NCBI GenBank assembly: GCA_017405525.1
Contig: JAFRAH010000010.1
Location: 1-64,000 of the forward strand
Direction: 5' to 3'
Source: Synergistaceae bacterium
GTDB taxonomy: Bacteria; Synergistota; Synergistia; Synergistales; Aminobacteriaceae
Length of the DNA stretch: 64,000 nt
This document shows positions 1 to 64,000 of the stretch, piece by piece (the stretch's first letter is position 1; each line of letters begins with the position of its first letter). The notes below the pieces were generated by a model that had not been told where the DNA came from, made no database searches, and worked only from the letters and a program-made list of their open reading frames with translations. A program made the translations under genes and the position numbers.

Positions 1-1
1 A

Positions 2-334
2 GTGGATTACCGGCAAGTTCATGGGGCATTCACCCGGCCTGAAGACATCATGAACGTAAACGGTATAGGAGCGTCAAAGTTCCGGGCAATTCAGGGACGT
101 ATCACAGTATCAGGAACGTCAATAACCTCATCAACCGGCGGCTTAATCGACATAAACCGGGCAACCGCAAAAGAGCTCGAACAGCTCACAGGAGTCGGCC
201 CGGCAACCGCAAAAAGAATTGTGGAGTACCGCCAACTTCACGGGAATTTTACCCGGCTTGAAGACCTGATTAACGTCCGGGGTATAGGCTCGGCAAAACT
301 GGAGAAGATGAGAGGGCAGATAGTCATTCGCTGA
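2..334 (+). CDS. comEA: ComEA-like helix-hairpin-helix DNA-binding protein (5' end outside window)
   Basis: C-terminal part of a competence DNA receptor; the gene begins before the window, so the GTG at position 2 is not its true start. Two helix-hairpin-helix units are visible: residues about 1-38 are the tail of one (NVNGIGASKF) and residues about 46-110 a complete second one (IDINRATAKELEQLTGVGPATAKRI). ComEA family proteins bind incoming double-stranded DNA at the cell surface and pass it to the ComEC channel. The usual N-terminal membrane anchor is not in view. The stop overlaps the comEC start by one base (TGATG), which indicates translational coupling and supports the competence assignment. 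The tandem HhH arrangement is longer than the single repeat of simple ComEA proteins. Confidence 0.85.
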   Translation: MDYRQVHGAFTRPEDIMNVNGIGASKFRAIQGRITVSGTSITSSTGGLIDINRATAKELEQLTGVGPATAKRIVEYRQLHGNFTRLEDLINVRGIGSAKLEKMRGQIVIR

Positions 335-1731
335 TGGAGATACTGAGACGTTCACCAATGCTTGCGGTTCTTGCGGCACTCGTTACGGGCCTGGCACTTT
401 ATGGCCGTGCGGGGGTCTTGGCGTTCATTTTGGGAGTTCTTGCGCTGTTCTTGGCCGTGATGCTTTCGTCGTATGAGTGGGAGCTTCCCGAACAATGGCA
501 GATGCTCGCATTCATGGCCGTCTTCGTGATGCTTTGTTCGTGGCGCGTGTATTCGGTTGTCTCTGAGCCTCAGCCTCAGCCCCTGACCCTCCACAATGAG
601 ACCGGGACGATAACCGAGCTCCGACAATGGGGACGGACTTATGCCCACGTCATAGACACGGAACATAACGGGAGGCTTGTAGCGTTCCTTCCGTTTGCTG
701 AGTACATGACCGGGACGAGAATACAGTTCAGCGGTACAACCCGGCAGTTCAAGCAGACATCAAGGCAAGGAGGATTTGACGAGTTCAGGTTCTGGAACGG
801 AAGGGGAGTTACTGCATGTGTGAGCCTGCTGGAAGTTACGGAGCTTCCCCGAAAGTGGAGCATATCGTTATTGCGTCATGAGCTGTCCCGGAAACTCACT
901 ATCTACATGCCTAACCTGACGGCCTCATACCTCAAGGCGGCATGGCTCGGTGAACGCGACAAGTCCCTCAACGACCATCACAGACGCTGTGGAACAAGTC
1001 ATCTCCTCGTTGTCTCAGGGTTTCATGCCGGTATTGTGATAATGTGTGCAAGTTTCTTCTTTGGGGTTAGTCCCGTGATATTGTCGTTAATCCTCTGGTT
1101 CTATGTCCTGTTGACCGGGGCAGTACCTAGTACGATTAGGGCGGCATTGATGGTTCAGGTCTGGCTGCTCGCTAAGGTCATAGGCAGGCGCGCTAATGCC
1201 GTCAACAGTGTCTGCACTGCCGGGGTATTGCTCTTACTGTGGAGGCCGTTCCTCTTCTGGGATATTGGCTGGAGATTGTCGGTTCTCTCGGCACTCACCA
1301 TCTCGGCCATGTCTCAGGCAGGGTTCAGGTGGTTCACGATAAGCCCGGCAATATGGCTCGTAACATTCCCGCAGGTCTCGTACACATTCGGAAGCGTCCC
1401 GGTCGTTGGGGCAATCCTGAATCTCTTTGCGCCAATGTTCTTTGCTGTGGCGTTCACTGTGTCATCTTTCGGGGCATTCTTGAGGCTGATAGGTCTTCCG
1501 TTGAGCCGATACTTCATGCTTGCTGTCGAGGGTATCTTTGTCCTCTGGGAGAAAGTTGCTGACGTATTCCTTGAGGTCATCCCCCAAGTGATAGGGTGGA
1601 ACTACCTCACTGCATGGCTGAGTTGCGGGGTGATTACGTTCTTCGTGTGCCGGTATCTTGAGCTTGCTCCCTTGAGGACTGCGGCGGTTATGGGAGTTAT
1701 CGGGTTCATGGCCTTCATGGTGTTCTTGTGA
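334..1731 (+). CDS. comEC: ComEC/Rec2-family DNA uptake channel, short form
   Basis: Polytopic membrane protein of 465 residues for transport of single-stranded DNA across the inner membrane. Residues about 8-75 hold the first membrane segments, about 85-165 a soluble OB-like (DUF4131-type) domain, and about 205-465 the Competence domain with the family signature SHLLVVSGFHAG near residue 230. Full-length ComEC proteins of about 700-800 residues carry a C-terminal metallo-beta-lactamase-like nuclease domain; this one stops after the membrane domain, so the nuclease is absent or encoded elsewhere. Coupled to the preceding comEA by a one-base overlap. It converges on the IMP dehydrogenase gene, with 48 bases between the stops. 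Confidence 0.9.
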   Translation: MEILRRSPMLAVLAALVTGLALYGRAGVLAFILGVLALFLAVMLSSYEWELPEQWQMLAFMAVFVMLCSWRVYSVVSEPQPQPLTLHNETGTITELRQWGRTYAHVIDTEHNGRLVAFLPFAEYMTGTRIQFSGTTRQFKQTSRQGGFDEFRFWNGRGVTACVSLLEVTELPRKWSISLLRHELSRKLTIYMPNLTASYLKAAWLGERDKSLNDHHRRCGTSHLLVVSGFHAGIVIMCASFFFGVSPVILSLILWFYVLLTGAVPSTIRAALMVQVWLLAKVIGRRANAVNSVCTAGVLLLLWRPFLFWDIGWRLSVLSALTISAMSQAGFRWFTISPAIWLVTFPQVSYTFGSVPVVGAILNLFAPMFFAVAFTVSSFGAFLRLIGLPLSRYFMLAVEGIFVLWEKVADVFLEVIPQVIGWNYLTAWLSCGVITFFVCRYLELAPLRTAAVMGVIGFMAFMVFL

Positions 1732-1734
1732 TTG

Positions 1735-1765
1735 CCCCCTGCCTCTATGCTTCAACGACAGGGGG
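1735..1765. terminator. Stem-loop between convergent comEC and guaB
   Basis: A perfect 7-bp inverted repeat (CCCCCTG ... CAGGGGG) with a 17-base loop lies between the convergent stops. There is no clear T-tract on either strand, so this is only a possible terminator or mRNA 3' end stabiliser. Confidence 0.35.
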
Positions 1766-1779
1766 AATGATATTCATCT

Positions 1780-3291
1780 TCACTTTGAGCGTCTCACTGC
1801 CTCCTTCATCATTACGTCATGTGCACCGCCCTCAAGTAGTGTTACGGGTGATACGAGGGTCAATCTTGCCTTCTCCCTCATCTCAGGAAGAGTTAATGCC
1901 CCGCAGTTGCAGAACGTTGACTTTATCTTGCTGAGTGTCTCGGTTACGTTGTCCCGGAGGCTTCCCGCATAGGGTACGTAGCTGTCTACCCCCTCCTCAA
2001 ATGAGAGCTTGGCCTGTGATGAGTCGCCGGAGTCGTAACGCTGCCAGTTCCTAGCTCTTGATGACCCTTCACCCCAATATTCTTTGACGTAGTTGCCATT
2101 AATCATTACCCTGTTGGTCGGGCTCTCGTCAAAGCGTGCAAAGTACCGTCCCAACATGCAGAAGTCAGCACCCATAGCCAGCGCAAGAGTAACGTGGTAA
2201 TCCATGACAATCCCGCCATCCGAGCATATAGGCACGTAAATTCCCGTCTCCGCAAAATATTCATCCCTTGCCCGCGCAACCTCAATCACTGAAGTAGCCT
2301 GACCCCTTCCAATTCCTTTGGCCTCCCGTGTGATACAGATTGAGCCGCCGCCGATTCCTATCTTCACGAAATCAGCCCCTGCCTCAGCAAGGAACCTGAA
2401 ACCGTCAGCATCTACTACATTTCCGCCGCCAACCTTCACACTGTCGCCATACCTTCCACGTATCCACTGGAGCGTTCGCCTCTGCCATTCGGTGAAACCC
2501 TCCGAGCTGTCTATACACAGGACATCAGCCCCAGCGTCAACGAGTGCAGGAACTCTCTCCTCATAGTCGCGGGTATTTATCCCTGCACCTGTCATGTACC
2601 GTTTCTGTGCGTCAAGGAGCTCTAACGGATTCTCCTTGTGCATGTCGTAGTCCTTCCTGAATACGAACGCTACCATGTTACCGTCATCATCAACAACAGG
2701 AAGTGCATTCAGCTTGTGTTCCCAAAGGAGGTCGTTGGCTTCAGTGAGACTTAACCCGTCATGTGCAGCTATGACCTTGTCGATTGGTGTCATGAAGTCC
2801 CGGACTTTCGCGTTTATGTCCGTCCGGCTTATCCTGTAGTCCCGGCTCGTTACTATTCCGAGCAATTTTCCCGTGAGGCTCCCGTCATGTGTTACTGCTA
2901 CGGTCGTGTGTCCTGTCTGTTCCTTCAAGGCTAATATGTCGGCTAGTGTCTGGTCGGGGCTTATGGCTGAGTCATTGGCGACGAAACCGGCCTTGTAGCG
3001 TTTCACACGGGCGACCATTTCGGCCTGCTTCTCGATTGGCTGGGAACAGTAGATGAATGATATTCCACCTTCACGGGCTAGGGCTATGGCCATGTTGTCA
3101 TCAGAGACCGACTGCATACATGCCGAGACAAGGGGAATGTTTATCGAGATGGGAGGTTCTTCACCCTTCCTGAACTTGCACAGCGGGGTTCTTAGTGAGA
3201 CATTTGAGGGCACGCAATTTTCTGATGAGTACGTCGGAACTAGAAGGTACTCGGAGAATGTGTGTGAGGGTTCGGTGTAGTAATAAGCCAT
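1780..3291 (-). CDS. guaB: Inosine-5'-monophosphate dehydrogenase
   Basis: Oxidises IMP to XMP with NAD+, the committed step to GMP. A TIM-barrel is interrupted by a CBS pair at residues about 95-215. The catalytic loop reads [10 protein letters not shown], with the Cys that attacks IMP C2; upstream are the [14 protein letters not shown] and SDGGI phosphate-binding segments, and the C-terminal flap contains the Arg-Tyr pair (RNWQRY) followed by a VPYAG segment. About 503 residues, normal for the family. I chose the ATG at 3291: a GAAGGGAG ribosome site lies 11 bases upstream, whereas a longer reading starting at TTG 3312 would begin inside that site. Monocistronic and convergent with comEC. 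The loop (GGGS rather than GPGS) is somewhat divergent, but all key residues are present. Confidence 0.95.
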
Positions 3292-3361
3292 GCAGTAATT
3301 TTCTCCCTTCAAAAAATTTTAGTGTGTATGATAGCACGTTAAAGGCTCAAAAATTTTCTGA

Positions 3362-4285
3362 CTAGTTTTCTGCCGCCTTCATTAACCTGGCATATACAGG
3401 GGATTTCTTCAGGTTCGAATTTTCCGGGAGTTCCCGCGCATAATCCATTGCGGTTTTTCCCTCAACGCTCCGAATTTTCGCATCAGCCCCCAAATCCAGG
3501 AGCACCTCAACCGTCAAAGGGTTGTCGTAAAACACGGCATAAATCAGCGGGGTACATGAGGCCGCAAAATGAAGCCATCCCGTCCGCGAAAACAGCGTGT
3601 TGTTCCTTATCATGTAGTGAAACGTATCACCGTCAAGTGCATCGCTGTTATCAGGATTGAGGTCGTCCCTAAGTGTCTCCAGCTCCTCAAGGACTGCCTC
3701 AGCGTTCACATTCTCATCATGGACGTTGACATTTCCCCCGGCCTTTATGAGCTCACCTAGAACGTACCTTACTTCTTCCGTGTTATAGCCATACCATGCC
3801 GCGACATCATGGAACGGTGTAGCGACATACCAGCCTCCTAACGTCCAGCCTTCAGGATTTGCCCCGGCCTCTAGGAGTTCATGGATTGCCCCGAAATTCT
3901 TATAGTCCACCGCACAAGATAGGGGTGTTCTCGTGAAGCTCCCGTCTTCAGCCTCAGCGTTCACGTCAAGCCCAAGCGATATAAGGAACTTGATGCTCTC
4001 AGGGTTTCGGTTTAAGGCCGCCGCAATATGAAGTGGGCTCTCATTGTGGTAGATGAACCAAGCATTCCCGGCTCTCACGCTGCTAATGTCGTACACCTCA
4101 TATTCATGGCTTTCGTCATCACTGCTGAGGTTGAAGTTTACCCCGTTCTTCACGGCCTCCTTGAGTTGCTGGGGAGTTCCTGAGATTGCCAGGGAATAGA
4201 CATCAACACTTTCTGCCCGGCAATTTGTGGTGAAGAGCAACAATGCCAAGATTAACGCTGTGATTTTCACTGACCTCAAAATCAT
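3362..4285 (-). CDS. Exported ankyrin-repeat protein
   Basis: A 307-residue protein with an N-terminal signal peptide (residues about 1-24, ending near CRA/ES) followed by ankyrin repeats. Recognisable repeat cores include SPLHIAAALNRNPESIKFLISLG, broken by degenerate spacers, then TPLSCAVDYKNFGAIHELLEAGA, TPLIYAVFYDNPLTVEVLLDLGA and KTAMDYAREL near the C-terminus. Ankyrin repeats bind other proteins; no catalytic domain is visible. The Cys before the cleavage site lacks a good lipobox (Asn at -1), so a soluble periplasmic protein is more likely than a lipoprotein. It stands alone on the minus strand between guaB and tadA; the target is unknown. Confidence 0.8.
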   Translation of the reverse strand: MILRSVKITALILALLLFTTNCRAESVDVYSLAISGTPQQLKEAVKNGVNFNLSSDDESHEYEVYDISSVRAGNAWFIYHNESPLHIAAALNRNPESIKFLISLGLDVNAEAEDGSFTRTPLSCAVDYKNFGAIHELLEAGANPEGWTLGGWYVATPFHDVAAWYGYNTEEVRYVLGELIKAGGNVNVHDENVNAEAVLEELETLRDDLNPDNSDALDGDTFHYMIRNNTLFSRTGWLHFAASCTPLIYAVFYDNPLTVEVLLDLGADAKIRSVEGKTAMDYARELPENSNLKKSPVYARLMKAAEN

Positions 4286-4380
4286 TCATTCCTTCCTTAC
4301 GAAATATAGGGGGTATTGCACGGCGTGTATAATAACTCACAAACTTATAATCCCTAAACAAACGGAGGCGGTAGAAATTT

Positions 4381-4848
4381 ATGACGGATGACAATTACTA
4401 CATGAAGGCAGCTCTTCTTGAAGCATCCCGTGCATTCTCACGCGGTGATGTCCCGGTAGGTGCCCTCATTGTCCGGGGCAGTGAGGTACTCTCATCAGGC
4501 AGCGACCTCAAAGCCTCAGACCCTACAGAACACGCCGAGATCATCGCAATACGTTCATGCGCCTCACGGTCAGGACACTGGAACTTGTCGGGCTGTACCC
4601 TCTACGTTACGCTTGAGCCCTGCCCAATGTGTGCGGGTGCCTGCGTCAATGCCAGGGTCTCACGGGTCGTTTATGGTGCGAGGAATTACCGTTCAGGCGC
4701 GGGGGGGACACTCTACAACATTCTTCATGACACGAGGCTTAACCATGTCTGCGAGGTCAGGGCCGGAGTTATGGAGACCGAATGCCTCACGATACTTCAG
4801 GAATATTTCTTGCGGAGGAGGAAGAAATCATGCTCCCTACTTGCCTGA
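4381..4848 (+). CDS. tadA: tRNA-specific adenosine deaminase
   Basis: Zinc enzyme of the cytidine/deoxycytidylate deaminase fold that converts A34 of tRNA-Arg(ACG) to inosine. The catalytic motif HAE (TEHAEIIAI, about residues 57-66) and the zinc-binding PCPMCAGA motif (about residues 80-87) are intact. Length 155 is usual. A GGAGGCG ribosome site precedes the ATG at good spacing. The 3' end overlaps the recJ start by 19 bases, making tadA the first gene of a recJ-rel-dtd operon. Confidence 0.93.
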   Translation: MTDDNYYMKAALLEASRAFSRGDVPVGALIVRGSEVLSSGSDLKASDPTEHAEIIAIRSCASRSGHWNLSGCTLYVTLEPCPMCAGACVNARVSRVVYGARNYRSGAGGTLYNILHDTRLNHVCEVRAGVMETECLTILQEYFLRRRKKSCSLLA

Positions 4849-6518
4849 TCTCTGACCTCAAGATTTACCAGCCCGGCGAATACACAAAGCATCTTGCCTC
4901 TGAGCTCTCATGTCCTGAACTTGCCGCCGGTGTCCTCGAAATGCTCAAGGGTGGCGAAGATCTCGACACTCTCAGGGAATGGATACACCCAGACTTTGAC
5001 CGTCAGATGGAAAGCCTCAATCTTGGCACTGGCAGCATGGCCGCAAAAGAACTCTGGAACTCCAAAAGCTCACTGGGCAATGTCTTAGTGTATGGGGACT
5101 ACGACACCGACGGGATAAGCTCTACAGTTCTTGCGATGGAGATATTCAGGAACAAGGCCGCTCAAGTCAGGTACTTCATCCCAAGAAGGGACGTTCACGG
5201 CTACGGCCTAAATTCTGAGACGCTCGACAAGCTCCCACTCACTGGCTGTAACACACTGGTGGTAACTGACTGCGGGACTAACGACTCGGAAATGCTGGAG
5301 AAAGTTGCGAAGGCTGGCATAAATATTTTCGTTTTCGACCATCATTCAGTCTCATCACCGATAACAATCCCGACAATCGTGAACCCCTGCATCAACATGG
5401 AAGCAGGAGACCATCAGAAAATTTGTGCGACCGCCGTCCTCTGGTGCTGGGCGTGGAAGGAAAACATAGTGTCCCGGAAATTCCTGCAGTATGAGCTTGA
5501 CCTCGTTACCCTCGCCACTATTGCCGACTGTATGCCACTCCATAACCTCAACCGTTCGCTTGTTCGTTACGGGATGAGGCAGATGCGGACCAACCCACGG
5601 CGCGGGCTTGGTGCGTTGTTCGACTGCTTGGGGCTCAACAAGTCCCAACTCTCGGAGGAACACCTCTCAATGCGCGTAATCCCCTGCCTCAATGCCCCCG
5701 GAAGAATCGCAACGGCTGACCCAGGAGTCAGGGCACTACTCGGCAACGGTAGCAATGACAGCGTATATTCCTGCGTCAACGAGCTCATGAGGATTAACCG
5801 GAAGCGTCAGACATTGACCGAGAACATAGCCCGCGAGATTGACGACGGCATCATCACAGGGGCAATAAAGCGCATGGTGATCTACAATGAGTACTGGCCT
5901 ATAGGTGTGCTCAGCGGTGTGGCTAGCAGGATTTGCGCACAGTACAACAGGCCGATAGTACTTGCCGCTCCTGTGGGTGGCGGTCTTGTCCGCGGAACGT
6001 TGAGAGTTCCTGAAGGTGGCGATGCTGTGGGAGTGCTCCGGGAAATTTCCGGGAGGCTCGATGCTTGGGGTGGGCACAAATACGCCGCAGGGTTCTCGGT
6101 GCTCGTAACGAACTGGCGCGAGGTCTGCAATGAACTTGAACGTATGCTGACTAGTATTGAGATTAAGCCCGAAGGTGTTACCCCCGTGATTAACATTTCG
6201 CCGTCGGACATAACTATATCGGACTGGCGGGCAGTCTCTGAGCTTGGGCCTTTTGGGAACAGCAACCCTTCACCAAAATTCTTCACACCCGTAAATCTCA
6301 GGAACTCCGAGATTATCCCGATGGGCAAAAAAAAGGAACATAGCTGCGTCCGTCATAACAACACAAGACTTCTTGCGTTCAACACTCCTCCCCGTGATGT
6401 CGTCGACCTCATGGGAAGGCTCAAGGGATGGATATACCATCCGCGTCTAGACTACTGGAGGAATGAAGAGCAGCTGCAGTTCATACTTGACTGCGCAGTA
6501 ACGGAAGGAGGGATCTAA
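4830..6518 (+). CDS. recJ: Single-stranded-DNA-specific exonuclease RecJ
   Basis: A 5'-3' single-strand exonuclease used in recombination and mismatch repair. It carries the DHH phosphoesterase motifs YGDYDTDGISST, TDCGTND and FDHHSVS in the N-terminal half, and a DHHA1 region around GGLVRGTLRVPEGG and WGGHKYAAGFS. About 562 residues, as expected. The start is ATG 4830, because a strong GGAGGAGGA site sits just upstream at 4814-4822; the frame stays open to 4782, but that would place the start inside tadA without a ribosome site. The C-terminal OB region seems less conserved. It is followed 6 bases later by rel. Confidence 0.9.
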   Translation: MLPTCLISDLKIYQPGEYTKHLASELSCPELAAGVLEMLKGGEDLDTLREWIHPDFDRQMESLNLGTGSMAAKELWNSKSSLGNVLVYGDYDTDGISSTVLAMEIFRNKAAQVRYFIPRRDVHGYGLNSETLDKLPLTGCNTLVVTDCGTNDSEMLEKVAKAGINIFVFDHHSVSSPITIPTIVNPCINMEAGDHQKICATAVLWCWAWKENIVSRKFLQYELDLVTLATIADCMPLHNLNRSLVRYGMRQMRTNPRRGLGALFDCLGLNKSQLSEEHLSMRVIPCLNAPGRIATADPGVRALLGNGSNDSVYSCVNELMRINRKRQTLTENIAREIDDGIITGAIKRMVIYNEYWPIGVLSGVASRICAQYNRPIVLAAPVGGGLVRGTLRVPEGGDAVGVLREISGRLDAWGGHKYAAGFSVLVTNWREVCNELERMLTSIEIKPEGVTPVINISPSDITISDWRAVSELGPFGNSNPSPKFFTPVNLRNSEIIPMGKKKEHSCVRHNNTRLLAFNTPPRDVVDLMGRLKGWIYHPRLDYWRNEEQLQFILDCAVTEGGI

Positions 6519-6524
6519 TCCATC

Positions 6525-8852
6525 ATGGCAGAACCCATAGAGACACTCGATACAGGCCGGGAAACTTTCTCATCAATCATCAACAGCATACCCTCAATTG
6601 AAGACAGCTCAACGAATTATCTCAGGGACATGTACATTCTGAGGGATGAATATTTCGCCAAGATACCAGAAGAGTCAAAGGTTGAAATTGTCCGTTCGGC
6701 ATGGCAGGAACTATGGGGAAAAGCCATGCTGTCATTAACCCCCGAACAGATGCACAGGCTCGGTGATGCGTTCGTCTTCTCGGCAGTCGCCCACAAGGAC
6801 CAGCGCAGGAAGTCAGGAGACCCCTACATCATCCACACCCTGAGTGCAGCATTAATCCTTGCTGGAATGAGGCTCGACATGGCCACTCTTGAGGCAGCAC
6901 TTCTTCATGACACACTCGAAGATACCCAAGTTACTGCGGCGGAGCTTCAGGAGAAATTCGGCTATGACGTGTATATGCTCGTTGACGGCGTAACGAAACT
7001 TGCACGCGATGACGTGAAGGAGTTCATGTCGAGGGAAGACCTTACAGGTGAGAACTTGAGGCACATGTTTATCGTCATGGCAAAAGATATACGGGTAGTG
7101 CTGATTAAACTTGCCGACCGTCTCCACAACATGAGGACGCTGGACGTTATGAGGCCGGAGAAACAGCAGAGGATAGCCCGCGAGACTATGGAGATTTACG
7201 CACCGCTTGCCCACAGGCTCGGCATCTACCAGATTAAGCGCGAACTTGAGGATTTATCGTTCAGGTATCTTCACCCCAACATATATGCTGAAGTTGAACG
7301 CCGCGTGAAAAAACGTATGCCCCAAATGGAGGAAGTCATAGCTTACGCCCGCAAGATACTAGAGGAACGCCTCCAGAAAGAGAACATACCTTGCCGCATT
7401 AAGGGACGCTCAAAGCATTACTACAGCATCTACGAGAAAATGCAACGGAAGAAAATCTCGTTCGATGAGCTCTATGACATCCTTGCAGTGAGGGTTCTTG
7501 TTGCCGACGTGTCTACATGTTATGCCGTTTTGGGGGTAGTTCATGCGCTGTGGCTGCCTGTTCCGGGGCAGTTCGACGACTACATAGCCAACCCTAAGAG
7601 CAACATGTACCAGTCCCTTCATACTACGGTGATGGTCTCAGGTGTTCCGTTGGAGGTGCAGATACGGACCTACGAGATGAACCACTTTGCGGAGTACGGT
7701 ATAGCGGCTCATTGGGTCTACAAGGAAGGCGGCAACAAAAAGCTCCTCAAGGGTCTCAACGAAAAGTTAATGCTTGTCCGTCAAGTCATGGAGGCCGGGC
7801 AGGAAGGCGAGGACACTAAGGAGTTTGTCGACATCCTCAAGAATGATATTCTCCTGACCAGTGAGCTCTATGTGTTCACCCCAGACGGCAAGCCCATGAT
7901 ACTGCCCAACGGCTCGACAGTCCTCGATTTTGCCTACGCAGTACACACCGAAATCGGCAACCATTGCGCCGGAGCCATGATTAACGGCCGTATAGTCCCC
8001 CTGAATACACAGCTCCATAGCGGCGACAGGGTCAAGATACTCACAGCCCCCCAGACTTCCCCGTCAAAGGACTGGCTCAACATAGTGAGTTCCCCAAAGA
8101 CAAAGAGCAAGATACGGAGCTTCTTCCGTCAGGCCGAAAAAGCAGAACGTGATGAAAAGCTTGAACGCGGCTGGAAACTCGTTGAACGTGAGCTCAGACG
8201 CAGGGGTCTTGCTGACGTTAAGCGCGAGGACTTCAGCAACATTGACGACCAGCTAATCAGTGTAGGTTCCGGGACAGTAGGAGCTAGTGAGGCCGCTCAG
8301 AAACTCTCACAGGCTTACCTTCAGCACCACGTAGAGCCTCAAACTGACCCTGTCGATTTCGTCAGTGAGCCATTACCCAAGAAGAAAGACAACAAATCTG
8401 ATGTCTTGGTTGAGGGTGAGGGGGGAGTCAGCGTAACTTTCGCGAGCTGCTGCGACCCAATCCCCGGCGATGAGATTGTGGGCTATGCTTCAATGAGGCG
8501 GGGCATCACTATACACCGTGCAGAGTGCCGGAACGTCTCAGCTCTTGGCGACGAACGGAAAATCAGCGTATCTTGGGCTCTTCCGGATTACAGCCTCACA
8601 GGCGGGAAACGTCCCAACATGTACACAGCGAGGCTCTACGTTGAAGGCGAGAACAGAAGGGAGCTCGTGGCCGACACAACAAGGGCTGTGGGTCTTGAGG
8701 GAACGGACATTGCCGGAATGAAGGTAGGTATGGCCGGAGAAAGCCTCATGAGAATGAAAATTGATGTCAGGGTAAGAGACCTTTCGCATCTCTATTCCAC
8801 CATTGCGAGAATTAACGAGGTCAGGGGAATTATTACCGTTGAAAGGGAGTAG
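6525..8852 (+). CDS. rel: Bifunctional (p)ppGpp synthetase/hydrolase (Rel/SpoT family)
   Basis: Controls the stringent response by making and degrading (p)ppGpp. Domain order in 775 residues: an unusual N-terminal extension of about 55 residues; HD hydrolase domain with HDTLEDT at 128-134; synthetase domain with GRSKHYYSIYEKM near 295-306 and NPKSNMYQSLHTTV near 357-369; TGS domain about 447-507 (YVFTPDGKPMILPNGSTVLDFAY); a Cys-containing zinc-finger/RIS region (FASCCDPIPGDEIVGY) around 640-670; and a C-terminal ACT domain. The intact HD residues suggest both hydrolase and synthetase activity, so this is a Rel rather than a RelA-only enzyme. Adjacent to dtd, as in many Firmicutes and Synergistetes. 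Confidence 0.95.
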   Translation: MAEPIETLDTGRETFSSIINSIPSIEDSSTNYLRDMYILRDEYFAKIPEESKVEIVRSAWQELWGKAMLSLTPEQMHRLGDAFVFSAVAHKDQRRKSGDPYIIHTLSAALILAGMRLDMATLEAALLHDTLEDTQVTAAELQEKFGYDVYMLVDGVTKLARDDVKEFMSREDLTGENLRHMFIVMAKDIRVVLIKLADRLHNMRTLDVMRPEKQQRIARETMEIYAPLAHRLGIYQIKRELEDLSFRYLHPNIYAEVERRVKKRMPQMEEVIAYARKILEERLQKENIPCRIKGRSKHYYSIYEKMQRKKISFDELYDILAVRVLVADVSTCYAVLGVVHALWLPVPGQFDDYIANPKSNMYQSLHTTVMVSGVPLEVQIRTYEMNHFAEYGIAAHWVYKEGGNKKLLKGLNEKLMLVRQVMEAGQEGEDTKEFVDILKNDILLTSELYVFTPDGKPMILPNGSTVLDFAYAVHTEIGNHCAGAMINGRIVPLNTQLHSGDRVKILTAPQTSPSKDWLNIVSSPKTKSKIRSFFRQAEKAERDEKLERGWKLVERELRRRGLADVKREDFSNIDDQLISVGSGTVGASEAAQKLSQAYLQHHVEPQTDPVDFVSEPLPKKKDNKSDVLVEGEGGVSVTFASCCDPIPGDEIVGYASMRRGITIHRAECRNVSALGDERKISVSWALPDYSLTGGKRPNMYTARLYVEGENRRELVADTTRAVGLEGTDIAGMKVGMAGESLMRMKIDVRVRDLSHLYSTIARINEVRGIITVERE

Positions 8853-8858
8853 TGAAGA

Positions 8859-9302
8859 TTGAGGCTCTTGATACAGAGGGTAAAGCGCGCATCAGTTACC
8901 ATTGAGGGCACTGAACGCCACGAAATAGGGCAGGGTATGTGCGTCTTCATCGGTGTAACTCACGGCGACAATGAGGCAAATGCTGACTGGCTGGCCGAAA
9001 AAATGGCTGGCCTCCGAATTTTCGAGGACGCTGCCGGGAAAATCAACCTGTCCTTGAGCGACATTAACGGTGATGTGTTATTGGTGTCGCAGTTCTCACT
9101 ATATGCCTCGTGCGCAAAGGGAAGACGGCCGGGCTTCAGTTATGCGGCAAAACCTGATGAGGCTGAAAGGTTGTATGATTACTTTGTGGCTAAAGTTAAG
9201 GCTATGGGCATTCATGGTGTAGAATGCGGGAAGTTCGGCGCAAATATGGAAGTTGAGATAATCAATGACGGGCCTTTGACTTTTATCGTCGACAGCATTT
9301 AG
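8859..9302 (+). CDS. dtd: D-aminoacyl-tRNA deacylase
   Basis: Removes D-amino acids (and glycine) mischarged on tRNA. Family motifs SQFSLYA (about residues 77-83) and the C-terminal NDGPLTF, which carries the cis-Gly-Pro pair, are present; length 147 is standard. The start is a TTG, with GGGAG nine bases upstream inside the end of rel. It lies in the rel-dtd-hydrolase run, six bases after the rel stop. Confidence 0.93.
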   Translation: MRLLIQRVKRASVTIEGTERHEIGQGMCVFIGVTHGDNEANADWLAEKMAGLRIFEDAAGKINLSLSDINGDVLLVSQFSLYASCAKGRRPGFSYAAKPDEAERLYDYFVAKVKAMGIHGVECGKFGANMEVEIINDGPLTFIVDSI

Positions 9303-9319
9303 GGAGGCAGACGGAAAAA

Positions 9320-9955
9320 TTGAACTATAAGAGATTTTCACTCGGTGCACTGTACACAAACGGCTATCTTTTCTGGGATGACGAAACACATGATGCGTTC
9401 TTCGTTGACCCAGGCGGTGATACTCAGGAGGTCAGGGACTTCATGGACGCTAACAGCCTCAACCTCAAGATGGTATTGCTCACTCACGGACACATTGACC
9501 ACGTCGCAGGAATACATGAGCTTGTTCCGTTCGTTGGGGATAACGTCTACATAGCCTCAGAGGATGCCTACATGCTCAGGAAACCATCAAGGCAGCTTCA
9601 GGCACTTCTTGGCGTTCACTGCAAGGGCATCAACGACTTCAAGGAAGTATCTGACGGAAGGATTATCGACTTCCCCGGCTTCATCATCAAGGTCATAGCC
9701 ACACCCGGCCACACTGAAGGCAGCGTGTGCTACCTCGTAACCAGCAATGCAGGGCCTCAGGTCTTGTTGTCGGGAGATACACTATTCGCCCAAAGCGTGG
9801 GACGTACTGACCTTGAGGGCGGGGACAGCCTGAAACTTGAGGCATCACTGAGGCGGCTTGCTGACTTCCCGGACGGCCTCCACGTTATGCCCGGTCATGG
9901 CCCGGACACAAATATAGGCTCAGAACGTGAGCTTAATCCTTACTGGCCAAGATAG
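9320..9955 (+). CDS. Metallo-beta-lactamase-fold hydrolase (glyoxalase II-like)
   Basis: A 211-residue MBL-fold hydrolase. The metal ligands are complete: HGHIDH (about residues 56-61), PGHTEGS, SGDTLF and the final GHG in MPGHGPDT. This matches the small YcbL/GloB-like family of thioesterases; the substrate cannot be read from sequence. Translation probably begins at TTG 9320, with GGGAGG at 9302-9307. It is the last gene of the rel-dtd run and lies 11 bases before mreB, so mreB may be partly read from this operon. Confidence 0.88.
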   Translation: MNYKRFSLGALYTNGYLFWDDETHDAFFVDPGGDTQEVRDFMDANSLNLKMVLLTHGHIDHVAGIHELVPFVGDNVYIASEDAYMLRKPSRQLQALLGVHCKGINDFKEVSDGRIIDFPGFIIKVIATPGHTEGSVCYLVTSNAGPQVLLSGDTLFAQSVGRTDLEGGDSLKLEASLRRLADFPDGLHVMPGHGPDTNIGSERELNPYWPR

Positions 9956-9966
9956 GACGTGCTGAA

Positions 9967-11019
9967 ATGTTCAAGTATCTTTCTGGAATGCTCGGTATGG
10001 ACGTAGGTATTGATTTAGGCTCATCGAATATAGTCGTCTACGTCAAGGATAAAGGTATCGTTCTAAGTGAGCCCTCAGCCGTCGCAATCAAGAAGAAACC
10101 CAAAGGTGAAGGTGAGGTTATCGCAGTCGGTGAGGCGGCAAAAGCAATGTCCGGGAAAGTCCCTCATGGCATCGAGGCAATCTGGCCGCTTGAAGGCGGG
10201 GTAATCGCTAATTTCGACATGACCCAGGAACTCATCAAGCACTGCCTAAAACGTGTCAGCTCAAGTAATACCTTTATGGTTCACCCCAGAGTAGTCATCT
10301 CGATACCCGCAGAAGTTACTGAGGTTGAACGCAAGGCCGTAATTGATGCTACGTTGGGTGCCGGTGCAAGTGAAGCCTACGTTGTCGAAGAGCCCATCAG
10401 TGCGGCGTTAGGGGTCGGTCTTCCCATCGACAAGCCTTCAGGTTGTATGATTATCGACATTGGCGGCGGTACTAGTGAGGTCAGCGTTATATCTCTTGGT
10501 GGAATCGTCGTAACCTCATCGCTCAGGACTGCCGGGAAAATGATGGACAACGCAATAATCACTATGGTACGTCAGCGTTACGCCCTCCTTATTGGCGAGA
10601 CAACAGCCGAAGAAGTCAAAAACACTATAGGCTCAGCACTCCCAATGAACCCGGAATTTGAGATGAACGTTAAGGGCCGGGACTTGTCGGATGGTCTCCC
10701 TAAGAGTGATGTTGTCTCATCAGTTGAAGTTCGCGAGGCAATGGAGCCCATATTTACCGGCATTGAGGACATGGTAAAGGTAGCTCTGGAGAAGATGCCC
10801 CCAGAACTGGCCAAAGACGTAGTAGATCGCGGAATTATCATGACGGGCGGCGTTGCACAGATGCGCGGATTCAGTGAGAGACTTTCACGTGCCATAAATA
10901 CCCCGGTTATCGTCGCTGAACAACCCCTCAACTCCGTAGCTCTTGGTGTCGGTAAAATTCTCGACAATCTTGGGGCAATGCGCAAGGTCTTGATGTCGGT
11001 ACAGCGTGGCTCACGTTAA
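9967..11019 (+). CDS. mreB: Rod-shape-determining actin homologue MreB
   Basis: Bacterial actin that organises lateral wall synthesis at the inner membrane face. Phosphate-1 motif GIDLGSSNIVVY at the start, phosphate-2 IIDIGGGTSEVSV near residue 160 and the adenosine motif GGVAQMRGF near 295 are all present; 350 residues is typical. The N-terminal MFKYLSGMLG is a plausible amphipathic membrane anchor. Its stop overlaps the mreC start (TAATG), starting the mreBCD-mrdA block. Confidence 0.96.
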   Translation: MFKYLSGMLGMDVGIDLGSSNIVVYVKDKGIVLSEPSAVAIKKKPKGEGEVIAVGEAAKAMSGKVPHGIEAIWPLEGGVIANFDMTQELIKHCLKRVSSSNTFMVHPRVVISIPAEVTEVERKAVIDATLGAGASEAYVVEEPISAALGVGLPIDKPSGCMIIDIGGGTSEVSVISLGGIVVTSSLRTAGKMMDNAIITMVRQRYALLIGETTAEEVKNTIGSALPMNPEFEMNVKGRDLSDGLPKSDVVSSVEVREAMEPIFTGIEDMVKVALEKMPPELAKDVVDRGIIMTGGVAQMRGFSERLSRAINTPVIVAEQPLNSVALGVGKILDNLGAMRKVLMSVQRGSR

Positions 11020-11789
11020 TGGAGAACAGGCGAAGCACTGCCCGCGAGTTCGTTCACGGCCTCACTGCGTTGATACTTGCACTGTTCCTTCTGGGTGTGA
11101 GCTCAAGCCTCGGTGTCATGAAGAGCATCGTTGACATTTGGGGGGCATTGCTCTTCATCCCGGAATATCCCGCCGTCGTTATGCGTGAGATGTTCTTGGG
11201 GTGGCGTTCATGGTCAAGGGACAAGGACATACTCAGTGCTGAAGTTACACGTCTGAAGTCAGAGAATGCCACACTAAGGCTTGAACTTGCACGGGTTGCC
11301 GGGGAACGTGCCTATTCCGACGACATGAAACCAGACGCAAAAACCGCAAGGGTAACCCTGAGAGCTCCTATGTCGTGGTGGAGTGAGATTAGGATTGACC
11401 GCGGAAGGAACGACAAAATCACTCAGGGCCTCCCTGTATTCAGCAACGGCTACCTTGTCGGAAGGGTCAGCAGTGTATCCATGATGTCCTCATGGGCTGA
11501 GCTCATAACGTCGTCATCGTTCATGATCCCGGCCGTAATCGAGGAGACCCGTGAACTTGGCGTTGTCGCAGGCGACGGGAACGGTTCGGTTCTACTGCGA
11601 TACATTCCGGCGGGAAGGGGTGTACGTTCGGGAATGAAAGTAAGCACGGCCATGATTGGGGAGCAGTTACCTCCGGGGCTTCCTATTGGGCAGATTGCAG
11701 GGGAGTTTTCGCCCGGAACTGACGGCTACGCTACATACAGGATTGAGCCGGGAGCTGACTTGTCCCGGTTCTACACAGTGAGCTACTGA
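11019..11789 (+). CDS. mreC: Rod-shape-determining protein MreC
   Basis: Bitopic membrane protein that links MreB to the periplasmic PBP2/RodA machinery. A single N-terminal membrane segment (residues about 13-33) is followed by a coiled coil (about 60-90, DKDILSAEVTRLKSENATL) and the double beta-barrel MreC domain (about 105-256, including RIDRGRNDKITQGLPV and GYLVGRV). Length 256 is normal. Overlaps mreB by one base and is followed by mreD after three bases. Confidence 0.93.
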   Translation: MENRRSTAREFVHGLTALILALFLLGVSSSLGVMKSIVDIWGALLFIPEYPAVVMREMFLGWRSWSRDKDILSAEVTRLKSENATLRLELARVAGERAYSDDMKPDAKTARVTLRAPMSWWSEIRIDRGRNDKITQGLPVFSNGYLVGRVSSVSMMSSWAELITSSSFMIPAVIEETRELGVVAGDGNGSVLLRYIPAGRGVRSGMKVSTAMIGEQLPPGLPIGQIAGEFSPGTDGYATYRIEPGADLSRFYTVSY

Positions 11790-11792
11790 GCT

Positions 11793-12263
11793 ATGATGCT
11801 GATTATTCTGTGGCTCATCCAGGACTTGCTGACGGTCTTCACAGGCGGCGGAATGCAGATACCCGGCCTCTTCATGCTGGGAATAGTCTTCAAGCTCCTC
11901 TTCAACGACGGCAGCGATGACGGGAGCATCTGGGCAATCTGGGCGGCATTCTCCGGCGGCATCCTCTGGGACATTAGGTGGATAGGCATTCCGGGGTTCT
12001 TCTCGCTGGGTTATGTCGTTGTCGTCCTGATTGTGATTCAGGTCTGGGGCTTAATCCCTCCGCAGGGCAGAGAGTCAGGAACAGGGCTGATAGTCTTCCT
12101 TCTACTTGAAGCCTCGCAGTTAATCCCCCCGGCAATCCCCGTTCTCGTTCTGGGAGGAAGTACAGGCTGGAACTACTTCCTCATGCAGCAGGTCTACTCA
12201 CTCCCGGCAATACTGCTCACGATGTATATTTACGTCCAGAAACTCAAAAGCATTAACTTATAG
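11793..12263 (+). CDS. mreD: Rod-shape-determining protein MreD
   Basis: Small polytopic membrane protein of 156 residues with about five hydrophobic segments and the family-like pattern IWAAFSGGILWDIRWIGIPG. Sequence conservation of MreD is low, so the call rests on size, topology and its place between mreC and mrdA. Its first methionines (MM) directly follow the mreC stop. Confidence 0.82.
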   Translation: MMLIILWLIQDLLTVFTGGGMQIPGLFMLGIVFKLLFNDGSDDGSIWAIWAAFSGGILWDIRWIGIPGFFSLGYVVVVLIVIQVWGLIPPQGRESGTGLIVFLLLEASQLIPPAIPVLVLGGSTGWNYFLMQQVYSLPAILLTMYIYVQKLKSINL

Positions 12264-12271
12264 GTGAGAGA

Positions 12272-13984
12272 ATGGAAATATTAGACAGCAGGCTCAAGCT
12301 CTTTTTGTGGCTTACGGGTCTGAGCTCATTAATACTGGTGACAGGGCTCTGTTTCTGTCAGATTTTACAGGGCGACAAGTACGTCAGCCTTGCACACAGT
12401 AACAGGCTCAGAATGATACGTTTTCCTGCACCACGCGGCGAAATCTTTGACAGGAACGGCGTACCCCTTGCCGTAAATGATAACACCTTCAGCATTATGG
12501 GCTACCCCCTCGACCTGAATACCCCCGAAAAACTCGAACACCTCAGCAAAATTCTCATGAGGCACGGTATACCCTTCACCTCGTCCGACATTGCCCGAAC
12601 CGTAAAACAGCAGCGGCTTGCTCCCTACCGCGTAATGAGGATAGTCCCTAACCTCACAATGACACAGATGGCCGAACTCGTTGCGGATTATGACTTCCCA
12701 CGCGAATTGTTCCCCCTCAGCGTCTGGAGGAGAACTTACCCCGCCGGACCTACTGCCGCTAACATAATAGGCTACGTCGGCGAAATCTCAGAGACAGAGC
12801 TTAAAGCACGTTCCGATGAAGGCTACACTGGAGGCGACCTTATCGGGAAGTCAGGGATTGAGCGTTCATATGAGGCAGTCTTGAGAGGCTCACCGGGTCA
12901 GGAGGCTCTTGAGGTTGACGCACGGGGCCGAAAAGTCAGGACACTCGACGCTAACCAGGCCGTGAAGGGTGAAGACCTCCACCTGACTCTTGACATGGGA
13001 GCACAGAAATTAGCCGTTGAGCTCCTCAAGAACTGGAAGGGTGCATTATTGGCGATGGACGTTCATACCGGGGCAGTTCTGGCTCTGGCATCAAGTCCCG
13101 TTTACGACAACAACCCCTTAGCGTGGGGGGTCTCTGGCCGCGAATGGAACTCAATCATGAATGACCCTGACCGTCCCATGCTTGACCGAGCTATTGCAGG
13201 TGTCTACCCTCCAGCTAGCACCTTCAAGGCTTTCATGTCCATTGCCTCGCTTGAGGAGAACACCATAAACCAGAACACTATATTTTCCTGCAGGGGCGGC
13301 TTAAGATTTGGCTCACACCTCTTCAAGTGCTGGAGGCATTCAGGACACGGTGCACTAAACGTAATTGGCGGCCTTCAACATTCCTGTGATGTCTTCTTCT
13401 ACCAGGCTGGCCTGAAAACCGGCATCGAGAAACTCATAAAGTGGGGGCGGAAATTTCACCTTGGCGAGCCTACAGGCATTGACCTTCCCGGCGAAAGCGG
13501 CGGCAACATTGCAGGCCCTGAATGGAAGATGAGACGCTTCAATTCCGTATGGGCTGGCGGCGACACAGTCAACTACTCCATAGGTCAGGGCTATATGCTC
13601 ATGACACCAATACAGATTGCACGGGTCTATGCGGCCATAGCGAACGGCGGGAAAATGGTTACCCCTCACCTCTGCGTTAAGGGCTACAGGACACCTGAGA
13701 ACATAGGGCTAAATCCGGCAAAGCTCGAAATAGTCAGGCGGGGGCTTGAGGCTGTGGTTACACGAGGAACGGGCGCAAGGGCCGGGCGTTTTGGGGTTCA
13801 GGTTGCCGGGAAAACAGGGACTGCACAGAACTCTCACGGTGATGACCACGCTCTTTTTGCGGGATATGCTCCGGCTGACAATCCTAGGTATGTAGCTGTT
13901 GCGGTCATTGAGGGCGGAAAACATGGGAGCAGCGTTGCAGGGCCGTTAGTGGGGCAGTTGTTGGCTCACTTGCTATCACACTAG
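12272..13984 (+). CDS. mrdA: Penicillin-binding protein 2 (elongasome transpeptidase)
   Basis: Monofunctional class B transpeptidase that cross-links peptidoglycan with RodA during elongation. One N-terminal membrane helix (residues about 11-31), a dimerisation domain (about 50-215, PRGEIFDRNGVPLA) and the transpeptidase domain with the active-site STFK (in PPASTFKAF, about residue 314), SCD as the second motif and KTGTA near 515. 570 residues is on the short side but complete. ATG 12272 lies nine bases after mreD. Confidence 0.94.
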   Translation: MEILDSRLKLFLWLTGLSSLILVTGLCFCQILQGDKYVSLAHSNRLRMIRFPAPRGEIFDRNGVPLAVNDNTFSIMGYPLDLNTPEKLEHLSKILMRHGIPFTSSDIARTVKQQRLAPYRVMRIVPNLTMTQMAELVADYDFPRELFPLSVWRRTYPAGPTAANIIGYVGEISETELKARSDEGYTGGDLIGKSGIERSYEAVLRGSPGQEALEVDARGRKVRTLDANQAVKGEDLHLTLDMGAQKLAVELLKNWKGALLAMDVHTGAVLALASSPVYDNNPLAWGVSGREWNSIMNDPDRPMLDRAIAGVYPPASTFKAFMSIASLEENTINQNTIFSCRGGLRFGSHLFKCWRHSGHGALNVIGGLQHSCDVFFYQAGLKTGIEKLIKWGRKFHLGEPTGIDLPGESGGNIAGPEWKMRRFNSVWAGGDTVNYSIGQGYMLMTPIQIARVYAAIANGGKMVTPHLCVKGYRTPENIGLNPAKLEIVRRGLEAVVTRGTGARAGRFGVQVAGKTGTAQNSHGDDHALFAGYAPADNPRYVAVAVIEGGKHGSSVAGPLVGQLLAHLLSH

Positions 13985-14002
13985 CGGCAAATACAATATA
14001 AT
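13970..14002 (+). promoter_or_regulatory. Candidate promoter upstream of minC
   Basis: In the 54-base gap between mrdA and minC, TTGCTA (13970-13975) is followed after 16 bases by TACAAT (13992-13997), with an overlapping TATAAT at 13997-14002. This would give minCDE-rodA its own start in addition to read-through from mrdA. Confidence 0.45.
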
Positions 14003-14038
14003 AGACACACCAAAAATTTTAACGCTAATACTCAGACT

Positions 14039-14830
14039 ATGAAGATACCAAACTTTAACTTGCTCAAGAAAATACGGAAACCTGATGCCCAGCTCAAGAT
14101 GGAACGAACCCACTACGGCATAAAGTTCCACCTGCCTGAAAGCCTCTCTGAAGATGAACTCCTCAAGCTCCTTGTCCGTATTCCGGCCAGTGCGTACAAG
14201 CTCCCGGATGAACAGGCCGTAGCTCTCGATTTTTCCGGGCGTGAATGTTCCCGGAGGCTGATACTCCACATGCTCAACAGCATAGTGTGGGAGAAAGGCA
14301 TTCGTGTAGCGGCGTGGCTCTCAGGAAATGACCAGACCATAAAGCTCTTCAAGGCTGCCGGTCTTTCAGTCATTGAACCAGCTCAGGAAATCACCACCGC
14401 CAAAAAACCCGATACTCCCCAACCACAAGAACACAGGCACATTTCCGGGCTTAAGGTCGTCTATGGCTCCATGAGGTCAGGCCACAAGGTCGAGACTGAA
14501 GGCGACGTTCTGGTTTGGGGACACGTCAACCCAGGCGCGGAAATCGTAGCGGGCGGAAGTATCACTGTTGCCGGGAGACTGCTCGGTGTCGTCAGGGCTG
14601 GAGGCTACGGCCGCAGTGATGTCTTTGTGTGGGCCGGGAGCTTCGAGACACCACAGGTCAGAATTGCCAACAAACTTTGCTTCGCTGACCCGAAATCTAC
14701 TACTTGCTGGCGGAAACCTGTCCTGATTACCCTTGAGGACGGTACGCCGGTAATTCGGGAGAATAAATTTCTACAGTCCCTGAGAAATCAACAGCAGGGA
14801 AAAATTGAACAGGAGGGTATCAATTCGTAA
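14039..14830 (+). CDS. minC: Septum-site-determining protein MinC
   Basis: Inhibitor of FtsZ assembly, placed at the poles by MinD. The N-terminal FtsZ-inhibiting domain (residues about 20-125) is divergent, but the C-terminal beta-helix domain is clear: GDVLVWGHVNPGAEIVAGG and ITVAGRLLGVVRAG (about 160-190). 263 residues. No strong ribosome site precedes ATG 14039. Followed directly by minD, the stop TAA being adjacent to the minD ATG. Confidence 0.92.
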   Translation: MKIPNFNLLKKIRKPDAQLKMERTHYGIKFHLPESLSEDELLKLLVRIPASAYKLPDEQAVALDFSGRECSRRLILHMLNSIVWEKGIRVAAWLSGNDQTIKLFKAAGLSVIEPAQEITTAKKPDTPQPQEHRHISGLKVVYGSMRSGHKVETEGDVLVWGHVNPGAEIVAGGSITVAGRLLGVVRAGGYGRSDVFVWAGSFETPQVRIANKLCFADPKSTTCWRKPVLITLEDGTPVIRENKFLQSLRNQQQGKIEQEGINS

Positions 14831-15643
14831 ATGTCAGCTCGTGTAATAGTAACTACCTCCGGCAAGGGTGGAGTAGGAAAAACTACCTCAACCGCTAATA
14901 TCGCCGCGGCTCTGGCAAAATTCGGGAAGAAAGTTGTCGCCGTTGATGCTGATGTAGGACTCCGAAACCTCGACGTGATTATGGGCCTCGAAAACAGAGT
15001 GGTCTATAACTTCATCGACGTAATCGAGAAAACCTGCAAGCTCTCTGCCGCACTCGTAAAAGACAAACGGGTTCCGGGACTGTACCTTCTTCCGGCCGCA
15101 CAGACACGCACTAAGGATGCCGTCAACCCTGAACAGATGATTGCTCTCTGTGAGGAACTCAAGCCTGAGTTTGACTTCGTACTTCTCGACTGCCCAGCAG
15201 GTATTGAGGGAGGGTTCAAGAATGCCGCCGCCGGTGCTGATGAGGCACTCGTCGTAACTACACCCGAAATCCCAGCAGTTCGTGATGCCGACAGAATTAT
15301 CGGAATGCTCGAAAGTATGGGCAAATCCCCCATAAGGCTCATCATCAACAGGTTACGGCCCAACATGGTTCAGGATGGCGACATGCTGGCAAAAGATGAC
15401 ATTCTTGATGTCCTGTCGATTGACCTGATTGGCGTTGTCCCGGAAGATGAGAGCGTGATACGTGCCACGAACAACGGCGAGCCCATGACTATGACGCTAG
15501 ACAGCCCGGCAGCTCATGCATACCTGAACATTGCCGAGCGGATTTTAGGCCGTGATGTCCCGTTGATGGACCTTGAGAGCTATGCTACACGGGGCTTCCT
15601 CAGCAAGATTAAGCGTTTCTTCACTGGCAAGCGCAAGAGGTGA
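14831..15643 (+). CDS. minD: Septum-site-determining ATPase MinD
   Basis: ParA/MinD-type ATPase that recruits MinC to the membrane and oscillates or is cleared under MinE control. Deviant Walker A GKGGVGKTT at residues 11-19, switch I DADVGLRNLD, switch II LLDCPAG, and a C-terminal amphipathic membrane-targeting sequence (GFLSKIKRFF). 270 residues; AGGAGGG ribosome site at the end of minC. Confidence 0.97.
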   Translation: MSARVIVTTSGKGGVGKTTSTANIAAALAKFGKKVVAVDADVGLRNLDVIMGLENRVVYNFIDVIEKTCKLSAALVKDKRVPGLYLLPAAQTRTKDAVNPEQMIALCEELKPEFDFVLLDCPAGIEGGFKNAAAGADEALVVTTPEIPAVRDADRIIGMLESMGKSPIRLIINRLRPNMVQDGDMLAKDDILDVLSIDLIGVVPEDESVIRATNNGEPMTMTLDSPAAHAYLNIAERILGRDVPLMDLESYATRGFLSKIKRFFTGKRKR

Positions 15644-15650
15644 TGAGAGA

Positions 15651-15935
15651 ATGGGTTTCCTGACAAAATTTTTTGGCGGCGGTAATGAAGGTTCTGGCCA
15701 AAAAGCTAAAGACCGCCTCAAGATTGTACTCATACATGACAGGACGGACATATCACCTCAGCTTCTCGACAACTTACGTGATGAGATGGTTGACGTTCTG
15801 GCCAAGTACATGGACATTGACACACGAAAGATAGAGATTGACCTTGAACATGACGACAACGCCGTAGCTCTCGTAGCCAATATCCCAATACTCAGGATAA
15901 AACGCGGGAAAGTAGCCAACCTTGACGGGGCATAA
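15651..15935 (+). CDS. minE: Cell division topological specificity factor MinE
   Basis: Stimulates MinD ATPase and sets the mid-cell site. 94 residues: an N-terminal amphipathic membrane/MinD-binding helix (GFLTKFF), then the conserved KDRLKIVLIHDRTDISP segment, and a topological specificity domain ending in ANIPILRIKR. The start is ATG 15651, eight bases after minD, with GATGAGAG in front. The frame is open further upstream inside minD, but the extra residues do not resemble MinE. Confidence 0.95.
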   Translation: MGFLTKFFGGGNEGSGQKAKDRLKIVLIHDRTDISPQLLDNLRDEMVDVLAKYMDIDTRKIEIDLEHDDNAVALVANIPILRIKRGKVANLDGA

Positions 15936-17048
15936 ATGGGCTTCTGGAACTCTCTCAGGGAAGACTTAACCCTAACCGACCGGGTAATGCTCCTTTGCGC
16001 CGTAACTCTCTCAGTCTGGGGGGTCTTCTGTATCTACAGTGCGGCGGCTGGCGGTGCTGGAAAAGGCTTCGATTACGCGTTCCGTCAGGCAGTCTGGCTT
16101 CTGGTCAGCATCATCGTAATGATCACCATAATGCGAATAGGACACAACGCACTCCTTGAGGGAGCTTACCCGCTTTATGGGCTCATGCTGCTTTTCCTGG
16201 CATTGACACTGCTCACTCCCAAAGTGAAGGGTGCTCAGTCATGGTTTGGTGTCGGGGGGTTCAGGTTTCAGCCCTCAGAGTTCGCGAAAATCTCAATCAT
16301 ACTCATGATGAGCAAGTTCATGAGCCGCTATCCCCCGCTGGACCTGAAGACCTTCATGATGTGCCTGGGAGTAATACTGCTCCCGGTGGTTCTGGTCCTC
16401 ATTCAGCCCGACGCTGGTAGTGCCCTCGTGTATCTCGTGATTTCGTTCGGAATGCTCATTGCCGCAGGTACTCCGCTGAAATATCTTGCCGGTCTCGTCG
16501 GCTTGGGAGTGGGAGCTGTACCGTTGATGTTCTTCTTCTTCCTGAAGGACTACCAGAAAAACAGAATACTTGTTTTCATCGACCCAATGAGAGACCCTTT
16601 AGGTGCCGGCTACAACGTCATACAATCACGAATTGCCGTAGGTTCCGGGGGATGGACGGGTAAAGGCTTCATGATGGGCACTCAGAGCAAGCTCAAGTTC
16701 CTTCCCGAGCCGCATACTGACTTCATATTCAGCGTCTTTAGTGAGGAGTTCGGCTTCATCGGCAACATAATACTTCTGGTACTGTTCACGCTCCTTATTG
16801 TCCGGGTAATCCTCTCTGGAATACGGAGCAAGGACAGACGGAGCAAGATACTTTCTGCCGGAGTTGCGTCATGGCTCTGGTTTCAGATGTTCGAGAGCGT
16901 CGGAATGTCCATCGGGATAACACCTGTTACAGGGCTTCCGCTGCCGTTCCTGAGCTACGGAGGAAGTTCATTGCTGGCTACATTCATCGCTTTGGGACTG
17001 GTCGCTAGCATATGCATTGAGGGGGCAAATTCACGTCATGACTTCTAG
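15936..17048 (+). CDS. rodA: SEDS peptidoglycan glycosyltransferase RodA
   Basis: Ten-helix SEDS polymerase that builds glycan strands with PBP2. Signature segments RFQPSEFAKI (about 107-116), GAGYNVIQSRIAVGSGG, the FLPEPHTDFIFSVFSEE loop and the C-terminal LPLPFLSYGGSS are all present. 370 residues and the GTQSKLKFLPEPHTDF pattern favour RodA over FtsW, as does the company of mreBCD and mrdA. It starts immediately after the minE stop. Confidence 0.93.
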   Translation: MGFWNSLREDLTLTDRVMLLCAVTLSVWGVFCIYSAAAGGAGKGFDYAFRQAVWLLVSIIVMITIMRIGHNALLEGAYPLYGLMLLFLALTLLTPKVKGAQSWFGVGGFRFQPSEFAKISIILMMSKFMSRYPPLDLKTFMMCLGVILLPVVLVLIQPDAGSALVYLVISFGMLIAAGTPLKYLAGLVGLGVGAVPLMFFFFLKDYQKNRILVFIDPMRDPLGAGYNVIQSRIAVGSGGWTGKGFMMGTQSKLKFLPEPHTDFIFSVFSEEFGFIGNIILLVLFTLLIVRVILSGIRSKDRRSKILSAGVASWLWFQMFESVGMSIGITPVTGLPLPFLSYGGSSLLATFIALGLVASICIEGANSRHDF

Positions 17049-17676
17049 CATAATCATACGAAACGAAACAGAAGACGATTACCGCAATACTGAGTGCTTG
17101 GTCCGGGAGGCTTTCTGGAACGTCTATCGGCCCGGCTGCACTGAACACTACATACTTCACCGAATGAGGGACAACCCCGCGTTCATCCGGGAACTTGACC
17201 TTGTCATGCTTATTGACGGGGAGATTATCGGGCAGAATGTCTTTGTCCGGGCAAGTATCACCTCTGATGACGGCCGGATAATCCCGGTCTCAGCAATGGG
17301 GCCCATCTGCATTAAGCCGGAACTTCAGCGCAAAGGTTACGGGAAAATTCTACTCGATTACTCCCTTGACATGGCCGCAAATTTCGGGGTTGGTGCTGTC
17401 TGCTTTGAGGGCAATATAGACTTCTACGGTAAGAGCGGCTTCACTCAGGCAAGCAATTTCGGCATCCGCTATCATGGACTGCCGGAAGGGGCTGATGCAT
17501 CGTTCTTCCTCTGCAGGGAGCTCAACACCGGCTATCTTGACGGAATTACAGGGGAATACTCGCCACCTGATGCCTACTTCATGGCCGATAATGACCCCGA
17601 AGGATTTTCACGGTTTGAGGCAACTTTCCCCCCAAAAGAGAAACTGACTCTTCCGGGGCAATTATGGCAGTCATGA
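17038..17676 (+). CDS. GNAT-family N-acetyltransferase
   Basis: About 212 residues with a GCN5-related acetyltransferase core: the acetyl-CoA motif A reads PELQRKGYGKILLDYSLDMA near residue 100, preceded by the MGPICIKP beta-strand. It resembles the YhbS-like group; the acceptor substrate is unknown. The start is probably ATG 17038, overlapping the end of rodA by 11 bases; a longer reading from TTG 17017 begins within the GAGGGGG that may serve as ribosome site. Its stop overlaps the radical SAM gene. Confidence 0.85.
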   Translation: MTSSIIIRNETEDDYRNTECLVREAFWNVYRPGCTEHYILHRMRDNPAFIRELDLVMLIDGEIIGQNVFVRASITSDDGRIIPVSAMGPICIKPELQRKGYGKILLDYSLDMAANFGVGAVCFEGNIDFYGKSGFTQASNFGIRYHGLPEGADASFFLCRELNTGYLDGITGEYSPPDAYFMADNDPEGFSRFEATFPPKEKLTLPGQLWQS

Positions 17677-19436
17677 CAGAGTTCGACGAGTTCAGTTCCC
17701 CACAATGGCGGCTCATGTCCCAAGTATCGAGGCCGTCCCGTTACTGTGGCAGTGAATGGCGGCCTTACCCCCCGGTCTCATGGGATGACGCTAAACTCAG
17801 GGTATGCTTGGCGTTCCCGGATGTCTACGAGGTAGGAATGAGCTATTACGGCTTCCAGCTCATAGGCTCGTTCATCGCCTCAATGGGCAGGGGCTACATT
17901 GCTGACAGGGCTTATTGTTCGTGGCCTGACATGAAGGAATTGATGCAGCAACAGAAAATACCACTCACCTCAACCGAGCACAAGAAACCCGTAAAAGATT
18001 TTGACGTTCTTGCGTTCACACTGCCACATGAGACAAGCTACACCAATATTCTCACGATGATATTTCTTGCGGGCGTTCCAATGGAGAAGTTCATGCGACG
18101 TGATGATACCCCCCTCGTTATTGCCGGAGGTTACGGAGCATACAACCCTGACGTTATGGGCAGGTTCATTGACGTTTTCTGTGTCGGTGAGGCTGAGGCA
18201 CTCCTTCCCGAATTATTGCCGCTAATCGAGGGCACTAAAGGCCGTCCACGTTCTGAGAGGCTCACGGAAATTTCACGGCTTCCGGGGTTCTACGTCCCTG
18301 AATACCCACATGATGGCCTCGTTGAGCGTCAGTATACTCACCAGTTCCACACACTGCACTCTATGATTGTCCCAAGCGTCGGAATTGTCCATGACCGCGC
18401 CGCCGTCGAACTCTTCAGGGGTTGCGGGAGAGGCTGCCGCTTCTGTCAGGCCGGGATGACTAACCGCCCGGTCCGTGAACGCCCGGAGCCTCAAGCCGCC
18501 CGGTCAATCCTCGACATTGTGGCATCAACTGGCTACGAGGAGGCTGGACTTCTCTCGCTGGCCTCGTGCGATTACTCCGGGATTGAGACACTCATTGATG
18601 ACTTGTCCCCGGTCCTCAACGAACGACGCGCTAAACTCAGCCTCCCAAGCCTCAGAATGGACGGGTTCTCTGTCGGTCTTGCCGAAAAACTCGAAGGCAT
18701 CCGCTCTAAGCATGGCGGTATAACTTTCGCACCAGAGGCAGGAACTCAACGCCTCCGTGATGTCATCAACAAGGGCATCACTGAGGACATGATAACTTCA
18801 TGCCTGACGGAAATATTTTCGCGGGGCTGGGAACGCGTAAAGCTCTACTTCATGATGGGTCTTCCCACAGAAACAGATGATGACCTTGACGCAATCGCTG
18901 AACTCTCACACATGACCCTAAAGTTAGGCCGCTCATTGGGACATAAACGCACAACCGTCAGCGTCTCAGTGTCGGGGTTCGTCCCTAAACCTCATACACC
19001 GTTCCAGTGGGAGCGTCAGAACAGCATTGACGAGCTCAGGGAGAAAGGCCGCCGCATAAAATCCCAGATACATGACAGGGCTGTATCTCTCTCCTACCAT
19101 GAGCCGGAACAGACATTCCTTGAAGGCTTGCTGTCTCGTGGCGACAAGAATACCGCTGATGTCATACTCACTGCTTGGAACAACGGCGCATCTTTCGACA
19201 GCTGGACGGAACACTTCAGCCTTCAACGCTGGCTTGAGGCATTCGGGCATTGTGGACTTGACACGGAACATTATACCCGTGAAAGACAGGAGGACGAGAT
19301 TTTGCCGTGGGACTTCGTGAACGTCGGGGTAAGCAAGAATTTCCTGAAACATGAACGACACAAAGCCTATTCCGGGAAATTAACTCCTGACTGCAGGATT
19401 TCGTGTTCAGCTTGCGGCGTGGGGTGCAGGCTATGA
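17673..19436 (+). CDS. B12-binding-type radical SAM protein (TIGR03960-like)
   Basis: Radical SAM enzyme of about 587 residues. The cluster motif is CGRGCRFC (CX3CX2C) near residue 250, following an N-terminal region with the VCLAFPDVYEVGMSYYG pattern of B12-binding/radical SAM proteins. This family sits beside, or is fused to, a DUF2344 protein and RNase G in many Firmicutes and Synergistetes, as here. The reaction is not established; a role in RNA or ribosome modification is a guess from context. I use ATG 17673, giving an ATGA overlap with the preceding stop; ATG 17664 is the alternative. Confidence 0.88.
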   Translation: MTEFDEFSSPQWRLMSQVSRPSRYCGSEWRPYPPVSWDDAKLRVCLAFPDVYEVGMSYYGFQLIGSFIASMGRGYIADRAYCSWPDMKELMQQQKIPLTSTEHKKPVKDFDVLAFTLPHETSYTNILTMIFLAGVPMEKFMRRDDTPLVIAGGYGAYNPDVMGRFIDVFCVGEAEALLPELLPLIEGTKGRPRSERLTEISRLPGFYVPEYPHDGLVERQYTHQFHTLHSMIVPSVGIVHDRAAVELFRGCGRGCRFCQAGMTNRPVRERPEPQAARSILDIVASTGYEEAGLLSLASCDYSGIETLIDDLSPVLNERRAKLSLPSLRMDGFSVGLAEKLEGIRSKHGGITFAPEAGTQRLRDVINKGITEDMITSCLTEIFSRGWERVKLYFMMGLPTETDDDLDAIAELSHMTLKLGRSLGHKRTTVSVSVSGFVPKPHTPFQWERQNSIDELREKGRRIKSQIHDRAVSLSYHEPEQTFLEGLLSRGDKNTADVILTAWNNGASFDSWTEHFSLQRWLEAFGHCGLDTEHYTRERQEDEILPWDFVNVGVSKNFLKHERHKAYSGKLTPDCRISCSACGVGCRL

Positions 19437-19993
19437 GGGTCAGGCTCATCTACTCACGGAGGGATGGAGCTTGCTTTGTCCCGCATACAGCACTCCCGCA
19501 GGTCTTCTCACGTTCGGCGGCAAGGGCCGGGTTGAGGCTCATGATGACACAGGGATTTTCACCGCGCCCAAAATTCTCGTTTGGCCCGGAACTTCCTGCT
19601 GGGGTCGTCGCACTTAATGAGCCCGCTGATATTTTCCTTCAGGACACAACACCCGATAACCTCCCCGAAAGGCTCAACTCATCACTTCCTGAAGGCTTCA
19701 GGGTCTCAGGTGCAACGTTCCCCCCTGAAGATGCCCCATCACTAGGGAAATCATGCATCGCCGCTGAATACCTCATACGTCATACTCAGAGCCTGTCTCT
19801 CACTGACTACATAACGAGCTTTTACGGGGCTTCATTGCTGGAGATGGGAGACGTTGACGGATGGCTCAGGGTGGTAACTTCAGAGCCCTCAAAAAACCCA
19901 ATCGGTGCATTCGTCCGGAACTTGAGGGAAAAATCCATCATTACAGGCTGGCATCAGCTCAACATCGTACGCTTAAGGGTGATACTCTCATGA
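19433..19993 (+). CDS. DUF2344 radical-SAM-associated protein
   Basis: A 186-residue protein of the DUF2344 / TIGR03936 family, recognised from the N-terminal RLIYSRRDGACFVPHTAL and the GFSPRPKFSFGPELPAGV segment. It is the usual partner of the preceding radical SAM protein and is fused to it in some genomes; here the two are separate but coupled by an ATGA overlap. Its own stop overlaps the RNase G start in the same way. Function unknown. Confidence 0.87.
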   Translation: MRVRLIYSRRDGACFVPHTALPQVFSRSAARAGLRLMMTQGFSPRPKFSFGPELPAGVVALNEPADIFLQDTTPDNLPERLNSSLPEGFRVSGATFPPEDAPSLGKSCIAAEYLIRHTQSLSLTDYITSFYGASLLEMGDVDGWLRVVTSEPSKNPIGAFVRNLREKSIITGWHQLNIVRLRVILS

Positions 19994-21444
19994 AGAACGT
20001 CAAGATTATCGCTAACCTCCTCGAACATGAACAATCACGGGTTGCAGTCCTCGAAAATGGAAGGCTGTCTGAGATTTTCATCGAGTTCAACGAGGCTTCA
20101 TCTTCACGGGCAAATCAGGGAGACATCTTCAAGGCAAGAGTTGAGACAGTTTTACCCGCAATAAGTGCCGCGTTCCTCACTCTGGGCAACAAGTCCAATG
20201 CCTTCATGTTCACTGGCGACGCTCCCGGAATCAAGCCCGGTAATGAGCTCATCGTTCAGGTCATCAAGAATGCCACAAAAAAGAAATCACCTAAAGTTAC
20301 ACCCAATATCTCACTTCCCGGAAGATGGCTCGTTCTTCTCCCTGACAGTCAGGAACTAGGAGTGTCCCGCCGCATCAATGACCCGTCGGAACGTAAACGC
20401 CTAAAAGATATTGCCGACACCCTCAAATCTGAGCTCCCAAGTTTCGGCGTAATCATCAGGACTGCCGCTGAGGGCATCCCGGAAGATTTACTGCGTTCCG
20501 ATTTGGCCTCACTACTCACTCTCTGGAACGACATCAACACTAAATCATCTGCCTCAAAAGCTCCCTGCATTCTATACCGGGATAATGGCATTCTTGGGAG
20601 GGTTCTCAGGGATGAGGTATCGGGCAGCATCGACGAAATCATCATTGACTGCCACCAAAATTTCAGGGACGCTGAGAATTTCATTGAGCGGTTCTACCCC
20701 GAACGTCCTAATGTTACGCTCTATGAGGGAGTTACTCCATTGTTTGAGTTCTTCGGCATTGAGGACGAAATTTCAGCCGCCCTCGAACGCAAAGTCTGGC
20801 TCAAGTCAGGTGCCTATCTCGTCATTGACCAGACTGAGGCATTAACCGTGATTGACGTGAACACAGGAAAGTTCACCACTGCCCCGGACATGAGACACAC
20901 TATACTTTCCACCAATAAGGAGGCCGCTGGTGAGATTGCCCGGCAACTCAGACTCCGGGAGATTGGCGGTATCGTCATCGTGGACTTCATCGACATGGAT
21001 AACGACAACGACAGAAACGAGCTCCTTCACCACTTCGGGCAGGCTCTCTCTCATGACAGGCTTAAGCCCAGAATTTTCAGCCTCACTCAATTGGGACTGG
21101 TCGAGCTCACACGAAAACGTGAACGTCCTGACCTCAAGAGTATTCTTACCCGGCCATGTCATGCCTGCGGGGATAATGGCTTCGTTGAACGCGAGGAGAA
21201 TATCGCACTCACCATCAAACGCTTCATCCGCAAGGTCATCAACTCAAATAACGCTGAGGCTTTCGTCATTCAGGCATCTAGCTGTATGACCTCGTTCATG
21301 AAGAATTATCTTGAAGGGTGGCAGGATGAGTTCGGACGAAAAATATTCATTGAGCCTGTTCCAGAGTTCCCAAGAAGAAAGTTCAGGCTCAAATATCAAG
21401 GCAGCCTTGAGGGAATGAATGAACTTCCTACCCTCAAAGCCTAA
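19990..21444 (+). CDS. rng: Ribonuclease G/E family endoribonuclease
   Basis: Endoribonuclease of the Rne/Rng family, about 484 residues. The N-terminal S1-like region contains GDIFKARVETVLPAISAAFL; the catalytic DNase I-like part has DVNTGKF and the second metal-binding Asp in VDFIDMDNDNDR; the zinc-link is RPCHACGDNG. The length fits RNase G rather than the extended RNase E. Start ATG 19990 overlaps the DUF2344 stop (ATGA); upstream codons in this frame belong to DUF2344. In related genomes ribosomal genes rplU and rpmA often follow, but here the next gene is convergent. Confidence 0.92.
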   Translation: MKNVKIIANLLEHEQSRVAVLENGRLSEIFIEFNEASSSRANQGDIFKARVETVLPAISAAFLTLGNKSNAFMFTGDAPGIKPGNELIVQVIKNATKKKSPKVTPNISLPGRWLVLLPDSQELGVSRRINDPSERKRLKDIADTLKSELPSFGVIIRTAAEGIPEDLLRSDLASLLTLWNDINTKSSASKAPCILYRDNGILGRVLRDEVSGSIDEIIIDCHQNFRDAENFIERFYPERPNVTLYEGVTPLFEFFGIEDEISAALERKVWLKSGAYLVIDQTEALTVIDVNTGKFTTAPDMRHTILSTNKEAAGEIARQLRLREIGGIVIVDFIDMDNDNDRNELLHHFGQALSHDRLKPRIFSLTQLGLVELTRKRERPDLKSILTRPCHACGDNGFVEREENIALTIKRFIRKVINSNNAEAFVIQASSCMTSFMKNYLEGWQDEFGRKIFIEPVPEFPRRKFRLKYQGSLEGMNELPTLKA

Positions 21445-21447
21445 TCT

Positions 21448-22545
21448 TCACCGCCTCCAGAATTTCCGTACCTTCCCGAATGATAACCCGGCTATCACGA
21501 AAATTATTCCCGTCAGCGTAAATCCCCAAGCCTTGGGCAGATACCCGAATAAATGGTCAAAGAAATACCTTGACGCTAGCAACCCGCAAAACGTTATCCC
21601 AGTCCCTGAATGACCACGATAGACGTTCACGAGCATTATTCCCGCAACTATCACGGCGTTGACGACGGGCAGAAACTCAAGACCTCCCGAAAATTCAGAG
21701 CCCCGCCAAAATTCCGGCCATGTCAGCAATAACCCAAACACTCCCAGCATCAACAGCCCCATAATCTCAGCGTCATTATCCCGGCCATTGAACGACATTA
21801 TCCCGCCAAATACCGCAAGTATTATCATCGTCCATGTTCCGCCAAAGCAAAGGCTCATTCTCGACGCAAGGAGCAACAGGCTAATCATCACGTTCAGCAT
21901 GAAGGCCGCCCTGTCCCGGATTACCACCCATGAGAGCCACAGCATCATCACCATCATGAAGGCACTCATTGGCTCGAAGAACTCACTTAACGCCAGCTTT
22001 GACGTGGGCATGAACTGGAGCGCAAAGACATTCACAGCACCGTTGAGATTTAGCCACAGAAGAGACAACGCCTGAGACAGGTAGACCTCCCAGCTGTCCC
22101 GCGAAATTATCCCGGTAAGTGCCGCCTGAACTGCCCATAACCCAGAAATTCCTTCAAGCGTCATCTTCACGTCATACATTCGCGGAATCAGGTACAATCC
22201 TGCACCAACTACAGCACTCCCAACAAGTAGGAATGCCCGGCCCGTCTTTGTCCCTGAACGCCCGGTGAACATCCATGCTGTGAGTGAGGCAACATACAGC
22301 CCGCCGATAAGAACTACACGGAATTCACGGCCCAGCTTGTGCCAGTTAGCCATGATGAAACTCGCACCACCTAGTCCCAGCAACACAGCCCCGGCAATCA
22401 GCAGTATCACCTTCAAGTTCCGGGACTTAACCGTGTACAGCGACAAGATACCTTCAGCCTGTTCATCAGTGATTATTCCGGCTTCAACCCATGAAGTCGC
22501 TTCAGTGCTCAGGAACTCCATATCATGCCGACTTATTCCTGACAT
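21448..22545 (-). CDS. DUF2157 multi-pass membrane protein
   Basis: A 365-residue membrane protein. Residues about 10-60 are a cytoplasmic segment typical of DUF2157 (WVEAGIITDEQAEGILSLY), followed by around ten hydrophobic helices; the first ends in GGASFIMANWHKLGREFRVVL. Function unknown for the family. It begins two bases after the metG stop on the same strand, so it is co-transcribed with metG, and it converges tail-to-tail with RNase G. Confidence 0.82.
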   Translation of the reverse strand: MSGISRHDMEFLSTEATSWVEAGIITDEQAEGILSLYTVKSRNLKVILLIAGAVLLGLGGASFIMANWHKLGREFRVVLIGGLYVASLTAWMFTGRSGTKTGRAFLLVGSAVVGAGLYLIPRMYDVKMTLEGISGLWAVQAALTGIISRDSWEVYLSQALSLLWLNLNGAVNVFALQFMPTSKLALSEFFEPMSAFMMVMMLWLSWVVIRDRAAFMLNVMISLLLLASRMSLCFGGTWTMIILAVFGGIMSFNGRDNDAEIMGLLMLGVFGLLLTWPEFWRGSEFSGGLEFLPVVNAVIVAGIMLVNVYRGHSGTGITFCGLLASRYFFDHLFGYLPKAWGFTLTGIIFVIAGLSFGKVRKFWRR

Positions 22546-22547
22546 AT

Positions 22548-24467
22548 CTAGCTCACCCGGCTACCTAATGGGATATTCTCGTCTTCAGGGGCTATCAGGG
22601 TCAATTGCTCCGATACTCCGTCCTTCTTCACCGATGCACAGAGTATCATTCCGTTGCTCTCTACTCCGCAGAGCTTGACGGGCTTCAAGTTCGTTACGAG
22701 GATTACTCGGCGGCCTGTGAGCTCTTCGGGCGTGAAGAATGCCTTTATCCCCGAACATACCGTGCGCGTCTCATATCCTAAGTCAACTTCGAGCTTGTAG
22801 AGCTTCTTTGACTTCGGGATTTCCTCACATTTCGTTATCCGGGCTACCCTCATCTCTACCGTCTTGAAGTCATCTATACTGATTTCGGGCTCATGTGGGA
22901 TTTTTGCCGCCTCTTCCTGCATTTTACGTTTCTCCTTCCATGCCTCAATGTCAATTCGCGGGAAAAGTACCTCTGATTTCCCGATTGCTGCACCCTCACC
23001 ATCTCCCCACCTGAACGCGTCTATCATCATCTTCACGGGCTCACCTTCAAGCCCTAACTGAGACCATATTCTCGCGGACGTGTCAGGCATTACCGGGGCT
23101 ATGAGGAGTGCCGTAAATCTCAATGCCTCGTACAAATTCAGCAGGACATAATCAAGCCGTGAACTTTGAGCCTCTTCTTTGGCCAGCTTCCACGGCATCG
23201 TCTCATCTATGAACTTGTTGGAACGACCGATAAATTCCCATACGGCTTTGAGTGCCACATCAAACGCATATTCATTCATGGCCGTATCATAACGTTCAAG
23301 AATGGCCGCTGACATTTCCGACAGCTCAGATTTTCCGGGACTTCCGGGAACTTTTCCCCCCCGATAGCTCCGTATCATCTGCAGTGTCCGGTTCAGGAGA
23401 TTGCCCAAGTCGTTGGCCAGGTCTGAGTTTATCCGCCCTACTAGTGAGAGCTCCGAGAAGTCGCCATCATTCCCAAACGGTACTTCCCTCAACATGAAAT
23501 ACCTGAACGGGTCAAGTCCGTATTCATTCACGACCTTGAACGGGTCAACTACATTCTTGCGGGTCTTGCTCATCTTCTCGCCGTCAACCGTCCACCAGCC
23601 ATGAGCAAACACCTCAACCGGCAAATCAGCCCCAAGTGCAATAAGCATCAGCGGCCATATGACGCAGTGAAAGCGGATAATATCCTTGCCGACCATGTGG
23701 CGGACATGAGGCCAATACCGCGCGAACTTCTCCCGGTCATCAAGATACCCTGCCGCCGTCATGTAGTTCACCAGAGCGTCAAACCAGACGTACACAACAT
23801 GCCGTTCATCGCCCGGAACAGGCACTCCCCACTTAAGGCTGGTCCTGCTCACTGACTGGTCATGAACTCCGGACTTCAGGAAGCTCATTATCTCGTTGTA
23901 GCGTATCTTGGGCATTACGGCCTTCAGGTTATGTTCGTAGTAGTCGATAAGCTGAGGAACATACTTCGAGGCTCGGAAAAAATAACTCTCCTCCTCCATC
24001 AAGGTTAATGGCCTCCCGCAATCCGGGCAGGTCTTGTTGGGACCCATTGAGTTTTCGGGGATGTACGTCTCATCCGGGACGCAGTAATACCCGGTGTACG
24101 TTCCCTTGTAGATGTCCCCCTGCTCCATCAACTGCCGGAACACTGCCTGTACTGCCTTAATGTGTCGTTCTTCGGTCGTCCTGATGAAGTCGTCATTGCT
24201 GGCGTTAAGGAGGGTGCATAATTCCCGGAACTTCTGGTGTACACGGTCTACCAGTTGCTGAGGGGTCTCACCTTTTGCCTCTGCCGCTGACTGTATCTTC
24301 TGGCCGTGCTCATCCGTACCAGTCAGGAAGAACACGTCATAGCCCTTCATTCGCTTGTAGCGGGCGATGGCATCACATGCAGTCGTGGTGTAAGCGTGGC
24401 CAATGTGTGGAATGTCGTTCACGTAATAGATTGGCGTGGTTATGTAGAATATTTTTCCGTCATCCAT
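22548..24467 (-). CDS. metG: Methionyl-tRNA synthetase
   Basis: Class I aminoacyl-tRNA synthetase charging tRNA-Met. HIGH motif intact (IPHIGHAYTTTACDAIA, about residues 20-35), a zinc region with CPDCGRPL near 145, KMSKTRKN near 296, an anticodon-binding helical domain, and a C-terminal EMAP/Trbp tRNA-binding domain (about 535-639, KTVEMRVARITKCEEIPKSKKL) that mediates dimerisation. 639 residues is usual for the two-domain form. An AAGGAGGC site precedes ATG 24467. Divergent from the GtrA-like gene. Confidence 0.96.
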   Translation of the reverse strand: MDDGKIFYITTPIYYVNDIPHIGHAYTTTACDAIARYKRMKGYDVFFLTGTDEHGQKIQSAAEAKGETPQQLVDRVHQKFRELCTLLNASNDDFIRTTEERHIKAVQAVFRQLMEQGDIYKGTYTGYYCVPDETYIPENSMGPNKTCPDCGRPLTLMEEESYFFRASKYVPQLIDYYEHNLKAVMPKIRYNEIMSFLKSGVHDQSVSRTSLKWGVPVPGDERHVVYVWFDALVNYMTAAGYLDDREKFARYWPHVRHMVGKDIIRFHCVIWPLMLIALGADLPVEVFAHGWWTVDGEKMSKTRKNVVDPFKVVNEYGLDPFRYFMLREVPFGNDGDFSELSLVGRINSDLANDLGNLLNRTLQMIRSYRGGKVPGSPGKSELSEMSAAILERYDTAMNEYAFDVALKAVWEFIGRSNKFIDETMPWKLAKEEAQSSRLDYVLLNLYEALRFTALLIAPVMPDTSARIWSQLGLEGEPVKMMIDAFRWGDGEGAAIGKSEVLFPRIDIEAWKEKRKMQEEAAKIPHEPEISIDDFKTVEMRVARITKCEEIPKSKKLYKLEVDLGYETRTVCSGIKAFFTPEELTGRRVILVTNLKPVKLCGVESNGMILCASVKKDGVSEQLTLIAPEDENIPLGSRVS

Positions 24468-24520
24468 AAAATTTTTGCCTCCTTCTGGGATTTTTACGGG
24501 CTATTGTACTACAGCAGGCG

Positions 24521-24529
24521 TGCTAGAAT
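24521..24529 (+). promoter_or_regulatory. Candidate extended -10 promoter for the GtrA-like gene
   Basis: TGCTAGAAT is an extended -10 element (TGn followed by TAGAAT) 38 bases before the ATG at 24568. No good -35 is visible, which is allowed for extended -10 promoters. The gap also holds TACAAT on the minus strand (24503-24508), a possible -10 for metG. Confidence 0.4.
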
Positions 24530-24567
24530 TAACGGTGCAATAATCCCGCAATCAGGAGACATTCACC

Positions 24568-24978
24568 ATGAACATAAAGACATTCAGGGCTCTCATGCTT
24601 TACGGTATCTTTGGGGTGCTCACTACAATTCTGAATATTCTGACTTATTGGGTCATTACCCGGATATTCGGCCTCAGCGTCATAACCTCAACCGTCATTG
24701 CCTGGGTTATCGCCGTACTGTTCGCTTACATCACCAACCGTAAATACGTCTTCCACAGCAGGAACTCATCAATCATTGCAGTATTCTTTGAGGCTGTATA
24801 TTTCTTTGGGTGCAGGGTTGCGACAGGAATACTTGACGTTGCCATAATGTACCTGTTTGCTGACTTGATGGCCTTCAACGACGTAATCACTAAGACAGTC
24901 TCGAACATCATCGTAATCATCCTGAACTACATAGCAAGCAGAATGTTCATATTCACCGACAAGGAGGGGTTAAGATAA
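24568..24978 (+). CDS. GtrA-family membrane protein
   Basis: 136 residues with four hydrophobic helices, and the GtrA pattern RALMLYGIFGVLTTILNILTY at the start and FAYITNRKYVFHSR near residue 55. GtrA-like proteins are thought to help move undecaprenyl-linked sugars across the membrane for cell-surface glycosylation. AGGAGA ribosome site. The gene is three bases before adenine deaminase, without an obvious functional link. Confidence 0.85.
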   Translation: MNIKTFRALMLYGIFGVLTTILNILTYWVITRIFGLSVITSTVIAWVIAVLFAYITNRKYVFHSRNSSIIAVFFEAVYFFGCRVATGILDVAIMYLFADLMAFNDVITKTVSNIIVIILNYIASRMFIFTDKEGLR

Positions 24979-24981
24979 ATC

Positions 24982-26706
24982 ATGAACAAGTTAGCCGCAA
25001 CAGCACGAGGAGAAATTCCCGCTGAACTGGTCATCCATAATGCCAACATCGCCAACGTCTACACTCAAAGCTACGAGCTCTCGGACATTGCCATATACTC
25101 CGGGAGGATTGCCGGGGTAGGACGGGGTTATACCGGCCTCGTGAACTATGACGCTGAAGGAAGGGCACTAATCCCCGGAATGATTGACGGCCATGCACAC
25201 ATTGAGAGCACCATGATGGCACCTCCTGCATTTGCTCAGGCTGTGGCACTTCATGGGACATCAACCGTAATGGCAGACCCTCACGAGATCAGCAACGTTC
25301 TCGGAATGGCGGGCATTGAGTACATGTTCAGGGCATCACAGGGCTTGCCGGTTGACATCTTCTATGGTGCTCCTTCATGTGTCCCGGCATCAGACTATGA
25401 GACACCATATGATGAGCTCGACATGAACGCAGTAGCCTCAATGTTCCGGCGGGGTTGGGCTCAGCATTTGGGGGAAGTGATGAACTTTCCGGCAGTGATT
25501 GGTGGAGACCCTGAGATTTGGGGGAAGATACTTGCGGCCGGGAATGTCCCGTTGACCGGCCATGCTCCGGGAGTATCGGGTTATGCCCTGAATGCCTACG
25601 TTGTGAGCGGGATTAACTCAGACCACGAATGTACTACCCTGACTGAAGCACGGGAGAAATTATCGCGTGGAATGTGGCTCATGATTAGGGAGGGTGCATC
25701 ATTCCCGGACCTGAAGACATTACTGCCGCTAATCCGGGAAAATCCACTTTATGCCTCGCGCTGTATGGCCGTCAGTGATGACCTGACTGCACGATACATC
25801 ACCGAGCGTGGACACATGGACGAGAAGATGCGCATCATGATACGTGAAGGCATTGACCCGTTCACGGCCTTGAGGATGGTTACACTTACACCGGCTGAAT
25901 ACTTCAGGCTCTATGACAGGGGCGGTATTGCTCCGGGACTTGCCGCTGACTTCTCCATTCTTGACGCTGAGACTATGGATGAGACGTTCAGGGTCAGTTC
26001 AGTGTGGAAGAACGGAAGGCAGGTTGTCAGGGATAATGACGTTTTCACGGCCAATGACACGGAAAATCTTGCACCCGTGATGAAGGTTAGGGTGAAGAAA
26101 ATTCCGACAGTTGAGGAAATTCGCATAAAGTCAACCGGCTCATTGATTAACGTAATCGGTGTAACTGAAGGAAGCGTAATCACTCAGACCTTGAAGATTT
26201 CCCCTAAGGTTGAAGATGGCTGTGTTGTCCCTGATGCCTCTAATGACACCGCAAAAATCATTGTCCTTGAACGCCACAGGGACACCGGGAAATTCGGCGT
26301 TGGTTTCGTTCATGGTTTGGGCATCACAAGGGGAGCAATCGGCTCAAGTGTTGCACATGACGCACATAATTTCGTTGCAGCCGGAGCTGATGACAGGAGC
26401 ATACTCACGGCACTTCATGGCCTTGCAGAAATGGGAGGGGGTTTAATCGTGTCAGAAGGGGACAAAATTACGGCCTCATTTGCGCTCCCGATTGGTGGTC
26501 TTATGAGCTACCTATCACCTGAAGAAATCGCCAGTAACCTCGAACACATGGAGACTGCGGCATCAAGTCTTGGAGGGGTTAAGATTGCTCATCCGTTTAT
26601 GGTGTTGTCGTTCTTGTGCCTGAGCGTCATTCCTGAGCTGAGGATAACCGACCGGGGATATATCGACATCACAAAGGGAGGACTGCAACCCCTCTTTGTG
26701 AGATAA
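24982..26706 (+). CDS. ade: Adenine deaminase
   Basis: Deaminates adenine to hypoxanthine for purine salvage. Amidohydrolase family: metal-binding PGMIDGHAHIESTM near residue 65, ADPHEISNVLG near 95, and a C-terminal domain typical of AdeC (GRQVVRDND, then IIVLERH and GLGITRGAIGSSVAHDAHN). 574 residues. AAGGAGG ribosome site overlaps the previous gene's end. Followed 30 bases later by a purine permease, which makes an uptake-and-deaminate unit. Confidence 0.94.
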   Translation: MNKLAATARGEIPAELVIHNANIANVYTQSYELSDIAIYSGRIAGVGRGYTGLVNYDAEGRALIPGMIDGHAHIESTMMAPPAFAQAVALHGTSTVMADPHEISNVLGMAGIEYMFRASQGLPVDIFYGAPSCVPASDYETPYDELDMNAVASMFRRGWAQHLGEVMNFPAVIGGDPEIWGKILAAGNVPLTGHAPGVSGYALNAYVVSGINSDHECTTLTEAREKLSRGMWLMIREGASFPDLKTLLPLIRENPLYASRCMAVSDDLTARYITERGHMDEKMRIMIREGIDPFTALRMVTLTPAEYFRLYDRGGIAPGLAADFSILDAETMDETFRVSSVWKNGRQVVRDNDVFTANDTENLAPVMKVRVKKIPTVEEIRIKSTGSLINVIGVTEGSVITQTLKISPKVEDGCVVPDASNDTAKIIVLERHRDTGKFGVGFVHGLGITRGAIGSSVAHDAHNFVAAGADDRSILTALHGLAEMGGGLIVSEGDKITASFALPIGGLMSYLSPEEIASNLEHMETAASSLGGVKIAHPFMVLSFLCLSVIPELRITDRGYIDITKGGLQPLFVR

Positions 26707-26736
26707 TAGAGCCATCCTCAACAGGAGAGTGATACA

Positions 26737-28035
26737 ATGTTCAAGATACACGAAACAGGAAGCACCGTCATAACTGAGATATTGGCAGGGATAACGACGT
26801 TCGTAACGATGAGCTACATCATCTTCGTGAACCCCTCAATCCTCAGCAATACAGGAATGGACTTCAACGCCCTTGTAGTGGTAACCTGTCTTGCGTCGGC
26901 ACTGGGTACGTTCATGATGGCACTGTTCGCGAACTACCCTATAGCCCTTGCTCCGGGAATGGGGCTGAATGCGTTCTTTGCGTTTGGCGTGGTGATGAGC
27001 ATGAAGATTGCAGGCCAGCCTGTAACGTGGCAGATGGCACTTGCGGCGGTCTTCATTGAGGGAGCAATATTTGCCGTCCTGACGCTGACCTCAATACGTG
27101 AGGCAGTCATGAACTCAATCCCCAAGAGCCTCAAAATCGGAATATCTGCAGGAATTGGACTGTTCATTGCGTTTATTGGCCTCCAGTCAGCAGGTATCAT
27201 CGTCGACAATCAGGCAACATTGCTCGGACTTGGCTCAATCAGGAACAACGTCCCCATGATGCTCTCACTTTTAGGGCTGTTCATCATGTCGGTATTGACT
27301 GCATGGAACGTGAAGGGTGCGTTATTGCTTGGCATCATCATAATCACGGGTATAGCGGCCGGTTTGGGATTGGTGAAGATACCTGAAAGTTTCGTTTCAC
27401 AGCCCCCCTCAATAATGCCGCTTGTTGGACAGCTTGATTTTTCCCTGATTGCTGAGCCGGATTTCTGGGTTGTTGTGTTTACGTTCTTCTTTGTGGACTT
27501 CTTTGACACTCTGGGAACTCTCGTAGGTGTCTGCAACCGTTCGGGACTTCTCGACGAGAACGGCAGCCTTCCGCGCGCAAAGGGTGCATTAATGGCCGAT
27601 GCATTGGCGACGATGGCGGGTGCGGCAATGGGAACATCAACGGTAACGAGTTATGTCGAGAGCTCAGCGGGAGTAGCTCAGGGTGGACGTACAGGGTTGA
27701 CGGCAATAGTTACGGGACTGCTGTTTGTGGGGGCAGTATTCTTCACGCCGCTTGTTGGGATTGTTCCGGCATATGCGACAGCTCCGGCACTCATAATTGT
27801 CGGTATCTACATGATGATTAGCCTCCGGGATTTGAACTTTGACGACTGGACAGAACTTATCCCCTCATTGCTGGGGTTCTTCATGATGCCGCTAGCCTAC
27901 AGTATTGCGGTAGGAATTGAGTTCGCGATAGTCTCCTACGTTGCAATCAAGATACTGACCGGGAAGTTCAAGGATATATCATTCTTGATGGTGATACTAT
28001 CAGCCCTGTTTATCGCTAAGGAATTTCTGGCCTAA
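26737..28035 (+). CDS. NCS2-family adenine/hypoxanthine/guanine permease (AzgA-like)
   Basis: Proton-coupled purine base importer of 432 residues with about 12-14 membrane helices. AzgA-type signatures: GITTFVTMSYIIFVNP at the N-terminus, PGMGLNAFFAFGVV near residue 78, the IGLFIAFIGLQSAGI segment, and FFDTLGTLVGVCNRSG near 252. Location after ade points to adenine or hypoxanthine as substrate. GGAGAG ribosome site. Followed by a hairpin terminator. Confidence 0.9.
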   Translation: MFKIHETGSTVITEILAGITTFVTMSYIIFVNPSILSNTGMDFNALVVVTCLASALGTFMMALFANYPIALAPGMGLNAFFAFGVVMSMKIAGQPVTWQMALAAVFIEGAIFAVLTLTSIREAVMNSIPKSLKIGISAGIGLFIAFIGLQSAGIIVDNQATLLGLGSIRNNVPMMLSLLGLFIMSVLTAWNVKGALLLGIIIITGIAAGLGLVKIPESFVSQPPSIMPLVGQLDFSLIAEPDFWVVVFTFFFVDFFDTLGTLVGVCNRSGLLDENGSLPRAKGALMADALATMAGAAMGTSTVTSYVESSAGVAQGGRTGLTAIVTGLLFVGAVFFTPLVGIVPAYATAPALIIVGIYMMISLRDLNFDDWTELIPSLLGFFMMPLAYSIAVGIEFAIVSYVAIKILTGKFKDISFLMVILSALFIAKEFLA

Positions 28036-28067
28036 CTCAGAAGCCATCAATACCCCCCAAAATAAAG

Positions 28068-28101
28068 CCGTCCGGGAAATTCAAACCGGGCGGTATTTTT
28101 T
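28068..28101 (+). terminator. Rho-independent terminator after the ade-permease unit
   Basis: 8-bp stem (CCGTCCGG with CCGGGCGG, one T-G wobble), a 10-base loop and a T-tract TATTTTTT. It closes the gtrA-ade-permease transcript. Confidence 0.8.
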
Positions 28102-28114
28102 CGCAACTTAGTGC

Positions 28115-28142
28115 TTGACAGAAATCATTTATGCCGTATAAT
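28115..28142 (+). promoter_or_regulatory. Strong promoter for the DUF1659/DUF2922 pair
   Basis: Consensus TTGACA (28115-28120), a 16-base spacer and consensus TATAAT (28137-28142), placed right after the previous terminator. Both hexamers are perfect sigma-70/sigma-A matches, the best promoter in the window. Confidence 0.85.
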
Positions 28143-28191
28143 ATCATTGTCGCGCGGCAAGGACAACATAAAGAAAGGAGATGACGCAAAA

Positions 28192-28413
28192 ATGGCAACG
28201 ACACTCACGAAAATATCAGCCCGTGTAAACCTCAACAACGGCACCGATAGTTCTGGGAACGTCAAGACAGTAAGTCTCGGACTTGGTACGATGAGCCTCA
28301 CAGGTTACGACGCGGGCAAGGTCTACGCAATCTCCCAGCTGTTAGCCCCATGCCTGACGAAAACGGTCTACTCGGTCGAGGAAGTCAGAACCAGCACGAT
28401 AACGGCGGCATAA
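28192..28413 (+). CDS. DUF1659 family small protein
   Basis: 73-residue protein of the DUF1659 type, starting at ATG 28192 with AAAGGAG 11 bases upstream; codons further 5' in this frame cover the ribosome site and promoter and are not coding. It is rich in Thr, Ser and Val (TVSLGLGTMSLTGYDAGKVYAI). The family is found as a two-gene unit with DUF2922 in Firmicutes and Synergistetes; function unknown. No signal peptide or membrane segment. The perfect promoter suggests high expression. Confidence 0.8.
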   Translation: MATTLTKISARVNLNNGTDSSGNVKTVSLGLGTMSLTGYDAGKVYAISQLLAPCLTKTVYSVEEVRTSTITAA

Positions 28414-28446
28414 TCAGGAATTGAGGCCATGAAGGGAGGTGAGAAC

Positions 28447-28668
28447 ATGGCGGCAGGAACAAAGTTAGTGCTCACGTACGACAACGCAAGCGGTGGAGCG
28501 GTATCGTTCACGTTCAACTATGCGGACAGTGCGGCGGAAGCATCAGACGTAAGGGCACTGGTGAACGGTATAATCACGAACAATGCGGTATTCGAGAACG
28601 CTCCCGTAACGGCGAAGAGTGCGAAGCTCGTAACGACAACAGAGACAGAGATACCCCTTAGCGCATAG
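28447..28668 (+). CDS. DUF2922 family small protein
   Basis: 73 residues; pattern KLVLTYDNASGGAVSFTFNYAD, a middle RALVNGIITNNAVFE and a beta-rich C-terminus match DUF2922. The start is ATG 28447, just after a near-perfect GGGAGGTGAG ribosome site; ATG 28429 lies before that site and is unlikely. Partner of the preceding DUF1659 gene, 33 bases downstream of it, with a terminator directly after. Function unknown. Confidence 0.8.
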   Translation: MAAGTKLVLTYDNASGGAVSFTFNYADSAAEASDVRALVNGIITNNAVFENAPVTAKSAKLVTTTETEIPLSA

Positions 28669-28684
28669 GATAGATTGAGAGAGG

Positions 28685-28713
28685 ACCTCCGGGCAAACGT
28701 CCGGGGGTTTTTT
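28685..28713 (+). terminator. Rho-independent terminator after DUF2922
   Basis: 8-bp stem (ACCTCCGG with CCGGGGGT, one T-G wobble), an 8-base loop and six T. It isolates the two small genes as a separate transcription unit. Confidence 0.85.
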
Positions 28714-28729
28714 GTTATGCCTGCATAAA

Positions 28730-28758
28730 TTGACATGATTATACCTGTGAGCTAGAAT
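28730..28758 (+). promoter_or_regulatory. Promoter of glnN
   Basis: TTGACA (28730-28735), a 17-base spacer and TAGAAT (28753-28758). Transcription should start near 28765, giving a leader of roughly 58 bases before ATG 28823. Confidence 0.8.
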
Positions 28759-28822
28759 ACCTTACGGATTAAGCATAGTTTTAGCGATATTTACTGCTTG
28801 TTCATGAAAGGAGACTTGCTTA

Positions 28823-30937
28823 ATGGATTATCAGCCAGTTCATGAGATTTTCGGGTCAATGCTCTTTGACCGCAGGGTTATGAGGGAGAAACTTAACCCT
28901 GACATTTACGCCCAAGTCATCGAGGCTATGGAGGGCAGGCAGAGATTAACCCCTGAAGCCGCCGACATAGTAGCCGCCGCAATGAAGGACTGGGCAGTCT
29001 CGAAGGGAGCGACACACTGGGCGCATTGGTTTCAGCCGCAGACCGAGCTCACAGCCGAGAAGCACCAGGCATTCACCATGTCGGACAATGAGGGCAACCC
29101 TATAGAAGTATTTCGCGGCCATCATCTCGCACAAGGTGAACCTGACGCGTCGAGTTTCCCCAGTGCCGGGACAAGGTCAACGTTTGAGGCACGTGGCTAT
29201 TCGGCATGGGACATCTCAAGCCCTGCGTTCATCGTCAAGACCCTGAAAGGCGGTACACTGTTCATTCCGTCGGTGTTCCTGTCGTTTGACGGCACCCCCC
29301 TGGACCTCAAGACCCCAATGTTACGGGCACTTGATGCCGTTGAAGGCCGTGCATTGAGGCTCCTGAAGACACTAGGACAGCGCGGCATAAAGAGCGTCAA
29401 GATGACGGTAGGTGCAGAACAGGAATATTTCCTTCTTGACCGTCCAAGAGCCCAGTTAAGGCCGGATATACGTTTTTGCGGGAGGACGCTAATCGGAGCT
29501 CAGCCAGCCAAAGACCAGAAGCTGGACCATCACTACATGGGTGCGATACATGGCCGGGTGTTGCGGTACATGGAGGACGTTGAACGGGACCTTGCACGTT
29601 TGGGAGTGTCGGTACTTGCGCGGCATAATGAGGTTGCACGGTGTCAGTTTGAGTTTGCGCATCTCTACTCTGACGCGAACCGTGCCTGCGACCAAAACCA
29701 AATACTCATGGAGACGATGAGGAAGTTAGCCCGGAAGCATGAACTGAGGCTGTTATTCCATGAGAAGCCATTTTCCGGGATGAACGGCTCAGGCAAGCAC
29801 ACGAACATGTCCCTAGTTGACAGTGAAGGCCGGAACCTCCTCAAGCCCTCGCATTCCCACAGAAGGAACGTGATATTCCTTGCGTTCTTGTCTGCTGTAG
29901 TCTTGGGTGTGTCGAAGTTCCACAGCCTCCTTCAGTTCTCGATAGCGACATCAGGAAATTTGTTCCGTCTTGGCGGCCATGAAGCTCCTCCGTCAATCAT
30001 CAGTGTATATCTCGGCTCAGCACTCACTGACCTGATACGCAGGCTTGACAGTTCGGACGTGTCATTGCCCGAAAAGGGAGTTATGGACTTGGGACTGGCG
30101 AAGCTCCCCGACATAATCCCATTCGACAGCGACAGGAACAGGACATCACCAGTTGCTTTTACCGGGGACAAGTTCGAGTTCCGTGCCCCCGGTGCAAGCC
30201 AGAGTATAGCATTGCCAGTTACCATGTTTGCGAGCCTGTGGGCATGGGGAATTGAGCAGGTTACCGGGATGGCAGAGGCCAAAATCACCGAAGGCAAAGA
30301 CCCGATAGATGCGGCACTGGATGCGGCACGAGAGGCATTCCGTCAGGGCAGCAACGTACTCTTTGAGGGTGATGCATACACTCCCGAATGGCACGAGGAA
30401 GCCCGGAACAGAGGCTTGATTGAGGCAGAGACGATGCCCGACAGGATAGACCTAGCGATGAAGCCAGAGAACAAGGAAATGCTTGAGGCACTGGGAGTTT
30501 ACCGGGCTCATGAACTGGAGAACCTTCACGCTGTGAGGATGGAGAAGTTCGCGACAGGACTTGAGGTTGAGGCGGCGGTGCTCTATGACATGTTATGGGA
30601 GGGAGTATTGCCTGCAATCTCGAAGCAGCTCACTCTTGAACGTAACTCAATGCTCTACTTTGAGGACGTTGATTTTGGGGACATGACCCCATGGCGTGAT
30701 TATGTGGGAGGTTTGGGCCGGGCCAAGAATGCGCTGATACATGACGCAAATGCACTCTATGAGCTCAAAGGCAGATTGTCGGGAATGAATGCGCGAGAAC
30801 GTTCGGATTTTCTGACAGGTGAGGTTATCCCATTGATGGAGGGTATACGTGCTAAGTGTGATGCCGCAGAATTGACGATAGCCGCAGATATTTGGCCATA
30901 CCCGATATACAGGAATCTTCTCTCACTTTCGGCATAA
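28823..30937 (+). CDS. glnN: Glutamine synthetase type III
   Basis: Large GSIII-type ammonia-assimilating enzyme of 704 residues, much longer than GSI (about 450). Recognisable segments: GTRSTFEARGYSAWDISSPAF (about 112-132), the Glu metal ligand region GAEQEYFLLDRPR near 195, SGKHTNMSL near 322 and GHEAPPSIISVYLG near 388. It condenses glutamate and ammonia to glutamine at ATP cost. A GAAAGGAGA ribosome site precedes the ATG. Its own promoter and terminator make it monocistronic; the short leader shows a small AAGCA/TGCTT repeat but no recognisable riboswitch. Confidence 0.95.
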   Translation: MDYQPVHEIFGSMLFDRRVMREKLNPDIYAQVIEAMEGRQRLTPEAADIVAAAMKDWAVSKGATHWAHWFQPQTELTAEKHQAFTMSDNEGNPIEVFRGHHLAQGEPDASSFPSAGTRSTFEARGYSAWDISSPAFIVKTLKGGTLFIPSVFLSFDGTPLDLKTPMLRALDAVEGRALRLLKTLGQRGIKSVKMTVGAEQEYFLLDRPRAQLRPDIRFCGRTLIGAQPAKDQKLDHHYMGAIHGRVLRYMEDVERDLARLGVSVLARHNEVARCQFEFAHLYSDANRACDQNQILMETMRKLARKHELRLLFHEKPFSGMNGSGKHTNMSLVDSEGRNLLKPSHSHRRNVIFLAFLSAVVLGVSKFHSLLQFSIATSGNLFRLGGHEAPPSIISVYLGSALTDLIRRLDSSDVSLPEKGVMDLGLAKLPDIIPFDSDRNRTSPVAFTGDKFEFRAPGASQSIALPVTMFASLWAWGIEQVTGMAEAKITEGKDPIDAALDAAREAFRQGSNVLFEGDAYTPEWHEEARNRGLIEAETMPDRIDLAMKPENKEMLEALGVYRAHELENLHAVRMEKFATGLEVEAAVLYDMLWEGVLPAISKQLTLERNSMLYFEDVDFGDMTPWRDYVGGLGRAKNALIHDANALYELKGRLSGMNARERSDFLTGEVIPLMEGIRAKCDAAELTIAADIWPYPIYRNLLSLSA

Positions 30938-30943
30938 GATTAG

Positions 30944-30972
30944 CCCCCGGTTGTGATTGCCGGGGGTTTTTT
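30944..30972 (+). terminator. Rho-independent terminator after glnN
   Basis: Perfect 7-bp stem (CCCCCGG / CCGGGGG), a 9-base loop and six T. It lies between the convergent glnN and folD stops. Confidence 0.85.
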
Positions 30973-30975
30973 GTG

Positions 30976-31839
30976 TTACTTTCTTTCGGCGGCCTCGATT
31001 ACGTGTTTTGCCAGAACCGCCGTAGTTACTGCCCCCACGCCGCCCGGAACTGGTGTTACTGCCTTGACGATACGTTCAGCGTCCGTGAAGTTCACATCAC
31101 CGCAAAGCCTTCCTTCAGCGTCAAGGTTAATCCCCACGTCAACGATAACTTGACCCGGCGACATGAACGATGCATCAATGAAGCCAGCGCGTCCGATTGC
31201 GGCAATGATAATGTCTGAGTTCCTGCAGATTTCTGGGAGGTTTCGGGTCCGGGAGTGGCACATGGTTACTGTGGCGTTCCTGTTCATGAGGAGCATTGAG
31301 ACCGGGCGGCCAATAACGAGGCTCCGGCCGACAACAGCAACATTCTTCCCCTCAAGTTCAACGCCGTAATAGTCGAGCAGCTCAATGCAGGCTTGAGCGG
31401 TGCAAGGAGGGAAGCCGTTTCCTGAACCCGTGAAGACCCCTGCAAGTGATGAGGTGGTCATGCAGTCGGTATCTTTTTCGGGGTTAAGGTATTCTGAGGC
31501 GGTCTGTTCGTAGTCCCTGTACTCAGCGGGGCGGAACATCATACAGCCATGAACTGAATTATCGCCGTTAATTTCGCGGACATGGGATTTTATGCGGCTG
31601 ATGACTTCGTTCATGTCGACATTATGGCCGCCGGGGTACAATATGCGGTCTATGATGATGCCGATTTTCTCGCAGCGTTTCATGATGCTCTTCTCGTAGC
31701 TCAAATCTTCGGGCTTATCCCCAACTCTAAGAAGTTTAAGTTTCGGGATTATTCCGCGCTCTTTCAGGGCATCAGCTCGTGCCTTGAGGTTATCGGTTAT
31801 GGTGGTGGCAACAGGAGCACCCTTGAGGATTTCGGCCAT
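30976..31839 (-). CDS. folD: FolD-family methylenetetrahydrofolate dehydrogenase with altered cyclohydrolase site
   Basis: 287 residues, same length and layout as bifunctional FolD. The NAD(P)-binding half is well conserved (VGRSLVIGRPVSMLL near 170, PVPGGVGAVTT near 267). The catalytic half is not: aligned without gaps to E. coli FolD, the essential Lys of YVxSK is Ile52 (YEKSI) and the Gln of VQLPLP is Phe102 (MMFRPAE); the Asp of KDVDG survives as KDTD (Asp125). Lys and Gln are needed for cyclohydrolase chemistry, so I infer a dehydrogenase-only enzyme, with the neighbouring FchA supplying the cyclohydrolase step. It is the last gene of the fhs-fchA-folD run. Confidence 0.85.
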   Translation of the reverse strand: MAEILKGAPVATTITDNLKARADALKERGIIPKLKLLRVGDKPEDLSYEKSIMKRCEKIGIIIDRILYPGGHNVDMNEVISRIKSHVREINGDNSVHGCMMFRPAEYRDYEQTASEYLNPEKDTDCMTTSSLAGVFTGSGNGFPPCTAQACIELLDYYGVELEGKNVAVVGRSLVIGRPVSMLLMNRNATVTMCHSRTRNLPEICRNSDIIIAAIGRAGFIDASFMSPGQVIVDVGINLDAEGRLCGDVNFTDAERIVKAVTPVPGGVGAVTTAVLAKHVIEAAERK

Positions 31840-31842
31840 GTC

Positions 31843-32475
31843 TCAGACCCTCCTGACAATGATGGTGATTTTCCCTGAAATGTCATCGGATTTTACGAGG
31901 TACTCAGCAAGCAGGGTATCAATCTCGGTCTCAATGTCCCGTGCCTCCTGACAGTCCTTGAGGCTTCCGGCGTTAATGTAGACGTTCATAGCGGCGGCAT
32001 TCATGGCGGCCTCACAGAGCAACACCCCACAGCCAACGTCGGAGATGAGCATGACGTTGCCTTTCTCCATGACGACAGCGAGGAGGTCAATAGCCTCACA
32101 ACAGCACTTGACCATTTCGACGGGAGCTTTGCAGGCGTTGAGTGCGGCCCGCTCAAAGACAGCCTTGCGGTCAGGGTAGTCTTTTGGGAGTTTCCATGCG
32201 GCCGAGAGTTCCGGGAATGCCTTAGCGTCCTCATCAGCGAGCTCAAGAAGCCGTACCCTCAATTTCTCCGAACGTGAGACTATATCCTTCATTTCGGGCT
32301 CAACGTCAAGATAGCGTTTATTGCCGACGGTGAAGTTAGCGGCCATCTCACAGAGAGAAGCCCCCAGAGCGGCAACGAGTGCAGAAGCCGCCCCGCCACC
32401 GGGCATAGTTACTCTTGAGCCGAGAAGCCGGGAGAAGTCAGCGCAAGTTTCCTTCATCAGTAACTTTTCAGCCAT
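31843..32475 (-). CDS. fchA: Methenyltetrahydrofolate cyclohydrolase (FchA / FTCD-C family)
   Basis: 210 residues, all-helical formimidotetrahydrofolate cyclodeaminase/cyclohydrolase fold. The motif MPGGGAASALVAALGASLCEM (residues about 24-44) is diagnostic, together with the C-terminal-half MLISDVGCGVLLCEAAMNAA. Interconverts formyl- or formimino- and methenyl-tetrahydrofolate. The start is ATG 32475, one base after the fhs stop, with AGGGGG upstream; a longer reading would overlap the end of fhs. Placed between fhs and the altered folD, it completes the formate-to-methylene branch. Confidence 0.88.
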   Translation of the reverse strand: MAEKLLMKETCADFSRLLGSRVTMPGGGAASALVAALGASLCEMAANFTVGNKRYLDVEPEMKDIVSRSEKLRVRLLELADEDAKAFPELSAAWKLPKDYPDRKAVFERAALNACKAPVEMVKCCCEAIDLLAVVMEKGNVMLISDVGCGVLLCEAAMNAAAMNVYINAGSLKDCQEARDIETEIDTLLAEYLVKSDDISGKITIIVRRV

Positions 32476-32476
32476 T

Positions 32477-34150
32477 CTAGAACAGCCCCCTAATTTTTCC
32501 GTCAGCGTCAATGTCGATATTCAGAGCGGCCGGTTTTTTCGGAAGCCCCGGCATCGTCATAATCTCACCAGTAACCGCAACGAGGAACCCGGCACCTGCA
32601 GAGAGCCTGACTTCACGGACGGTAATCCTGAAGCCTTCGGGTCTGCCAATTTTCGCGGGGTCATCCGAGAGTGAGTATTGGGTTTTGGCCATGCAGACGA
32701 GGAGGTCATCTTTACCGAGAGCGTGAATTTGCGCAAGGTCCTTCTCGGCCTGTGGTGTGAAGTCGACACCGTCAGCCCCGTAAATTTCGCGGGCAATGAT
32801 GTTCATTTTCTCTTTGGGTGGAAGTGATGCGTCATAGATTGGCCTGAAACTTGAAGGTTTTTCGCAGGCCCCGATGACTTTCCGGGCAAGCTCCATGCCG
32901 CCATTACCGCCTTTCTCCCAGACTTCGGACAAAGCGAACGACGCGCCGAGCTCCTGACATTTCCGGGCGACAAGTGCCAGTTCAGCCTCAGTGTCAGCAG
33001 GGACCCGGTTAATTGCCACGACAACAGGAAGTCCGTATTTCTGGATGTTCTCGATGTGCTTGATGAGGTTGGGGATACCGGCCTCTAGTGCATTGAGGTC
33101 TTCAGTTGCGAGTTCGGATTTGCTGAGCCCTCCATGCATCTTGAGTGCTCTCACAGTAGCCACGACGACGACAGCATCAGGTTTCAGCCCTGCAACGCGG
33201 CACTTAATGTCGAGGAACTTCTCAGCCCCCAAATCTGCGCCGAAGCCTGCCTCAGTTACGAGGTAGTCAGCACACTTCAAGCCTAGTCTTGTAGCCTGAA
33301 CTGAGTTGCACCCGTGAGCAATGTTCGCGAAAGGGCCGCCGTGAATGAACACAGGACTTCCCTCCAATGTCTGGACAAGGTTGGGCTTTATTGCGTCCTT
33401 CATGAGTACTGCCATTGAGCCCGCCGCACCGATGTCTTGGGCAGTAACGGGTTTTCCGTCGTAGGTATAGGCCAGAACCATACGGCCAAACCGAGCCTTC
33501 AAGTCCATCAAGTCGAGCGAGAGGCAGAGAATGGCCATGACCTCAGAGGCAACTGTTATGTCGAAGCCTGACTCACGGGGGACACCGTTAGCTTTTCCTC
33601 CAAGACCGATAACGATGTTCCGTAATGCCCGCTCGTTCAGGTCCATAACCCGCCGGAACACCACACGACGAGGGTCAATGTTGAGCTCGTTGCCCTGCTG
33701 AATGTGATTGTCGAGCATGGCCGCGCAAAGGTTATGTGCTGTAGTGATTGCGTGAAGGTCGCCGGTGAAGTGAAGGTTTATGTCCTCCATAGGGATAACC
33801 TGAGCATAGCCGCCTCCTGCCGCGCCGCCTTTAAGCCCGAACGATGGCCCTAATGACGGTTCACGAAGAGCAGCCATTGCGTTTTTGCCGATTTTTCGGA
33901 GGCCGTCAGTAAGTCCGACGGTGGTTGTGGTTTTTCCCTCACCTGCCGGGGTTGGGGTTATTGCCGTAACGAGTATTAGTTTTCCGTCGGGTTTGTCCTT
34001 CAGGCGTTTCATGACTGACGGGGAAATTTTGGCCTTGCAGCGTCCGTAAAGCTCTAGTTCTTCTTCTGAGATGCCCAAGCCGGAAGCCACCTCGATTATT
34101 GGCTTTGGGTTAGCTGACTGGGCTATTTCTATGTCGCTGGGGATTGTCAT
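32477..34150 (-). CDS. fhs: Formate--tetrahydrofolate ligase
   Basis: ATP-dependent formation of 10-formyl-THF from formate, entry of the methyl branch of one-carbon metabolism and source of formyl groups for purine synthesis. P-loop-like [16 protein letters not shown] near residue 60, the folate/formate region [22 protein letters not shown], and [12 protein letters not shown] near 305. 557 residues is typical. The start is ATG 34150 with AAGGAGAC seven bases upstream; a TTG at 34183 would extend it without a ribosome site. Confidence 0.96.
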
Positions 34151-34182
34151 TATTGCTGTCTCCTTGTGGTAATTTTCCGGCA

Positions 34183-34211
34183 ATTATACCCCATAGCACT
34201 AACCACGTGAA
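34183..34211 (-). promoter_or_regulatory. Candidate promoter for fhs-fchA-folD
   Basis: On the minus strand TTCACG (34211-34206), a 17-base spacer and consensus TATAAT (34188-34183) lie at the end of the antiporter gene, about 33 bases before the fhs ATG. It would let the folate genes be transcribed apart from the upstream GGDEF/antiporter pair. Confidence 0.5.
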
Positions 34212-35479
34212 AACCTTGCACGCTGGACATGTTCGGGTTTCTTAGCCTCAATCTCGCCTGCCGCAGTCAGTGCCATTCTCGTCATCATTGGCCCCACAAG
34301 CTCATACACCAAGACGCTGAAGAGTATTATGTTGCGTATCAGCCCTCCAATCTCGCCGCCCAATGCCTGAGCACTCACCACCATACCCAGCGCAACGCCA
34401 GCCTGCGGGAACAGCGTAACGCCCAGATACTTCCTGACATTGGGGGAACAGTTCATCATTGCCGAGCTGACGGATGCCCCTAAATATTTTCCCGCGCAAC
34501 GAACCAGAATATACACCATCCCCACAATCATAACTGAGGCATCACCCATCACTGAGAGTTCAAGCCTTGCACCTGAGAGCACGAAGAAGACGGCATATAG
34601 CGGTGCTGACCATCTCTGAGAACGTGCCATGATGTCAGCCGAATAGTCGCACATGTTGCAGAAAGCAGTTCCGAGCGTCATACAGACCAGCAATGACGAG
34701 AAGGCTACCCTAACGCCCCCTATATGGAACTGCCCGGAAGACAAGGCTATAGTCATGAGGACAAAGGAGATAGTCATAGAGAGCCTGTTAGAGTTAGAGA
34801 GGAAGAGTTTTTCGAGCATCGTCAGGACCCAGCCCATTACTGCCCCAAGAACCAGTGAGCTCACTATCTCGATTAGGGGGTTAATGGCGACCGATACGAT
34901 ATTGACCGCCCCGCCAATCATGGCCTGAGAAATTCCCATAGAGACCGCAAAAATCACCAGACCCGCCGCGTCATCGAGAGCGACAATCGGGAGGAGCAAG
35001 TCAGTAACCGGGCCCTTAGCCTTGAACTGCCGGACGACCATCAACGTAGCCGCTGGTGCAGTAGCTGAGGCAATCGCTCCGAGAACCACAGCCGCCGGAA
35101 GTGGCAGAACGTCCCAATAGCTCAGGAGGATTAATGCCCCGTCAACGAGGATTGCAGCCATCAAAGCCTGAAAGACCCCGATGAAGAGTGCTGAACGTCC
35201 CATTTCCTTTAGGCTTGCGGCACGGAACTCACTCCCAATGTCGAACGCTATGAACCCTAACGCAATATTCGAGAGTATTCCGACACCTGAGAGCTCTTCA
35301 GGTGAGGTGAAGCCAATCCCGAAACGTCCCAGTACATAGGGCCCAACGAGAACCCCGGCAATGAGGAACGACGTAACATCAGGAAACATTATGCCCTTCC
35401 TGCCTACGGTGTACTTGAAGGCTCGTGTCATGAGTAGCCCTGCGGAAAGTGCAAACGCTGTACGAAGCAACAATGTCAT
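34199..35479 (-). CDS. Monovalent cation/proton antiporter (CPA family)
   Basis: 426-residue membrane protein with 12-13 hydrophobic helices. Hallmarks of the CPA2/KefB-like Na+/H+ exchanger fold: GVLVGPYVLGRFG near residue 45, IALGFIAFDIGSEF near 75, and the core Asp pair in IVALDDAAGLVIF near 165. The ion exchanged is unknown; no regulatory RCK domain is attached. It starts three bases after the stop of the GGDEF-PIN gene, so the two are co-transcribed. Confidence 0.85.
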   Translation of the reverse strand: MTLLLRTAFALSAGLLMTRAFKYTVGRKGIMFPDVTSFLIAGVLVGPYVLGRFGIGFTSPEELSGVGILSNIALGFIAFDIGSEFRAASLKEMGRSALFIGVFQALMAAILVDGALILLSYWDVLPLPAAVVLGAIASATAPAATLMVVRQFKAKGPVTDLLLPIVALDDAAGLVIFAVSMGISQAMIGGAVNIVSVAINPLIEIVSSLVLGAVMGWVLTMLEKLFLSNSNRLSMTISFVLMTIALSSGQFHIGGVRVAFSSLLVCMTLGTAFCNMCDYSADIMARSQRWSAPLYAVFFVLSGARLELSVMGDASVMIVGMVYILVRCAGKYLGASVSSAMMNCSPNVRKYLGVTLFPQAGVALGMVVSAQALGGEIGGLIRNIILFSVLVYELVGPMMTRMALTAAGEIEAKKPEHVQRARFSRG

Positions 35480-35482
35480 GAA

Positions 35483-36952
35483 TTAATGACCTCGCTTGTG
35501 TTGAAGTAGTGGTTTTATGGCTCTGTAAATCTCTCCTGCCCTTGAACTGTCTTTATATGTTTTCAGGAGGGCAGTATTGATTTCAGTTTTTGTTCTGGAA
35601 CTTGTGATTATCCCGGCAATTTTCGTGGCATCTTCAGTTTCACCAGTGAGTTCGGCAATTTTCCCGGCCATGTCCTCAGTATCTTGGGTTGACTTAGTTC
35701 CTGAAACGTCCGCCAAAATCTCAACGGTGATATTTTTTCCCTTCCAGAATGAAATCAGGCTTGTGAACCCGTTATCTTTTGAGACGATGAAATATTTTGC
35801 CTCAGTCCCTGAATTTTCGGTGATTAGTTCTCCGAGATATGAAGAAAGCTGAAAGTCCAGTGCGTTTTTCTGGCCAACCTCGACGTGATGGTAGGTGATA
35901 TTAGCGCGGCTCTCCTTGAGGTGAAGGTTGAGCTCCGTAGAAATTCTGTCGGCATTACGGCTGTAGAATATGCAGACGTTGCAGGTGTCATCAAGCCTGT
36001 GAATGCCATTGAGCCCGGAACTCTTTACGTTCTCATAGTCGACGAGGTAATAGCTCCTGACTGCCTCGTTATCGTCCCTTGAGTTCTCCATTTCGGGGGT
36101 ATAGACCTTACAGCAGGCACGACCTGATTTTTTGGCCTCATACAACGCAATATCGCTTTCACGAATCAGGCGGTCAATAGTTTTTTCGTCGCCGTGAACT
36201 TTCTGTGCAATCCCTGCCGAAACACTAAGAGCCCTCATTGTCTTAGTCCCTGCGTAATACTCAAGGAGCGCGGCCATGAAGCCTTCAACCTTGCGTTCAA
36301 CGTCAAGAGCCTCGCGCTGTCCCAAAAGGACAATCATGAACTCATCACCGCCCATTCTTGCGCAGAAGCCGTCCGTGAAGTCCTGCTGCATCATCTCAGC
36401 GGTTGCGGCAAGTGCCCGGTCTCCTGCCTGATGACCGTATGTGTCGTTTACCTGCTTGAAGTGGTCGAGGTCGAAATAGATACAGGTAACGTTCCGTTCA
36501 GCCTGATTCTTCATGATGTATTCGTTGAGGTACCATCTTGTGGCCAGCCCGGTGAGGTAGTCCTGCCGGGCCATTTCGGTTATACGTTTCTGGTGCTCGA
36601 TTGCCTCCGTAGTGGTCTCAAGCTCTGATTTCAGGCGTTCGAGCAAATTTCCAGCAAGAAACCTGACCAGTGAAGGTGTAAGTGGCTCAGGCCAAAGGCC
36701 ATAGATTTTCTCCAGTGATTGTGCAGTGAGTAGTTCGGGGGATTTTGTGCAGAGTATATATTTTGCGCCGGGAGCCGGGATTTCCGGGAGGTTCTTCACG
36801 ATGAGGACATTTACCCCCCCGCCTGAAGGTACGTGAGAATTTCCGGGCTTGATTGTGCGCACGTTGACCTTGAGCCCTGAAGGGTGTTCCATGCCTGAGA
36901 GTATGGCGGCTAAATTCTTACTGGCTGAGAAAATATTTACTTCACCGTTCAT
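35483..36952 (-). CDS. GGDEF diguanylate cyclase fused to a PIN/NYN-like nuclease domain
   Basis: 489 residues in three parts. 1-130: divergent receiver-like region without a clear phospho-Asp, ending in a helical linker. 131-285: GGDEF domain with intact substrate site (YFDLDHFKQVNDTYGH at 159-174; GGDEF at 201-205); the RxxD inhibitory site is not visible. 301-415: PIN/NYN-like fold starting LVDYENVKSSGL, with conserved acidic positions Asp305, Glu307, Asp366 (NALDFQL) and Asp393 (VSKDNGF), as in standalone bacterial PIN-like RNases; 425-489: helical tail. Seen: all motifs. Known: GGDEF makes cyclic di-GMP; PIN/NYN domains are metal-dependent RNases. Inferred: dinucleotide signalling tied to RNA cleavage. 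First gene of a pair with the antiporter; no ribosome site precedes its ATG. Confidence 0.8.
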   Translation of the reverse strand: MNGEVNIFSASKNLAAILSGMEHPSGLKVNVRTIKPGNSHVPSGGGVNVLIVKNLPEIPAPGAKYILCTKSPELLTAQSLEKIYGLWPEPLTPSLVRFLAGNLLERLKSELETTTEAIEHQKRITEMARQDYLTGLATRWYLNEYIMKNQAERNVTCIYFDLDHFKQVNDTYGHQAGDRALAATAEMMQQDFTDGFCARMGGDEFMIVLLGQREALDVERKVEGFMAALLEYYAGTKTMRALSVSAGIAQKVHGDEKTIDRLIRESDIALYEAKKSGRACCKVYTPEMENSRDDNEAVRSYYLVDYENVKSSGLNGIHRLDDTCNVCIFYSRNADRISTELNLHLKESRANITYHHVEVGQKNALDFQLSSYLGELITENSGTEAKYFIVSKDNGFTSLISFWKGKNITVEILADVSGTKSTQDTEDMAGKIAELTGETEDATKIAGIITSSRTKTEINTALLKTYKDSSRAGEIYRAIKPLLQHKRGH

Positions 36953-36962
36953 GATGGGTGTA

Positions 36963-36990
36963 ATGATACGTCAAGGCTGTGAAAAATCAA
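36963..36990 (-). promoter_or_regulatory. Candidate promoter of the GGDEF-PIN gene
   Basis: Minus strand TTGATT (36990-36985), 16-base spacer and TATCAT (36968-36963). The -10 ends only 10 bases before the ATG, so the transcript would be almost leaderless, in keeping with the absence of a Shine-Dalgarno sequence. Confidence 0.4.
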
Positions 36991-36992
36991 AA

Positions 36993-37697
36993 TCACCGCC
37001 ACAACAAGAGCACGCTCATATAAGGCATCTCAGAGCTCATCACTGCGTCAAGTCCCTCATAGATGCGCTGACGTTGGGGGTCTCCTGCGAAATCAACCCT
37101 GATAATCCGTGAGAACTGGGATAATTCCGGGGGAAGCTCCTTGAGTGCTGAGGGCTTATAGATAGCGGCACAGTCGCAGGAATTGAGGGCATTGCGGATT
37201 TTATCGGGGCTTGAAGTTCCGGGGATGATGGTCATGATTTCGTCATCAGAGGCCAAGAACTGACGTGCGACACTTGCGGCGAGTGAATGAGCAGAAATTC
37301 CGGGGATGAACCGTGCCTCAACGGGTGAAATGACCTTCCTCAAAGCCTCAAGGAAATATTGACCTGTTGAGTAGAGTGTGGCATCACCAATCACAGGGAA
37401 GAAGATTTTACCGGCCTGTTCAAGTTTTGGCTTAAGTGCTCTGAGCTGAGATAGTATGATGCTGTCTCTCAGTGAGGTGTTTCGGGTCATGGGGAAGTGA
37501 AGAGGAGTGAGTATCTTTCCCGGAATGAGTGAGGCTGTGAGATTTTCTGCCAGTCCCGGAATTTGGGGGTCAGCGCGCGGAACTATGAGCATCCCGGAAT
37601 TTTTGGCGGCCTCAATGACGGAGGGGCTGACATGTTCAGGATTTCCCCAAGCTCCAAGACCGGCTATTACTGCTAGATACTGGGATAAATTTTTCAT
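36993..37697 (-). CDS. cobI: Precorrin-2 C20-methyltransferase-like tetrapyrrole methylase
   Basis: 234 residues of the SAM-dependent tetrapyrrole methylase superfamily. Glycine-rich N-terminal loop (AGLGAWGNPEHVSPSVIEAA), then FPMTRN, and the CobI/CbiL-like GDATLYSTGQYF near residue 125 followed by FIPGISAHSLAAS. This best fits the C20 methylase of cobalamin synthesis; the N-terminal loop is divergent. No other cobalamin gene is in the window, so pathway membership is inferred. A weak TATTAT lies just upstream; no ribosome site is obvious. Confidence 0.75.
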   Translation of the reverse strand: MKNLSQYLAVIAGLGAWGNPEHVSPSVIEAAKNSGMLIVPRADPQIPGLAENLTASLIPGKILTPLHFPMTRNTSLRDSIILSQLRALKPKLEQAGKIFFPVIGDATLYSTGQYFLEALRKVISPVEARFIPGISAHSLAASVARQFLASDDEIMTIIPGTSSPDKIRNALNSCDCAAIYKPSALKELPPELSQFSRIIRVDFAGDPQRQRIYEGLDAVMSSEMPYMSVLLLWR

Positions 37698-37750
37698 GAT
37701 TGAGCTATAATATCACTTAATGACTAAAAGGGAGCTATAACGGTAAAAAG

Positions 37751-37778
37751 TTGTTTCCTCACTGCCTTATAATATAAT
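37751..37778 (+). promoter_or_regulatory. Candidate promoter and ideal ribosome site of tnpB
   Basis: TTGTTT (37751-37756), 16-base spacer, TATAAT (37773-37778), overlapping a second TATAAT at 37768-37773. Between this and the ATG lies AAGGAGGTGAG, a perfect anti-Shine-Dalgarno match. Confidence 0.5.
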
Positions 37779-37799
37779 CAGCAAAAAGGAGGTGAGAAA

Positions 37800-39041
37800 A
37801 TGTTAAAGACAATTCGGGTAATGTTAATCCCGAATAACAAGCAAAGGACGCGGTTATTCCGTTTTGCCGGGACAGCAAGATTTGCCTACAATTGGGCATT
37901 AGAGCAAGAACAGAAGAATTATGACGCGGGGGGAAAATTCCTGTCAGATTATGAACTTCGCAGGCTTTTTACACAGTTCAAGAATGAGCCAGATAATCAG
38001 TGGCTTTACACGATAAGCAACAATGTATGCAAGCAGGCAGTCAAAGATGCAGTAAACGCTTATCACAAGTTCTTCAACGGATTAGCCAAGCATCCAAGAT
38101 ACAAGAGCCGGAAGCATGACAAGCCAGCTTTTTATATTGATTCAGGAAAGATAAAGTTTACTGGGACACATGCAAAATTAGAAAGTATAGCCCTGAGCAA
38201 AAGGAAGCCCCGGCAATGCATAAACTGGGTCGGGCTTGCAGAACATGACCAAATCCCGACAGATGCGAAATATTATAATCCGCGGATTAGTTTTAATGGG
38301 CTGAATTGGTTTCTTACCGTCGGAATTGATATTGAAGCTCCTGAACCAATCCCCCCCATTAATGACGGCATAGGAATTGACTTAGGCATTAAGGACTTGG
38401 CGGTATGCAGTTCCGGCCATGTCTACAGGAATATTAACAAAACAGGTCGTGTGAGACGGCTGAAGAAGAAACGGCGCAGGTTACAGCGTAAAATCTCACG
38501 GAAATACGAGAAGAACAAGAAAGGAGAAAGTTACCAGAAGACACGTAACATTATAAGGAGTGAAAAGCAACTTTTACGATTAACCCACCGATTAACGAAC
38601 ATCAGGACTAACTACATTCATCATGCGACTTCTGAGATAGTGAAGCGAGAACCAAGTTTCATAGTCATGGAGGACTTGAATGTGTCAGGAATGATGAAGA
38701 ACAAGCATCTGGCAAAGGCCATACAGGAGCAGGAATTCGCGGAGTTCATCAGAATAATGCGGTATAAATGCGACTGGCACGGCATAAGATTTATCACAGC
38801 AGACAGATTTTATGCATCAAGCAAGCTATGTTCATTCTGCGGGCACAAGAAGAATAACCTGAAGCTGTCAGACAGGATATATACATGTAGGCACTGCGGG
38901 GCTGTAATAGACCGGGACAAGAACGCCAGCATAAACTTGTATCACTATGGGAGAATGAAAATTCATACCGATACGTTAATCGGGAAAAGCTACGCGCACT
39001 ACGTAGCAAAGCCTCTGGAGCGTTATTCAACCCGTAAGTAG
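37800..39041 (+). CDS. tnpB: TnpB RNA-guided nuclease (IS605 OrfB family)
   Basis: 413 residues. N-terminal helix-turn-helix/WED-like region (MLKTIRVMLIPNNKQ), then a RuvC nuclease with its three acidic residues in place: Asp194 (GIDLGIKD), Glu291 (VMEDLNVSGM) and Asp371 (VIDRDKNASINL). A zinc ribbon has Cys344, 347, 363 and 366 (CSFCG, CRHCG). The set is complete, so the protein may be active. TnpB proteins are known to cut DNA guided by an RNA made from the transposon right end. It lacks a TnpA partner. Codon use is richer in AAA/ATA than in neighbours. Confidence 0.93.
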   Translation: MLKTIRVMLIPNNKQRTRLFRFAGTARFAYNWALEQEQKNYDAGGKFLSDYELRRLFTQFKNEPDNQWLYTISNNVCKQAVKDAVNAYHKFFNGLAKHPRYKSRKHDKPAFYIDSGKIKFTGTHAKLESIALSKRKPRQCINWVGLAEHDQIPTDAKYYNPRISFNGLNWFLTVGIDIEAPEPIPPINDGIGIDLGIKDLAVCSSGHVYRNINKTGRVRRLKKKRRRLQRKISRKYEKNKKGESYQKTRNIIRSEKQLLRLTHRLTNIRTNYIHHATSEIVKREPSFIVMEDLNVSGMMKNKHLAKAIQEQEFAEFIRIMRYKCDWHGIRFITADRFYASSKLCSFCGHKKNNLKLSDRIYTCRHCGAVIDRDKNASINLYHYGRMKIHTDTLIGKSYAHYVAKPLERYSTRK

Positions 39042-39110
39042 CAGTAGTACCGTGAACACGAACGCGATGAATGAGGAAAGAAGCAGAAAAGTTAGCTGAT
39101 AACTTCTTAT
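39000..39110 (+). ncRNA. Possible omega (guide-scaffold) RNA at the tnpB 3' end
   Basis: By analogy with other tnpB loci, the guide RNA should overlap the end of tnpB and run into the right end. The non-coding 39042-39110 stretch contains one clear hairpin, AAGTTA-GCTGA-TAACTT (39089-39105). No structure model was run; position and ends are inferred from the family. Confidence 0.3.
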
Positions 39111-39135
39111 AAGTCTTCTGTAACGGTGTTAGTTC

Positions 39136-39540
39136 ATGGCGTTATTGTTGGGATTTATTGGTGCAACGATATTTCTTTTCGGGCTCTACCAGTGGGCACA
39201 AGGCGGTGCTAATTTGTGGCGGATATTCAGCATTCGTCGGCACGAGAAAGATTTAGCGACCCGTGAGGAGAAGGCACAGGCTGAACGTGAAGTGAAACAG
39301 CTTGAGCAGGCAGCAGACAGGACAATATCAGCCAGTTTCAGGATTATAGCTGTTCTTGCGGTGCTGGTGTGGGTATTCTTGGGTGTAACGATGATTCTGG
39401 AGATGTTCGGGATAAACTGGATAAGTACGATTTCGACACATGCCCGAAATTACTGGTCAGCTCCCGGAATTGAGAGCCAGCAGAACACCCAGAGCCGTAA
39501 CGACATGCTCAGGAACATGGGCAACAACTTGAGGCGTTAA
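39136..39540 (+). CDS. Small two-helix membrane protein of unknown function
   Basis: 134 residues. Membrane segments at about 4-22 and 68-92 flank a charged, probably coiled-coil stretch (RRHEKDLATREEKAQAEREVKQLEQAA); the C-terminal 40 residues are polar. No family recognised. It ends two bases before the HAD gene, whose ribosome site lies inside it, so the two are translated together. The upstream side is the tnpB element. Confidence 0.7.
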   Translation: MALLLGFIGATIFLFGLYQWAQGGANLWRIFSIRRHEKDLATREEKAQAEREVKQLEQAADRTISASFRIIAVLAVLVWVFLGVTMILEMFGINWISTISTHARNYWSAPGIESQQNTQSRNDMLRNMGNNLRR

Positions 39541-39542
39541 TC

Positions 39543-40196
39543 ATGGTCAGGCTGATGGTATTTGACCACGACATGACCATAGTTGACTCAAGCTATGCAA
39601 TCATGGCCGGGTTCAACTATGTAGCCGAGCATGAAGGACTGCCGCCTGTCAGCCATGAACTCACCATGAAGCATATTGCCGACCCGATACCTGCATTCTG
39701 TGAGGGTTTGCTTGGTGAGTACCGGCCTGAATGGGTGAGGCTCTACCGGGAACGTATCGCCGGATTTGAGCGCGAGCTAATTCGTCCGTACCCTGACACA
39801 ATCCCGGTCATGAATGCACTCCGTAACATGGGCATAAAGACAGCCGTCCTCTCGAACCGTGAACGCCCTTCATCTGTCCTGAAGAACACCGGCCTTGATG
39901 TCCTGTTTGATGCTATCGTCGGTGCACTTGAGCCGTTCGGGAAGATGCCCTACAAGCCCGCACCTGACATGATGAACGCCCTCATGTCTCACATGGACGT
40001 GAAGCCTGACGAGACAGTCTACATTGGTGATTCAGACCTCGACATAATGACGGCAATCGGCGCGCATGTCCGGGGAATTGGCATCACTAAGGGGATTTTT
40101 ACCCGTGATGATTTTGTGGCGTTAGGTGCATGGCGGGTAATAGACACATTGAGCGAGCTCATAGCCATAACGGAAAACGAGAATGCCGCTGACTAA
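39543..40196 (+). CDS. HAD-family phosphatase (phosphoglycolate-phosphatase-like)
   Basis: 217 residues. HAD motif I FDHDMT (nucleophile Asp8 and acid Asp10), motif II LSNRE, motif III Lys in YKPAPD and motif IV GDSDLD are all present, with a helical cap between motifs I and II. It resembles Gph/PpaX-type small phosphatases; the substrate cannot be decided. Its 3' end overlaps the DUF255 gene by 14 bases. Confidence 0.88.
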   Translation: MVRLMVFDHDMTIVDSSYAIMAGFNYVAEHEGLPPVSHELTMKHIADPIPAFCEGLLGEYRPEWVRLYRERIAGFERELIRPYPDTIPVMNALRNMGIKTAVLSNRERPSSVLKNTGLDVLFDAIVGALEPFGKMPYKPAPDMMNALMSHMDVKPDETVYIGDSDLDIMTAIGAHVRGIGITKGIFTRDDFVALGAWRVIDTLSELIAITENENAAD

Positions 40197-42399
40197 CGGA
40201 TTTATGCGGGAGCTTGGGCCGCTTTCAGCCTATGGTGAATACAGCGAGGAGACATATTCCCCGCAAGTTCACGGGACGACCTCAAGGCCAAAGAGTGCAT
40301 ACATTCCCGTCAACAGGCTTGCAGGTGAGCTCAGTCCGTATTTGTTGTCGCGGGCAAATGACCCTGTAGGCTGGCAGTCATGGGGTGAAGAGGCATTCAG
40401 GCTAGCCCGGAGTGAGGACAGGCCGCTGTTCGTGTCAGTAGGGTATTCGTCGGAGCACTGGTGCCACGTAATGGGCAGGGATTGTTTCAGTGATGCCGAA
40501 GTTGCCGGGATGCTCAACGATGCCTGCATTCCTGTCCTTGTTGACCGTGAGGAACGCCCGGACCTGGATAACTTGTTGATGGAGATATGCCGTGTTCAGA
40601 ACGGAAGTGCCGGGTGGCCGCTGAATATCTTTCTCACGCCCGAAGGCAAGCCGTTTTTCTGCACTACATGGCTGCCCAAGCGGACGACCGGGCAAATGCC
40701 GGGGATAACGTCAATTCTTCCGCGCATAAGGTGGCTCTGGCACATGCAACGGGGGGATGTTGAGCGTTTCGCCGCAACTCTTGATGCCTCAGTCCGTGAA
40801 CGCCTTAATGTTCTTGGCGGTATCAGGTCAGGCGGCCATGTGGGAAGGCATGTGATGAACGTTGCGATTGACGACACAAGACGCATCTTTGACGTACGCT
40901 GGGGAGGTTTTGGTGGTTCGCCGAAATTCCCGGAGTACAACAAGCTCATGTTCCTTCAGGATACTCCGTTCATCTCGGAGCGGGACAAGTCCGATGCCGG
41001 GACGATGACCGACATAACTTTACGCAGGATGTGGCGGGGCGGCATTCATGACCATTTAGGCGGGGGGTTCTCACGTTACAGCATTGATGAGCAGTGGATA
41101 GTGCCGCATTTCGAGAAGCTGCTCCCGGAACAGGCAATGATGCTTATGACGGCCTCACGTCTCAACGCAAAGCAGGGCGGGACATTTCCCCGGTTACTGG
41201 CTGAGGACATAATCCACTCTGTGATACACGACTTCACGGATGATGCATCATTCTCACAGGGTTTCAGGTCAGCGATAGACGGCGACACTCCTCAAGGTGA
41301 GGGACGCTATTATCTCTGGAACGAGGACGAAATCCGGGCAGTACTCCCGGAAGGCGACGCGTCATTGTTCTGTTCAGCCTATGCAGTCCTGCCGTCCGGG
41401 AACTTCGGGAGCGAGATTGCCGGTTCACAGATGAGCCTCAATATTCTGTATGAAGCCTCGACAGTTACGGAGCTTGCCCGGCGTTACGGCCTGAAGGGTG
41501 CTGAAGTTGCCTCAAGGCTTGCGCAGTGCCGGAAGTTATTGCTTGATGCCCGAGACATGAGATGCCCCCTCAAGTATGACGGCAAGGTGCTCATGGGCTG
41601 GAACGGCCTCATGATTGCTGCCCTTGCTGGTGCCTCAGTCTCATTCAACCAGCGCGAATGGCTCGACATGGCCGAACGTCCTGCACTGTTCATCCGTAAG
41701 ACCTTCCGGGACAAATCGGGAACATGGCGGCGGCGATGGGTTGCCGGGAAATCCGGGGTTGATGCTCAGGCTGAAGACTATGTATATTTCCTGTGGGCAG
41801 TCGTTGAGCTCTGGAAAGCCTCAAAGCACTTCAACGTTGGCGAAAAACAGCTCAGTGAATGGCTCGAACTATCACGTGAACTTGCAGATATTCTCATGGA
41901 GAAGTTTGGTGATGCCCAAAACGGCGGGTTGTACGAGACTTCAGGGGTTGAGTTCCTGCCTTATAGGCTGAAGACCTGTGAGGATATTAATTCACTTCCT
42001 TCGGTTAATGCTGTGGCTATGATATTGCTTGATGAGCTCTCATTCATTCTTGAGGACGCTAAATATTCGGAGTTCTCGCGGAAAATTGAGGGCTGCTTTT
42101 CCCGTTATGTCCGTGAAAATCCCATGAAGTGCCTCACTATGATTACTGCCTCGATGAACTGGAAGCCCTACAAGCCGGTGAAGAAGCCTGAGCCCGAAGT
42201 GAAGCCCATACCGACAGATGAGGAGCTGAACCGTGAAGATGCCGGTGAAGTTCAGGGAGTGCCGGAGGAGCAGGAAGACAGCCGGAAGTCATCACGAGCC
42301 ACAAGGAGAGCCCAGCGTTCTGGAACGTCAGGGAGTGCCGCAAGTTCGGAACGCCGTGGAACAAGGGGACACAGACCTACAAGGTCTCGTGAAAGGTGA
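40183..42399 (+). CDS. DUF255 thioredoxin-fold protein (YyaL / SSP411 family)
   Basis: 738 residues. N-terminal thioredoxin-like DUF255 domain (about 43-200: LAGELSPYLLSRANDPVGWQ) and an (alpha/alpha)6 glycosidase-like C-terminal domain (about 220-660). In the family the active site is usually CHWC; here it is EHWC (Glu91, Cys94), so the first redox Cys is gone. The last 60 residues are a low-complexity Glu/Ser/Arg tail that is not part of the family core. Start ATG 40183 overlaps the HAD gene; ATG 40204 is possible. Function of the family is unclear. Confidence 0.85.
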   Translation: MPLTNGFMRELGPLSAYGEYSEETYSPQVHGTTSRPKSAYIPVNRLAGELSPYLLSRANDPVGWQSWGEEAFRLARSEDRPLFVSVGYSSEHWCHVMGRDCFSDAEVAGMLNDACIPVLVDREERPDLDNLLMEICRVQNGSAGWPLNIFLTPEGKPFFCTTWLPKRTTGQMPGITSILPRIRWLWHMQRGDVERFAATLDASVRERLNVLGGIRSGGHVGRHVMNVAIDDTRRIFDVRWGGFGGSPKFPEYNKLMFLQDTPFISERDKSDAGTMTDITLRRMWRGGIHDHLGGGFSRYSIDEQWIVPHFEKLLPEQAMMLMTASRLNAKQGGTFPRLLAEDIIHSVIHDFTDDASFSQGFRSAIDGDTPQGEGRYYLWNEDEIRAVLPEGDASLFCSAYAVLPSGNFGSEIAGSQMSLNILYEASTVTELARRYGLKGAEVASRLAQCRKLLLDARDMRCPLKYDGKVLMGWNGLMIAALAGASVSFNQREWLDMAERPALFIRKTFRDKSGTWRRRWVAGKSGVDAQAEDYVYFLWAVVELWKASKHFNVGEKQLSEWLELSRELADILMEKFGDAQNGGLYETSGVEFLPYRLKTCEDINSLPSVNAVAMILLDELSFILEDAKYSEFSRKIEGCFSRYVRENPMKCLTMITASMNWKPYKPVKKPEPEVKPIPTDEELNREDAGEVQGVPEEQEDSRKSSRATRRAQRSGTSGSAASSERRGTRGHRPTRSRER

Positions 42400-42408
42400 T
42401 ATTATGTT

Positions 42409-45400
42409 ATGACGAAAATTTTACGGGAGGTTAAGGATTTGAAGCGTTATCTTAGTGCCGCGGTAGTCTTAGCGGTTTTTTTCATGTTATCCGGGAGGTC
42501 ATATGCTGAATACAATTTTGATGACCTTCTGGGAAACGGCAAATCCCCGCAATGGATGATTATCACAGATGCGGCGGATACATTCGGAGGTCCTGGCAGT
42601 GAGGCTCTCGACATTTCCGGCGACCTTCTCTCAGACCCAAACGATGCAATCTTGAACGTCCTCAATGGCACACCGACAACCGGGACAGCAAGCAGGAACA
42701 TTCACACGCTGTTTATTGTCTTGGCTGAAGGTTACGGGGAGTTTGCGATGAATTTCGGCTCACCTAATATGTCATGGGACGTAACGGGCTCAAACTTGGG
42801 CGTGAACACAATCGTGAATGAGTACGACACGCCATATTCAGCGGTCAAGACATCAGGAGGTCAGCCGTCAGGAAAGACGTACTACAGCGCGCTCTGGAGG
42901 AACTACAGTTTTGCGATAGGCCGTGAACGCAACAGGAACATGTACGACACAGTGATACAGTCATTCTACTTCAACCAGATACCCGGAAGCACTCCCTCTC
43001 AGGGAATACCCCGGCCTATGGTCATCTCGAACGTCTACAACGGGACAGCAAGGGACAAGCCTTTAACGGTGAGGATGACGCTCCGGGACAGTTCAGGGAT
43101 TGAGGGGAACATCATAGCCTACAACCGCGACACGTGGGACATGACCCAGAACAAGACCACCGAAAAATCACAGTGGGTGTTTATCCCGGTTGATGACCTG
43201 AACACCGACAACATGAGGATAGACTACAACCTCACGACTGAGGTCGCCAACAACACATCAATACGTTATGCGGCGCGCTATCCAGACAGTACGGGGGGAG
43301 CTGTAACGCCTGACACGTGGAAGTTCGACATATTCCGGCCACAGGGGACGACCAACATTGAGAGTTCATTCCAGCTTGACCCTGCGAGCAACATAGCCCC
43401 CGGACTGGTTACGGTCTACAGGAGACGCTACAACATCAACGAACAGAACAAGACCCCGTTGCATCTGTATGCTGTTGACCCGGTATATCCCGGAGAATAT
43501 GGCCTTACGCTGAACCACAGGATAATTTTCGGGAAGAGATTGGGCGAGACGTACACCTATCCGGCATCAGAAGGACGGTTTAACCTGTTCGAGGTTACGG
43601 CCTACCAGCCAAGACCAGCAAGCCGGACGTTCTACGATGACATAAAGCGTGTAACCAAGTCAACGGCATCTGAAGTAGCACCGCCTGAGACACAGATATT
43701 CTCCGCCGGGTCAGTGAAGCGTGAGGTTGTCCGTGATGACGTAACCCACTACTTCACGATAGACCAGAACATACCTTCAGGTTTCAGGGGCTCATCAACT
43801 GAGGGAGTATTCCCACTTCACATAACGTTCAACATTCCCATAACGATGGTAAGCGACAGTTCATGGCTGAACACCCTGATGAAGGCATGGCGCGATACCG
43901 GGGATATAACCTCGATATTCGCGAACAACTACGACCTCTACCTTATGACGACAACGAACGGCGAGGACAACATCTGGAACTTGACGCAGGAGCTCAAGGA
44001 CAAGGGACGCTATGAGGAGCTGGTCAAGGTATTCTTTGACGAGAACCGCGGACGTGTTACCGATGACAACTACAGCGGCCTAATCACAGTGAGCTTTATT
44101 GCGATGCTCATGAACGGCACAAGGGACGGTGTGAGGCCGGAACTCAGCATAGTATCTGATGACTCGGTAGCCCAGCAGAACAGCTACATCATCATACGGG
44201 ACGGCAATAACGATGCGAAGTGGAACATGACATTCTTCATTGCCCCTGCAGGCTGGAAGAACAACCCGAACTATGAGCAGACCGGCGCAAACGGCAACAA
44301 CACTTCCGGGAACACTACATCAGGCGGCGGAGGCGGCGGGGGCTGTGCGGCAATATCGCCCATGATTGCGGCCATGCTTGCGGGAATTTTGGCGGTGTTC
44401 CTTGCAGTCAGGAAGAAGGGGAGCAGGGTACTCATTCTAGCCTTAATGCTCCCTGTTATGATGGCGGGTGTCTCGTTTGGTGCAACGACAACTGCAGAGC
44501 TTAATGTCAGGACAGGAGCTGTTCTTAACTACGCTGTTGAAAACCCTTCAGGCGATGTTCGTGGCAAGGTAACGTTCAACCTTCCATATTCGTTCAACAA
44601 GTTAAGCGATGCGTTAAGTTTTGCATCCGACCGGGACAACTACGTATCCAGTAACTACACGGATTTTCCTTCAAGCAGCTTTGATTACGTCTACGAGGGA
44701 CTTCCAGAAGGTACACCTATGAGCCCGGTAACAGTTACGTTGATGAAAAACATAACGGCCTCGGAGTTCGAACAGATAAACTTCACAGTCAGCCCCTACA
44801 GCTCATTGAACGAGGTAACCATACGGAACAGCAGCATCACGGCAACATCTGGTGTCCGTCATTTCGTACTTGGCGGCTCGACAAACCTGACGCTCCGCAA
44901 CATCATCCTCAACGGCGGGGGAGTAGGCGGCGGAGTATCAGCAACGGGCGGAACACTGACGCTTGACGGGGTAACGTTCACGTCGAACTCATGGACAGGG
45001 GACGGCGGAGCACTGAGTATCACGGGCGGCAATGTGAGCATCACGGCCTGCACTTTCGGGGGAACGTCATCGACCGGCAACACAGCAACCGGCAACGGCG
45101 GGGCAATCTATGCATCCGGCGGAAATCTCACCATCAGCAGCACAAACACCTTCAGCTACAACAGCTCGACTAATGCGGCCTCAACAGTACGAGGCGGCGG
45201 GGCAATCCATGCATCAGGAGCGATAATCAGGGCAACTGACAGCGTCCTAGAGTTCACGCACAACACTGCGGCAGGTGATGGCGGTGCACTTCTCGTAACG
45301 GGCGGCAATGTGAACTTGGGCAGTACATGCAACTTCACGTCCAACGCGTCAACGGCTGGTTCAGGGGGTGCTGTGAGTGTCTCATCATCGGGCTCACTGA

Positions 45401-48400
45401 CCATAACGGGAGCTACATTCAGCGGGAACACCTCAGTGAACGGGGGCGGAGCAATCTCGAAGGCTGGCGGAACTGTCAGCATTACCGGGGCATCAGGAGC
45501 GTCATTCAGCAATAACAGCTCTAACGGGAACGGCGGGGCGGTATATTCGTCAGGTAGCGGGACGTTAGGGCTTGGGAGCTTTGCCTTCTCCACGAACTCA
45601 TCAGGGGCACAAGGCGGGGCAATATACATTTCAGGCGGTGAAGTTGACTTGTCGGCGGTCTCATTTACGGAGAACAGTGCGGACGAGGGCGGGGCAATCT
45701 ACGCTGACGGCGGCGAGGTCGAGATAGCAGGTGCTACGTCATTCTCCCGCAATCATGCACGTTCAGGCGGCGGGGCACTCTACCTCACCCAGAACGTAGC
45801 GGCCGCTAACCCGTTGACGTTCACGGACACTGCGAGGTTTACCGGGAACTACACACAGACGGGCAACGGTGGAGCTGTATATTCGGCGGGTAACCTGAAC
45901 TTTTCGGGAAGCCCTGTATTTTCGTCGAACTATGCCACATCCGGAAGTGGCGGCGCAATGTATCTACTCCGAACATCAGGAACTGACTTCACCGGGAGCG
46001 GCACTGTCTCATTCAGCTCGAACTATTCCGGGAATGGTTACGGTGGAGCTGTCTACATGACCGGGGCACTGACCTTCACGGGAAGCCCTGAGTTCAGCTC
46101 AAACTACGTAACCAGCGGGGACGGCGGGGCAATCTACATCGGCAACGACGCAAACGCAATCCTACGTGTGAACGGGACATCAAGCGAGACCGAGTTCACG
46201 GAGAACCACACCAGACGTAACGGCGGGGCAATGTATCTTTCGCGGCAGGGTCAGGCAGTATTTGCGTCCTCAGCGGTCTTCACCGGGAACTCAACGGAGA
46301 ACGGAAACGGCGGGGCAGTCTGGGCTGACACAATCACAAGGCTGCGTTCGGGCGGAACACTGAGCTTTAACGACAACATAGCCAGCCATGACACAAGCAT
46401 CGAGGGAATAACCAGCGACATGGCCGGAAATGGTGGGGCTGTCTTCATTGGCGGGACAGCGGCAGTAACCTTGACGAGCAATTACCGTTTTGGCGGCGAC
46501 ATGGGGAACTCAGCAAGCAGGAACGGCGGGGCAGTCTGCACAGCAACGGCAAACATCACCGTCCGGGGCTTGAACATAACCGACCCGAACACTGCCGGAC
46601 GTTCAGGGGGCTTTGTGAGCGCAGGGATAGGCAGCAACGACAACACTGACCTCAACGCTCAAATCACGGTGGAGAACTCGACGATACGCAATCAGAACGC
46701 CTCACAGGGCGGGGCAGTACGTGCAAGGAACGTAACGGTAACCAGCTCCGACTTCTACGAGAACCACAGCACGAGCACTACAGCAACTGACGGAGGCGGT
46801 GCAATATTCTCCAGCGGCACGGTAACGTTGAATGAGGTGAAGTTCTACAGCAACGATGCCCAGTACAGGGGCGGTGCAGTGAGGTGTGCAATCCTGAACG
46901 CCAGCAATACATACTTCAGGAACAACCGTTCAGGCAATGGCGGTAATGCAGTGAACATAACCGGCTCAGGAGCAATATACTCCTCAATTTCGACCTCAAC
47001 GTTCGACTCAAACCGGCCAGTTCTTGCGTCAGGTGCAGGCGGTGCAATGTATGCTGTCGGAAATGTCTCGATGGATATGTGCTACTTCTACGGGAATATC
47101 TCAGCATCAGACGGCGGCGCAATAATGTATTCACAGCACGGGGTATCTCAGAATTTGGGTGTGTTCCGTATCGCAAGCTCATTCTTCGAGCAGAACACTT
47201 CAGGCAGGCACGGCGGGGCATTGTATCTTGACGTGAACCTTGCCGAAATCTCAAGCTGTACGTTCAACGCAAACAGGGGAGGACGCGGCTCATTCGGTGG
47301 CGGTCTTTACCTCAACAACAGCGAACGGGCTCAAGGTGCAGGAGACAGCACGGTGTACAACAGCACGTTCACGGCTAACTCAATGCCAGACGGTTTCGGC
47401 GGGGGGCTTCATATTGCCGGCAACGTAACGATGGCAGGCTGTACGTTCTCCCTCAGCAATACCACGATGGGCAACGGGGACGGTGGCGGTGTCTATGTGT
47501 CATCAGGCAGCACCCTGAACATATCAGCAACTATACTTGTCGGGAACAACGCAAATCGTGGGGCTGACATCTGGTCGGAGAACGGGACGATAAATTCACA
47601 GGGCTATAACCGAATAGGCACCTACGGAACAGGCGGCTCAAATACAAGCTGGGTTAATGACGTTGGCGGTGATGGCGACCGTGAGTCTCTGAGCTCAACG
47701 TTAAGCCCGTGGGACACTGCTACGTTCTTCGGGTATGGTGCGGCACTTGCTGACAACCGAGTACCAGGCGACAGCTCAAAGCCTCCGACAACCGGCTACG
47801 TTCACACTAAGATGCTTCAGACGTTGATGCTGAGTGAGGATGCCGGACTTCCGTACACTGACTGTGCAACCAACGCGATACCCTACGAGCAGAGACGCTA
47901 CTACTACGCAATACAGTACGACGAGCGCGGCCGTAACAGGTGGCCCTCAGAGATGGATATAGACATTGGGGCTTGCTTCAACGACAACGCAGAGAGGACA
48001 CGCCGACGTTTATCCGGGGACGTGAGCTACGCGATAGACAGCATTGAGATGAGCGGCATTCCCAACAATTTCCGCAGGCTTGGACAGACAGCTAGCCTTG
48101 TAGCCCGTGTGAACTACACTAATCACCGCTGGGCATTCGGTGGGAACGCGACGGGTCAAGAGCCTGTAGTCTGGGGAACTGAGCCAGCCGGTACTAGTGT
48201 CCTGAAGTACGACCAGAACGGAAATTACACCGTAACAGGCTACGGAACTGCCTATATCACCGTCAGGACTGCGGCGGTGAAGAACGACGGGACATATGCC
48301 GTTGCGAGGGCTGCCGTAATCGCTGAGGACACCGACACGGGAATACTGAACTTGTCATCAGTGAGCTTCAAGAATTACTTCAGGGACTACGTGAACACAA

Positions 48401-49182
48401 TCGTGAATGAATATCAGATGTCGGTATCATTCCTTGACGCTGACAGCACGGCGGTAACCTCATCGACATTCCAGAGTGCATTTTCCGGGATATGGAGCAC
48501 CTCAGCATCTCAGGTAACTTCATTCGGGAGCAGTGAGCCGACATTCAGTACGTCAAGCAGCTACTCAAACACCGGGATAACTTCCGCGAAGAACGGCGGG
48601 GTGAAAATAATCCTTAATGGCCGGGAAAAAGGAGACCTTCTCCCCATGACGTACTACTGGACGTTCACCGGCGATGAACTGAAGGCTATACTCAGCTACG
48701 ACATGAGCGACAGCCGCATGAATGACCTTGAGAGCGACACGGCCTATAACGCATTGTTCAGCACGTTGAGGCTTGACTTTGAGGGTGTCAACGGAAAATA
48801 CCCGGTAATAGGAACTGGTGGAGTGAGTGCATCAGATGCCAGGATGTACGAGGCGTTGAAGTTGTCGAAGGCAGACGGCGGGCGTGGCCTCAGCATTGAG
48901 CTTAATGCATTCTTGGCGAACGTCTCATCAGGTGCGAATGCCGGGCCCCAGATGGTGAGGAGCTCAGGTTCAAGGCTCCTTGTAGTTCCTGACGGTTCGG
49001 ACAGCGACAACGCAATTTCCGGGACGATGTGGGCGGCAAGACGTACAACCGCTAATGCCCCGGCCTACGGGAACGATGGCGGCAGTTCTGACGGAGGAGG
49101 AGGCGGCGGCGGAGGCTGTTCCTCACTTGGTGCACTACTCGGAATTTCGGCGGCATTGATTTTCTGGCAGAAGAGGCGTTAA
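42409..49182 (+). CDS. Giant beta-helix surface protein with internal and terminal Synergistetes-type sorting signals
   Basis: 2257 residues. A first signal peptide (about 11-33, ending GRSYA) leads a unique region to about 637; then seven Gly and Cys646, a hydrophobic helix (649-667) and RKK, a sorting-tail pattern. It is followed at once by a second signal-like segment (668-692, ending VSFGA). From about 800 to 1710 come roughly 29 beta-helix repeats with GGA[IVLM] and FxxN motifs, as in polymorphic outer membrane proteins; then an Ig-like part; finally a Gly run, Cys2237, a helix and KRR. Known: such tails are processed and anchor proteins in Synergistetes. TTG 42439 with GGGAGG eight bases upstream is an alternative start giving a more normal signal peptide. 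A T-rich hairpin follows. Confidence 0.85.
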   Translation: MTKILREVKDLKRYLSAAVVLAVFFMLSGRSYAEYNFDDLLGNGKSPQWMIITDAADTFGGPGSEALDISGDLLSDPNDAILNVLNGTPTTGTASRNIHTLFIVLAEGYGEFAMNFGSPNMSWDVTGSNLGVNTIVNEYDTPYSAVKTSGGQPSGKTYYSALWRNYSFAIGRERNRNMYDTVIQSFYFNQIPGSTPSQGIPRPMVISNVYNGTARDKPLTVRMTLRDSSGIEGNIIAYNRDTWDMTQNKTTEKSQWVFIPVDDLNTDNMRIDYNLTTEVANNTSIRYAARYPDSTGGAVTPDTWKFDIFRPQGTTNIESSFQLDPASNIAPGLVTVYRRRYNINEQNKTPLHLYAVDPVYPGEYGLTLNHRIIFGKRLGETYTYPASEGRFNLFEVTAYQPRPASRTFYDDIKRVTKSTASEVAPPETQIFSAGSVKREVVRDDVTHYFTIDQNIPSGFRGSSTEGVFPLHITFNIPITMVSDSSWLNTLMKAWRDTGDITSIFANNYDLYLMTTTNGEDNIWNLTQELKDKGRYEELVKVFFDENRGRVTDDNYSGLITVSFIAMLMNGTRDGVRPELSIVSDDSVAQQNSYIIIRDGNNDAKWNMTFFIAPAGWKNNPNYEQTGANGNNTSGNTTSGGGGGGGCAAISPMIAAMLAGILAVFLAVRKKGSRVLILALMLPVMMAGVSFGATTTAELNVRTGAVLNYAVENPSGDVRGKVTFNLPYSFNKLSDALSFASDRDNYVSSNYTDFPSSSFDYVYEGLPEGTPMSPVTVTLMKNITASEFEQINFTVSPYSSLNEVTIRNSSITATSGVRHFVLGGSTNLTLRNIILNGGGVGGGVSATGGTLTLDGVTFTSNSWTGDGGALSITGGNVSITACTFGGTSSTGNTATGNGGAIYASGGNLTISSTNTFSYNSSTNAASTVRGGGAIHASGAIIRATDSVLEFTHNTAAGDGGALLVTGGNVNLGSTCNFTSNASTAGSGGAVSVSSSGSLTITGATFSGNTSVNGGGAISKAGGTVSITGASGASFSNNSSNGNGGAVYSSGSGTLGLGSFAFSTNSSGAQGGAIYISGGEVDLSAVSFTENSADEGGAIYADGGEVEIAGATSFSRNHARSGGGALYLTQNVAAANPLTFTDTARFTGNYTQTGNGGAVYSAGNLNFSGSPVFSSNYATSGSGGAMYLLRTSGTDFTGSGTVSFSSNYSGNGYGGAVYMTGALTFTGSPEFSSNYVTSGDGGAIYIGNDANAILRVNGTSSETEFTENHTRRNGGAMYLSRQGQAVFASSAVFTGNSTENGNGGAVWADTITRLRSGGTLSFNDNIASHDTSIEGITSDMAGNGGAVFIGGTAAVTLTSNYRFGGDMGNSASRNGGAVCTATANITVRGLNITDPNTAGRSGGFVSAGIGSNDNTDLNAQITVENSTIRNQNASQGGAVRARNVTVTSSDFYENHSTSTTATDGGGAIFSSGTVTLNEVKFYSNDAQYRGGAVRCAILNASNTYFRNNRSGNGGNAVNITGSGAIYSSISTSTFDSNRPVLASGAGGAMYAVGNVSMDMCYFYGNISASDGGAIMYSQHGVSQNLGVFRIASSFFEQNTSGRHGGALYLDVNLAEISSCTFNANRGGRGSFGGGLYLNNSERAQGAGDSTVYNSTFTANSMPDGFGGGLHIAGNVTMAGCTFSLSNTTMGNGDGGGVYVSSGSTLNISATILVGNNANRGADIWSENGTINSQGYNRIGTYGTGGSNTSWVNDVGGDGDRESLSSTLSPWDTATFFGYGAALADNRVPGDSSKPPTTGYVHTKMLQTLMLSEDAGLPYTDCATNAIPYEQRRYYYAIQYDERGRNRWPSEMDIDIGACFNDNAERTRRRLSGDVSYAIDSIEMSGIPNNFRRLGQTASLVARVNYTNHRWAFGGNATGQEPVVWGTEPAGTSVLKYDQNGNYTVTGYGTAYITVRTAAVKNDGTYAVARAAVIAEDTDTGILNLSSVSFKNYFRDYVNTIVNEYQMSVSFLDADSTAVTSSTFQSAFSGIWSTSASQVTSFGSSEPTFSTSSSYSNTGITSAKNGGVKIILNGREKGDLLPMTYYWTFTGDELKAILSYDMSDSRMNDLESDTAYNALFSTLRLDFEGVNGKYPVIGTGGVSASDARMYEALKLSKADGGRGLSIELNAFLANVSSGANAGPQMVRSSGSRLLVVPDGSDSDNAISGTMWAARRTTANAPAYGNDGGSSDGGGGGGGGCSSLGALLGISAALIFWQKRR
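44323..44484 (+). other. Internal sorting tail plus second signal peptide inside the surface protein
   Basis: Codes for residues 639-692: seven Gly, Cys646, a 19-residue hydrophobic helix, the basic RKKGSR, then a second hydrophobic helix ending in VSFGA. The order tail-then-signal is that of two consecutive genes read as one; no stop or ribosome site separates them. Confidence 0.7.
44910..47540 (+). repeat. Tandem beta-helix repeat array
   Basis: About 29 imperfect repeats of 20-35 codons, each with GGCGGNGCA-like DNA for Gly-Gly-Ala followed by a beta strand and often Asn in FxxN. The DNA repeats are diverged, not clonal, so the array is old rather than freshly expanded. Confidence 0.8.
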
Positions 49183-49192
49183 AGTAATTATC

Positions 49193-49228
49193 TCTCCCTT
49201 GGCTTTGAGGCTGAGGGAGATTTTTTTT
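49193..49228 (+). terminator. Rho-independent terminator after the surface protein
   Basis: Stem TCTCCCT / AGGGAGA extended inward by further pairs including wobbles, followed by eight T (49221-49228). Confidence 0.85.
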
Positions 49229-49240
49229 GCCTTCCCATAG

Positions 49241-49268
49241 TTGCAAAATAGACAGTGAAGGTTAAAAT
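49241..49268 (+). promoter_or_regulatory. Candidate promoter of the DnaJ-like gene
   Basis: TTGCAA (49241-49246), 16-base spacer, TAAAAT (49263-49268), between the terminator and the gene. No CIRCE-like inverted repeat is visible. Confidence 0.5.
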
Positions 49269-49301
49269 TAGTCAGTAAAATTCAAGAAGGGAGAAAAATT
49301 A

Positions 49302-50162
49302 TTGACGATGAAATACAAGGACTACTATAAAATTTTGGGAGTATCGAGGGACGCAAAGACTGACGAAATAAAGAAGGCTTACAGGAAATTAGCGAAACAG
49401 TATCACCCTGACATCAACAAAGAAGCCGGAGCAGAAGAAAAATACAAGGAGATAAACGAGGCATATGAAGTCCTGAAAGACCCTGAGAAGCGACAGAAAT
49501 ACGACACATTAGGGATGAATTGGCAGGGTGGACAGGATTTTACTCCTCCTCCGGGCTGGGGCTCAAGTGGCGGCTATCAGCACGTAGAATTTGGCGGGGA
49601 CTTCAGCGATTTCTTCCAGACGTTATTCGGCGGCGGAGGTTTCGGGGACATTTTTGGTGGCGGAAGGTCAGGCCAGCCAGTAAGACGGGACAGCGAGGCA
49701 GACCTTACCATGACGCTTGAAGAGGCAGTGAAGGGCGGTACGTTCAGCCTCAAAATCGGGAAGCGTACCCTCAGCGTGAACATACCCAAAGGCATCACAG
49801 AGGGCACTAAACTAACCCTAAAAGGCAAGTCAGACGGTGGCGGCGACCTCCACATAACGATACACATAGAGCCTAATGGGCAATACGAGGTTGACGGCTA
49901 CGACCTTACGCGTGAGGTGAAAGTCCCGGTGTATGACGCAGTGCTAGGGCGTGATGTCCCGGTCAATACTCTGACAGGTGAGGTTGCGGTGAAGATGCCT
50001 CCCGGTATTCAGGACGGCCAGAAGCTCAGGCTAAGGGGTAAGGGAATGCCCAAAAGGGACGGAACTTTTGGTGATATGTTCGTGAGGGTGAGGGTAGAAA
50101 TTCCCCGGCACTTGAACGCAAAGCAAAAAGAGTTATGGGAGGAACTTTCACGGCTTGGCTAA
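49302..50162 (+). CDS. DnaJ-class co-chaperone without zinc finger (CbpA-like)
   Basis: 286 residues. J domain at 6-70 with the HPD motif (YHPDINKE, residues 34-41), a Gly/Phe-rich linker (about 88-128) and two C-terminal peptide-binding beta domains (about 133-280). The CxxCxGxG zinc repeats of DnaJ are missing, so it is a type II (CbpA-like) protein stimulating DnaK. GAAGGGAG lies eight bases before TTG 49302, the likely start; ATG 49308 is the alternative. Monocistronic or leading into pgsA. Confidence 0.88.
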
Positions 50163-50201
50163 AAGGTCTATAATCAGGCAATATTCCCGGAGGTGAAATT
50201 A

Positions 50202-50762
50202 ATGAAGTCAAATATCTTCAACGTCCCAAACACCTTAAGCCTTATACGTGTATTCCTTGCGCCGTTGGTACTGCTCTTCCTGTCATTGAGGATAGACACA
50301 CCGATAACCTCAAGCCTTCCCGGTCTGAGCTGGGGTGATGCATTGGCGGCAACGGTCTTCATCATAGCGTCAATCACCGATGCATTCGACGGGTGGATAG
50401 CCCGGAAGTATAAGCTGGTTACGACGCTGGGCAAGTTCATTGACCCCCTCGCCGATAAAGTCTTGGTGATTGCGGCCATGCTTGCACTGATTGAGCTGGG
50501 CAGGCTCCCGGCATGGATTGTGATGGTCATAATCACGCGTGAATTTATCGTTACGGGCTTGAGGCTTGTTGCGGCGGCTGAAGGAGTAGTTATAGCGGCC
50601 TCAAAGGGCGGGAAACTCAAGACAGTATGCCAGATAATCGCGCTTGTGATGCTGATACTGAACATACCGGGCGGAATGGCGTTAATGTGGGTTGCGATGA
50701 TATTAACCGTATGGTCAGGGATGGACTACCTCATCAAGGGAAGCAGGATAATCACAGGATAG
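50202..50762 (+). CDS. pgsA: CDP-diacylglycerol--glycerol-3-phosphate 3-phosphatidyltransferase
   Basis: Makes phosphatidylglycerol phosphate at the inner membrane. 186 residues with about five helices and the full CDP-alcohol phosphotransferase motif: DAFDGWIAR followed by GKFIDPLAD (about residues 63-90). The start is ATG 50202 with GGAGGTG seven bases upstream; GTG 50193 lies within that site. A TATAAT at 50169-50174 may be a promoter. Six bases separate it from the next gene. Confidence 0.92.
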   Translation: MKSNIFNVPNTLSLIRVFLAPLVLLFLSLRIDTPITSSLPGLSWGDALAATVFIIASITDAFDGWIARKYKLVTTLGKFIDPLADKVLVIAAMLALIELGRLPAWIVMVIITREFIVTGLRLVAAAEGVVIAASKGGKLKTVCQIIALVMLILNIPGGMALMWVAMILTVWSGMDYLIKGSRIITG

Positions 50763-50768
50763 CTCAAA

Positions 50769-51539
50769 ATGGACTGGACAATCTCACAGCTCTTTATCAT
50801 TTGCCCGCTAATCTTCATAGGCGGTGTAATTGACGCAATAGGAGGCGGCGGAGGACTAATTACCCTGCCTGCATTCATGATTTCAGGTTTCCCCGTACAT
50901 TTTGCCATAGGGACAAACAAAGTCAGTTCAGCAATGGGAACATCAATAGCCTTCACGAAATTCATGAGGGACGGCTACATGCCCCTGAAACTCTCGGCAT
51001 TAGGTGTAGTCTTCGCGCTCACAGGCTCATCACTCGGAGCAAGGACGGCACTCCTCATCAGTGATTATGCGTTCAAGCTCCTTATGCTGGCGATATTGCC
51101 CGTAACAGCCTGGTACGTCTTCAGGAGTCAGGATTTGCTCAGGGAGGAACGAGCCTCAAAGGATACCCTAACGACGAGGACATATATAGTCTGCGTACTT
51201 GTGGCGTTCTTTCTTGGGTTCTACGACGGGTTCTACGGGCCCGGTGCTGGAACGTTTATGTTGCTCCTCATGGCCGGGGCTGCAGGTCTGAGCGTCCAGA
51301 AGGCCAACGGTGTAACGAAAGCGATAAATTTTGCGACGAACATTGCGGCAATCGCTGTATACTTCATGAACGGGAAGGTGATATTGCCGGTTGGGATTAC
51401 GGCGGGTTGTTTCAGCATTGCGGGGAACTATATCGGTGCGCGTTTCTTCGAGAAGGGCGGCGCAAAAGCTGTAAGGCCGGTTATCCTGATTGTGTTATCA
51501 TTGTTCTTTGTCCGTGTAATTTATGATTTGCTATTCTAA
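50769..51539 (+). CDS. TSUP (TauE/SafE) family sulfite/sulfonate exporter-like protein
   Basis: 256 residues, about eight membrane helices in two similar halves. The repeat signature is IGGVIDAIGGGGGLITLPAF at the start of the first half and LGFYDGFYGPGAGTFMLLL in the second. TSUP members export sulfite, sulfoacetate or related anions; the substrate is not determined here. Translated together with pgsA. Confidence 0.88.
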   Translation: MDWTISQLFIICPLIFIGGVIDAIGGGGGLITLPAFMISGFPVHFAIGTNKVSSAMGTSIAFTKFMRDGYMPLKLSALGVVFALTGSSLGARTALLISDYAFKLLMLAILPVTAWYVFRSQDLLREERASKDTLTTRTYIVCVLVAFFLGFYDGFYGPGAGTFMLLLMAGAAGLSVQKANGVTKAINFATNIAAIAVYFMNGKVILPVGITAGCFSIAGNYIGARFFEKGGAKAVRPVILIVLSLFFVRVIYDLLF

Positions 51540-51557
51540 CTGGAAGGATTGATATTC

Positions 51558-52199
51558 ATGCGGAAGTTAAGATTTATTCTCGCGATAGTTCTCGTTCTAG
51601 CCATGGCATTAGCGGCCTCAGCACATCCCGGAAAACTCGACAAGAACGGCGGCCACTATGACCATGAGACCGGGGAATACCACTACCACAAAGGCCCTAA
51701 CGCACTGGAGAGCCTCGAACTCCGTCGCAACACCGTCTACAAGGCCAAAGTTGAACGTGTAGTTGACGGCGACACAATGATAGTCTCGTTCCTGTTTGAC
51801 GACGGGAGCAAGTACCAGAAGGAACGCGTGAGGTTTCTCGGAGTTGACACCCCCGAAACAGTCCACCCGAACAAGCCCGTACAGTATTACGGGAAAGAGG
51901 CAAGCAACTTCACGAAGTCCCAGCTTGAAGGAGCTACCGTATGGCTTCAGACGGACGTTAGTGTGAAGGACAGGTACGACAGAATGCTGGCCTATGTGTG
52001 GCTTAAGGAGCCGGCAACTCAGGAGCTCGATGATGAGGCGGCAATAAGGCAGTACATGTTCAACGCTAAGTTATTGCTTGGTGGTTATGCCCAGCTGATG
52101 ACGATACAGCCAAATTCACGGTATGCAAATTTGTTCGTTCACTTCCAGCGCGAGGCAAGACAGGAGAAAAAAGGTCTCTGGGGAAAAGAACCCGAATAG
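51558..52199 (+). CDS. Exported thermonuclease with YHYH-type N-terminal segment
   Basis: 213 residues. Signal peptide 1-21 (ending LAASA), a His-rich segment GGHYDHETGEYHYHKGP of the YHYH type, then a staphylococcal-nuclease domain (about 55-210) with VVDGDTM, the catalytic VRFLGVDTPE and DRYDRMLAYVWL. It should cut DNA or RNA outside the cytoplasm with calcium. Start ATG 51558 with GAAGGA nine bases upstream; TTG 51549 is inside the gap. It could supply nucleic-acid breakdown products for the purine salvage genes, by inference only. Confidence 0.88.
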   Translation: MRKLRFILAIVLVLAMALAASAHPGKLDKNGGHYDHETGEYHYHKGPNALESLELRRNTVYKAKVERVVDGDTMIVSFLFDDGSKYQKERVRFLGVDTPETVHPNKPVQYYGKEASNFTKSQLEGATVWLQTDVSVKDRYDRMLAYVWLKEPATQELDDEAAIRQYMFNAKLLLGGYAQLMTIQPNSRYANLFVHFQREARQEKKGLWGKEPE

Positions 52200-52209
52200 C
52201 TGAAAATCC

Positions 52210-52238
52210 GGGGGCAGGGCATGAATTTTCCCTGCTCC
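52210..52238. terminator. Terminator hairpin between nuclease and mpg
   Basis: A 9-bp stem (GGGGCAGGG / CCCTGCTCC, one wobble). On the minus strand it is followed by GGATTTTC, a weak T-tract, so it most likely ends the long fliW-to-mpg operon. Confidence 0.5.
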
Positions 52239-52796
52239 TCAAACTTTGAAGTACCGCCACAGAACGTCCCTGTATTCATCCGCGTAATCGATATTGACCC
52301 GCTTTGAAGTCCCAACCTGAAACTTTATCCCCTCGTCAAGAATGTAGAGAGTATCCCCGCAGAAGTCAGCCCCGTAAAGTTCATGGGTTATTCCCATTGA
52401 TGCACATAACTTCCCCGGCCCTGAGCAGAGATTATCCCGGTTCATAGTGCCGCGCCTTGAGGCCATGAGCTCCACGCCGTCAAGCGGTTCAATCGAGCGC
52501 AACAAAACGGCTTCAGGTTTTCCGGGAACGTTCGCTGTAACGTTGAGGCAGTGATGTACCCCGTAAATCATGTAGACGTATGCCAGACCTCCCTCGTGGA
52601 ACATGACTTCAGTCCGTGAGGTTCTCCTTCCTCCGTAACTGTGGGCGGCCTTGTCCTCCGGGCCCTTGTAGGCTTCGGTCTCGGTGATGATGCCTGAGGT
52701 AGTGCCGTCGTGGGAGGAATGAACTAGAACTTTCCCGATGAGTTCGCGGGCAACGGTGCAGGCTTCCCGGAGGTAGAAGGAACGTTCAAGCCTCAT
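52239..52796 (-). CDS. mpg: 3-methyladenine DNA glycosylase (AAG family)
   Basis: 185 residues, the AAG/MPG family of alkyl-purine glycosylases. Conserved blocks: ARELIGKVLVH, ITETEAYKGPEDKAAHSYGG (catalytic Glu), MFHEGGLAYVYMIYGVHHCLNV and NLCSGPGKLCASMGI. The start is ATG 52796, one base after the purD stop; a longer frame from TTG 52811 would overlap purD. Last gene of the minus-strand purine operon. Confidence 0.92.
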   Translation of the reverse strand: MRLERSFYLREACTVARELIGKVLVHSSHDGTTSGIITETEAYKGPEDKAAHSYGGRRTSRTEVMFHEGGLAYVYMIYGVHHCLNVTANVPGKPEAVLLRSIEPLDGVELMASRRGTMNRDNLCSGPGKLCASMGITHELYGADFCGDTLYILDEGIKFQVGTSKRVNIDYADEYRDVLWRYFKV

Positions 52797-52797
52797 T

Positions 52798-54054
52798 CTA
52801 GAATGCGCCAATGTCAGACCTGTAACGCATACCCTCGAACGTGATACGTCCTACAGCATCATAGGCCATTTCGCGCGCGGTTGGGAGGTCATCAGCCACA
52901 GCATTAACCGCTAGGACCCGGCCGCCTGAAGTCAGGAGCCTACCACCCTCAAGTTTCGTCCCTGCATGGAAAACGTCAACGCCCGGAATATTCCCGGCAT
53001 CCCCCAAGTCAATCGGGTAACCTGTCAGGTATGAGCCCGGATAACCAGACGATGCACAGACCACACAGCAAGAGGCACCCTCACGGAATTTTACCGGGAC
53101 TTCTGCGAGCCTCTCATCACGTACAGCCATCATCACGTCAAGAAGATCACTCTCCATCAACGGAAGGACAGCCTCAGCCTCCGGGTCGCCAAACCTGCAG
53201 TTGTACTCGATGACTTTCGGGCCTTCAGGTGTGAGCATGAGGCCGAAATACAGGCAGCCCTTGAAGGTTCTTCCCTCTGAGTTCATGGCCGCTATTGTGG
53301 GGGCAAATATGCGCGTCATGCATTCGTTGGCGATTTCGGGGGTATAGTGGGGGTTCGGGGCAATTACTCCCATTCCGCCAGTGTTGGGCCCCTTGTTGCC
53401 GTCATAGGCGCGCTTGTGATCCATTGATGAGACCATAGGGATTATTGTTTTCCCGTCAGTGAAAGCAAGCACAGTAACTTCCGGGCCTGTGAGACATTCC
53501 TCGATGAGTATTCTTTCGCCGCTCTTCCCGAAAGATTTATCCCTCATGCAGGACATTATTGCGTCCCTTGCCTGCTGGAAGTTCTCCGCGACAGTAACAC
53601 CTTTTCCCTTTGCGAGACCGTCAGCCTTTATGACGATGGGACAGTCAGACAATGCCGCATAAGACAGTGCCTTGTCGGTTTCGGTGAAGACCTTGTAGCC
53701 TGCTGTGGGTATCCCGTATTTCGTCATGAGCTCCTTGGCGAAGACCTTGCTGCTCTCGATTTGGGCGGCGGATTTTTCCGGGCCGAAACACTTTACCCCT
53801 TCAGCCTCCAGACGGTCAACAGCACCCATAGCGAGGGGGTCATCAGGTGCGACGATGGCGAAGTCTATTGCGTGTGTTGCGGCGAACGAGACGATGCCGT
53901 CAATGTCTTCTGCTGAGATTTTCACGCACTCTGCGAATTGGGAGATGCCTCCGTTTCCTGGAAGGGCGTAAATCTTGCTGACTTTGGGATTTCGGGCGAT
54001 GTATTTGGTGATGACGTGTTCGCGTCCTCCTCCACCGATTATGAGTATGTTCAT
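52798..54054 (-). CDS. purD: Phosphoribosylamine--glycine ligase (GAR synthetase)
   Basis: Second step of purine synthesis, ATP-grasp enzyme of 418 residues. N-terminal IIGGGGREHVI, ATP-grasp ALPGNGGISQFAE, KADGLAKGKGVTV (about 145-157) and EYNCRFGDPEAEAVLP (about 285-300) are intact. ATG 54054 has a weak AAGTAAAGAAGG upstream. It is separated from purH by the fucosyltransferase gene and a toxin-antitoxin remnant. Confidence 0.95.
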   Translation of the reverse strand: MNILIIGGGGREHVITKYIARNPKVSKIYALPGNGGISQFAECVKISAEDIDGIVSFAATHAIDFAIVAPDDPLAMGAVDRLEAEGVKCFGPEKSAAQIESSKVFAKELMTKYGIPTAGYKVFTETDKALSYAALSDCPIVIKADGLAKGKGVTVAENFQQARDAIMSCMRDKSFGKSGERILIEECLTGPEVTVLAFTDGKTIIPMVSSMDHKRAYDGNKGPNTGGMGVIAPNPHYTPEIANECMTRIFAPTIAAMNSEGRTFKGCLYFGLMLTPEGPKVIEYNCRFGDPEAEAVLPLMESDLLDVMMAVRDERLAEVPVKFREGASCCVVCASSGYPGSYLTGYPIDLGDAGNIPGVDVFHAGTKLEGGRLLTSGGRVLAVNAVADDLPTAREMAYDAVGRITFEGMRYRSDIGAF

Positions 54055-54079
54055 GTGGATTACCTTCTTTACTTTAGGG

Positions 54080-54316
54080 TTATGAAAGACCTAACATTTC
54101 CTCAGCTTCATCAGCCGTTATAAATTCATGACAGTCTTTATCCTGTTCAATTTCCTCAAGCATCTGCAAGTCAAATTCATCTGGTTCTGCTTCTGGTATG
54201 CTGCCCCAGTCTGCCGGATGAGCAAACTCGTTCGTAATGAACTCCCACAACTTTAAGGCCGATGAGTTATCCATTACGGTAACAGCTCCGAATATTCGTT
54301 CCTTAATTGCGTTCAA
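54080..54316 (-). CDS. Small acidic protein, probable antitoxin-like
   Basis: 78 residues, strongly acidic C-terminal part (PDEFDLQMLEEIEQDKDCHEF, then ITADEAEEML). Starts at TTG 54316 with AAGGAGG ten bases upstream; ATG 54274 is an internal alternative. I recall similar small proteins next to RelE/ParE-type toxins in Firmicutes, and here a truncated toxin-like frame ends at the base before its start. The name is therefore an inference from context. It has no DNA-binding motif I can identify. Confidence 0.6.
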   Translation of the reverse strand: MNAIKERIFGAVTVMDNSSALKLWEFITNEFAHPADWGSIPEAEPDEFDLQMLEEIEQDKDCHEFITADEAEEMLGLS

Positions 54317-54436
54317 TCAGTTTTTGCCTCCTTTTGGGATTTGTTTTATTGCCTGAACGATAAGCTGGTGAATCCGCAAGGGTTGTTTATTCAGGAATTT
54401 GATTGCCTGTTTTGAGTACCGGATATCATTCAACAT
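54317..54436 (-). pseudogene. Truncated RelE/ParE-like toxin fragment
   Basis: ATG 54436 opens a 39-residue frame ending in TGA at 54317-54319. It reads like the N-terminal helices of a RelE/ParE toxin (IRYSKQAIKFLNKQP, then RIHQLIVQAIKQIP), which are normally followed by about 45 more residues with the catalytic beta sheet. Those are missing: the next codons belong to the antitoxin-like gene, whose ribosome site AAGGAGG forms the last codons of the fragment. Likely an inactive remnant of a toxin-antitoxin pair. Confidence 0.55.
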
Positions 54437-54443
54437 TTTCTGC

Positions 54444-54465
54444 GATTACGTGTTCGTGTCCTCCT
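54444..54465 (-). repeat. Short echo of the purD 5' coding end
   Basis: 22 bases that match 54010-54031 (purD codons for GGREHVI) on the same strand with two mismatches. Both copies follow an ATGAAC; here that ATG overlaps the fucosyltransferase stop (TGATG). It looks like a remnant of a former purD start. Confidence 0.5.
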
Positions 54466-54480
54466 GTCGTTGCAGGTTCA

Positions 54481-55383
54481 TCAATGTATCACTGTCCATG
54501 ACGGCAAATATATACCCGTCTCTTCCGTCCTCCTGTCATCAGTCCAACTAGGTGGCGCGCAAACTATCTTGTCCGGGCTTGAGCTGAGCCAGCTTCCCCA
54601 CCAGCTCAGGCTTGAATTAGCGATGATGAAGTGCCTGCAGGAATACATCAGCCGCAGTTCCTCATAGTCCGGGTTGCTCAGGTCAACATAATTCACTTCA
54701 TGGCCGGGAAAATTCCAGTTCTCACGTAGCCAGCAAATATCCTCGTGAGTGTTCGAGAAGACATAGAACACAGGACGTTCTACCCTCCCGGCAACATAGC
54801 TCATTGCCCGCCGGTAGTACTCATACCCGCAAGCCTCACTCAGCCCAAGCGTCAGGTAGTCCCCACGCCTAACATGGACACAGACGCTCTCACACCCGGA
54901 AAGCTCCCCAATCATGGCCGCATTCTCTGGAGACGGCGGCACTGACACAGTGAGCTCGTCCCTTAAGGTTGCGGCGTAATCCCGGAAATACCTCCACGCC
55001 TGAAAGTACCCCTGAACTGTGATATTCTCACCGCCATAATCCGGGCTCATTATTGCGGGCTCGTACCTGTCGTAATTCGTGAAGTATATGAACCTGTCAG
55101 TGAAGAAGTCCCGGCCAAGCCCCCGAAATTTCCGCATTGCCCCCTGAATTTTCCTGAACCAGTAAATCCGGGAATGTTCCTTCAGTTCCTCAAGTGGGGA
55201 CATCATCAGGACATCATCAGGGAGTGTGAGCCTGTCGAGTGAGTAAGACCTTCCGAAGCCGTCAGTCCCGAAGAATCGCCGCGAAATCTGAAGGTCTGTA
55301 TTCTTTCGGAGTGCTAGAGACCGGGCAAATGAATACTGGAACATTTGGTTTCCCAGTCCCCCGCAAAGCAGGAGCGTTATCAT
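54481..55383 (-). CDS. Alpha-1,2-fucosyltransferase-like glycosyltransferase (GT11)
   Basis: 300 residues, GT11 family. N-terminal CGGLGNQMFQYSFARSLA (GDP-sugar loop), the central HVRRGDY motif near residue 168 and NSSLSWWGSWL near 256 are diagnostic. GT11 enzymes usually add alpha-1,2-linked fucose to surface glycans; the acceptor and sugar are not proven. It sits inside a purine operon, six bases after purH, with no other glycan gene nearby, which is unusual and suggests an insertion. Confidence 0.88.
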   Translation of the reverse strand: MITLLLCGGLGNQMFQYSFARSLALRKNTDLQISRRFFGTDGFGRSYSLDRLTLPDDVLMMSPLEELKEHSRIYWFRKIQGAMRKFRGLGRDFFTDRFIYFTNYDRYEPAIMSPDYGGENITVQGYFQAWRYFRDYAATLRDELTVSVPPSPENAAMIGELSGCESVCVHVRRGDYLTLGLSEACGYEYYRRAMSYVAGRVERPVFYVFSNTHEDICWLRENWNFPGHEVNYVDLSNPDYEELRLMYSCRHFIIANSSLSWWGSWLSSSPDKIVCAPPSWTDDRRTEETGIYLPSWTVIH

Positions 55384-55388
55384 TGAGC

Positions 55389-56525
55389 CTAGTGGTGGAA
55401 AAGTCTCCTGCCGGTCATCACCATAGCTATATCGTAGTCATTGCAGGTCTTAATCACGAGGTCATCACGTATTGACCCGCCGGGCTGTGCAATATATCCC
55501 ACTCCTGACTTTCTGGCGCGCTCTATGTTGTCGGGGAATGGGAAGAATGCATCACTCCCAAGACTTGCACCCTTGTAGCCTGAGAGCCATTCCTCACGTT
55601 CGGACTGAGTGAGTATACCGGGCTGTTCTGTGAGCATTGAGCTTATGGCGTTATCGCGTTCTGGCCGTCCCAAGTCGTCGCGGAACTCAAGGGCAAGAAT
55701 TTTCGGGTGTTCACGGAGTATTCGGAGGTCTGCCTTGTCGCACGCTAACTTGACACAGTGAAGCCTCGACTGCTGGCCTGCACCTACTCCCAATGTCTGG
55801 CCGTTCCTCGTTACGCAAACTGAATTTGACTGCGTGAACTTCAGCGTGATTAGTGCAAGTGTCAGGTCTCTTCTTGCGCTCTCAGGAATGTTCTTGTTCA
55901 GCGTTACAGGGTCATCATATTTTGCCGGGTCAATAACGGGGGCAGTGTTCCGTCCCTGCTCAAAGGTTATCCCGAAAATGTCCCGTGTCTCTGTGCTCTC
56001 AGGCTCATAATCCGGGTCAATCTTCACAACGGCGTAACTGCCCTTGCGTTTGGTCTTAAGGATTTCGAGTGCCTTGGGAGTGTATGAGGGAGCTATAACC
56101 CCGTCCGAGACTTCACGCTTGATGTAGCTTGCCGTAACCTCGTCGCATTCGTCGCTGAGTGCTATCCAGTCCCCGAATGATGAGAGCCTGTCTGTACCTC
56201 TTGCGCGGGCATAAGCACAGGCTAGTGGCGAGGCGTTAATGTCGAGTGCGTCATCAACGAAGAAGAGTTTTCGTTCATCATCGCTTAACGGGAGACCCAA
56301 TGCTGCACCGGCAGGGCTTACGTGCTTGAATGAGGCTGCTGCTGGAAGGTTGAGGGTTGCCTTGAGCTCACGGACTAGCTGCCACGAGTTCAGGGCATCG
56401 AGGAAGTTGATGTATCCCGGCCTTCCGTTGAGGATTTCGAGGGGTAATATTCCGTCATCCCTCATGTATATTCTTGCGGGCGACTGGTTAGGGTTCGTCC
56501 CGTATTTCAGTGAGTATTCGTTCAT
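55389..56525 (-). CDS. purH: AICAR formyltransferase (PurH C-terminal domain only)
   Basis: 378 residues covering the AICAR transformylase part of PurH: KYGTNPNQSPA at the start, KHVSPAGAALG near 68, TLKFTQSNSV near 225 and PGGSIRDDLVI near 350. The N-terminal MGS-like IMP cyclohydrolase domain (about 200 residues) of normal bifunctional PurH is absent. It formylates AICAR to FAICAR with 10-formyl-THF; ring closure must be done by another protein, here very likely the cyclohydrolase domain fused to PurN in the gene just upstream. Confidence 0.92.
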   Translation of the reverse strand: MNEYSLKYGTNPNQSPARIYMRDDGILPLEILNGRPGYINFLDALNSWQLVRELKATLNLPAAASFKHVSPAGAALGLPLSDDERKLFFVDDALDINASPLACAYARARGTDRLSSFGDWIALSDECDEVTASYIKREVSDGVIAPSYTPKALEILKTKRKGSYAVVKIDPDYEPESTETRDIFGITFEQGRNTAPVIDPAKYDDPVTLNKNIPESARRDLTLALITLKFTQSNSVCVTRNGQTLGVGAGQQSRLHCVKLACDKADLRILREHPKILALEFRDDLGRPERDNAISSMLTEQPGILTQSEREEWLSGYKGASLGSDAFFPFPDNIERARKSGVGYIAQPGGSIRDDLVIKTCNDYDIAMVMTGRRLFHH

Positions 56526-56528
56526 TCT

Positions 56529-57755
56529 TCATGCCTCCTGTGTGTTGTAGAGCTTATCCGTGTATGTATCACCGTCATAGTATCTGACATAGAGAGCAAC
56601 CCTGTAGCTTTCTCCTAACTCATCCCAAAGAGCCCCCGCAAAATCATTCATGTCCTCCGTGATTGATACCTCCCTGGGTTCTCCCGTGAACGAGGGAAGG
56701 ACTTCACCGGGCATAACGTCATGATCATACGTGTGAATTAACCTTCCTTTTCCGGGCTCATAGCCATACTCGAAGAAATATTTTCCGGCCTTCTTGAGGA
56801 TACTCTGTTTGTGGCCTGATGGTGTCATTATCGCGCTGATTCTCGGTGTGTAGTGCGGCGCATCGGGTTCGTATTCCCGCGTGCGAAGTGCCTCCTCGAA
56901 CGTCCCCCCGTCCTTCATTGCGTCATATACCGTGTCAGTCTGGTCGCCGTTGGTGATGATTATGTTGCCGCCCAAGACCCTCAACGGCGCATAAAGTATC
57001 AGTGAAGGGTCAAATCCTTTGTCTTGTTTCGTGAGCTTGATGATGAGGTCATCGCCTGAACGCTGGAAAATTCTTGCCTTGCTTGACGCGCTACGTCCCA
57101 TGATGAAATATGCGAGCATCTTACGGCCTGAAGGTGTCATCCCCGTAATTATCCCACGACCTGCATATTTCTGAGGTTTCGGGAAAATCCGGGGCTCAAT
57201 CTTCCGGCAGACTTCCTCGACAGCCCGCGGGAGTATTACCCATTCAGCACGCTCCATAACCCTGCGCTGTAGAGTTTCGGGTGTGTCGTTGGGGAGTATC
57301 TCGACAGCTTTTTGCGCGATAATCTCCCCGCCGTCTGGTATCTCGTTGACCATATGGACGGTTGCACCAGTAACCTTAACCCCCGAACGCAGGACCGCCT
57401 CATGAACTTTCAGGCCGTAATAGCCCTTGCCACAGAATGACGGTATCAATGACGGGTGAACGTTGAGGATTTTTGCCCCGCAACGCTCAATGAACTCACG
57501 GCTAAGTATCTTCATGAACCCCGCAAGAACTATCACGTCAGGCTTGAACCTGCCAAGTACATCGAGTATTCCGGCCTCATCGCTGGCAGTGAACGACGGG
57601 ATACCTGCCTTCTCCGCACGTTTCAGGGCGTAAGCATCAGGACGGCTTGAGACTACCTGAACGATACGGCCCGACGACAATACCCCGTTGTTCTGAGCGT
57701 CTATCAGTGCCTGAAGGTTAGTGCCTCCTCCTGACACAAGAACGGAAATTTTCAC
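56529..57755 (-). CDS. purN: Fused GAR formyltransferase (PurN) and archaeal-type IMP cyclohydrolase (PurO-like)
   Basis: About 408 residues. 1-190: PurN formyltransferase with [12 protein letters not shown], catalytic Asn/His in [12 protein letters not shown] (residues about 98-109) and Asp in [11 protein letters not shown]. 196-400: PF07826-type IMP cyclohydrolase, with [37 protein letters not shown] and [13 protein letters not shown]. The fusion joins steps 3 and 10 of purine synthesis and supplies the activity missing from PurH. I set GTG 57755 (GTGA overlap with purM); GTG 57758 is also possible. AAGGAGGAA ribosome site. Confidence 0.88.
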
Positions 57756-58771
57756 CACAATAATATTCCTCCTTCACCCTTCACGATTTCACCCATGACG
57801 TAAGAGCCAGCTACAGCCCCCAGCAAATCATCAGCCTCATCACGCCCGGCAATAATCACCATTCCCACGCCCATGTTGAACACGTGGAACATCTCTTCAC
57901 GCTCTATGTTCCCTGCCTTCATGATTGCGTCAAATATCGGGGGTGTCTTGATGCTGGACGTGTCTATCTTTGCGGCCAGACCTTCAGGAATTGCGCGGGG
58001 TATGTTCTCGTAGAAGCCTCCGCCGGTAATGTGGGCTATTGACTTCACGCGCGGGATTAGTGGCAGTACATCCTTGACGTAGATTCTTGTGGGAGTGAGC
58101 AGCTCCTCGCCTAACGTCCGGCCAAGCTCAGGGATATACCCGTTCATGTCATGGCCGGAAAATACCTTCCTGACCAGTGAGAAGCCGTTAGAGTGAACAC
58201 CTGATGACGGGAGCGCGATAACCGCATCACCTGCCCTGACGTTCGAGGGGTCAAGAATCCCATCACGTTCAACTACACCGACACAGAATCCCGCAATGTC
58301 GTATTCATCTTCTGGGTAGAAGCCCGGCATCTCCGCAGTCTCGCCGCCAATGAGCGCACAGCCTGCCCTCACGCAACCTTCAGCGACACCTGAGACTATA
58401 GCCGCCACACGCTCAGGAATATTCTTGCCGACTGCCACATAATCCAGGAAGAACAGAGGCTTAGCCCCGCAACACAGGACATCATTGACGCACATGGCCA
58501 CGCAGTCAATCCCCACTGTGTCATGACGTTTCAGGGTGAAGGCTATCTTGAGCTTTGTGCCCACTCCGTCAGTTCCTGAGACTAGTACGGGGTTCCTCAT
58601 TCCTTCAGGGAGCTCGAACATTCCCCCGAAGCCTCCCAATCCGCCAAGTACTCCGGGGATATTCGTCCGCTCTACGTGTTCCTTCATGAGCCTCACTGCG
58701 TCATAGCCCGCCTGAACGTCAACCCCTGAAGCCCTGTAGCTAGTGCTGGTTGTATTTCGCTCTGATGGCAT
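57752..58771 (-). CDS. purM: Phosphoribosylformylglycinamidine cyclo-ligase (AIR synthetase)
   Basis: 339 residues; closes the imidazole ring. Family blocks [42 protein letters not shown] and [15 protein letters not shown] are present. The start is ATG 58771 with GAGGGG eight bases upstream, overlapping the purE end by 32 bases; an open frame runs on to 58900, but those residues are antisense-like reading of purE and do not belong. Confidence 0.95.
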
Positions 58772-59237
58772 CGTTCTTCCCCTCAACTTTCCGGGCCATG
58801 TCCTGAGCCTCAGCCTCAAGCCTCGCCGAAAGCTCATCATCCTCAACAGCCAGTATCCTAGCCGCAAGCCATGCCGCATTAGCCCCGCCGTCAATCGCAA
58901 CGCAGGCTACAGGAACTCCGGGAGGCATCTGGACGGTCGAGAGCAATGCATCAAGTCCTCCTAGGTCATCACTCTTCACCGGGACACCGATAACCGGCAG
59001 TCTCGTATGTGCCGCAAGTACCCCGGAAAGTGCCGCAGACTTCCCGGCAATAGCTATGATTACACCGTAGTTATTGGCGCAGGCATTCAGGGAAAATTCA
59101 CGGGCTCTTTCTGGTGTCCTATGTGCCGAGATAATGCTAACGTCAAATGGAAGACCTAAACGCTCAAGGACGGCTATGGATTTTTCGGCAATGGACAAAT
59201 CACTATCTGAGCCAAGAACTATTGCTGTCTTCTTCAT
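58740..59237 (-). CDS. purE: N5-carboxyaminoimidazole ribonucleotide mutase
   Basis: 165 residues, PurE class I fold: GSDSDLSI at the start, SAHRTPER near 39, [16 protein letters not shown] near 62 and [17 protein letters not shown] near 84. Rearranges N5-CAIR to CAIR. The ATG overlaps the csrA stop by four bases (ATGA), so purine synthesis is translationally tied to the fliW-csrA pair. Confidence 0.95.
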
Positions 59238-59515
59238 GGCTTGTTGCTCACCTTAACGGTTGGTATCTTGCTGAGTTTCGAGAACGCCGACAAAGGCAGC
59301 TGAGGTGTTGCCTTGAGGTTCGTGGACTTGGGAGCTTCTGAGGCTGTCCTGTTTTCCTTCACGATGACATCCCACAGCTCTTTGCGCCAAATCTGAGTCG
59401 ACTGCGGGGCGGTTATCCCTAACCTCACGACATCACCCCTAACGTCTATCACCATGATTTCAATGTCGGTGCCTATCTGTATGCTTTCGTTGATCCGCCT
59501 GCTGAGAACGAGCAT
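59234..59515 (-). CDS. csrA: Carbon storage regulator CsrA with C-terminal extension
   Basis: 93 residues. The RNA-binding core is typical (MLVLSRRINESIQIG, VRLGITAP); Arg44 in RKE is kept, while the preceding His is Trp (IWRKELW). About 30 extra residues (Pro/Ser/Thr/Lys-rich) extend the C-terminus beyond the usual 60-75. CsrA binds GGA motifs in mRNA leaders. It starts one base into the fliW stop (TAATG), the usual FliW/CsrA pairing that controls flagellin translation. Confidence 0.93.
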   Translation of the reverse strand: MLVLSRRINESIQIGTDIEIMVIDVRGDVVRLGITAPQSTQIWRKELWDVIVKENRTASEAPKSTNLKATPQLPLSAFSKLSKIPTVKVSNKP

Positions 59516-60006
59516 TATTCCCCGCCTCCGTTCTCGTAAGCTGAGGCTTTCATCTTCTCGCGGACATCTTCAGGGAAAACTACATACCTTATTGGGTACT
59601 CCTCATTGAGGGCGATAACCTGGACTGCTTTGTGTGTCTTCAGGTTGATGAGTATGGGAGCTCTGAGGTTTGCGGTCATGTTCCAGGGCGCGGCCTCCGG
59701 GATTGATACCACGATAAGCAGGGCAAGATCTGCGGGGTTAGTGCTGCCTATCATTTTGAGCTCGTCTTCAGGAATGCGTGCGTTGTAGTCGGGCTGTACT
59801 GCGTCAGGTGAGGTTACAGGCAAGGCAAGGTCTCCATCATCGAGGGACTGAAGCCACTTTACTGCACTGTCATCATCGCCGACTAGTATCCAGTTGTGTT
59901 CAGCCTCGAACGCCGGAATGCCGCGGGGGAAAAACAATATTTCCTCCTTTGAGTATGAGACTTCACCGAAACGCTCGGTGTTAATCTTCATGTCAGACAT
60001 TTTCAT
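59515..60006 (-). CDS. fliW: Flagellar assembly factor FliW
   Basis: 163 residues. FliW family pattern ERFGEVSYSKEEILFFPRGIPAFE at the N-terminus and RAPILINLKTHKAVQVI near residue 120. FliW binds flagellin and relieves or antagonises CsrA, linking flagellar secretion to translation. Its presence implies a flagellated cell. The start may be ATG 60006 or the ATG six bases on; no strong ribosome site. Confidence 0.92.
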   Translation of the reverse strand: MKMSDMKINTERFGEVSYSKEEILFFPRGIPAFEAEHNWILVGDDDSAVKWLQSLDDGDLALPVTSPDAVQPDYNARIPEDELKMIGSTNPADLALLIVVSIPEAAPWNMTANLRAPILINLKTHKAVQVIALNEEYPIRYVVFPEDVREKMKASAYENGGGE

Positions 60007-60044
60007 ATCAACTGCTTTCTTTGTTGGAACGGAAATTTTTGCAC

Positions 60045-60053
60045 ATTATAACA
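60045..60053 (-). promoter_or_regulatory. Candidate extended -10 promoter for the fliW-csrA-pur operon
   Basis: Minus strand TGTTATAAT, an extended -10 with perfect TATAAT, about 39 bases before the fliW ATG. A good -35 is not evident. Confidence 0.5.
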
Positions 60054-60076
60054 GCACGCCGCACTTGTCCCTAACA

Positions 60077-60105
60077 TTGCTAACTTTGGGAAATGTTGTT
60101 AAACT
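60077..60105 (+). promoter_or_regulatory. Candidate promoter of the TPR membrane protein
   Basis: TTGCTA (60077-60082), 17-base spacer, TAAACT (60100-60105) with a TG dinucleotide one base before it. Start would fall about five bases before ATG 60117, giving a near-leaderless mRNA; no ribosome site is present. Confidence 0.4.
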
Positions 60106-60116
60106 GACTAACTATT

Positions 60117-61427
60117 ATGGAACAGGATTTATTCGGCTGGCTCAATTCAACTCACAGCAACTCACCTCAATCACAAGGGACAGGATTACTTCTTGCCCCC
60201 TTGAGCGATACCCAGCCACCCGAAACCGAAGCCCTCCAGGAAATCCCAACCCCTCATGATGAGCCTGAACCTTTGGCCGTTGAGGAGCTCCAGGAATTGC
60301 AGGATGAAGTGAGGGAACTTCAAGCCGAAATTGAAGACGAGACTCAAGAACCCGAAGAGCCTTCAAGTCTCCCAGAGTATGAGCCGGCTGACTACCTCCC
60401 GGAAATTCCCGGACATGCGGCCGTTGATGACGAGACACAAGAACCCGAAGAGCCTTCAAGTCTCCCAGAGTACGAGCCGACTGATGACCTCCCTGACGAA
60501 ATCCCGGACGACCACGAGTGGCAGGAACAAGCTACCGGTTTCACCCTGAGCCTTGACGAGCCGCCCCCCGAACTCTGGACGAACCTCAACAATGACGACG
60601 ACGAAGAACTAGACTACGAACCCACTGACAGCCTGCAGGGAGCTGCCTACGTCCAGATACATGGCCGGAACTTCACGGAGCGACTTCACCACACCCTCAA
60701 GCACCGAAAGGAACGTGCCCAAGAACGCGCCGAGTCCGAACGTGAGAACCCATCACGTGGCTACATACAGAAGGCAGTGATACTCTGTGCTACGATGCTT
60801 ATGGCACTTGGTCTCTCATGGCCTGCGTTGTGGCTCCTGAACCGCGAGACCCCCGAAGGAATGAAGGCACGTGCTGAGGCTCTGGTTGAGGCCGGGAAAT
60901 TCGAGGAGGCTGCCGGGATTTACCGCAAGGCACACAGGCGTTACCCCGGTGATATTATGTTCCTGAAGGGACTTGCTGAGACCTCAGAGAAAGCCGGGCT
61001 CACTCAGACCGCAAGAACAGCACAGGAGGAATACCTAAAAGCAATTGCCAGTGATGACGAGCCGCCGCTGCAAAAACATGATGATGAGGAAGAGCCGATG
61101 CCTGAGCCGGTAACGATACTCCTTCCGCCAAGAAAACCAGAACAGCCCAAGCCCAAAGAAATACCCAAGCCCCTGACGTTCGAGGAATACATAAACGAGG
61201 GAAACAGGAACTACAATATAGGGATGTACAGCCGTGCAGTGGTGAATTTTTTCCGGGCAATGGAGCTCAACAGCAGGGACATAAGGCCGTATATTGGTCT
61301 TTCAGGAGCTTACAGGGAAAGGGGAATGTTTTTCGACTCAAAGCGTATACTTGACGAGGCACGCAAAAGATTTCAGCGCAACCCAACTATAGAGATGGGC
61401 TATAAATTTTTGAGGGAGGCAAAATAG
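60117..61427 (+). CDS. TPR protein with acidic repeat region and one membrane helix
   Basis: 436 residues. 1-210 is cytoplasmic-like, very acidic and Pro-rich, with a 22-residue block (ETQEPEEPSSLPEYEP core) occurring twice at about 73-94 and 104-125. A helix at 218-241 crosses the membrane; outside or periplasmic parts carry tetratricopeptide-like units at about 248-310 and 355-435 (EEAAGIYRKAHRRYPGD, and SRAVVNFFRAMELNSRD), joined by an acidic-Pro linker. It probably scaffolds a complex at the inner membrane; no partner is identifiable. Ends two bases before the LUD gene. Confidence 0.75.
   Translation: MEQDLFGWLNSTHSNSPQSQGTGLLLAPLSDTQPPETEALQEIPTPHDEPEPLAVEELQELQDEVRELQAEIEDETQEPEEPSSLPEYEPADYLPEIPGHAAVDDETQEPEEPSSLPEYEPTDDLPDEIPDDHEWQEQATGFTLSLDEPPPELWTNLNNDDDEELDYEPTDSLQGAAYVQIHGRNFTERLHHTLKHRKERAQERAESERENPSRGYIQKAVILCATMLMALGLSWPALWLLNRETPEGMKARAEALVEAGKFEEAAGIYRKAHRRYPGDIMFLKGLAETSEKAGLTQTARTAQEEYLKAIASDDEPPLQKHDDEEEPMPEPVTILLPPRKPEQPKPKEIPKPLTFEEYINEGNRNYNIGMYSRAVVNFFRAMELNSRDIRPYIGLSGAYRERGMFFDSKRILDEARKRFQRNPTIEMGYKFLREAK
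60336..60493 (+). repeat. 65-base direct repeat in the acidic region
   Basis: Copies at 60336-60400 and 60429-60493, 93 bases apart (31 codons), with about six differences. In frame, so it doubles a protein segment; a recent internal duplication. Confidence 0.85.
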
Positions 61428-61429
61428 CA

Positions 61430-62080
61430 ATGGCAGTACACGAAAACGTAATCCAGGCAAACGAGATCATAGGCCGTGATGCAGTGAAGGCACTTGAGCG
61501 CAGGGGCTTCACCGCTGAATACGTCCCTACAGGAGCAGAGGCACTAAGGCGTGTTCTTGAGATTATCCCGGCTGATGCAACCGTAGGCATTCCCGGCACT
61601 ATCACCGTCCGGGACATTGGGGCACTCGACGCACTGAAGGAACGCGGCAATACCGTCTACCAGCACTGGGGCAAGATGACCAACGAGGAACGAAGAGCAG
61701 CACGCTTCCGTGAGAATACGGCTGATGTCTTCCTGACGAGCGCGAACGCCTTAACCCGCGACGGACGAATCATCAACATTGACGGGACAGGGAACAGGGT
61801 TGCAGGGATGGCTTGGGGCAACGGGCTGGTGCTTTTCGTGGTTGGCATCAACAAGCTGGCATTTGACCTCGAGGACGGCATAAAGCGCGCAAAATCTGCA
61901 ACGATACCCAACGCAATCCGTCAGAACGTCGAGACTGCCTGCGTTAAGACCGGGCATTGCGTGAACTGTTCGGCGGCCGGGAATGATGACTCGATGTGCC
62001 GGGCTATACTCATTCTTGAACAGGCTGTGAAGGGCAGGAAGTATCACGTTATCATAGTTGGCGAGGATTTAGGATACTAA
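61430..62080 (+). CDS. LUD-domain protein
   Basis: 216 residues of the LutC/YkgG-type LUD (DUF162) fold: NEIIGRDAVKALERRGF, then TVGIPGTITVRDIGAL, TSANALTRDGRIINIDGTGNRVAGMAWG near 105, and IVGINKLAFDLEDGI. Proteins of this family are linked to lactate utilisation, but here there is no lutA or lutB, so the role is unknown. GGGAGG ribosome site. Cys-rich stretch GHCVNCSAAGNDDSMC near the C-terminus could bind a metal or cluster. Confidence 0.85.
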   Translation: MAVHENVIQANEIIGRDAVKALERRGFTAEYVPTGAEALRRVLEIIPADATVGIPGTITVRDIGALDALKERGNTVYQHWGKMTNEERRAARFRENTADVFLTSANALTRDGRIINIDGTGNRVAGMAWGNGLVLFVVGINKLAFDLEDGIKRAKSATIPNAIRQNVETACVKTGHCVNCSAAGNDDSMCRAILILEQAVKGRKYHVIIVGEDLGY

Positions 62081-62096
62081 CCAGGATTTCATCAAG

Positions 62097-62119
62097 CCCT
62101 CCTGCCTCAAACGGGAGGG
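62097..62119 (+). terminator. Possible weak terminator after the LUD gene
   Basis: 6-bp stem CCCTCC / GGAGGG with an 11-base loop, followed by TAATTTATT, a poor T-tract. Confidence 0.4.
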
Positions 62120-62146
62120 TAATTTATTGAGGAGTGTATATACTTT

Positions 62147-63142
62147 ATGGAGAACAGAGACAAGATAGTAGTCCTCTTAGCGGGAGGAAGGATAGTGCAG
62201 CGTCATGAAGGCCATGACAGCCCGGAGCTTACGGATGAAGAGCTCTATGCATTGTTGCCCGATGACGTGAAGAGTCATGTAGTGTTCCAGAAGTGGAGCT
62301 TCCAGCCTGTGAGCAACTACACGCTCAGAATGTGCGGCGAACTTATGGGCATGGTAACGAGCTACGTCCATGATGAGGGGGCAAGAGGTGTAGTGGTAAC
62401 CTGCGGCATTCAGGCACTGGCTGAGCTGTCGTACTTCGCGGATCTCATCTGGGACCTCAACCCCCCGTTAATCTTCACGGGCTCAATCTTCAACGCCGGG
62501 ACCCCCAACAGTGAAACAGGTCTTAGGCTCACTCAGTCAGTCCGTGCGGCATTGTCTGGTTCATGCACTGGCAAGGGTGCGTTAATCTGCATTCAGGACG
62601 CAATATATTCACCTGCCGATGTCCTGAGAATCTCGAACTTCAACAGGTCGGGACTTACTGCGTTTCCTGAGTCTCCTTTGGGGGTATTCTCCCAGCCATC
62701 AGGGAGCTATATATCGCTGAGGTTTCCCCGTCATAGGAGGGTTCAGAAGATGCTTCAGCCATTAGCGCGAAATATCCCGGTTCTCACTGCCGCGCTTGGT
62801 GATGGTGATGTTATCTTGCGTGCACTCCTCGATAAGAGATACGAGGAACTTGATGGCCTGATTATTTCGGGGCTCGGTGATGGTGATGTTCCCAGCTCAT
62901 GGGTGCCATTGCTCAGGAAGATACTACGTTCTGATGTCCCGATAGTCTTAACGTCCCGCTACCCTGACGGAATAGTCCAGGCTACGGAGAACTACGAGGG
63001 CAGTGCGTCCCAGTTGCTTGAGATGGGGCTGATCAACGGCGGAATGCTCTCACCGTACCAGGCAAGGATAAAGCTGGCAGTAGGTATGTCTTCGGGGCTG
63101 AAGGGTCAGGAACTATCTGACTACATGGCAAGCAGGCACTGA
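62147..63142 (+). CDS. Asparaginase-fold protein with altered catalytic residues
   Basis: 331 residues that follow the L-asparaginase (type I/II) fold: VVLLAGGRI at the N-terminus, VVTCGIQALAEL near 82-93, IFTGSIFNAG near 110, and the GALICIQDAIYSPADVL segment near 142. But the nucleophile Thr of TGGTI is Arg15 and the TDT pair of HGTDT is Ile-Gln-Ala (88-90), so the usual asparaginase catalytic set is gone. The name is structural; activity is unknown. It lies three bases before der. Confidence 0.75.
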   Translation: MENRDKIVVLLAGGRIVQRHEGHDSPELTDEELYALLPDDVKSHVVFQKWSFQPVSNYTLRMCGELMGMVTSYVHDEGARGVVVTCGIQALAELSYFADLIWDLNPPLIFTGSIFNAGTPNSETGLRLTQSVRAALSGSCTGKGALICIQDAIYSPADVLRISNFNRSGLTAFPESPLGVFSQPSGSYISLRFPRHRRVQKMLQPLARNIPVLTAALGDGDVILRALLDKRYEELDGLIISGLGDGDVPSSWVPLLRKILRSDVPIVLTSRYPDGIVQATENYEGSASQLLEMGLINGGMLSPYQARIKLAVGMSSGLKGQELSDYMASRH

Positions 63143-63144
63143 AG

Positions 63145-64000
63145 ATGTCAGGAATAGCAGCGATAATAGGCCGTCCTAACGCTGGCAAGTCATCACTCTT
63201 CGACCGCCTCACAGGAACACGTGATGCAATCGTTGACGACATTCCGGGAGTTACACGCGACCGTCTTTACGGTGAAGTTGAGCACGAGGGACGGAGCTTC
63301 TACGTTATCGACACTGGCGGGATTTTCGGGGAGGACACGGAATTTACGGCGGGGATCAAAGCACATGTTGACGAGGCAGTGAGGGAATGCGACGCAGTAA
63401 TCTTTGTGGTTGACGGAAGGGAAGGCGTTACGGGATCTGATGAGGAGATAGCTGACTTCATCCGCAAGGCAGGGAACAAGCCCGTAATAGTTGCGGTGAA
63501 CAAGCTCGATGACCCCAAGCATGACGACATGGCCAATGATGCCTACAGTCTCGGCTTTGAGCGGGTAATCCCGGTAAGTGCGCTCCATAAGCGGGGGCTC
63601 TATGAGTTGCTTGACGCGGTGAATGATATTTTGCCGGTTGATGATGAGGCTGAAGAATACCCGGATGATGGCGAGATACGAATAGTAATTGCTGGCAAGC
63701 CCAACGTCGGGAAATCCTCAATGCTCAACAAGATAACAGGTTCAGAGCGTTCACTAGTCAGCCCAATAGCCGGGACAACAAGAGACCCTGTAGACACCCG
63801 GACAATAATTGACGGGCAGAAGTTCAGGATTGTGGACACTGCCGGGCTCAGGAGACGGGCAAAGTTTGACGGCAACCTTGAGTATTACTCGTTCGTTCGG
63901 ACATTGGCGGCGGTTGACAGGTCAGATGTTGCGCTGCTCCTCATGGATGCCAACGAGCCCTGCACTGACCAGGACAAGAAGATTGCGGCTCATGTTGTGA
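63145..64000 (+). CDS. der: Ribosome-associated GTPase Der (EngA), 3' end outside window
   Basis: Double-GTPase needed for 50S subunit assembly. The first domain has GRPNAGKSSLF (G1, residues 9-19), DIPGVTRDR (G2), DTGG (G3) and NKLD (G4); the second begins near residue 175 with GKPNVGKSS, then PIAGTTRDP and DTAGL. ATG 63145 follows the previous stop by two bases. The frame is open to the end of the window; the KH-like C-terminal domain is not in view. Confidence 0.95.
   Translation, partial: MSGIAAIIGRPNAGKSSLFDRLTGTRDAIVDDIPGVTRDRLYGEVEHEGRSFYVIDTGGIFGEDTEFTAGIKAHVDEAVRECDAVIFVVDGREGVTGSDEEIADFIRKAGNKPVIVAVNKLDDPKHDDMANDAYSLGFERVIPVSALHKRGLYELLDAVNDILPVDDEAEEYPDDGEIRIVIAGKPNVGKSSMLNKITGSERSLVSPIAGTTRDPVDTRTIIDGQKFRIVDTAGLRRRAKFDGNLEYYSFVRTLAAVDRSDVALLLMDANEPCTDQDKKIAAHVV

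Follow-up and report, generated by a model that had tools for sequence, protein, structure and literature searches.

Related systems

Diguanylate cyclases usually consist of an input domain and the enzyme itself. The receiver-GGDEF proteins PleD, WspR and DgcR follow a common order of receiver-like N-terminus, helical stalk and GGDEF domain, and the same order is found in the protein described here, which is encoded in the window (the whole 64,000-nucleotide stretch of DNA that was analysed, from a Synergistaceae bacterium). Compared with these three proteins, however, it has neither a phospho-accepting Asp nor an I-site, and it carries a predicted nuclease domain at its C-terminus. A cyclase is already known to work with RNA processing in the Escherichia coli oxydegradosome of DgcO, PdeO and PNPase, in which the diguanylate cyclase is physically linked to an RNA-processing enzyme (PMC8846402). 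The oxydegradosome is made of separate proteins, contains an exoribonuclease/polymerase and is concerned with oxygen sensing, whereas the window protein is one polypeptide chain whose nuclease part has a predicted PIN/NYN fold. Type III CRISPR systems, in which a cyclase-type nucleotide synthase (Cas10) works with nucleotide-activated RNases, are similar in logic alone (PMC11346440); no CARF sensor or Cas10 was identified at the window locus, and its GGDEF domain has motifs of the cyclic di-GMP type.

For the nuclease half, the likeness to the NYN RNases (MARF1, VPA0982 and the CRISPR-associated NYN protein of Bacteroides fragilis) consists of a structural match, best for MARF1, and of the acidic active-site cluster. 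The B. fragilis protein, which has a similar acidic cluster, is a Mn2+-dependent single-stranded RNase (PMC11346440). The window protein differs from these enzymes in that its Pfam NYN match lies below the cut-off, while the NYN RNases have no reported GGDEF partner. The standalone PIN7 proteins of Bacillota have the same PIN7 domain followed by the same C-terminal helical domain, and are 37–49% identical to the window protein over about 190 aa in the aligned rows; their genes stand alone, whereas the PIN7 domain of the window is fused behind a diguanylate cyclase. Both domain families are already known. For the fusion of a GGDEF domain to a PIN or NYN nuclease, no description was found in open-licence full texts, which is weak evidence of absence, and no paper on PF18475 (PIN7) was found in these texts either.

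The fused gene and its domains

The open reading frame of 489 aa is intact, with an ATG at 36952 and a TAA at 35483-35485 on the minus strand. The features of the gene and of its two conserved neighbours are as follows.

35483..36952, minus strand: fused gene of 489 aa (pseudo-receiver, coiled coil, GGDEF, PIN7 and C-terminal helical domain)
36617..36952, minus strand: receiver-like N-terminal domain, residues 1-112, without the conserved phospho-Asp, alignable with the receivers of PleD, WspR and DgcR
36509..36616, minus strand: long helix in the predicted model, residues 113-148, likely a coiled-coil stalk leading into the GGDEF domain
36119..36568, minus strand: GGDEF diguanylate cyclase domain, residues 129-278, by Pfam match, without I-site
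36338-36352, minus strand: GGDEF motif, residues 201-205
35738..36046, minus strand: PIN7/NYN-like predicted nuclease domain, residues 303-405, with D305, E307, D366 and D393
35504..35701, minus strand: C-terminal four-helix domain, residues 418-483, common to the standalone PIN7 proteins of Bacillota
34199..35479, minus strand: Na+/H+ exchanger (PF00999), 3 bp downstream of the fused gene, conserved neighbour
36993..37697, minus strand: tetrapyrrole methylase family gene (PF00590), 40 bp upstream, conserved neighbour

An AlphaFold2 model of the protein was built from 35 related sequences. Its mean pLDDT of 88.5 and pTM of 0.50 indicate that the single domains are well predicted, while their mutual arrangement is uncertain. 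Residues 1-112 form an alpha/beta domain in the model, and residues 1 to about 287 align with the receiver and GGDEF domains of PleD, and likewise with WspR and DgcR, with a high rmsd that comes from the domain orientation. No match to PF00072 (Response_reg) was found by Pfam search up to an E-value of 10, and the fused proteins have K, R or N at the phospho-Asp site after beta-3, where a few relatives have D. We therefore use the term pseudo-receiver. An earlier note on this DNA, made from its letters, had called the N-terminus receiver-like without an obvious phospho-Asp; the model agrees with the first part, and the alignment bears out the second.

The GGDEF domain is matched by PF00990 at residues 129-278 (E-value 2.5e-31, 109.1 bits against a cut-off of 23.8), and the intact GGDEF motif that the same note had seen is found at residues 201-205. 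This motif, the DLD metal motif and ND..GH..GD are kept in 34/34 aligned orthologues, whether fused or without PIN7. The RxxD I-site, an optional feature, is missing before the GGDEF motif of the window protein, where the sequence reads DGFCARMGGDEF, again in agreement with the note. Judged from its motifs, the GGDEF half would be expected to synthesise cyclic di-GMP.

For the C-terminal half, PF18475 (PIN7) matches residues 303-405 with an E-value of 2.6e-26 and 92.7 bits, far over the cut-off of 34, while PF01936 (NYN) stays below threshold (20.8 against 24.2 bits). The objection, raised with the earlier note, that this region might match no PIN/NYN profile therefore fails. Asp305, Glu307, Asp366 and Asp393 stand where the note had placed its acidic cluster and are invariant across 43 aligned PIN7 domains from Synergistaceae and Bacillota. 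Among solved structures, the PIN model is matched best by the NYN domains of mouse and human MARF1 (Z 9.7 and 9.3, 3.3 Å, 111-112 residues). VPA0982 (Z 7.7) and the Bacillus subtilis RNase Rae1 (Z 7.3) rank lower, and the C-terminal domain weakly resembles the NAB2 N-terminal domain (Z 6.3), Z values under 8 being within what chance may give. The MARF1 ranking comes from a second aligner, Foldseek having returned nothing for the PIN model at an E-value below 0.001, and sequence searches gave no credible solved relative of the PIN part. In the model, the PIN7 domain has a predicted NYN-like fold, and we infer that it acts as a metal-dependent nuclease with RNA as its substrate. The PIN7 part shows no evident site for binding cyclic di-GMP.

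Locus context

The usual order in the genus is tetrapyrrole methylase, membrane protein, GGDEF(-PIN7) and Na+/H+ exchanger. The antiporter gene that the earlier note had reported beside the fused gene does start 3 bp downstream of it, and this order recurs in most relatives, the exchanger being replaced by other genes in a few fused ones (such as G003, G010 and G031). The window genome has no membrane protein gene between the methylase and GGDEF genes (36952-36993); in relatives, the product of this gene (e.g. L034:5073-5966) has no Pfam match. The suggestion of an almost leaderless mRNA is not supported: its sole basis is a promoter-like match of 9/12 at 36990-36963 (one of 10 such matches, with about 4 expected by chance), and the preceding gene on the same strand ends just 40 bp away. 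Most relatives have a further gene that overlaps or almost abuts the start of the GGDEF gene. Further upstream, a gene of the IS605 OrfB/TnpB type (PF07282, PF01385, PF12323) lies at 37800-39041, between the methylase gene and a divergent gene at 39136; it is missing from this junction in most of the relatives that have the junction.

Distribution within the genus

We surveyed 43 genomes of the uncultured Synergistaceae genus to which the window genome belongs, judging genome content by family searches; the relatives with named records are mostly rumen and gut MAGs. The fusion is found in 12/43 (G000, G002, G003, G004, G006, G010, G011, G023, G024, G029, G031 and G065), with 52-67% identity to the window protein where compared. 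In four others (G018, G032, G035 and G061) a PIN7 gene directly follows the GGDEF gene as a separate ORF, in G028 it lies about 1.5 kb beyond it, and G014 and G026 carry it on a different contig; a copy in G001 is truncated by a contig end. PIN7 was not found in the remaining genomes, about half of the 43, nearly all of which keep the GGDEF gene. In G002 (L032:1530-3011), a TAA breaks the fused gene inside PIN7, which is either a sequencing error or early decay.

The fused PIN domains form one clade in the PIN tree (support 99/99). The GGDEF tree sets G024 apart from the other fused proteins with weak support, and a single clade is not rejected (p-AU 0.25). Two independent fusions were considered and found less likely on these values; from the trees, a single fusion event appears to be the likelier history. 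On the GGDEF tree, the presence of PIN7 takes 8 or more changes, which indicates repeated gain or loss. Across the phylum, 45/188 Synergistota genomes have PIN7, and frames of at least 478 aa, long enough for the fusion, were seen only in this genus.

Between related fused proteins, dN/dS is 0.04-0.14 for the GGDEF part and 0.04-0.18 for the PIN7 part, the range of purifying selection, with many pairs near saturation at synonymous sites; in the closest fused pair, G010/G031, it is 0.04 for PIN7 and 0.14 for GGDEF. Such low values in both halves indicate that both are maintained. The architecture proposed in the earlier note, a GGDEF and a PIN/NYN-like domain in one protein, is confirmed by the Pfam matches and by the fusion in 12 species of the genus: one polypeptide combines a GGDEF domain with a predicted PIN/NYN-like nuclease, as a genuine, selected fusion.

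PIN7 genes outside the genus

Beyond the genus, PIN7 is a standalone gene of sporadic occurrence: 10/395 genomes of one sampled class and 16/391 of another have a match over the cut-off. About 119 such genes were examined; a scan of a genome collection, together with samples of classes and orders, supplied 93 of them, and other Synergistota the remaining 26. Among the approximately 119, five directly adjoin a GGDEF gene, all in Bacillota. The two genes are on the same strand, at most 30 bp apart or overlapping, in L134, L175, L176 and L202/L282, and adjoin divergently in L234; since L175 and L176 are from one order, the adjacency is seen in four lineages. For the first 93 genes, the mean GGDEF density predicts about 1 adjacency (p about 0.003-0.004), and the density of the GGDEF-rich genomes predicts about 2 (p about 0.06); when lineages are counted in place of loci, p is about 0.015-0.02. 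The 26 Synergistota genes show no GGDEF adjacency, and including them weakens the excess somewhat. The excess of GGDEF-PIN7 adjacency outside the genus is modest, and no more than suggestive of an association.

Individual loci show further arrangements. At L282:273-4305, in a genome that encodes 46 GGDEF domains, PIN7 stands directly ahead of three co-oriented GGDEF genes. A Veillonellaceae MAG (L191:2786-6630) has consecutive genes on one strand for a REC-GGDEF protein, a beta-CASP/RMMBL metallo-nuclease and PIN7. In the Lachnospiraceae loci L133, L142, L147, L150 and L154, PIN7 has a gene with a GGDEF domain nearby (in L147, one for PAS-GGDEF-EAL), and L137 encodes a 7TM hybrid histidine kinase and a BD-FAE-type esterase ahead of PIN7. 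Longer PIN7 proteins of 323-524 aa are encoded at L186:6004-7050, L190:6004-6975 and L236:265-1839, their C-terminal parts having no Pfam match. Overall, the immediate neighbours of PIN7 in Bacillota share no single common function; the commonest, alpha/beta hydrolases, come from a series of similar Lachnospiraceae loci. PIN7 also occurs in genomes in which no GGDEF was detected (G117, G851, G829, G689, G753 and G771).

A phage or plasmid origin of the PIN7 domain was considered and rejected on searches of viral contigs, phages and plasmids. Viral contigs gave no confirmed relative and phage records one weak match. Among plasmids, 16 records match PIN7, one of which, from Selenomonas ruminantium, spans nearly the whole PIN7 part; no plasmid match covers 80% of the length of the full window protein.

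Cyclic di-GMP signalling in the genome

The window genome encodes five GGDEF domains, and the fused protein alone has the canonical motif, the other four reading QGDEF, GEDHF, SDDNF and SDDEF. Of its two EAL domains, the catalytic motifs are intact in one and altered in the other. The altered one belongs to the second GGDEF-EAL protein (L093:746-2413), in which the changes DAFGSG and KGVE suggest that phosphodiesterase activity is lost. No PilZ domain was found in the 43 genomes of the genus. With the sole canonical GGDEF motif of its genome, the window protein is probably the main diguanylate cyclase of the species, and, in view of the lack of PilZ, the receptors are probably not the usual PilZ proteins.

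Proposed mechanism and alternative explanations

It is plausible that the fused protein is a signalling-controlled RNase, as the earlier note had proposed. Tentatively, at a probability a little short of even, we favour a receiver-type diguanylate cyclase that would carry an RNase as its output domain, the N-terminus controlling both. The pseudo-receiver would take an input other than phosphorylation of a conserved Asp, either a ligand or a partner protein. The coiled coil would pass this input on and set dimerisation, upon which the GGDEF domain would be activated and make cyclic di-GMP. The same change would position or free the tethered PIN7 domain, whose metal-binding acidic cluster would cut RNA, and a single input would in this way produce a diffusible signal as well as a local RNA cut. 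In favour of this reading are the intact catalytic residues and the purifying selection in both halves, the single clade of fused PIN domains, the recurrent neighbourhood of the separate genes and the precedent of DgcO/PdeO/PNPase. It is weakened chiefly by the many genomes of the genus that do without PIN7, and also by the lack of an I-site and of an evident cyclic di-GMP site on PIN7, by the uncertain domain arrangement and by the small size of the adjacency excess. The two halves may thus be coupled, and the coupling may include control of the nuclease by cyclic di-GMP. That cyclic di-GMP made locally would directly gate the PIN7 RNase, and that GGDEF and PIN7, fused or neighbouring in Synergistaceae and Bacillota, would form a general module by which a cyclase controls RNA cleavage with no PilZ or riboswitch receptor, we consider improbable.

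A serious rival, if a rather unlikely one, is tethering without control, in which a working cyclase and an RNase of one pathway or operon were joined for co-expression or co-localisation and the RNase is not regulated by the GGDEF domain. It stays serious because most PIN7 genes are standalone and about half of the genus has no PIN7. The halves are separate in relatives, mostly at the same locus, and standalone proteins of PIN7 and the C-terminal domain are common in Bacillota, which suggests that the nuclease half is complete by itself. Indeed, the genomes of the genus without PIN7 mostly have the GGDEF gene, and standalone PIN7 genes lie mostly near unrelated genes, so that neither half needs the other. 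Unregulated tethering fits less well with a fusion that is retained in one clade with purifying selection on both halves, and with a GGDEF-PIN7 adjacency that recurs in unrelated lineages.

Some small nucleases act on dinucleotides, and the tether would put PIN7 next to the product of the GGDEF domain. PIN7 could then be a nucleotidase of the signalling cycle, cutting cyclic di-GMP or its linear product pGpG beside the synthase, and the few EAL domains of the genome (two, one of them degenerate) would be in line with this. We regard it as very doubtful, given that about half of the species have no PIN7, mostly with the GGDEF gene retained, and that PIN7 is present in genomes where no GGDEF was found. 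The main function could also lie in the RNase, the GGDEF half being a sensor of GTP or cyclic di-GMP, or a scaffold, with negligible cyclase output. The degenerate state of the other GGDEF domains of the genome and the lack of a PilZ receptor in the genus agree with this reading, to which we assign a low probability, since all catalytic motifs are kept in 34/34 orthologues, including those without PIN7.

The earlier note had also thought of a phage response. A signal synthase joined to a nuclease follows the logic of defence, and NYN RNases are found in type III CRISPR loci (PMC11346440), so a defence or abortive-infection effector akin to the nucleotide-signal-activated nucleases was considered. 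It is highly improbable: the locus is chromosomal, conserved across the genus and housekeeping-like, with metabolic and transport genes, PADLOC gave no match for the fused protein or its two neighbours, and the searches of viral sequences gave no confirmed relative on viral contigs and a single weak phage match. A defence island was rejected on the locus context and the PADLOC result. Finally, an error of sequencing or assembly joining two genes has next to no probability and is excluded as the origin of the fusion by its occurrence in 12 separate genomes; of the doubt expressed in the earlier note, that the halves might be separate in close relatives and joined here by error, the separate neighbouring genes do exist, as an alternative natural state, and the error does not.

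Significance

An attached catalytic nuclease would be an unusual direct output for a diguanylate cyclase. If both halves are active and coupled, as in the shared control by the N-terminus that we favour, the protein would by itself connect cyclic di-GMP signalling to RNA turnover. The recurrence of PIN7 next to GGDEF genes in unrelated Bacillota, and in one case next to a gene for a beta-CASP nuclease, offers a first functional lead for the widespread PIN7 family.
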